Source: a virus. From it: a DNA stretch of 22,876 bases. The position numbers and the translations under genes are program-made. Every line of letters begins with the position of its first letter. Within the stretch, counting starts at the first letter, position 1. Below are positions 1-22,876 of this stretch, in pieces. The DNA lies in IMG/VR virus record IMGVR_UViG_3300035670_001301, positions 1 to 22,876 of that record. One strand, 5' to 3'. A model generated the notes under the pieces. That model had not been told where the DNA came from and ran no database searches. It saw only the letters and a program-made list of their open reading frames with translations.

Positions 1-2
1 AG

Positions 3-1088
3 GGTGTGGGGGCTCTGCTTCCGAGCAAGGAGTTCGCCGCTATCGCCACCTCGCTGATGGCCCTGGGTATGGTGGCTGGCTTCATCGGCCGTGCCATGGG
101 TGGGGATGACGAGGACAAGAACGGCATCAACGACCTGGATCAGATCCCCACGGGCAAGCGTGCCACCTCGATCGTGCTGCTGCCGGGTACCCCGCTGGGT
201 GCACCCATCCCTCTGGCCTACGGCTGGAACGTCTTCTATGCAATGGGCACCTTCATGTCGGACTCCATCTTTGGAGACACCCCGCTGAAGCAAACGGCCA
301 TGAGGGTGACGTCAGCCTTCATCAACTCCTTCTGGCCCACGGGTGCGAAGGACACGGGCAACCCTGTCTATGACACGCTGGGCAACCTGGTCCCCACGGC
401 AATCTCCCCGGTCGTAGACCTGGCCATGAATGAGAACCGCCAGGGTAGCCCGATCTACAAGGACAACAAGTTCGGTGGAGCAGAGGAGTCCCCGGCCTAC
501 CGCAACTTCGACTCGGCTTCCCCGATCTCGACGTTCGTCTTCCAAGGGCTGAATAACCTGACCGGTGGAAACCGCTACGAGCCCGGCATGGTGAGCATCA
601 ACCCGGCATGGGTCGACCACCTGGCCAGCTCCTACCTGCCTGGACCGATCACAGATGTGGGGCGTGCAGCCAACCTGGGTATCCGCGCTGCTATCGGCCG
701 TGACGTAGACAACGTACCTCTACCCCTGGTCGATCGCTTCGGAACCAAGGTGAGCCCACAGTGGGACGCTGGCGCCTTCCGTCGTGCCCAGACCTACGTG
801 GACACGAAGTACAAGGCGGCGATCACTTCCTTTGGCGAGGACCGGGAGAAGTTCCTGAAGAAGGACCCGAACCTGGGATACGCCAAGAACAGCCTGGACC
901 GGATTGATCAGACCCTGCGCACTCTCAGAACCAACCTTCGGGCCGTTGAGCAGAACCCCAACGTACCCTTCTCAGAGAAGGTGGCAACGAGGAACAAGGT
1001 CGTCCAGCTCGAGCGTGCCTACTACCGTCAGGCAGTGGAGCTCGCAACCAAGGCTGGGTTCAAAGACCAGGTTCTTGCGGATAACTGA
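3..1088 (+). CDS. Large virion protein, C-terminal part (LPD38-like), 5' truncated
   Basis: The frame is open to the left edge, so this is the last ~360 residues of a longer protein. It begins with a hydrophobic, Gly/Ala-rich segment (about residues 10-35), followed by a Gly/Pro/Asn-rich region with many short motifs, and ends in a charged, helical tail. This layout matches the C-terminal 'large polyvalent protein-associated domain 38' found at the end of very large internal virion or ejection-type phage proteins; I assign it from memory of the family, not from a search. It would be the last gene of the late operon that starts with terminase and portal at the other end of the window. Its 3' end overlaps the convergent gene at 1060-1422 by 29 bp. 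Confidence 0.6.
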   Translation, partial: GVGALLPSKEFAAIATSLMALGMVAGFIGRAMGGDDEDKNGINDLDQIPTGKRATSIVLLPGTPLGAPIPLAYGWNVFYAMGTFMSDSIFGDTPLKQTAMRVTSAFINSFWPTGAKDTGNPVYDTLGNLVPTAISPVVDLAMNENRQGSPIYKDNKFGGAEESPAYRNFDSASPISTFVFQGLNNLTGGNRYEPGMVSINPAWVDHLASSYLPGPITDVGRAANLGIRAAIGRDVDNVPLPLVDRFGTKVSPQWDAGAFRRAQTYVDTKYKAAITSFGEDREKFLKKDPNLGYAKNSLDRIDQTLRTLRTNLRAVEQNPNVPFSEKVATRNKVVQLERAYYRQAVELATKAGFKDQVLADN

Positions 1089-1422
1089 ACTCGCCCAGCA
1101 TCACCTTGACCTGGGCTAGGGCACGGAGGATCGGCCCTCGATTGAGCATCAACATCGAGGCCGCTTCCACCGGGTCTTCCTCCTCGAGGATCTGATCAAC
1201 TCGCCCCTCTTTCAGGGAGCGCCTGATGTCCTCAAAGAAGCGGATCGGGTTTCCAATCTGATCCCGCTCGAGCTTGCTGTAGTAGGCAACCAGACCGCAC
1301 AGCGAAACATATTCCTGTTGTAGCTGCTCGAGGGTGAGCTGCTTAACTGTGATCTTGGCCAACGCCTCTGCGTCAGCGCCGGCCTCCTTGGCCCGGCCGT
1401 ATACCCGCTCCATCTCTTCCAT
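1060..1422 (-). CDS. Hypothetical protein, 120 aa, charged and helical
   Basis: The ATG at 1422 follows a good ribosome binding site (AAGGAG, 6 nt spacing). The product is mostly acidic and helical, without membrane segments or a recognised motif. It is convergent with the virion protein gene and overlaps its last 29 bp tail to tail. It may share a transcript with the small membrane protein gene just upstream at 1432-1575. I see no terminator between the two converging genes, so transcripts from the late operon may run antisense into it. Function unknown; the gene is supported by the binding site and a clean reading frame. Confidence 0.6.
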   Translation of the reverse strand: MEEMERVYGRAKEAGADAEALAKITVKQLTLEQLQQEYVSLCGLVAYYSKLERDQIGNPIRFFEDIRRSLKEGRVDQILEEEDPVEAASMLMLNRGPILRALAQVKVMLGEFSYPQEPGL

Positions 1423-1431
1423 CGTTTCTCC

Positions 1432-1575
1432 TTATTGAAATGTCTTCCACAACCCAATGTTGGCCAGGCAGTAGCCAAACCACACCACTCCCCCCCACAG
1501 GTTGCCCTTTATCGCCAGATCGAGTCCAATCAAAAAATATATTGCTGTAACAACAAGTATCAGCGGACCACTCAT
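1432..1575 (-). CDS. Small membrane protein, 47 aa
   Basis: From the ATG at 1575 the product starts MSGPLILVVTAIYFLIG and has two hydrophobic segments (about residues 4-20 and 27-44) joined by a short polar turn (DLAIKGN). Two-helix proteins of this size, with a Gly-Asn turn and an aromatic C-terminal helix, are common in phage genomes and have no known function. An in-frame ATG at 1635 would add 20 residues with three cysteines. I prefer 1575 because AGGGG lies upstream of it and the membrane segment begins directly. It ends 9 bp before the ATG of the 120-aa gene, so the two are probably cotranscribed. Confidence 0.55.
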   Translation of the reverse strand: MSGPLILVVTAIYFLIGLDLAIKGNLWGGVVWFGYCLANIGLWKTFQ

Positions 1576-1658
1576 TTTTGAAACCCCTATTAGCGCACAC
1601 CCTATACAGCGTTTACAGTTGTTGATAGTCTCCACCTAGCCAAACAGCAGGGTGAATA

Positions 1659-1862
1659 ATGAGACTCGAAACCCGACGCCTCCGTGCGGACAGCAAGCGC
1701 AGAAGAATCAGGTTGGCCCTCGTAGTTCTTGGCTGGACCCCCAGGGGGAAACCAGTCGCATCCATCCCGGTGCACTCACACAAAGCGCTTGAAGAGCGCA
1801 TCCGGATATGGCGCTACAAGGGCTACAAAATCAGCACGGTCATCGAGTGGGACTTCTACTGA
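1659..1862 (+). CDS. Hypothetical basic protein, 67 aa
   Basis: The ATG at 1659 is preceded by AGGGTGAATA, a modest ribosome binding site. The product has a strongly basic N-terminus (MRLETRRLRADSKRRRIR) and a more hydrophobic, aromatic C-terminus, and no motif I recognise. It is alone on the plus strand between leftward genes and the attachment region, ending about 10 bp before the tandem repeats at 1873. Genes in this position often arrive as cargo, but nothing here shows a function. The composition is plausible for a real protein, though a chance frame cannot be excluded. Confidence 0.4.
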   Translation: MRLETRRLRADSKRRRIRLALVVLGWTPRGKPVASIPVHSHKALEERIRIWRYKGYKISTVIEWDFY

Positions 1863-1872
1863 CCGAACCACG

Positions 1873-1894
1873 TTTGTGCCACATTTGTGCCACA
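1873..1894 (+). repeat. Tandem 11-bp direct repeat, candidate integrase arm site
   Basis: TTTGTGCCACA occurs twice head to tail (1873-1883 and 1884-1894), one helical turn apart. A close copy, TTCGTGCCAAA (9 of 11 matches), lies at 2102-2112, on the other side of the tRNA-like core and inside the 3' end of the integrase gene. Repeats flanking a core in this way are what arm-type integrase sites look like. Binding itself is inferred. A looser pair, ACATAGACCA and ACATAGAACCA, follows directly. Confidence 0.5.
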
Positions 1895-2000
1895 CATAGA
1901 CCAACATAGAACCACACAGCTTGCGCGGCCCCGGCTTTAACATGTTGATTTGCCGAGTGCTGTGTTGCCCTACGGAGCAGTAAAAATGACGGCCCAGCGT

Positions 2001-2045
2001 TTTGTAATCAGAAGGTCGCGGGTTCGATCCCTGCAGCCGGCACCA
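2001..2045 (+). other. attP core: 3' half of tRNA-Thr(TGT)
   Basis: The segment reads as an anticodon loop (TTTGTAA, anticodon TGT), the 3' anticodon stem, a variable loop, a complete T arm (GCGGG, TTCGATC, CCTGC), the 3' acceptor strand and an encoded CCA. The bases before it do not form the 5' half of a tRNA, so this is not a tRNA gene. It ends 22 bp from the integrase stop codon. Many phages carry the 3' end of a tRNA in attP so that integration restores the host gene. Because the fragment is followed by int but not preceded by a tRNA 5' half, it fits attP and neither attL nor attR. Confidence 0.85.
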
Positions 2046-2067
2046 TAAAATCAACCAGTTGCGCCAA

Positions 2068-3129
2068 CTAACCGACCTTCCTCAAACCGCCCTGTGCCGG
2101 ATTCGTGCCAAAGCTCTCCGACACAACTTCTGCTGCCTTGGACAGGTGGTCCACTGAGAGGTTGGCATAGCGCTTCACCATCCTCGCATCCTTCCACCCG
2201 CCGAGCCGCTGGATCTCCTGCTCTGAGACCCCGCTTTCCCCCAGGATGGTAGCCCAGGTGTGCCGCAGATCGTGCCACCGGAAGCCGTCCAGACCTGCCG
2301 CCTTCGTGGCCTTATCCCAGACCTTGGAGGAGACCTCTGAAGCAACCGTCCCGTCGGCCCGGGGGAACACCCACTCATCTGACTTACCCCACTGGCTCCG
2401 AAGAATCTCAACGGCCATGCTGTTGAGGGGCAGGCGCAGGGCCTTGCCGTTCTTCATCACCTGATGGGGTAGCCGAATCATCCGGGCCCCCAGATCCACG
2501 TACTCCCAGCGCAGCTTGAGGACGTTACCCCGCCTCAGTCCCGTGGCCACAGCAAACTTCGCCATGATGCCGTAGGGTTCGGGCAGCACCTCCGCCAACC
2601 GCAACACCTGAGCGGGCTCGAGTGCCATGTCCCGTTCGATCTCCCCTGGCAACATCCGGTACAGGGGAGGCTCCCCTTCCAGCCAGCGGTACTCACGGTA
2701 CACCGCATTCACCACCGCACGCAGGTAGGCAATCTTGCGATTGACATCTGCCACGCTACGCTTACCACCACCACGGAGTTTAGGCCTGGCGAATTCCTGG
2801 TCACGGATCACCTTGATGACATCGGGGTGCAGCTCATCGATGTACGTCAGGTTCCGCAACTTGAAAGCCTCAGTCCACCACTCGGACTGCCACCTGTAGG
2901 TTTCAATCGTCCTGAGGGCTTCGTGTTCCTTCAAGTACCGCTCGGTCGCTTCGGCCCACGACCTCCTTACCCTTACTCCAAGTTTTTGTTTCTGCCATAC
3001 CTGGGAGTGCTTCTCTGCCAGGACTTGCCGGGCTTTGGCTTCGTTGTCGGTGTCGCATGAACCACGAACCCGCTGCCCCCCGATAGAGAAGTCGTACCAC
3101 CAGGTGCTACCCCTGCGAAAGATTCTCAT
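2068..3129 (-). CDS. int: Tyrosine-family integrase
   Basis: Site-specific recombinase of the phage tyrosine family, 353 aa, expected to join attP with a host tRNA-Thr gene. The N-terminus (RRGSTWWYDFSIGGQRVRGS) is the usual arm-binding three-stranded sheet, and a core-binding helical domain follows (about 55-160). Catalytic residues are visible: Arg199 in TGLRRGN, a Lys in the NGKALRLPL strand, His286 and Arg289 in HDLRHTWA, Trp312 in GGWKD and the nucleophile Tyr321 in KRYANLS. I use the ATG at 3129 because AAAGGAG precedes it and the protein family starts there; an in-frame codon at 3171 lies inside the promoter. It has its own promoter and ends next to attP. Confidence 0.95.
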   Translation of the reverse strand: MRIFRRGSTWWYDFSIGGQRVRGSCDTDNEAKARQVLAEKHSQVWQKQKLGVRVRRSWAEATERYLKEHEALRTIETYRWQSEWWTEAFKLRNLTYIDELHPDVIKVIRDQEFARPKLRGGGKRSVADVNRKIAYLRAVVNAVYREYRWLEGEPPLYRMLPGEIERDMALEPAQVLRLAEVLPEPYGIMAKFAVATGLRRGNVLKLRWEYVDLGARMIRLPHQVMKNGKALRLPLNSMAVEILRSQWGKSDEWVFPRADGTVASEVSSKVWDKATKAAGLDGFRWHDLRHTWATILGESGVSEQEIQRLGGWKDARMVKRYANLSVDHLSKAAEVVSESFGTNPAQGGLRKVG

Positions 3130-3156
3130 AACGCTCCTTTCGCCGGAGCCGCGCAA

Positions 3157-3178
3157 AACAACAATAAACAATGTTGTT
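3157..3178. promoter_or_regulatory. 22-bp inverted repeat over the int promoter
   Basis: AACAACA (3157-3163) and TGTTGTT (3172-3178) form a perfect 7-bp inverted repeat with an 8-bp spacer. It covers most of the -10 element and part of the spacer of the int promoter, so a bound protein would block it. It is a candidate operator. The binding protein is unknown; the repressor and the excisionase-like protein are both possible. Confidence 0.5.
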
Positions 3179-3189
3179 GTTCATGTCAA
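3161..3189 (-). promoter_or_regulatory. Sigma70 promoter of int
   Basis: On the minus strand TTGACA (3184-3189) and TATTGT (3161-3166) are separated by exactly 17 bp. The -35 is a perfect consensus. Transcription would start roughly 25 nt upstream of the int start codon at 3129. The promoter lies between int and the preceding leftward gene, so int can be expressed independently of the recombination operon. Confidence 0.65.
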
Positions 3190-3193
3190 CTGC

Positions 3194-3394
3194 TTATGCT
3201 CCGTCGCGCAACATGGCCCAGGTGCGGATCACGCCAGCCGCCATCCGCAGCTCGGTCGCCTTCAAAGCAACGAGGGCTGCATCGGGGTTGGGTCCTGAGG
3301 TGATGGTCTGCAACTCTCTTGCGAGGGCACCGCAGGCGACGACGGATCCAGCAAGGTCAAGTGCGGGTTGTTCGTTAGTTCCGGTAGAAACCAT
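3194..3394 (-). CDS. Hypothetical protein, 66 aa
   Basis: The ATG at 3394 has a good binding site (AGAAAGGAAGA) and the product is a small, Ala-rich, probably helical protein without cysteines or membrane segments. It is the last gene of the leftward operon and ends 5 bp before the -35 of the int promoter. Its first 133 bp overlap the 3' end of the gene at 3262-3618 in another frame. The composition looks like a real protein, but I do not recognise the family. Confidence 0.5.
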   Translation of the reverse strand: MVSTGTNEQPALDLAGSVVACGALARELQTITSGPNPDAALVALKATELRMAAGVIRTWAMLRDGA

Positions 3395-3618
3395 TGGGGT
3401 CTTCCTTTCTGAATGACATGCTCGGCAAACTTGGCGTATGTACGCGCCACGTCATCACCGAGTTGCGCACGCCAAGCCTTGTAGATCTCTTTGCGAGCCT
3501 TCAATGGTAAGCGCAGTACCTGCTCGACATGACACTGTAGTTTGGCTCGGTGATATGCGGCCTGCTCGAACCACGCTACTTCTCTGTCGATGAACGCTTG
3601 GTCATATTTGAAATACAT
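3262..3618 (-). CDS. Hypothetical protein, about 118 aa
   Basis: The reading frame extends upstream to a TTG at 3708, but the ATG at 3618 has a strong site (GGAGGT, GGGGG spacer) and is the likelier start. Residues 1-75 are helical and rich in charged and aromatic residues (for example YDQAFIDREVAWFEQAAYH). The last ~45 residues are Pro/Ser-rich and coincide with the overlap with the 66-aa gene at 3194-3394, which suggests the tail may be there only because no stop codon occurs in that frame. Its start overlaps the zinc-ribbon gene at 3576-3767 by 43 bp. Function unknown. Confidence 0.55.
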   Translation of the reverse strand: MYFKYDQAFIDREVAWFEQAAYHRAKLQCHVEQVLRLPLKARKEIYKAWRAQLGDDVARTYAKFAEHVIQKGRPQWFLPELTNNPHLTLLDPSSPAVPSQESCRPSPQDPTPMQPSLL

Positions 3619-3767
3619 CCCCCGCACCTCCAGCGCTTCACGGTACTTCCTCGAGAGACTTTCCACTGACCAGTGTCGGCCGACCTGTAACTCTGACAAT
3701 GCGAGCAAAATCGTTGGTTGAAATTGGTTTCGAGTACTTTGACTGTGCTTCTGTAACTGTTAGTCAT
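3576..3767 (-). CDS. Small zinc-ribbon protein, 63 aa
   Basis: Two CxxC pairs, Cys21/Cys24 (FCSHCQ) and Cys48/Cys51 (WRCGGC), are separated by a basic strand-rich stretch. This is the layout of a single zinc ribbon, common among small phage proteins that may bind nucleic acid or a protein partner. The start ATG sits in the last codons of the preceding gene (3760-3990), an 8-bp overlap suggesting translational coupling; it has little binding site of its own. The metal site is inferred from the cysteine pattern only. Confidence 0.6.
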   Translation of the reverse strand: MTNSYRSTVKVLETNFNQRFCSHCQSYRSADTGQWKVSRGSTVKRWRCGGCISNMTKRSSTEK

Positions 3768-3990
3768 CCTGCGTTTCTTGGTCGATGGTGACGTACGCAG
3801 AGAGCTGCTGTTTGGTGAGCATCAGTTCAGAGCGCAACTTCATAATCTCTTTGTCCCGCGACTCGAGCTTGTCGATCAGACTCGACGCGGTTCGAATCAG
3901 AAGATGCACCTCATGCTCCAGTGCGTTTTGTTCTTGCAAGACCGCTACTGCCCGGTCCATCTGTGCTGTCAGCCTCTGCATCTGTTCCAT
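3760..3990 (-). CDS. Coiled-coil protein, 76 aa
   Basis: The whole protein is predicted helical with heptad-like spacing of Leu, Ile and Val (HEVHLLIRTASSLIDKLESR), typical of a small coiled coil. No catalytic or metal-binding residues are seen. It starts 3 bp after the stop of the gene at 3994-4227 and overlaps the next gene by 8 bp, so it is in the middle of a coupled operon. It may be an oligomerising adaptor, but that is a guess from structure alone. Confidence 0.6.
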   Translation of the reverse strand: MEQMQRLTAQMDRAVAVLQEQNALEHEVHLLIRTASSLIDKLESRDKEIMKLRSELMLTKQQLSAYVTIDQETQDD

Positions 3991-3993
3991 CGC

Positions 3994-4227
3994 TTACCCC
4001 TTTCTTGTGTCTAATAGAATGTCCTGGGCTACCGTCAACATGCCAACGGCACCAAGGAAGTCACGCGCTGCTACATACAACTCCACATCTCCATCTGAGT
4101 TACAGGTAGAGATCACCACCTCATCGAACTCCCCCTCGTCGTAGCGCTTCTGGAAGTGTTCGATCGTCTCTTTGAGCTGCCGCATGTGCTTGTCATCGGA
4201 GCTCTCAAACTTCACCACCTTGGTCAT
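3994..4227 (-). CDS. Hypothetical protein, 77 aa
   Basis: Small acidic protein with an N-terminal helix (KHMRQLKETIEHFQKRYDEG) and a strand-helix segment (FDEVVISTCNSDGDVELY) followed by a hydrophobic stretch (FLGAVGMLTVAQDILL). The pattern 'small strand pair, Gly-Met-Leu helix' occurs in several short phage proteins of unknown function. The ATG at 4227 shares its last base with the stop codon of the NrdR-like gene upstream, which supports this start and cotranslation. Confidence 0.6.
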   Translation of the reverse strand: MTKVVKFESSDDKHMRQLKETIEHFQKRYDEGEFDEVVISTCNSDGDVELYVAARDFLGAVGMLTVAQDILLDTRKG

Positions 4228-4550
4228 CAGAAGTCCTCCCTTGGAATGTCGACGTACAGGCTCAAGTCTTCACGCTCATCCATGGAGAACTCGAACTCCT
4301 CCACCATGGATCTCACCTCTTCGCGCTTCGCCTTCTTGGGCGTGCTCGCTTTGGGTTTGGGCGTGCTCACTTTGGGCGCCTTCTTTTCCTTCGGTGTCCA
4401 CACCCTCAGGGGCTTGCGAACATCGACGGTCTCAAGCGTTGCGAATCTGTGATGACAAGAAGGGCACTGACGTCGTCGTCGGACTTCCTGTGGCGCCACT
4501 CGCCGTGTGTCCTTGACCTCACACTCGGTACCACACAGCGGGCAATTCAT
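4227..4550 (-). CDS. NrdR-like zinc-ribbon protein, 107 aa
   Basis: The N-terminus has Cys3/Cys6 and Cys29/Cys32 around an Arg-rich stretch, followed by HHRFATLETV. This is very close to the zinc ribbon of NrdR, the ribonucleotide-reductase repressor (CPxC...RRRR.C..C..RF.T.E). The NrdR ATP-cone domain is missing; instead there is a Lys/Pro/Thr-rich linker with short repeats (about residues 55-75) and an acidic tail. It could bind DNA like NrdR or be a general zinc-ribbon adaptor. The start overlaps the stop of the 58-aa gene upstream by 4 bp (ATGA). Confidence 0.65.
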   Translation of the reverse strand: MNCPLCGTECEVKDTRRVAPQEVRRRRQCPSCHHRFATLETVDVRKPLRVWTPKEKKAPKVSTPKPKASTPKKAKREEVRSMVEEFEFSMDEREDLSLYVDIPREDF

Positions 4551-4723
4551 TCATCAGCCCCCTTCTCATCTTCCTGTTCAGGGGTGACGATGTCGTAGAT
4601 CAAAAGCGCGAAGCCCGCCGCCGCTGAGGTCTCGATCCCCGTGGGGTCAACGGTCTCAAAGACCACCAGCAGTGGGTTCTGGTCGTCGCCTGTGTCTTCT
4701 ACTGTGATCTGAATCTTTGCCAT
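4547..4723 (-). CDS. Small acidic protein, 58 aa
   Basis: A short gene between two others. It starts MAKIQITVEDTGDDQNPLLV, contains a hydrophobic strand/helix (AAAGFALLIYDIV) and ends in an acidic tail. A GGGGGCGG stretch precedes the ATG, and its stop codon overlaps the next start (ATGA). Both features support translation. I do not recognise it; the size and acidity recall small phage inhibitors or decoys, but there is no direct evidence for that. Confidence 0.6.
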   Translation of the reverse strand: MAKIQITVEDTGDDQNPLLVVFETVDPTGIETSAAAGFALLIYDIVTPEQEDEKGADE

Positions 4724-4732
4724 GCCCGCCCC

Positions 4733-4978
4733 CTATTGGACTGTGAGTTCTTCTGAAGGCAGGTTCGTGTAGACGTGGTACGCAGTGGAGGCCACGTACT
4801 GCATAGCCTCTCTTGCCTGCGCCTCGTCAAGCCCAGCCGTTTTCATCAGGACTGCCGCCATCGATCCGACCGCAAAGAGCCAGTCCCTGAGCGGGGCTGT
4901 ATGTTCCCCGCCCATGGCTTGCACAAATTGCTCTACGATCTGTGCGACCTGTGGTGGTAGCTCGTTAGGTCTGTCCAT
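4733..4978 (-). CDS. Hypothetical protein, 81 aa
   Basis: Mostly helical, with a hydrophobic central part (LRDWLFAVGSMAAVLMKTAG) that could be one amphipathic or weak membrane helix, and an acidic end. The ATG lies within the last codons of the excisionase-like gene, a 14-bp overlap, so translation is probably coupled. No family recognised. Confidence 0.55.
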   Translation of the reverse strand: MDRPNELPPQVAQIVEQFVQAMGGEHTAPLRDWLFAVGSMAAVLMKTAGLDEAQAREAMQYVASTAYHVYTNLPSEELTVQ

Positions 4979-5159
4979 CTGGCACCCCCTTGTAGCGAGT
5001 GCGCACGTAGGTATCGATGTCTTCCCGTTTGAACCTGTACGAGCGGCCGATCTTTGCGGCGGGCAGGTCTCCTTCTTTTGCGAGCCGGCGCACCGTGTAC
5101 GTGGATAGCCCCACGTACTCAGCCGTCTGCTCTACATTCATCCATGGGCTTTCTGTCAT
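4965..5159 (-). CDS. Excisionase-like helix-turn-helix protein
   Basis: A 64-aa protein with the DNA-binding domain of the MerR-like AlpA/Xis family: MNVEQTAEYVGLSTYTVRRL then DLPAAKIGRSYRFKREDID. The WMNVEQTAEYVGLS helix-turn-helix and the 'IGRSYRFKREDID' wing are the usual hallmarks. In temperate phages such proteins direct excision or act as small regulators. The start at 5159 gives AAGGA good spacing and a 4-bp overlap with the upstream stop. It is separated from int by nine genes, so the link to excision is probable but not proven. Confidence 0.75.
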   Translation of the reverse strand: MTESPWMNVEQTAEYVGLSTYTVRRLAKEGDLPAAKIGRSYRFKREDIDTYVRTRYKGVPDGQT

Positions 5160-5464
5160 TTCCATTCCTTACATTGTTGTTCTATGAACTTCCGTCTCAA
5201 CTCCACCTTCACAGACTCTTGAGCCTCCATGCTTCGCGTTGACGACTGAAGCCAGGCCGGGATCGCGTCGTACCTCAGGATGTACGAGTCCTCCCCGGTG
5301 GCCTCAATCACTGTCGCCAAACTCCCAGTCGGCAGTAGATACCGCCTGCCCACCAGACTGTTTCCACTGATCGCAGAACCCGGAAACGGCGCAGTACTCC
5401 GCGCATCGGCGGTAGACACCAGGCCTTTCCTCAAGAACAGTTCCGTCAGCGATTTCCCCTGCAT
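5156..5464 (-). CDS. Hypothetical protein, about 102 aa, overlapping the nuclease gene
   Basis: The ATG at 5464 has a good site (AAAGGAAAG). The region VGRRYLLPTGSLATVIEATG followed by SYILRYD looks like a small strand-rich domain seen in short phage proteins, and the C-terminus is charged and helical. The first 161 bp overlap the 3' end of the nuclease gene (5304-6173) in another frame, an unusually long overlap. A later start, such as the GTG just before GRRYLLP, would reduce it to about 40 bp, so the true start is uncertain. The stop overlaps the next gene by 4 bp. Function unknown. Confidence 0.5.
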   Translation of the reverse strand: MQGKSLTELFLRKGLVSTADARSTAPFPGSAISGNSLVGRRYLLPTGSLATVIEATGEDSYILRYDAIPAWLQSSTRSMEAQESVKVELRRKFIEQQCKEWK

Positions 5465-6173
5465 CTTCTTTCCTTTCGTAGAGTTTGATTGCCCGCTTGC
5501 CGCCGACTTTCTTGAGGGCCCACTTGGTGCCTGAGTGCCAGCGTTCCTCATCGGTGCAACTGACAGGCTCGCCAGCTTCAGCGGCCTGATGTAGGGCGAC
5601 TCGGTCTTGGATGTACTGGTAGGTCTCCGCCAGATCCCACACCGGGACCTCGACCACGGCAACAGGCACCTTCGGATAGTCCGGCTCGACCTTGGCCTTG
5701 GCGCTCTTCCAGTCCTTGAGGATCGCGACGATCCGAAGCCTGTCCACTTGGTAGCCGTTTTGCACGGCCAGCCAGCGCAGACAATTCAGCTGACGTTCCC
5801 ATTCCACCTTTCCTTTGATTGCCCAAACGCTGGTCACCTTGTAGTCATCGAGGGTGGTGCCATTGAGATCCAGGCGATCGAACTGCCCGGACAACTGCCA
5901 GCCATTCACCTCAGCGTAGAGACGCTCTTCAACCTTGACGTGATCCTCTTCCCCCGCTCGCTCGAGGATGGTGTGCACGGCCTGCCCCAACAGCGACCAG
6001 ATCCGTTCAGACACATCCTCAACCACAGCGTCCGAGTACTGCTTGGTCAGCAATCTCACCTGAGGTGAGTCGATCAACTTGGTTACCGAGATATCACCGC
6101 CGCTTTTGTACGGATCATTCGTTACTGCCCGCACAAGCGCAGATGGTAAGTCATAGACGTTGGTGATATTCAC
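5304..6173 (-). CDS. PD-(D/E)XK nuclease, Cas4/RecB-like with Fe-S cysteines
   Basis: A 289-aa nuclease of the RecB/Cas4 superfamily. Core motifs are in order: GQAVH (residues 63-67), Glu83, GQFDRLD with Asp99, DDYKVT with Asp110 and Lys112, and Gln128. Four cysteines (206, 257, 261, 267) match the Fe-S cluster pattern of Cas4 and AddB-type exonucleases. It begins with GTG and overlaps the previous stop by 4 bp. With the ERF protein and the SSB-like protein upstream it is likely the exonuclease of the phage recombination system, supplying single strands for annealing. Polarity and substrate cannot be read from sequence. Confidence 0.8.
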   Translation of the reverse strand: MNITNVYDLPSALVRAVTNDPYKSGGDISVTKLIDSPQVRLLTKQYSDAVVEDVSERIWSLLGQAVHTILERAGEEDHVKVEERLYAEVNGWQLSGQFDRLDLNGTTLDDYKVTSVWAIKGKVEWERQLNCLRWLAVQNGYQVDRLRIVAILKDWKSAKAKVEPDYPKVPVAVVEVPVWDLAETYQYIQDRVALHQAAEAGEPVSCTDEERWHSGTKWALKKVGGKRAIKLYERKEDAGEIADGTVLEERPGVYRRCAEYCAVSGFCDQWKQSGGQAVSTADWEFGDSD

Positions 6174-6430
6174 TCGACGTTGCTTTCCATGTGAAGTGTT
6201 TCGTCTGCCTCAAACTCGACATCACCTGACGTTTCTTCGTCGGTGTATTCCCAGTCCCGCCAGGGGTCAGGGATGTTTGCGTCGACCTGTGCCTGCACGA
6301 ACCCGGCACCCAGGAGGAAGTTGCGGAGCTGCTCGACAATCTCAGGCATCGAGTGCGCACGGAAGCGTGTCGTTGCTTGAAACACCGGCCTATCGGCCGG
6401 GCCATCTTTGACGCGCAGGTAGTACTCCAT
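6170..6430 (-). CDS. Hypothetical acidic protein, 86 aa
   Basis: An acidic protein that starts MEYYLRVKDGPADRPVFQAT, with a strand-like N-terminus, a helix (MPEIVEQLRNFLLGAGF) and a strongly acidic C-terminus. No known motif is recognised. The start shares one base with the stop of the SSB/DUF736-like gene and the end overlaps the nuclease start by 4 bp. Its position between recombination genes suggests a helper role, but nothing specific can be seen. Confidence 0.55.
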   Translation of the reverse strand: MEYYLRVKDGPADRPVFQATTRFRAHSMPEIVEQLRNFLLGAGFVQAQVDANIPDPWRDWEYTDEETSGDVEFEADETLHMESNVE

Positions 6431-6729
6431 TACCAGTCCACCGCTTTGGATTGAGCGGGCTTCGCATCGAAGGGGACGTCGTCATCCATGTCATCGAAGG
6501 AGCCGCCGGCCTTGGGCGCAGGACGTGGGGCAGAGCGCTGGCCACCCTGGTACGGGGGGTTGAGCAGACCGCTCAGATACTCGATGCCGTTCTTGGAGGT
6601 CTTCAACCACAGGCCACCTTCCCACTTAGTGCCGTCAGCCATCTCGATGGCCACGTTGTAAAGGGGCTGGTTGTCCTTAGTGCGCTTCGTGTTCTTAAAC
6701 ACGGAGATGTTGTTGTACTGTTTGTTCAT
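6430..6729 (-). CDS. Single-strand-binding or DUF736-like protein
   Basis: A 99-aa protein with a small strand-rich N-terminal domain (NNISVFKNTKRTKDNQPLYN, then ADGTKWEGGLWLKTSKNGIEYLSG) and a flexible Pro/Gly-rich linker ending DDMDDDVPFDAKPAQ. The domain resembles DUF736-type small OB-like proteins, and an acidic tail with DDDVPF is typical of SSB C-termini. It probably binds single-stranded DNA in the recombination block. The start overlaps the ERF stop (ATGA). Whether it is a true SSB is uncertain. Confidence 0.6.
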   Translation of the reverse strand: MNKQYNNISVFKNTKRTKDNQPLYNVAIEMADGTKWEGGLWLKTSKNGIEYLSGLLNPPYQGGQRSAPRPAPKAGGSFDDMDDDVPFDAKPAQSKAVDW

Positions 6730-7376
6730 GCTGCTTCCTTCTCTTGTTGAGCCTTGATCTTCTTCTGCAGGTTCTCGATGATCTCGGCGGTTTTAATCAT
6801 GGGGATTTGCTCGAGCGATTCGGCCGCGTAGATCTGAGAGATCTTGGCCTCATCAAACCCAGCCTTAGCGCACAGCTCACGAATGGACTTGAGCTCGGCC
6901 TCGCCCATCAGCTTGACTGTGGGCTTAGGTGCCAGGGTGTGGGTGGTCTGGTCCGCATCCTCAGCGATGGGGATAGCGAACGTCTGGAAAGCCATGTACT
7001 TGTAGGCGGCAGACAGGGCCTTGTTCGTAGCCTTGTCGCCTGAGTCCATGGCCTCACCAACGGTGGTGCAGGTAACCGACGAGCCGTCGATCGTGGAGTG
7101 GATCAGGTAGTCCACGGTGACGGTGACGTAGAAGAGGGGGTTGCCTCGAGCGTTGACCCGCTCCTGAACTTCCCGGCTTACCACCCGTGGGACGATGACC
7201 AGGCTGGCGTCAACCAGGTGCTGTGACATGCGGTTGAGCACGTCATCAATCCCTCGAAACGAGAAGCCCTGCTGATCGTTCTTGCGGTTCTTGCCGATGC
7301 CCTTCTCTGCGAAGGCGGCGATAACCTCTTGAATGCCCTTGAGTACCTGTGGCACTGCGGGCGTTTGTTTATCCAT
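6726..7376 (-). CDS. erf: ERF-family single-strand annealing protein
   Basis: 216 aa, with the ERF domain through about residue 140: AFAEKGIGKNRKNDQQGFSF, RGIDDVLNRMS, then GEAMDSGDKATNKALSAAYK and YMAFQTFAIP. These are the standard conserved blocks of the family. ERF proteins anneal complementary strands during phage recombination or circularisation. The C-terminal part is Lys/Glu-rich and helical. AGGAGG lies just upstream of the ATG. It is the first gene of the leftward operon, with its own promoter, and is followed by SSB-like and exonuclease genes. Confidence 0.9.
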   Translation of the reverse strand: MDKQTPAVPQVLKGIQEVIAAFAEKGIGKNRKNDQQGFSFRGIDDVLNRMSQHLVDASLVIVPRVVSREVQERVNARGNPLFYVTVTVDYLIHSTIDGSSVTCTTVGEAMDSGDKATNKALSAAYKYMAFQTFAIPIAEDADQTTHTLAPKPTVKLMGEAELKSIRELCAKAGFDEAKISQIYAAESLEQIPMIKTAEIIENLQKKIKAQQEKEAA

Positions 7377-7389
7377 ATACCCTCCTGTG

Positions 7390-7449
7390 AGTGTTTATAT
7401 ACTACACAGCAGAGTTTATATGAAGTAACAGCAGTGTCAATAGCAGTGT
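7390..7449 (-). promoter_or_regulatory. Promoter and direct-repeat operators of the recombination operon
   Basis: On the minus strand a perfect -35 (TTGACA, 7435-7440) lies 16 bp from TAAACT (7413-7418), about 40 bp upstream of the ERF start. The region has AGCAGTGT-like octamers at 7408 (one mismatch), 7430 and 7442, and two AGnGTTTATAT copies at 7390 and 7411, exactly 21 bp apart. They overlap the promoter and are good candidates for repressor binding, but the binding protein is not known. Confidence 0.55.
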
Positions 7450-7452
7450 GTT

Positions 7453-7486
7453 AAAAAATCGACAGTGTTGCGTTTATACAACACTG
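7453..7486 (-). terminator. Intrinsic terminator downstream of the repressor
   Basis: On the minus strand CAGTGTTG and CAACACTG form a perfect 8-bp stem with an 8-nt loop (7463-7486), followed after TCGA by six T residues. It would end the repressor transcript before the ERF promoter. The stem is not very GC-rich, and an operator role is also possible. Confidence 0.55.
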
Positions 7487-7504
7487 CCGTTCTTGGTTGG
7501 ATAA

Positions 7505-8152
7505 CTAGGTCTTGCGGAACTCGGCAACCACTCGAGCCAGGATCTTGAGCAGACCGAACGCGTCCTTGTTCAGCTTGAGTTTCTTAGGGCCGTGGATGGT
7601 CACGCCATCAGCGTCGATGGTGATGCGCCTAAGGATGATGTCGTTGCCTTGCGCAAGCAGATACAACCCGTCAGCCGCAACGCCCTGGTGACTGTCGTCT
7701 ACTAAGAGAATCGTGCCGGCCGGGTAGTCCTTGTTCGAGTTGTCTTCTAGTCGCATTGCTTTAAGAGAGCGCACCCCCAGCGAAGAGACGAACTCACCTG
7801 AGAAGGCGAACCAGTCCACGCATAGGTTAGTGGGTACGCCATTGAGCGAGCCGGTCTCAGCCCGTTGGTAGCCTTCTAGTTCAGCTGGCATGGGCTTACC
7901 CACTAGCTTGCCGAAGCGGGGCGAGATCTCTTCGACGTTGAGCCTAAGCAGCTTGGCGAACTTGGCCACCGTCTTGACGTTTAGTGGCACCCGGGCGTTG
8001 AGGTACTGCGACACCGCAGCCTGGGAAGAGAAGCCCATCTCATCTGCAGCCTTGACTTGGGACAGATGGAACTGATCCTTGCGCTCGTTCCAGAGTTTGC
8101 GCAGCCGCTTTGCGTCCTCGAGCTCCTCTGGAGTCAGGGGTCTACGCGACAT
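7505..8152 (-). CDS. CI-like repressor with a degenerate S24 domain
   Basis: 215 aa. Residues 29-52 form a Cro/CI-type helix-turn-helix (LSQVKAADEMG, AAVSQYL), and the C-terminal half has the LexA/CI fold, with KAMRLEDNSNKDYPAGTILL followed by VDDS. Ser139 lies where the catalytic serine is expected. The catalytic lysine, in 'FTFKKL' of lambda CI and 'VTVKRL' of LexA, is replaced by Arg175 in DIILRRI. No Ala-Gly or Cys-Gly cleavage site is obvious. This suggests a repressor that may not cleave itself on RecA activation. It is transcribed from a promoter of its own and most likely controls the divergent early promoter. Confidence 0.8.
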   Translation of the reverse strand: MSRRPLTPEELEDAKRLRKLWNERKDQFHLSQVKAADEMGFSSQAAVSQYLNARVPLNVKTVAKFAKLLRLNVEEISPRFGKLVGKPMPAELEGYQRAETGSLNGVPTNLCVDWFAFSGEFVSSLGVRSLKAMRLEDNSNKDYPAGTILLVDDSHQGVAADGLYLLAQGNDIILRRITIDADGVTIHGPKKLKLNKDAFGLLKILARVVAEFRKT

Positions 8153-8184
8153 GTATGTGGTCCTATGTGGTTTGGTATTGCTGT

Positions 8185-8201
8185 TTGTAGTTTACATACA
8201 A
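8185..8201. promoter_or_regulatory. Inverted repeat in the repressor promoter
   Basis: TTGTA (8185-8189) and TACAA (8197-8201) form a 17-bp imperfect palindrome that covers the -10 of the repressor promoter. It may be an operator for autoregulation. A second candidate, GTTGA and TCAAC (8231-8235 and 8244-8248), overlaps the -35 of the divergent early promoter. Binding is inferred from position only. Confidence 0.4.
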
Positions 8202-8216
8202 CATACGCAGAGTCAA
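8189..8216 (-). promoter_or_regulatory. Sigma70 promoter of the repressor
   Basis: On the minus strand TTGACT (8211-8216) and TAAACT (8189-8194) are 16 bp apart. The ERF promoter has the same spacing, the same -10 sequence and the same four bases after the -35 (CTGC), so the two may be regulated alike. Transcription would begin about 30 nt before the repressor start codon. Confidence 0.6.
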
Positions 8217-8231
8217 TCACTTTCACTGTAG

Positions 8232-8260
8232 TTGACACAAATATCAACATCGCTTATATT
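8232..8260 (+). promoter_or_regulatory. Strong early sigma70 promoter (rightward)
   Basis: TTGACA (8232-8237) and TATATT (8255-8260) are separated by exactly 17 bp, close to consensus. It points toward the primase-helicase operon and lies back to back with the repressor promoter, as in a lambda-type switch. The inverted repeat GTTGA/TCAAC overlaps its -35. Confidence 0.75.
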
Positions 8261-8266
8261 TTTCAC

Positions 8267-8549
8267 ATGCGGTGGTGATCGTTGGGTACCTAACAAGGGA
8301 GACGGCGGGGTCACTACCAAAGAGTCCCTACCGAAGGAAAGTGCAGGAAGCAGGGACAGGGGTGGCGAAGACAGAGCCCCTTGCACGTACGTCTGTCGGG
8401 TGTTCTGGCTCCGAAGGGCAAGACTGAAGGCGTACCTGGATAGGCTAGGTGCGTCTTCACCAAAGGGCAAGGGGTTTATTAACACGTATATAAAGGGAAC
8501 ACGATTCCCAAGCCCGAAAGGGCAAAGAAAAAAAACAAAGGGTAAGTAG
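8267..8549 (+). ncRNA. Structured leader of the early operon, about 280 nt
   Basis: No convincing gene lies between the early promoter and the ATG at 8550. An open frame exists, but it starts inside the -35 and its product looks like chance. The region is purine-rich and has a strong hairpin at 8425-8459: a 13-bp stem with two G-U pairs and a 9-nt loop. Alternative pairings exist upstream: GTCCCT (8324) with AGGGAC (8352), and GTGCA (8341) with TGCAC (8382), which cross. AAGGGCAA-type motifs recur three times. It could be an antitermination or attenuation leader; there is no clear terminator in it. Confidence 0.4.
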
Positions 8550-10238
8550 ATGAAAGACTGGTACGCATTAGGGATTGACACGAAGGGGCACACCTCCGGC
8601 GAGATCAAGACTGTTTGTCCGAGTTGTTCGCACACCAGAAAGAAACGCTCTTACCCATGTCTTAACGTCAATCTCGATAAAGGCGTTTACAACTGCTGGC
8701 ATTGCGGGTGGTCGGGCGGTATCGGGAAAGACTTCACTCCACGGGTACCGATGCAGAAGACATACCGAAAACCAGAGTTCAAACCACAACCACTCCCCAC
8801 TGGCGCCTTAGGCTTTCTCACTAAGCGTGGCCTCACCCCCGAGGTCATTGGGCGCAACCAGATCTCAGCTGTCACGGTGTACATGCCCCAGATCGAGGGC
8901 GAGGTCGAGGCGATCGCCTTCCCGTTTGTTAAGAACGGCGAGGTGGTGAACGTCAAGTACCGAGACAAGGAGAAGAACTTCCGCCAAGAGAGTGGGGCGG
9001 AGAAGACGTTCTTCAAGTACGACGACATTGATCCTAAGTGCACGATCATTACTGAGGGCGAGATGGATGCGCTCTCACTAGAGGTCGTGGGTTTCCGCAA
9101 CGCAATCTCAGTTCCAGATGGAGCGCCGACACCCGATGCGAAGAACCTCGAAAACAAATTCACCTTCCTCGATGAACCCATTATCGACTCCATCGAGAAG
9201 ATCGTTATCGCAGTTGATAATGATCCCCCCGGCAAAAGGCTGGAAGAGGAGCTCGCTCGCAGACTTGGACGGGATAGATGTTGGCGAGTGCTGTGGCCCT
9301 CTGATTGCAAAGATGCAAACGAAGTCCTCTTAAAGCACGGCACTGAAGTTCTGCGCCACTGCATTGAGTCGGCCACCCCATTCCCTGTCGAAGGGATCTT
9401 CAACCTAGAAGACTTTACCCAAGAAATCGACCACATCTACGAGCACGGATTGCCTAGTGGAATCAGCACGGGCTGGTCCAACATGGACGATCTGTACCGA
9501 CCCGTCGAAGGTCAGTGGACTCTGGTCACGGGTATCCCGGGGATGGGCAAGTCTGAGTGGCTAGATGCACTAGCAGTAAATCTTGCCCAGCAACACTTCT
9601 GGTGCTTCGGCGTCTGCTCTCCTGAGAACCAGCCGGTGACGTTCCATGCAACCAAGCTCATGGAGAAGTTCATCGGCAAGCGTCTCAGCAAAATGAGCAA
9701 GCAAGAATTTGCTGACGCCAAAGAGTGGCTGAATGTTTTCTTTAAGTTCATCCTGCCAGAAGACCGAACGCTGGACGCTGTATTAGCAAAGGCTAAAACG
9801 TTAGTCAAGCGTTACGGCATGAAGGGTCTGATTATAGACCCGTACAACGAGCTGGCACACAGCGGCCGTAGAGATAATGTTACTGAGACTGAATACGTTT
9901 CTGAGTTTCTAGCTGATATCCGTTCATTCGCACGGGACAACGGGGTCCACGTCTGGCTAGTCGCCCACCCAAAGATGATGAGGAAGGAAGGGTCGGACGG
10001 ATCGTACCCAGTGCCAACCGGGTATGACGTGGCTGGCTCGGCGCACTTCTTCAACAAGGCCGACAACATCATTGCTGTGCACCGCAACAAGGCAGACCCC
10101 TTTGCCAAGTCTGAGGTGCACGTTCAGAAGATCAGGTCCAGGTGGCTCGGCCAGCTTGGCTCCACCGCCCTCGAGTGGGACGCCAGCTGCGGCCGGTTCA
10201 ATGTCCCGACAGGTTTCTCTAATGGATTCCTGAGATGA
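8550..10238 (+). CDS. DNA primase-helicase, T7 gp4/Twinkle type
   Basis: 562 aa and bifunctional. The N-terminal zinc ribbon has Cys23/Cys26 and Cys49/Cys52 (CPSC, CWHC). The TOPRIM primase core follows, with Glu169 in IITEGEMDAL and the DxD-like pair Asp223/Asp225 in IAVDNDPPG. The C-terminal RecA-like helicase has Walker A GIPGMGKS (328-335), Walker B ending Asp430 (KGLIIDPYNEL) and the following strand VHVWLVAHPK. It would unwind and prime at the phage replication fork. AAAGGGTAAGTA precedes the ATG, and the same 12-mer precedes the gene at 10531. It overlaps the next gene by 4 bp and is the first gene of the rightward early operon. Confidence 0.9.
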   Translation: MKDWYALGIDTKGHTSGEIKTVCPSCSHTRKKRSYPCLNVNLDKGVYNCWHCGWSGGIGKDFTPRVPMQKTYRKPEFKPQPLPTGALGFLTKRGLTPEVIGRNQISAVTVYMPQIEGEVEAIAFPFVKNGEVVNVKYRDKEKNFRQESGAEKTFFKYDDIDPKCTIITEGEMDALSLEVVGFRNAISVPDGAPTPDAKNLENKFTFLDEPIIDSIEKIVIAVDNDPPGKRLEEELARRLGRDRCWRVLWPSDCKDANEVLLKHGTEVLRHCIESATPFPVEGIFNLEDFTQEIDHIYEHGLPSGISTGWSNMDDLYRPVEGQWTLVTGIPGMGKSEWLDALAVNLAQQHFWCFGVCSPENQPVTFHATKLMEKFIGKRLSKMSKQEFADAKEWLNVFFKFILPEDRTLDAVLAKAKTLVKRYGMKGLIIDPYNELAHSGRRDNVTETEYVSEFLADIRSFARDNGVHVWLVAHPKMMRKEGSDGSYPVPTGYDVAGSAHFFNKADNIIAVHRNKADPFAKSEVHVQKIRSRWLGQLGSTALEWDASCGRFNVPTGFSNGFLR

Positions 10239-10531
10239 CATTCAGATCCAGGAAGCTGCTCGACCTGGCCAGGGATCAGCCCTGTGTCTGGTGCGGCTCA
10301 GATGACGGGACCGTGGTGGCAGCTCACTCCAATCTCATCGAGCACGGCAAGGGCAAGAGCATCAAGGCGCATGACGGCATGCACGCATGGTTGTGCATGA
10401 GATGTCACAGCCGCTACGACCAGGGCTCTGACATGAGCAAAGAAGAACGGCGGGACTTCATCCTCACCGCCATCTGCAGGACGTACATGAGGATGTGGGA
10501 ACTAGAACTAATCAACGTAAAGGGTAAGTAA
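10235..10531 (+). CDS. YbcO-like (DUF1364) nuclease, HNH-related
   Basis: 98 aa with Cys17/Cys20 (CVWC), His31 in AAHSN, and Cys54/Cys57-His58 (CMRCH) with Asp62. This matches the YbcO/DUF1364 family of small phage nucleases, which have a zinc-bound HNH-like fold and are found near replication genes. It may trim recombination or replication intermediates. The ATG overlaps the primase stop (ATGA) and its own stop overlaps the next start (TAATG), so it is translated as part of the early operon. Confidence 0.7.
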   Translation: MTFRSRKLLDLARDQPCVWCGSDDGTVVAAHSNLIEHGKGKSIKAHDGMHAWLCMRCHSRYDQGSDMSKEERRDFILTAICRTYMRMWELELINVKGK

Positions 10532-10959
10532 TGATCACAGTACAGATACCAAGACCAACACCAGCTGGCGACCCGGATCACATGCAGACCTTTGGTCCCA
10601 TCGGCGGGATCGGAGATGTGAATAGCGACGAGCGTGGATCCGGCGCCAGGTACAACACCGACAAACCTGATCTCAGTTTGATCCCGCTGTCCACCCTTGA
10701 GGATGAGGCCAGGGTGTGGATGTACGGCGCCAAGAAGTACGCGGCGTTCAACTGGATGAAGGGGATGCCATGGTCGGTGCCACTAGCCTGCGCCCTGCGT
10801 CACCTGGCTGCATTCCAGAAAGGTGAGGACATCGACCCTGAGTCCGGCCAGACCCACCTAGCTCACGCCATGTGCAATCTGAGAATGCTCACCCTGTACG
10901 CGCAGACCTATCCCGAGGGAGACGATCGCCCCAAGAAGTGGATGTCAGGAGGGCGCTAA
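10531..10959 (+). CDS. MazZ-like dATP/dGTP diphosphohydrolase (DUF5664)
   Basis: 142 aa. The conserved segment carries ARYNTDKPDLSLIPLSTLED, YGAKKY (65-70), RHLAAFQKGEDIDPESGQTH and LAHAMCN, the pattern of the all-helical MazG/MazZ-related family that hydrolyses dATP/dGTP. In phages with diaminopurine DNA this enzyme is one of three partners. Neither PurZ nor DatZ is seen in this window, so it could simply tune nucleotide pools or destroy a host signal. The N-terminal ~38 residues are not conserved-looking. The start overlaps the previous stop by one base. Confidence 0.7.
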   Translation: MITVQIPRPTPAGDPDHMQTFGPIGGIGDVNSDERGSGARYNTDKPDLSLIPLSTLEDEARVWMYGAKKYAAFNWMKGMPWSVPLACALRHLAAFQKGEDIDPESGQTHLAHAMCNLRMLTLYAQTYPEGDDRPKKWMSGGR

Positions 10960-11038
10960 CTGTTGATGTTGAGACCGCTATCTCAATAGTAAGAGGTGCA
11001 TGAAACTTTAATGAGAATAGATCTCAAGGAGGGAAGTG

Positions 11039-11275
11039 ATGGACACAATACATAGCTGCAGTTGGTACTGCGACAGACCTGAGTGCGCCAAGCGGCAGAG
11101 AGATGAGTTCCGTGAGACCTGGGTTCAGATGAACGAGAAGCACATGGCAGAGATCGCCACCCTGGAATCTGAGATCAAGATGGTTCGGGCACGCAACGAG
11201 CGGCTCGAGCGTGAGGTCAAGGAGATGGAGTCGCTGGCATACGGGAACATGGGGGGCAAGGGATGCATGAAATAG
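11039..11275 (+). CDS. Coiled-coil protein, 78 aa
   Basis: The ATG at 11039 follows AAGGAGGG with good spacing; a GTG three bases upstream is less likely. The N-terminus is Cys-rich (CSWYCDRPEC) and could bind metal, and the rest is a charged helix (EIKMVRARNERLEREVKEME) that looks like a coiled coil. It overlaps the next gene by 13 bp. Function unknown. Confidence 0.6.
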   Translation: MDTIHSCSWYCDRPECAKRQRDEFRETWVQMNEKHMAEIATLESEIKMVRARNERLEREVKEMESLAYGNMGGKGCMK

Positions 11276-11598
11276 AGGCGCTGTTGAATGACTACCGAGA
11301 CCGGGTACCTGAGTACTCCCAGGCCAAGGCCAACCGGACTTACCTTGAAGAGTTCAAGAAGTCCAAGCTGGCCATCCTGATGAAGGCGGCTGAGGTGAAG
11401 GGGTACAAGACGTCGGCCGCGCAAGAGCGTGAGGCTTTAGCTGACCCTGAGTATCAGCAGTTGTTACTCGGATTGCAGGCTGCGATTGAGGCGGAAGAGC
11501 GGGTGAGATACGACATGCGCAGGATTGAAATGCAGATCGAGATCTGGCGCACAGTCCGAGCTGACGAGCGCATGGAAAGGAAAGCCTATGCGGCCTGA
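11263..11598 (+). CDS. Hypothetical phage protein, 111 aa, helical
   Basis: A long helical, charged protein with the pattern EFKKSKLAILMKAAEVKGYK and then ALADPEYQQLLLGLQAAIEA and MQIEIWRTVRADERMER. This layout ('KS-K-LM...G..T...E..A..Y..L...E......A....E.WR...ERM') is a widespread phage family of unknown function that I recognise by pattern only. It is cotranslated with its neighbours through overlapping ends. Confidence 0.6.
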   Translation: MHEIEALLNDYRDRVPEYSQAKANRTYLEEFKKSKLAILMKAAEVKGYKTSAAQEREALADPEYQQLLLGLQAAIEAEERVRYDMRRIEMQIEIWRTVRADERMERKAYAA

Positions 11599-11929
11599 TC
11601 CACGCCTGGTCTTGAACCCTGACCGGGTGCGCCGATGCCCTGACTGTTTCGATAGCGACGAGCAGTACCGAGAGTGGCAGAGACTGAGACGACTTTCATA
11701 CCAATGGAACGGACACCCGGGTGTGTGCATTGACTGCACACCTGAGTTCAAGGAACAGATGATGTGTGCGGGTAGGTGCGAGCACCCCGAGACTGTGTTC
11801 GTTACCAACATCGACAAGTACGGTGAGGCTGAGACAGTTGGTATCAACGAACTCTCCCCCTGGTACCGACGTGTGATGAAAGGTCAGATGGTGTTCGTCC
11901 GAAAGGGGGATGACAATGAAGAAGATTAA
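11588..11929 (+). CDS. Cysteine-containing hypothetical protein, 113 aa
   Basis: The ATG at 11588 has a GGAAAGGAAAG site and overlaps the previous gene by 11 bp; codons upstream in this frame belong to that overlap. Two CxxC pairs are present, RCPDCF near residue 17 and CIDC near residue 47, with a lone Cys after them, so a zinc-binding fold is likely. The remainder has a helical charged middle and ends acidic. No family recognised. Confidence 0.6.
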   Translation: MRPDPRLVLNPDRVRRCPDCFDSDEQYREWQRLRRLSYQWNGHPGVCIDCTPEFKEQMMCAGRCEHPETVFVTNIDKYGEAETVGINELSPWYRRVMKGQMVFVRKGDDNEED

Positions 11930-12326
11930 CAGCCGGGCCAAGGGAAAGTCAGCTGAGAGAGAGCTCATCAATCTCCTCAAGGAGATGCTGCCAGAGGAAC
12001 TCTCGTCTGAGCTGACACGTAACCTGGACCAGACCAGAGAGGGTGGCTACGACATCCTCGGACTGAGAGGGTGGGCCATCGAGGTGAAGCGGTACGCCAA
12101 GGTCGACCCAGCTGACAAGGTGAGATTCTGGGAGCAGGCCACAGAACAAGCACGGAAAGATGGCTCTCGCCCGGTCGTTGTGTATCGAGAAGACCGACGC
12201 GATTGGCGTGTGATTCTGAGAGCGGAGGATGTAGCACCAGACTACATGACTGGAGCAGACATCGACTATACGTTTGAGATGGGCTTGCCTATGTTTACTC
12301 TTGTGGTTCGGAGGGGATATGTTTAG
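11916..12326 (+). CDS. PD-(D/E)XK endonuclease, Holliday-junction-resolvase-like
   Basis: 136 aa. The motifs are KGKSAERELINLL (Glu14/Glu16), EGGYDILGL with Asp46, and the E-x-K strand AIEVKRYAK (Glu56, Lys58), followed by FWEQATEQA and PVVVYRED. This is the core of small archaeal-Hjc-like phage nucleases, and a role in cutting branched DNA is likely. I choose 11916 rather than the ATG at 11910 because the GGGGG binding site would touch the latter. It overlaps the next gene by 8 bp. Confidence 0.75.
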   Translation: MKKINSRAKGKSAERELINLLKEMLPEELSSELTRNLDQTREGGYDILGLRGWAIEVKRYAKVDPADKVRFWEQATEQARKDGSRPVVVYREDRRDWRVILRAEDVAPDYMTGADIDYTFEMGLPMFTLVVRRGYV

Positions 12327-12846
12327 ATCACCTGAGCAGGCGCTGGCATTCTCCTTCCGAATCCGGGAGTCGAACGTCATCTCATTACCAAGCACCGTGT
12401 ACATCGCCCAGAAGACGGAGGCACAGAGCACCTCATCTGACAGGCTGACCCGGTATGACTTGCATGCGCAAGCGGGGATGGTGTTCTCGTTCCTGTCCCG
12501 TAGACCTGAGCTCGAGCAAGCCTACGCTTTCTACCTGTACGGCACACCGAGAGAGCGCAAGCTGGCAGCGAACTTTGTTGCACGGAAGTATAGGGATCGG
12601 TTCGGGCGCTACGGTCTTGACAAGTACCGTCTGAGACTGGCCATCCTGGCCAGGTCTGTACGAACTGTGGCTGAGGCCACAGGTTTATCTGAGTGGAAGT
12701 CGTGGAAGTTGAGACGAGATATTGCGGGGGTTCTTGAACCCGTGCGCAATAGTTTGATGGACGCACTGTGGGAGTGGATGCAAGATCCAAACACAGTGGT
12801 AGAGGGGAAGGAGAGCGAGGGTAAACTGGCTGCTCCATCTCAATGA
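12319..12846 (+). CDS. Hypothetical protein, 175 aa; possible late regulator
   Basis: The ATG at 12319 follows GGAGGGG. The protein is basic, with a helical middle (DLHAQAGMVFSFLSRRPEL) and a region resembling a helix-turn-helix (VRTVAEATGLSEWKSWKLRR), then an acidic tail. It is the last gene of the early operon, just before a strong terminator, which is where many phages place a late-gene activator or antiterminator such as Q. I infer that role from position and the helix-turn-helix only; the protein itself is not recognised. Confidence 0.55.
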   Translation: MFRSPEQALAFSFRIRESNVISLPSTVYIAQKTEAQSTSSDRLTRYDLHAQAGMVFSFLSRRPELEQAYAFYLYGTPRERKLAANFVARKYRDRFGRYGLDKYRLRLAILARSVRTVAEATGLSEWKSWKLRRDIAGVLEPVRNSLMDALWEWMQDPNTVVEGKESEGKLAAPSQ

Positions 12847-12877
12847 TGGAACTTACCCTTCACTCTCCTGAGTGTTT

Positions 12878-12906
12878 GCCCCGGCAAGTCCGGGGCTTTT
12901 TTTTTT
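12878..12906 (+). terminator. Intrinsic terminator of the early operon
   Basis: GCCCCGG (12878-12884) and CCGGGGC (12890-12896) form a perfect 7-bp GC stem with a 5-nt loop, followed by ten T residues. The T run overlaps the stop codon of the convergent Rap1a-like gene (TAA at 12905-12907). It ends rightward transcription and has no matching T run on the other strand, so it works one way. Confidence 0.9.
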
Positions 12907-13234
12907 ACAAGCGAGACTTCGGCTGAGATTGGCAAGGCCATACCTTTCGAAGAGCCTTAACAACCAAGATGTCTGCTGATTGGTGGCGGTTCTCAGGTGA
13001 GGCTCGTAAGTCTGCCACCACAATGTCAACCATCTGCCCGACCGTAACCTGACCAGGAGCGCAGACGAACAGACCATCTGCGACATCGGCCGAGCCCATG
13101 AGGTAGCCCAACCCAGCCAGCTTCTCACTTCCATTTGAGCTGGTGAGATGGGAGTACAGCGTGTTGCCATTCCAGAACCCAGCCTTGGCTGAGATTGTGA
13201 TGCATGCAGCAACTGCAGCGATGAGTATCTTCAT
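12905..13234 (-). CDS. Rap1a/Tai-family-like secreted protein, 109 aa
   Basis: The ATG at 13234 has AAGGAGAAC upstream. The protein starts with a signal peptide (MKILIAAVAACITISAKA, cleaved before GF) and continues with GNTLY, GYLMGSAD (43-50), Cys58, VTVGQMVDIVV, PENRH, VVKAL and PC (100-101). This matches the Rap1a/Tai family of periplasmic proteins, best known as immunity proteins against type VI amidase effectors, by pattern. Two cysteines remain for one disulfide. It is the last gene of the minus-strand block; in a phage it might protect the periplasm or the cell wall, but its partner is unknown. Confidence 0.7.
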   Translation of the reverse strand: MKILIAAVAACITISAKAGFWNGNTLYSHLTSSNGSEKLAGLGYLMGSADVADGLFVCAPGQVTVGQMVDIVVADLRASPENRHQSADILVVKALRKVWPCQSQPKSRL

Positions 13235-13244
13235 CGTGTTCTCC

Positions 13245-13328
13245 TTAGAGGTTGAGTAGCAGTAGACCAAAGGCCAGGGCAAGACCGAGCACGCCCCATA
13301 CAAAGATGAGTTGCCATGCGCTACGCAT
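13245..13328 (-). CDS. Tiny single-span membrane protein, 27 aa
   Basis: A 27-aa reading frame starting MRSAWQLIFVWGVLG and consisting almost entirely of one hydrophobic helix. The ATG has a GGGAGG site, and it overlaps the stop of the upstream gene by 8 bp. It ends 10 bp before the Rap1a-like start, so the two are cotranslated. The reading frame, binding site and coupling all agree. Function unknown; small phage proteins of this kind can be membrane anchors or lysis helpers. Confidence 0.5.
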   Translation of the reverse strand: MRSAWQLIFVWGVLGLALAFGLLLLNL

Positions 13329-13548
13329 ACGCCCTCCCATCCGGGAAAGGGATGCGTGTCATCTCACCCACCTTGAACTTGGGCTTGTCACTTGGAAGTG
13401 CCTCGACGTCGTCCAGTTCTGTGTCGTTGATGTCTGAGTCTCTGACGTGGAAGCTCCCGTCATTGACCATATCCCAAGCCTCCTCCTCGCTGTCTGCCTC
13501 GACAGAGAAGTACTCAGTTACATACTGACGAAAGTGATAACGCGGCAT
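13321..13548 (-). CDS. Hypothetical acidic protein, 75 aa
   Basis: Starts MPRYHFRQYVTEYFSVEADS and continues EEEAWDMVNDGSF, an arrangement (strand, acidic helix, strand) typical of small phage domains that bind another protein. It has an AGGAGATT site. The rest is acidic with a Pro-rich end. No function recognised. It sits 3 bp from the gene upstream. Confidence 0.6.
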   Translation of the reverse strand: MPRYHFRQYVTEYFSVEADSEEEAWDMVNDGSFHVRDSDINDTELDDVEALPSDKPKFKVGEMTRIPFPDGRAYA

Positions 13549-13551
13549 GTG

Positions 13552-13725
13552 TCAATCTCCTATGTTGAATGTGCATCGGCCAGCCACCCACTTGATTTTG
13601 TAGATGATCGAGCGTGGGCCGCCGCCACGGAAAGATGGACGATAGGTTCGACCCGTCGATTCAAGATCTAGTCGTCTGAGGTACCGTCCATTGCGAGGTG
13701 TGTGTTTGTACTGTGGATGTTTCAT
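13552..13725 (-). CDS. Hypothetical basic protein, 57 aa
   Basis: A 57-aa frame that starts MKHPQYKHTPRNGRYLRRLD, is Arg/Lys-rich and has one Cys near its end. A stable hairpin (13735-13754) lies just before its start and contains the only binding-site-like GGGGGAG, so translation may be controlled. It ends 3 bp before the ATG of the next gene. The length and the fit to its neighbours support it, but no family is recognised. Confidence 0.5.
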   Translation of the reverse strand: MKHPQYKHTPRNGRYLRRLDLESTGRTYRPSFRGGGPRSIIYKIKWVAGRCTFNIGD

Positions 13726-13734
13726 GGGGTTGAT

Positions 13735-13754
13735 GCTCCCCCTTTCGGGGGAGC
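13735..13754 (-). promoter_or_regulatory. GAAA-tetraloop hairpin at the binding site of the 57-aa gene
   Basis: On the minus strand GCTCCCCC and GGGGGAGC form a perfect 8-bp stem closed by the GNRA tetraloop GAAA, a very stable RNA hairpin. It lies 9 bp before the ATG at 13725 and 8 bp after the stop of the 90-aa gene. The 3' arm is the likely ribosome binding site, so the fold would hide it. No T run follows, so it is not a terminator. Confidence 0.5.
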
Positions 13755-13762
13755 CCCTCCGT

Positions 13763-14035
13763 CTAGTTCACTGCAGCTGACTGAGCAGCCTCACGCTTGC
13801 GTGCCCAGACTTCCTTCATCGTCTTGCTTTGATGACGACGAGAGGCTGGCGTCCAGGTCCAGTTGTTCTTCTGCTTTGCTTTCGCAGGAGCAGGAGTGCT
13901 GATACTCCGGGTCACGCCGAGCTGCACCTCGAGCTCACGACGTGTGATGAGTAGGGCCAGCTCCTCGTCAACGCTGATCTTGTCAGCCTCAGCGAGTTTG
14001 GTCAGGCGGGTGAACAGGTCTTTCGTGTTAAGCAT
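13763..14035 (-). CDS. Hypothetical basic protein, 90 aa
   Basis: The ATG at 14035 has an AAGGAGC site and lies inside the last codons of the previous gene (8-bp overlap). The N-terminal half is helical and acidic (TKLAEADKISVDEELALLIT) and the C-terminal half is basic, with Lys-rich and Pro/Ala-rich linkers. It may bind nucleic acid or an acidic partner. No family recognised. Confidence 0.55.
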   Translation of the reverse strand: MLNTKDLFTRLTKLAEADKISVDEELALLITRRELEVQLGVTRSISTPAPAKAKQKNNWTWTPASRRHQSKTMKEVWARKREAAQSAAVN

Positions 14036-14363
14036 GGTAAAGCTCCTTGATTTTGTTAACGATGGGTTGAAGACGCCGAGTCTGTAGCAGGTACAGGACG
14101 CGGGCTGCTGCACTTGGATAACCTGTGGTGTTATCCAACACGGATGCAATCCGACGAACATGGTCATTCTCTTGTTCGGTCAGAGTGCAAACAGGGTGTC
14201 GGTGACCGCTGCGATCGACGACGTTAAGTATTACGTTGGTGCCTGAACTGACCGCATTGATGTGCGCCATGATCAGCGATGGGGTGAGTCCACCAAAGAC
14301 GCGTGCTTCGTGGTGCCAGTCGTTCATTACATCTGAGAGTTGATTCTTAAAAAGCGTAGCCAT
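14028..14363 (-). CDS. Hypothetical protein, 111 aa, next to the amidotransferase
   Basis: Starts MATLFKNQLSDVMNDWHHEA and is mixed helix/strand with three histidines in its middle (RSGHRHPVCTL, then ENDHVRR). The start has AAGGAG and overlaps the amidotransferase stop by 17 bp, so the two are translated together. It may be a partner in the ligase system because of this tight coupling, but it has no recognised domain. Confidence 0.55.
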   Translation of the reverse strand: MATLFKNQLSDVMNDWHHEARVFGGLTPSLIMAHINAVSSGTNVILNVVDRSGHRHPVCTLTEQENDHVRRIASVLDNTTGYPSAAARVLYLLQTRRLQPIVNKIKELYHA

Positions 14364-15381
14364 GTAGATCTCCTTGATCGTTGTTTACTTCATGGTTGAT
14401 ACCAGCCAGGGCCATGCATTCTTCTTTGGCGCTGTCCCACATGTCTTCAATCCAGTCAGCTGCCTCATCCGGATCGGCGTGCACCATGACACTGACGTCT
14501 TCGTCCGTGACCTGACCCTTGTAGAACTCATAGATCAGGTGCATTGCTTTCATCGGATTGGTAATGACCCAGTCAACCAACCCGCCGACCGGATTTCTTT
14601 GCATTGCGTTGTACGAGCTGCGCAGGATTCTTCCGAGCGCCTCGGATGACAGCTGGCCCAGCATCTTTTTTCTTTGCTCTTCGGCCTGCATCCCCGGAGA
14701 CTTTTTTACTGCGGCCATGCCAGCCCCCTTCTGGTAATAGGGCAGGGAGCTCTGACGCTGACCGTAGTACCAACCATCCGCATCCCAGTTGTACCCGACA
14801 CGGGTCACGGGCTGGGTGTAGTAGCCCCACTTGGATGGAGACCAGGCGTAGGTGTTGGATAGCCAAGCATCCAGGTGCTCGACGCCGGATTGCTTGTTGA
14901 CGATGGCAACCCGACCCTGCGCATCCATGAAACCGAACTTGTTGGACGATCCGATGTGGTCGCCAATGACCTTGAGGAAGGCAGGTTCGTGGATCAGCTC
15001 AGGGTTTTTACTGAGCAGCGGGCGCAGGAAGTCCTGGATGTAGTGCCAGGTGTCCGACTTGGTTGTGTCTGCAGAGTTGCCCGTGGACAGGATGCCGTTG
15101 TGCGCCATCCAGATATCTTCTGTCACCTGATACGGGTGGCAGTTGGTCATATCGATATCGCCGTGCGTCTGCATGCGGAAGTGGATGATCGCCTCACGGC
15201 CGAGGATCTTCTCCTCGTAGAGCTGCTGGATGTCAGCCAGGGTGCCGAGCGTCTTGACGACCTCGATCTCGTTGCCCTTGTTGATGATGGCGCCAAAGCC
15301 GTCGGAGTTCTTGGAATAGAAGTCAGCCAGGTGTTCGACTGAGAACTGAGTTTCTGGTCGGTGATGAATCAAAATGCACAT
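14347..15381 (-). CDS. Class II glutamine amidotransferase (phage type)
   Basis: 344 aa. The Ntn-hydrolase motifs are present: Cys2 as the nucleophile (MCILIHHRPE, after removal of Met), NSDGFGA (25-31), HFRMQTHG (67-74) where Arg and Gly position glutamine, and AHNGIL (93-98). This domain releases ammonia from glutamine. Residues ~200-344 are an extra helical region I do not recognise. It lies 14 bp after the amidoligase gene and is part of the same minus-strand transcript, so the two likely form a glutamine-fed ligase. GAAAGGAAAT precedes the ATG. The acceptor is unknown. Confidence 0.85.
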   Translation of the reverse strand: MCILIHHRPETQFSVEHLADFYSKNSDGFGAIINKGNEIEVVKTLGTLADIQQLYEEKILGREAIIHFRMQTHGDIDMTNCHPYQVTEDIWMAHNGILSTGNSADTTKSDTWHYIQDFLRPLLSKNPELIHEPAFLKVIGDHIGSSNKFGFMDAQGRVAIVNKQSGVEHLDAWLSNTYAWSPSKWGYYTQPVTRVGYNWDADGWYYGQRQSSLPYYQKGAGMAAVKKSPGMQAEEQRKKMLGQLSSEALGRILRSSYNAMQRNPVGGLVDWVITNPMKAMHLIYEFYKGQVTDEDVSVMVHADPDEAADWIEDMWDSAKEECMALAGINHEVNNDQGDLHGYAF

Positions 15382-15395
15382 GGTATTTCCTTTCG

Positions 15396-16880
15396 TTAAG
15401 CGACTTGCGCTTCGTTATCAGTACTGCTGTTGATGGAGAGGTAAGGACGTAGGTAGTGGGTGTCTACCTGGTTCTCCGGTCGCATGAGAAAGCGACGGAA
15501 CCCGATTGAGTTGAAGTCCAGGATGGACGTCTGACCTGGCATGCAGAAGTCAAGCAAGGCGTTGACGAACTCGAGCGCAGCCATGACCGACTCGTACCTG
15601 AGTGAGCCACGGAAGATACGGAACTCGATCGTGTCCCGATTGCTGACGTTGAGCGCCTCGTATCGCTCGTTGTTGTGCTTGCCCTCGGGGGAGAGCTTGC
15701 CCATGCGGTGGTCGATCCGTGCGTAGTTGGTACCGTACCGACGAGACACCTTGCGAACGATGCCCTCGTTGCGCACGTCGTTGAGGAACGCCTGGATCCT
15801 GTAGATCTGAGCCTGGGTCACGTACTGCCTGCCCACGTGGATGTGCAGACCGCAAGCCCCACCCTCATGCGAACGCATGCCCTGCTTGATCTCACGATCG
15901 TTGAGGAACAGAGCCATCTTGTCACGGTGGATGTCCAGGCCAGCCGGCTGAGTGACGATCTCGAAGCCATCGCCAATCGAACCATCCCGCTCGAAGAAGC
16001 AGTACTCGCCAACCTCCCCGCCAGGATTGAGCACGTCGTGCACCCGGCCAGCCTCTCGATTGCCACGGCTACCCGGTGTCTGGATCTCGAGCTCCATGCC
16101 AAAGGCACGGCGGTGCTGCCTGAACCAGGCGCTGTCGATGATGTTGAAACCACGGGCACGGGAGCTGTGATACCCGTCAATCAGGTTGGCGTAAGGCGAC
16201 CAGCTGGCATCCACCCAGCGTTGATGGCGTGTGTTGTAGGAGATACCTGTCTGTCGGTTGTCTGCCTCGTACGTGCCATGAGAAGCATGCACGACGACCA
16301 GGTGAGCACGCTCAATCCAGGTGCCGCTGTTATCTGAGTATGCGTACCTGTCAGCGACCTGATCCACGCAGTGCTGACACCAATTAACCGTGCGAATCCG
16401 ACCCTCTTCAAAGAGGGAGATCTGACGCAGGCCAGCCCGATCGGTGAGGTGGTTGCATTCAGTCTTGCGCAAACCAGCCTTGCTTGCGAACTCAAAGAAA
16501 AAGTCCTGGTCGTCAGCGAAATCTTCTTGCATTGCAATAAACGTATCGAGGACTGTCCTACCAAACGTCGCCCGGTTGATGTAATTCCAGATGAGGCGGC
16601 AACGCATAACTGTGATGCGACTTGTTGCGATGTATTGATCTAGGTTGCGGTTGAACAGATCGTTCAGCCGGTCCAGGTCAGGGCTGCGGTACTCGGCGGT
16701 GGAACCAGTCGAGAGAGACAGAAAGGTGAGCAGCTTGGCCCACTTGTTGGTGCTGATGCGAGAGCCGGTAGCACGGGCCACCGACTTGACCATCTTCTTG
16801 ACGACCGTCGCCATCACCTGGTCTTGGTTGAAGCTCTCAACCATCAACCGGTGATGCAGGTAATGCATGAGTTGATGCAT
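15396..16880 (-). CDS. Amidoligase (COOH-NH2 ligase fold)
   Basis: 494 aa. The core at about 259-448 shows FGMELEIQTPG, the ERDGSIGDGFEIVTQPAG block, CGLHIHVG, NNERYEALNVSN and TIEFRIFRGSL, all typical of the amidoligase family related to glutamine synthetase. Such enzymes use ATP to form an amide between a carboxylate and an amine. The 250-residue N-terminal part has no known domain, but has a possible metal site (Cys142, His144, Cys168, Cys171). The start has AAGGAGAAAAC. Coupling with the amidotransferase gene suggests ammonia or an amine is the nucleophile. The substrate could be a protein or small peptide. Confidence 0.85.
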   Translation of the reverse strand: MHQLMHYLHHRLMVESFNQDQVMATVVKKMVKSVARATGSRISTNKWAKLLTFLSLSTGSTAEYRSPDLDRLNDLFNRNLDQYIATSRITVMRCRLIWNYINRATFGRTVLDTFIAMQEDFADDQDFFFEFASKAGLRKTECNHLTDRAGLRQISLFEEGRIRTVNWCQHCVDQVADRYAYSDNSGTWIERAHLVVVHASHGTYEADNRQTGISYNTRHQRWVDASWSPYANLIDGYHSSRARGFNIIDSAWFRQHRRAFGMELEIQTPGSRGNREAGRVHDVLNPGGEVGEYCFFERDGSIGDGFEIVTQPAGLDIHRDKMALFLNDREIKQGMRSHEGGACGLHIHVGRQYVTQAQIYRIQAFLNDVRNEGIVRKVSRRYGTNYARIDHRMGKLSPEGKHNNERYEALNVSNRDTIEFRIFRGSLRYESVMAALEFVNALLDFCMPGQTSILDFNSIGFRRFLMRPENQVDTHYLRPYLSINSSTDNEAQVA

Positions 16881-16910
16881 GGTTTTCTCCTTGGGTTAAT
16901 GAAGGCAAGA

Positions 16911-16933
16911 CCCGCCTCCGGTAGGAAGGCGGG
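16911..16933 (-). terminator. GC-rich hairpin upstream of the amidoligase, possible attenuator
   Basis: CCCGCCT (16911-16917) and AGGCGGG (16927-16933) form a perfect 7-bp stem with a 9-nt loop. On the minus strand it is followed by TCTTGCCTTCATT, a weak T-rich run, so it may terminate or slow transcription between the gene at 17041 and the amidoligase. A very similar element lies at 18732-18752. Confidence 0.4.
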
Positions 16934-17040
16934 GCGAAGCCGGGCTTTTGTGTACAACTAACTGGCAAATGCCAAACACAGCGTGTAGAATTGTTGATAA
17001 TGTAGGGATAAAAGTGCAGATGTTGTGCATTGCTAATCCC

Positions 17041-17388
17041 TCACGGCAAAGGCAAACGCGTCGACTGGCCGGTGATGTCCACGAATAGGATGTCCCGCAC
17101 CTTCTGAAGGACGTCGTCCGAATGCCCGCCGACATGCCAATTCATGACGAGCTCGACCGAACTGCCGTACTCGCCCATGTATGCGCGACTGTTCTTCCAG
17201 TTGTAGATCGTCGCCACCTCACCGCTGGTGAACTTGATGTGCCACTCGGCCTCGGTCTTGTAGCCATCGCCGGGTAAGGGTTTACCCAGGATCTCGACCA
17301 GCCGGTCATATGAGAGGCTGAGGTTGCCGACGTACGAGGTACCGTTGATGTCCACTTCACCGTACTCGTTGTGGGTGCAGTACTTCAT
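17041..17388 (-). CDS. Hypothetical protein, 115 aa, conserved phage family
   Basis: The ATG at 17388 has a GGAGGG site and overlaps the previous stop (ATGA). The sequence (NGTSYVGNLSLSYDRLVEIL, GDGYKTEAEWHIKF, GEVATIYNWKNS, VMNWHVGGHSD) is the pattern of a widespread phage protein that includes 'DGYKTxAEW' and 'TIYN.K'. I recognise the family by pattern; it has no known function. It is 160 bp upstream of the amidoligase start, with the hairpin between them. Confidence 0.65.
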   Translation of the reverse strand: MKYCTHNEYGEVDINGTSYVGNLSLSYDRLVEILGKPLPGDGYKTEAEWHIKFTSGEVATIYNWKNSRAYMGEYGSSVELVMNWHVGGHSDDVLQKVRDILFVDITGQSTRLPLP

Positions 17389-17708
17389 TGCATCCCTCCG
17401 TACTGGCGGGCGTTGGAGTTGATAGTCTCGAAGAACCGATCGGTCCAAGACTGGATCTCTTTGGCATCTTCAAGGTCCATCCCACGTGCATCGCACAGCT
17501 CCGCCATGACCATGGATGTGACGTGAGCGATCGCATACTTAGCTGCGGCAAGGTTCTCTGAATCGAGCTGCTCTGCCATACGCACAGTGATGTGGTTGAG
17601 CGATGTCATTGAGACGTAGATCTTGAGCACGTCACAGAACGTCTGACCCTTGACTGACCGGATTGAGGTGATCATCTCCTCTAGGTCTTTCATTGTTTTA
17701 TCGAGCAT
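17385..17708 (-). CDS. Hypothetical helical protein, 107 aa
   Basis: The ATG at 17708 has AAGGAACT upstream and overlaps the previous gene by 11 bp. The protein is almost entirely helical (MTSLNHITVRMAEQLDSENL; IAHVTSMVMAELCDARGMDL), with few charged clusters and no known motif. The end overlaps the next start (ATGA). Confidence 0.55.
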   Translation of the reverse strand: MLDKTMKDLEEMITSIRSVKGQTFCDVLKIYVSMTSLNHITVRMAEQLDSENLAAAKYAIAHVTSMVMAELCDARGMDLEDAKEIQSWTDRFFETINSNARQYGGMQ

Positions 17709-17928
17709 TGTGTAGTTCCTTGTTGTTGAATGTTGCACGGAAAGATGTATCCGCTGTGCAGGGTTCTGACCAGGGATCGTAGTCTTCGAGGTCCTTGGCC
17801 ATCAGCAAGCGGTCCTCTTCCTCGAACTCGGGGGATGGGTGTTGCGCCGCCAGCTGAGAGTAGAGATAGCTGATGGTGCGAAGCACATCGTCTCGGTCGG
17901 ATAGATCGATAGTGAGGATGCGCTTCAT
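17698..17928 (-). CDS. Hypothetical acidic protein, 76 aa
   Basis: Starts at the ATG at 17928 (MKRILTIDLSDRDDVLRTIS), with AAAGGA upstream; an upstream TTG is less likely. The middle is very acidic (FEEEDRLLMAKDLEDYDPW). It may be a small protein partner or an inhibitor of some kind, but there is no direct evidence. The start overlaps the previous stop by 4 bp. Confidence 0.55.
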   Translation of the reverse strand: MKRILTIDLSDRDDVLRTISYLYSQLAAQHPSPEFEEEDRLLMAKDLEDYDPWSEPCTADTSFRATFNNKELHNAR

Positions 17929-18248
17929 ACACAATCCTTTGGCAGAGGCAGCTTGGTGTTGCCGATCTTGACTGGGCGCTTGCTTGCCCAGCGTGAGTCG
18001 GATCGCCGGGTGAAGATGAACTCGTAGACCATCAGCTCATCGCCCTGATATCCAGGCGTGTCGTGGTTGGGTGAGCGTATCGCCCGCCCCGGTGCACAGT
18101 GGTTGAAGATGAGACGCTCCCTCTCCAGTTGCTCGAGGAAGTCCTCAAGCTCACAAGAGGCGAAGTCAACTTCGTCTGCGTCCAGCCCGTCAACAAAGTG
18201 ATCTTTCCACTCAGTGGGCAAGAAGTACGAGACAGTTTTATTGCTCAT
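17925..18248 (-). CDS. Hypothetical protein, 107 aa
   Basis: Starts MSNKTVSYFLPTEWKDHFVD and has an acidic N-terminal half (DADEVDFASCELEDFLEQLE) and a basic C-terminal half. The mix of helix and strand suggests a small globular protein, but it is not recognised. The binding site AAGGAG is good. It lies downstream of the terminator-like hairpin at 18297-18338. Confidence 0.55.
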   Translation of the reverse strand: MSNKTVSYFLPTEWKDHFVDGLDADEVDFASCELEDFLEQLERERLIFNHCAPGRAIRSPNHDTPGYQGDELMVYEFIFTRRSDSRWASKRPVKIGNTKLPLPKDCV

Positions 18249-18296
18249 GGTGAATCTCCTTCACGGAAATATGGGATCTGTGGTCGATCCCTGGTT

Positions 18297-18338
18297 AAAA
18301 AAAAACTAGCAACCGAGGGGCGTAAACCCCCCGGTCGC
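18297..18338 (-). terminator. Intrinsic terminator between two accessory genes
   Basis: On the minus strand a 12-bp stem with G-U pairs (arms 18327-18338 and 18309-18320, loop 18321-18326) is followed after CTAG by nine T residues. It lies between the 113-aa gene and the 107-aa gene, so it may end most transcription from the upstream part of the block and leave a smaller fraction for the amidoligase genes, or a promoter may lie just after it. Confidence 0.75.
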
Positions 18339-18345
18339 TACGCTC

Positions 18346-18687
18346 TTACTGCTGAGTGCGCTTCTCGAACTGGTCGGCGATGGCCTTGATGAAGGCATCT
18401 TTTGCCGCCTCGGTACCCGTCTCACGCAGGGACTTCAGCTGCTTGAGAACGAACACCTGCCACTCGGCCTCGCGGCTGGAGCGGGCATAGAACGGACGTG
18501 CATTGAGCAGATCCAGCATGGCAATCATCTTGCCGTCTGGGTTAGCCGCACGACCGATGGCGCCGGAAGCGTGCCAAGCAGACTTGACCGGATCCTTGAC
18601 GCCGATAGCGGTGAGGACGGGGTTGAGCTTAGCCACCAGGTCTTTCTGACGATCGGAGGCTTCTTTACGGGCAACGGTAACAGTCAT
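18346..18687 (-). CDS. Hypothetical helical protein, 113 aa
   Basis: Helical and basic, starting MTVTVARKEASDRQKDLVAK, with the strongly patterned block AIGRAANPDGKMIAMLDLLN. No known family. The start has a GAAGGAGTAT site. It is followed by the terminator at 18297-18338 and preceded by a repeated hairpin at 18732-18752, so it may be expressed as its own small transcript. Its high expression is suggested only by this layout. Confidence 0.6.
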   Translation of the reverse strand: MTVTVARKEASDRQKDLVAKLNPVLTAIGVKDPVKSAWHASGAIGRAANPDGKMIAMLDLLNARPFYARSSREAEWQVFVLKQLKSLRETGTEAAKDAFIKAIADQFEKRTQQ

Positions 18688-18731
18688 GGTGATACTCCTT
18701 CAAAGGTTAGATAAGGGAAAAGAGGCAACGA

Positions 18732-18752
18732 CCCGCCTCGTAAGAGGGCGGG
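18732..18752 (-). terminator. GC-rich hairpin, second copy of the repeated element
   Basis: CCCGCCTC (18732-18739) pairs with GAGGGCGGG (18744-18752), with one bulged G and a 4-nt loop. It follows the stop of the small membrane protein and lies before the 113-aa gene. It resembles the element at 16911-16933 in sequence and position, including nearby GGCAA and GACCCGCCTC. On the minus strand TCGTTGCCTCTTTTCC follows, a weak terminator tail. Confidence 0.4.
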
Positions 18753-18761
18753 GCGGGGCCG

Positions 18762-18989
18762 TCACAGGTCAGAGGAAAGCAGGAAGCAGAGACAGGACGC
18801 CGAGGAAGCGGCAAGGCCAAGAGCAATGCACAGACCCCAGACAAAGCCGGGAAGGATCCAAGCATCGATAAGGATGGCGGAAACGCCGGCAGCTACCAAG
18901 AACAGGAAGGCGATCCACATGAGCGTCATCCCAATAAGCTGGTAACGACGAACAGTAGAGGAACGACGAATAAAGGTGGTGTTACGCAT
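18762..18989 (-). CDS. Small membrane protein, 75 aa
   Basis: Two membrane segments, about residues 19-41 (IGMTLMWIAFLFLVAAGV) and 44-70 (WILPGFVWGLCIALGLAA), after a basic N-terminus (MRNTTFIRRSSTVRRYQ), which predicts a cytoplasmic N-terminus. The ATG at 18989 has GGGAGAAG and overlaps the 52-aa gene stop by 8 bp. An in-frame extension upstream exists but would replace the 52-aa gene and has no good start. Confidence 0.55.
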   Translation of the reverse strand: MRNTTFIRRSSTVRRYQLIGMTLMWIAFLFLVAAGVSAILIDAWILPGFVWGLCIALGLAASSASCLCFLLSSDL

Positions 18990-19140
18990 GACGCTTCTCC
19001 CAAGTAGAGGTAAGAGGATTAAAACCAGCACGACGTAGAGATTGATAGGTAGTCCAGCCATGAGGCTGAAACCGCTTCTCAGATGCATGAGCAAGATAGA
19101 GCTGATAGTCAGCCCAGAAGAGAGGTACAGAACAAGACAT
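18982..19140 (-). CDS. Hypothetical protein, 52 aa
   Basis: A short frame, MSCSVPLFWADYQLYLAHAS, with AGGAGC upstream. It is aromatic and basic and ends in EKRHA, and its stop overlaps the next gene's start by 8 bp. These features make it a credible small gene, and it would be the first gene of the minus-strand block. No function can be assigned. Confidence 0.5.
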   Translation of the reverse strand: MSCSVPLFWADYQLYLAHASEKRFQPHGWTTYQSLRRAGFNPLTSTWEKRHA

Positions 19141-19511
19141 GGGATGCTCCTAGTCAGATGTAAGAAACGCTTATGTATCAAGACGTATACATAAGCACCA
19201 ACGGACGCTAGCCAACTCTCAGAGAGCAAGCGTGTCGCCCAAAGGGCCGGCACGCGACGCTCTGACGGCACAGAACTGACACAGAGTCCGTGGGAAGCCT
19301 TGATCTAGCTAGGAGTCCTACTGATTACGAGTCGCTCGGTAGCCCTCGAGAGGCTAATCGGTGGGGGTAGACCCCTCCCCATATGGACGTACCGATGTGC
19401 ACCACGGGGGTATGAGGCTCCAGCGGTATCCGTCCCACACACACAGTCGTCCACTCCTCCCCCCATGGACCCAATCGCCCCTACCCCCCGGGGTATAAAG
19501 GAACACCCGTC
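19141..19511. promoter_or_regulatory. Divergent control region, no gene seen
   Basis: This stretch lies between the start of the leftward block and the rightward small genes. It contains the 28-bp inverted repeat at 19169-19196 and an imperfect hairpin at 19230-19255 (GCGTG/CACGC and GCCC/GGGC with an AAA loop). It also has several G- and C-runs. I find no strong sigma70 promoter on either strand, though weak -35/-10 pairs exist. A late promoter that needs an activator would fit. Confidence 0.45.
19169..19196. promoter_or_regulatory. 28-bp inverted repeat, candidate operator
   Basis: GCTTATGTAT (19169-19178) and ATACATAAGC (19187-19196) form a perfect 10-bp inverted repeat with an 8-bp spacer. 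It is 29 bp before the start codon of the first leftward gene (19140), where a promoter is expected. No T run follows on either strand, so a protein-binding site is likelier than a terminator. Confidence 0.55.
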
Positions 19512-19658
19512 ATGAATGACTATGGATTTCTCACCAAAGTTAGTAAGCGCTACCAGGAACTCATGGATGCGATCGGGAACTGGTGGGCCTTGCCTTACGA
19601 GATGGCGGCTTCGGCCCAGCGCAAACTGATGGACGCTTGGTCCAAGATGGGGAAATGA
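19512..19658 (+). CDS. Hypothetical protein, 48 aa
   Basis: Starts MNDYGFLTKVSKRYQELMDA, is helical and aromatic (NWWALPYEMAASAQRK) and has AAAGGA upstream of the ATG. Its stop overlaps the next start by 4 bp, as in a coupled operon. It is the first gene of the rightward late operon. No family recognised. Confidence 0.55.
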   Translation: MNDYGFLTKVSKRYQELMDAIGNWWALPYEMAASAQRKLMDAWSKMGK

Positions 19659-20041
19659 CGATGGGGTACACAAAGCCCGATCTGCGAGAGCGGATCAAGG
19701 ATCGAATCATGAAAGGCTCCAAGGGTGGTGACCCTGGGGAGTGGTCAGCCAGGAAGGCTCAGCTGCTAGCGCAGGAGTATGAGAAGTCTGGTGGTGGGTA
19801 CAGCGGGAAGAAGAACGCGTCCCAAGAGTCTTTGTCCAAATGGACCAAAGAGAAGTGGCGCACTTCGGATGGGAAGCCCTCTGAGGGGAAGAAGCGCTAC
19901 CTGCCTGAGAAAGCCTGGTCGGCGTTGTCTGCTTCTGAGAAAGCGGCCACTAACAAAGCCAAGGCTGAGGGCAACAAGCAGGGCAAGCAGTTTGTGAAGC
20001 AGCCCGCCAATATTGCAAAGAAGACGTCCAAGTACAGATGA
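19655..20041 (+). CDS. DUF5872-like protein, 128 aa
   Basis: Basic, lysine-rich protein. The core GGDPGEWSARKAQLLAQEYE, WTKEKWRTSDGKPS and KKRYLPEKAWSALSASEKAA matches the DUF5872 family pattern found in phages and in some bacteria near terminase genes; I recognise it by pattern. The first 25 residues are charged. ATG at 19655 overlaps the previous stop; 19661 is a second candidate start. It may bind nucleic acid because of its charge. The end overlaps the next start by 4 bp. Confidence 0.65.
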   Translation: MTMGYTKPDLRERIKDRIMKGSKGGDPGEWSARKAQLLAQEYEKSGGGYSGKKNASQESLSKWTKEKWRTSDGKPSEGKKRYLPEKAWSALSASEKAATNKAKAEGNKQGKQFVKQPANIAKKTSKYR

Positions 20042-20298
20042 GAAGACAGGAACTAGAGAAGATCCTTCGCTCTTACGAGCCGATGAAACACGTGAACGTG
20101 GATTGGCCGGATGCCCTCAAGCATTCCCTGCATCCCACCCTGTACGTGATCAACGGGGTGGTGAACGTCCGGGGTGAACCTCACGCCTACGAGCTCGAGG
20201 TCGACGGCCGTGCCTTTGGCGACCAGTCTGATGTGGAGCTGCTGGTCAAGGCGCTCCTCAGTTCGTTTGAGAAAGCCGAGCGGTTGACAGAACAATAA
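20038..20298 (+). CDS. Hypothetical protein, 86 aa
   Basis: Starts MRRQELEKILRSYEPMKHVN and is mixed strand and helix, with HPTLYVINGVVNVRGEPHAY as a strand pair and a C-terminal acidic helix. No family recognised. The start overlaps the previous stop (ATGA). It is the last gene before the structured intergenic region and terminator. Confidence 0.55.
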   Translation: MRRQELEKILRSYEPMKHVNVDWPDALKHSLHPTLYVINGVVNVRGEPHAYELEVDGRAFGDQSDVELLVKALLSSFEKAERLTEQ

Positions 20299-20653
20299 GC
20301 ACAGCTTATCATTGCAAACTGAAAGTTAAGTTTTCAATTTGCAGGGATACGCATGGTGACTACCTCTGCTGCGCCGGGAGTTTTCTTCGAAGTTTTCGCC
20401 CGGCGTAGTCACCAGCCGCATACCTGAGACCCCAGCCGGCGGTGGGGATGAATAACACCGGCAGTGAAGGCGCCCATCTCCTTCGCCCCACAAGGGCAAA
20501 CAAATTGGACGTGACTTCACGATTTACCCCCCACGCCTAGAACCTGGCAAGGCCGGGTGCTGGCCCCGAAGCGGGGCGCTGCGCACCACGGGGGGACCTA
20601 CACCAGCCCACCCACGTCGAAAGGCGGGGTGGGTTTTTCTTTTGGGAAAGACT
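20299..20653 (+). other. Structured intergenic region before the terminase
   Basis: About 355 bp without a convincing gene. It contains a near-perfect 12-bp hairpin (20313-20343), a strong two-part hairpin (GGTGACTA 20355-20362 with TAGTCACC 20406-20413, and CGCCGGG 20372-20378 with CCCGGCG 20399-20405), a GC-rich hairpin near 20555-20588 and a terminator at 20607-20643. It could be a small RNA gene, an antitermination target, or a cos/pac packaging site, since it lies right before the terminase genes. Confidence 0.45.
20607..20643 (+). terminator. Intrinsic terminator just before the terminase genes
   Basis: CCCACCC (20607-20613) and GGGTGGG (20627-20633) form a 7-bp stem with a 13-nt loop, followed by TTTTTCTTTT. 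It lies 11 bp before the terminase small subunit start and would stop transcription from upstream unless an antiterminator acts. No promoter is obvious between it and the terminase genes, so regulated readthrough is likely. Confidence 0.75.
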
Positions 20654-20890
20654 ATGGCAGCTCGAATCAGAAAAATACGTCATGACGACCAGACTCGTCT
20701 GAAGATCAAGGTTGCCCAGCTGATCAACCGCCTCACGGCACACGCAGCTGGGGAGGTAGAACTCTCTTCCACGCAAGTGCGTGCGATCGAGGTCCTGCTC
20801 AGGAAAGCCCTTCCCGATCTGTCAGACGTTCGTGTGGATACCGAGTCCGCACCGATCACCTTCAATTTCGATTTGAACAAAAAGAACTAA
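20654..20890 (+). CDS. Terminase small subunit-like protein, 78 aa
   Basis: The block DQTRLKIKVAQLINRLTAHA, GEVELSSTQVRAIEVLLRKA, LPDLSDV is the pattern of small phage terminase subunits (helical DNA-binding domain plus a short oligomerisation part). It sits directly before the large subunit, the usual order. The start at 20654 is preceded by GGGAAAG; an in-frame codon at 20642 lies in the terminator tail and is unlikely. Confidence 0.75.
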   Translation: MAARIRKIRHDDQTRLKIKVAQLINRLTAHAAGEVELSSTQVRAIEVLLRKALPDLSDVRVDTESAPITFNFDLNKKN

Positions 20891-22330
20891 TTGGAAGTCA
20901 TCAAGTACTCGCCCCCGGGTAAGAACGCCCGGGCATTCCACAACAGCAACGCATTCGTTCGTGGCCTGATGGGGCCGGTCGGATCAGGCAAGTCCTCATC
21001 CTGCTGTGTGGAGATCGTGGCCAGGGCCCTGAGGCAGGAACCCTCCCAGGATGGGATACGGCGCTCTCGCTGGCTCATCACCCGGAACACCTACCCGGAA
21101 CTCAAGTCGACCACCATCAAGACCTGGCAGACCTGGTTCCCTGAGAACGTGGCGCCCATGAAGTGGGATGCGCCCATCACCTCCACGATGAACATCCGGG
21201 ATATCGGGGACGGTACCGGCCTGGAGCTCGAGGTGATGTTCATGGCCCTAGACCGGCCGACCGAGACCGGGAAACTGAGATCGCTGGAGTTGACCGGTGC
21301 CTGGATGAATGAGGCGTCTGAGCAGCCCAAGGAGATCTTTGACATGCTCACCCAGCGGGTCGGGCGCTTCCCCTCCAAGCTGCAGGGTGGCCCGAGCTGG
21401 AACGGCATCATCCTGGATACCAACCCGCCGGACGACGACCACTGGTACTACAAGCTCGCTGAAGAGGAGCGCCCCAAGGAGTGGGAGTTCTTCCGTCAGC
21501 CTGGCGGTCTACTCAAGCATGTCGACGGCGAGGCCGTCCAGTTCGAACCCAACCCCGACGCAGAGAACGTGATGAACCTGCCGGGTGGGTACAACTACTA
21601 CATGCAGCAGATTCCCTCCAAGACGGAGGACTGGATCAACGTCTTCCTACTGGGGAGCTACGGATCCACGGCGGACGGCAAGCCCGTCTACCCAGAGTTC
21701 AAGGACAAGGTGCACACCCTGCCAGATGACGTCGAGGCCGAGCGTGGCCTGCCGATCGTCCTGGGGTGGGACTTTGGCCTTACCCCCGCTTGTGTGTTGC
21801 TACAGGTAACAGCAAGAGGAAAGATTGTCATCATTGATGAATTCGTCTCAGAAGACATGGGCATCCGGCAGTTCGCCAACGACGTGGTCAAGCCCGTCCT
21901 TCTGAACAAGTACGCAGGCTTTCAGATCATTTCTGCTGGCGACCCTGCGGGGAACATCCGGGCCCAGACGGATGAGCGCACCTGTCTACAGGAGCTGCTC
22001 GAGGCCGGGATCGCTACCGAGCCAGCATCGACCAACGACTTCGTTATCCGTCGTGAGGCCGTGGCTTTCTTCCTGAACAAGATGTCAGACGGAGAGCCTG
22101 CCTTCGCAATCAATCCCCGTTGCACGACCCTGAGAAAGGGCTTCAACGGGCGCTTTAAGTTTGAGCGGCTGAAGACCTCTGGTCCCGCACGTTTCAAGGA
22201 CAGGCCCCTGAAAGACGAGTACTCGCACATCCATGATGCGCTTCAGTACGCCTGTATGAAAGTACGCGCTGGCACCACCCCGGTTCGAGCAAAGCCGATC
22301 GTTAAGAAATCCGCGAAAGGGTGGACATGA
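20891..22330 (+). CDS. terL: Terminase large subunit
   Basis: 479 aa. Packaging motor and nuclease. Walker A is GPVGSGKS (28-35), the acidic pair near Walker B ends in WMNEAS (Glu141), and the RNase H-like nuclease has Asp294 (LGWDFGLTPA), Asp351 (SAGDPAG) and Asp449 (HDALQYA). It starts at a TTG directly after the small subunit stop (TAA), with no good binding site, so translation is probably coupled. The end overlaps the portal start by 4 bp. Confidence 0.95.
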   Translation: MEVIKYSPPGKNARAFHNSNAFVRGLMGPVGSGKSSSCCVEIVARALRQEPSQDGIRRSRWLITRNTYPELKSTTIKTWQTWFPENVAPMKWDAPITSTMNIRDIGDGTGLELEVMFMALDRPTETGKLRSLELTGAWMNEASEQPKEIFDMLTQRVGRFPSKLQGGPSWNGIILDTNPPDDDHWYYKLAEEERPKEWEFFRQPGGLLKHVDGEAVQFEPNPDAENVMNLPGGYNYYMQQIPSKTEDWINVFLLGSYGSTADGKPVYPEFKDKVHTLPDDVEAERGLPIVLGWDFGLTPACVLLQVTARGKIVIIDEFVSEDMGIRQFANDVVKPVLLNKYAGFQIISAGDPAGNIRAQTDERTCLQELLEAGIATEPASTNDFVIRREAVAFFLNKMSDGEPAFAINPRCTTLRKGFNGRFKFERLKTSGPARFKDRPLKDEYSHIHDALQYACMKVRAGTTPVRAKPIVKKSAKGWT

Positions 22331-22876
22331 GCATTCTGGTCAACAAGGGAGTCTCGGAAGTCGACGTCCGTATGGAAGCCAAGATGGAGGAGAACGATCC
22401 TCTGGAAAGCAACCTGACGTCGTACGTCCGTAAGTGCTGGGCCGAAGCCAAGACGGCAAAGCGGGAAGTCATTGAGCGTTTGCTGCGTTGCGAAAGACAA
22501 CGTCGTGGCGTCTATGACCCCGACCGTGAGGCTGAGATCAAGCGCACGGGTGGTTCCGACATTTTCATGATGCTGACCGACGTCAAGTGCCGAGCTGCCG
22601 AGTCCTGGATTCAGGACGTCATGTTGAACCAGCAAGAGCGTGTCTTTGAGCTCAAGCCGTCCAAGGAGCCGTCCCTGCCCAAAGAGATGCAGATGGCCAT
22701 CGTGGACCTGGTCAAGCGTGAGGCTGAGGAGTTTGTATCCCAGGGCGAGCAGATCCATCCTGAGACGTTCCGCGCCCGGATGGAGGAGGTACATGAGACC
22801 ACCCTGCATCGGATCCGTGAGGAGGCCGCTGACGCAGCCAGACGGATGGGGGACAAGATCTCCGACCAGCTGGACG
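22327..22876 (+). CDS. Portal protein, N-terminal part, 3' truncated
   Basis: Runs off the right edge after 183 codons. The start (MSILVNKGVSEVDVRMEAKM) is followed by EAKTAKREVIERLLRCERQR, RGVYDP, the block GGSDIFMMLTDVKCRAAESW and LPKEM, which is the pattern of portal proteins in phages with the same terminase type. It is coupled to the terminase stop by ATGA. It would be the ring at the packaging vertex through which DNA passes. Confidence 0.8.
   Translation, partial: MSILVNKGVSEVDVRMEAKMEENDPLESNLTSYVRKCWAEAKTAKREVIERLLRCERQRRGVYDPDREAEIKRTGGSDIFMMLTDVKCRAAESWIQDVMLNQQERVFELKPSKEPSLPKEMQMAIVDLVKREAEEFVSQGEQIHPETFRARMEEVHETTLHRIREEAADAARRMGDKISDQLD

Follow-up and report, generated by a model that had tools for sequence, protein, structure and literature searches.

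A conserved pseudoknotted RNA before the terminase genes of a phage, probably a divergent branch of the Proteo-phage-1 superfamily

The region 20299-20653, directly upstream of the terminase genes, almost certainly harbours a conserved structured non-coding RNA which, judged by structure and family relations, forms a divergent branch of the Proteo-phage-1 superfamily (Rfam RF03044). The window, i.e., the whole stretch of DNA that was analysed, is an entire virus record of 22,876 bases; the record itself is a fragment. A conserved core of 95 nt in mid-region (20426-20520) shows strong compensatory change among relatives. Comparison with these relatives shows a predicted H-type pseudoknot and, 3' of it, a stem P3 in two parts whose GC/GUGA internal loop is invariant. 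All evidence presented here comes from sequence analysis. Both this core and a promoter at 20284-20312 had been overlooked in the initial annotation of the region.

Layout of the region and its neighbours

Between the end of the ORF at 20038-20298 and position 20654, no protein-coding gene is evident. The features of the region and of the genes behind it are as follows.

20284-20312 (+): promoter-like site TTGACA-17-TATCAT, sigma-70, near-consensus (11/12 consensus bases)
20312-20344 (+): small hairpin at the 5' end of the predicted RNA (-9.5 kcal/mol, z -2.9)
20342-20426 (+): long hairpin enclosing the stem 20355-20413; 22-nt inverted repeat, 82% complementary
20527-20595 (+): GC-rich hairpin, candidate in the P4 (GNRA-type) position of relatives (fold with z -1.0 only)
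20605-20643 (+): intrinsic terminator, AGCCCACCC...GGGTGGGTT then TTTCTTTT (-23.3 kcal/mol, z -4.2)
20654-20890 (+): 78-aa ORF, putative terminase small subunit (TerS), labelled by position
20891-22330 (+): terminase large subunit (TerL; phrog_2, E 1.2e-29; Terminase_3)

An equally good site as the promoter was found in 0/100 shuffles. Its predicted transcription start is near 20319, and together with the terminator it predicts an RNA of about 320 nt (~20319 to ~20640). Most relatives show no comparable site and no clear sigma-70 promoter.

The 15-bp two-part stem that the initial annotation had seen at 20355-20413 is recovered as two stacked stems, GGTGACTA/TAGTCACC and GCGCCGGG/CCCGGCGT (-29.7 kcal/mol, z -3.1 vs. 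dinucleotide shuffles). Its description of the 355 bp as highly structured holds for individual stems, but less so for the whole stretch, since the + strand of 20299-20653 exceeds the stability expected by chance only to a moderate degree (z -2.2, 1/100 shuffles). We thus consider folding energy alone as weak evidence; what decides is the comparison of the core with its relatives (see below). The 5' hairpins and the candidate P4 counterpart are predicted from the folding of the window; L002 has too little space after the preceding stop codon to fit the long hairpin before the core. The minus strand of the region folds well, too (z -4.9). A minus-strand RNA was rejected, because the orientation of promoter and terminator as well as an excess of G-U over A-C pairs (see below) favour the + strand.

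The terminator, which L001 and L002 also have at the same place, leaves 10-11 bp up to the ATG at 20654. This confirms both its early placement at 11 bp before the next gene and the claim that no promoter follows, i.e., the gap is too short for any promoter such that the packaging genes need readthrough. The name terminase small subunit, also given initially, agrees with the position of the 78-aa ORF before a confirmed TerL, while neither Pfam nor PHROGs provides a match for it. The ORF is kept beside TerL in L001, L002, L051 and L063.

Some further observations concern the rest of the window. The ORF before the element (20038-20298, +, 86 aa) is without match in Pfam or PHROGs, and L001 and L002 likewise show an 86-aa ORF at its place. 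Positions 6-1088 (+) encode the C-terminal part of a protein, in which the LPD38 domain of large polyvalent phage proteins is recognised (E 1.6e-22). A second structured RNA of the same phage is found at 8271-8401 (+), where the Rfam Betaproteobacteria-1 sRNA (RF02932) matches with 76 bits vs. 49.4, upstream of a primase/helicase gene (8550-10238). A very strong terminator-like hairpin (15 pairs, then nine T) is located at 18307-18340 (-). A tRNA search of the window found none.

The conserved core and its covariation

In relatives, the elements of the core are ordered S1, loop AGCNNN, S1', an A-rich linker ending in AAC, S2', AG and stem P3. That is, S2' pairs with the loop of S1, which results in the H-type pseudoknot. 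The outer stem of P3 starts at the G of AG and is followed by the internal loop GC/GUGA, the inner stem and a C/U-rich loop; many members show a hairpin with a GNRA-type loop 3' of P3. The respective parts in the window are listed below.

20430-20433 with 20444-20447 (+): S1 stem CCCC/GGGG, first pseudoknot helix; 3/4 alignment pairs change on both sides
20435-20439 with 20458-20462 (+): S2 pseudoknot helix GCCGG/CCGGC; covaries in relatives
20464-20520 (+): P3, composed of outer stem P3a, internal loop and inner stem P3b
20464-20469 with 20515-20520 (+): P3a outer stem GTGAAG/CTTCAC; 38 different strand pairs among 48 sequences
20470-20471 / 20511-20514 (+): P3 internal loop GC / GUGA, from comparison with relatives
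20478-20483 (+): CUCCUU in the P3 loop, anti-Shine-Dalgarno-like; enriched in relatives

S1 is enriched over swapped flanks. Among relatives, S2 occurs as GCCGG/CCGGC, GCGGA/TCCGC, GCGGG/CCCGC, GCGGT/ACCGC and GCTGG/CCAGC. The P3 loops contain CTCCT in 24/48 and TCCTT in 27/48 cases, where about 3 are expected.

The starting set comprised 80 loci fetched by TerL similarity. BLASTN against these found the part of the region around 20426-20466 again in L001, L002, L048, L071 and L072, each time upstream of terminase. A descriptor of S1 and S2 matched 12 of the TerL-selected loci as well as the window, compared to 0 matches in 2.4 Mb of mononucleotide-shuffled sequence. All these matches had P3a with GC/GUGA, P3 not being required. 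We also applied the reverse selection by P3, where S2 was not required. This resulted in 22 matches (0 in 3.6 Mb of shuffled sequence), most of them with a pairing S2. Several matches flagged as unpaired in this selection, i.e., L046, L059 and the L073-L076 group, show an S2 of 4 or 5 pairs on inspection, while the match in L009 looks like chance. With S1, S2 and P3a over all loci, 76 matches were found vs. 2 in 4.5 Mb of shuffled sequence; on visual inspection, a few of the 76 are chance matches.

For counting, we used an alignment of 42 rows with trimmed P3 loops, scored on the stated structure. The covariation search in relatives that the initial annotation had proposed is strongly positive: 94.0% of the cells are paired (64.3% in shuffles), although the percentages of S1 and P3a are biased upward by their use in row selection, and 234 cells are doubly compensated (74.7 in shuffles). 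The covariation score is 0.742, and sliding the partners by 1-3 columns lowers it to 0.128 or less. P3b was not used in the selection, and S2 was likewise not required in the TerL-selected rows. Here, P3b is 87% paired and shows strong covariation with 81 doubly changed cells. Its G-U pairs outnumber its A-C pairs (23 vs. 5), from which we conclude that the RNA corresponds to the + strand.

Family, distribution and genomic settings

Rfam does not call the region at its gathering threshold, i.e., RF03044 scores 15.9 bits in the window for a threshold of 42. A loose Rfam scan aligned the core stretch to the second half of Proteo-phage-1. The window element is thus best described as a likely divergent relative, not as a member of RF03044 as defined. 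Both share the phage setting and the pseudoknot core AGCCGG...GUG...AAnAACACCGGCAG, and hairpin 2 of Proteo-phage-1, with its loop AGCCGG and the downstream AACACCGGCAG, is present in the window alignment. Concerning hairpin 1, the window hairpin 20342-20426 takes the same position without sequence likeness, while L002 has none. The RF03044 model includes neither the P3 module with GC/GUGA nor the S2 variants. The two branches are tied together by L252, since it passes both RF03044 (48.7 bits) and our core model R1 (54.6 bits), which was built on trimmed loops and hence scores real sequences lower.

At its thresholds, RF03044 recognises only L088, L200 and L252 of 20 loci and L524 of another 4; that is, Rfam misses most members of this very widespread phage family. 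Proteo-phage-1 is the sole part of the superfamily that we found described, and our literature search, outside of which the original description lies, found no paper naming it. The small Rfam motif would become part of a much larger and well-defined RNA superfamily, for which the structure provides a strong signature, i.e., the pseudoknot, the GC/GUGA internal loop, the CUCCUU loop and often a GNRA-type hairpin.

Sub-threshold Rfam matches to CRISPR-DR29, abiF and ctRNA were judged to be chance. In pistol ribozymes, a helix encloses the pseudoknot strand. This helix is missing here and no Rfam match was found, such that a pistol-like architecture was rejected as well. The Rfam Proteo-phage-1 model covers only the first 82 nt of Pseudomonas-type members (L201, L134, L103, L087). 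These show further conserved pieces up to ~200 nt past the core, namely two hairpins (CGATGCA and GGAAAGAC); tRNA genes come immediately after these pieces in some of the members.

In the viral collection, patterns with three kinds of S2 gave at least 120 matches each, where part of the matches of the two variant-stem patterns are chance according to an S1/P3 filter. The bacterial genome collection provided 77 stretches, many in Pseudomonas and others in Xanthomonadales, Rhizobiales, Burkholderiales and other Proteobacteria; some of the 77 (e.g., in Bacteroidales and Lachnospiraceae) look like chance in coding sequence. Model R1 found only the starting genome among 185 genomes of one class (E <= 1e-5, strict filters), which suggests that the element is rare in bacterial chromosomes.

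Among cultured phages, the element is found in PMG1 (full pseudoknot and P3), Cronobacter phage JK004, PS-1, phiAH14a and Solano, with a weaker match in F116. Most of these records have no annotated feature under the match. BLASTN of the whole region against cultured phages found nothing, and no clear copy was seen in BPP-1, BcepC6B and Ss1, the latter two with TerL identities of 41-42%. Of the TerL-relative records, 11/36 carry one copy and 25/36 none, including contigs above 50 kb, noting that records may be fragments.

Two side observations result from these searches. Record G018 (L134) holds two copies of the pseudoknot pattern with different S1 stems, at 13745-13780 (-) and 27519-27553 (+). 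In a Salinisphaera prophage region, the pseudoknot element is followed after ~350 nt by a type II hammerhead ribozyme at L248:3975-4051 (+) (RF02276, 73.4 bits).

The gene that follows the element varies, based on mechanical gene calls around the motif for metagenome contigs.

Terminase small subunit: L135, L162, L178
Tape measure: L226, L255
Adaptor/structural protein: L048
Baseplate hub: L214
Tail chaperone: L211
Holin: L246

The early operon hosts the element in PMG1, upstream of the exonuclease/Gam cluster, and in F116, near the CI repressor. For phiAH14a and Solano, it is located between the nin/replication side and the lysis-terminase operon. tRNA genes are found within ~400 nt of the element in L048, L060, L087, L096 and L103. 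It faces a convergent Rz-like spanin gene in L113 and a convergent small lipoprotein-like ORF without profile match in L200. Some phages have the element at a distance of 2-16 kb to TerL or on the opposite strand. A terminator separates element and next gene in the window and in about a third of the unique members, while many members are in 5' untranslated regions without terminator. For instance, L101, L162, L178, L193, L255 and PMG1 show a start codon ~30-140 nt after the element and no terminator in between. Given this variable position and the 11/36 occurrence, neither a fixed packaging role nor the control of one particular gene fits.

Possible functions

Overall, we find a trans-acting non-coding RNA module with an anti-Shine-Dalgarno-like loop to be the best explanation, with about even chances of being correct. 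The RNA would be made from its own promoter, starting near 20319 and ending at the terminator near 20640, while the downstream packaging genes would be read by run-through. It would then work in trans as a folded, probably protein-bound RNA, and phages would keep it as an optional module that can move, similar to their tRNA genes. Action in trans by itself may equally well be right or wrong. In addition, the exposed CUCCUU loop might pair with Shine-Dalgarno sequences of phage or host mRNAs and tune translation during infection. This step is tentative and rather doubtful. It is suggested by the enrichment of CUCCU/UCCUU in the P3 loop, since these are complementary to Shine-Dalgarno sequences; a comparison of the loop with start sites in the window provided generic Shine-Dalgarno pairing and no specific target.

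A trans-acting RNA is consistent with the covariation, the + strand excess of G-U over A-C pairs and the family link via L252. It further agrees with the lack of a constant neighbour gene, the stand-alone case L113, the optional occurrence (11/36 TerL-relative records) and the conservation of the CUCCUU loop. The window's promoter and terminator, the CUCCUU loop and the L113 case would suit a trans-acting sRNA, and the early suggestion that the region could be a small RNA gains support from the conserved structure with its own predicted promoter and terminator. On the other hand, many members reside in 5' untranslated regions without terminator, which fits a cis role equally, and a clear sigma-70 promoter is missing in most relatives. 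An extended version is improbable: the widespread module, mostly unannotated even in PMG1, could be a trans-acting pseudoknotted ribonucleoprotein that reprograms translation via its anti-Shine-Dalgarno loop or blocks a host factor during infection, and could shift between early operons, late operons and the vicinity of tRNA genes in the manner of a gene cassette. Since the family occurs in cultured Pseudomonas and Cronobacter phages, the function of this common phage RNA is directly testable.

The best rival to the trans-acting module is a leader that acts in cis and renders RNA polymerase insensitive to terminators (put-like, or a counterpart of lambda PR'-6S RNA-tR'), such that run-through switches on the packaging operon. 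We rate it best because of the order of promoter, RNA, terminator and packaging genes and because several phages have the element close to operon starts, but still consider it unlikely. In the lambda PR' late leader, a promoter and a terminated leader RNA (6S) are followed by late genes that are transcribed by read-through. The window shows this layout of promoter, leader, terminator and late genes, with no other promoter for the packaging genes. L001 and L002 keep the terminator at the same place, and the copies between the nin/replication side and the lysis-terminase operon (phiAH14a, Solano) as well as those in early operons (PMG1, F116) fit such a leader, too. The antitermination site that had been proposed initially fits the layout of the window, but members such as L113 have no co-directional operon behind them and thus nothing to antiterminate. 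Furthermore, the element also occurs inside late operons just before tape-measure genes, where no terminator is seen. Unlike the lambda 6S/PR' leader, the family is found outside late operons, too. For Solano and phiAH14a, a profile scan of the genes that precede the element found no match to the antiterminator Q family. Lambda 6S RNA is reported to be Hfq-dependent, with its function unexplored (PMC12197685). The HK022 put RNA also is a structured phage RNA soon after a promoter and acts in cis, but its ~70 nt form two stem-loops (PMC9378689), an architecture that differs from the pseudoknot and internal-loop stem P3 of the window element.

The start codons within ~30-140 nt and without intervening terminator (the six cases given above) would be explained by a cis-acting 5' UTR element that stabilises the downstream mRNA or controls its translation. 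We regard this as unlikely, given that the function of the downstream gene differs between phages and that the window, like about a third of the unique members, has a terminator before the next gene. The optional occurrence, mosaic position, single copy and strongly conserved fold form the pattern of an accessory module and would also suit an RNA that, as decoy or inhibitor, blocks a host factor of defence or RNA processing. This is quite unlikely, since neither a known defence partner nor a resemblance was found and the Rfam matches to CRISPR repeats and abiF are weak.

Finally, a packaging RNA or packaging start site, the latter also among the initial suggestions, is very improbable. In the window, TerS/TerL follow directly after the element, and wherever TerL relatives were found to carry it, it precedes TerL on the same strand. 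However, it is absent in 25/36 TerL-relative records, several of them above 50 kb, and elsewhere is found in early operons, at 2-16 kb from TerL or on the opposite strand; a packaging site is also at odds with a conservation as RNA, including G-U pairs. This distribution, together with the varied neighbours, argues against a packaging site, a pRNA and a terminase-specific switch alike. Like the window RNA, the phi29 pRNA is a structured phage RNA beside packaging genes, but in contrast to phi29-type pRNA the element is no constant companion of the packaging motor.
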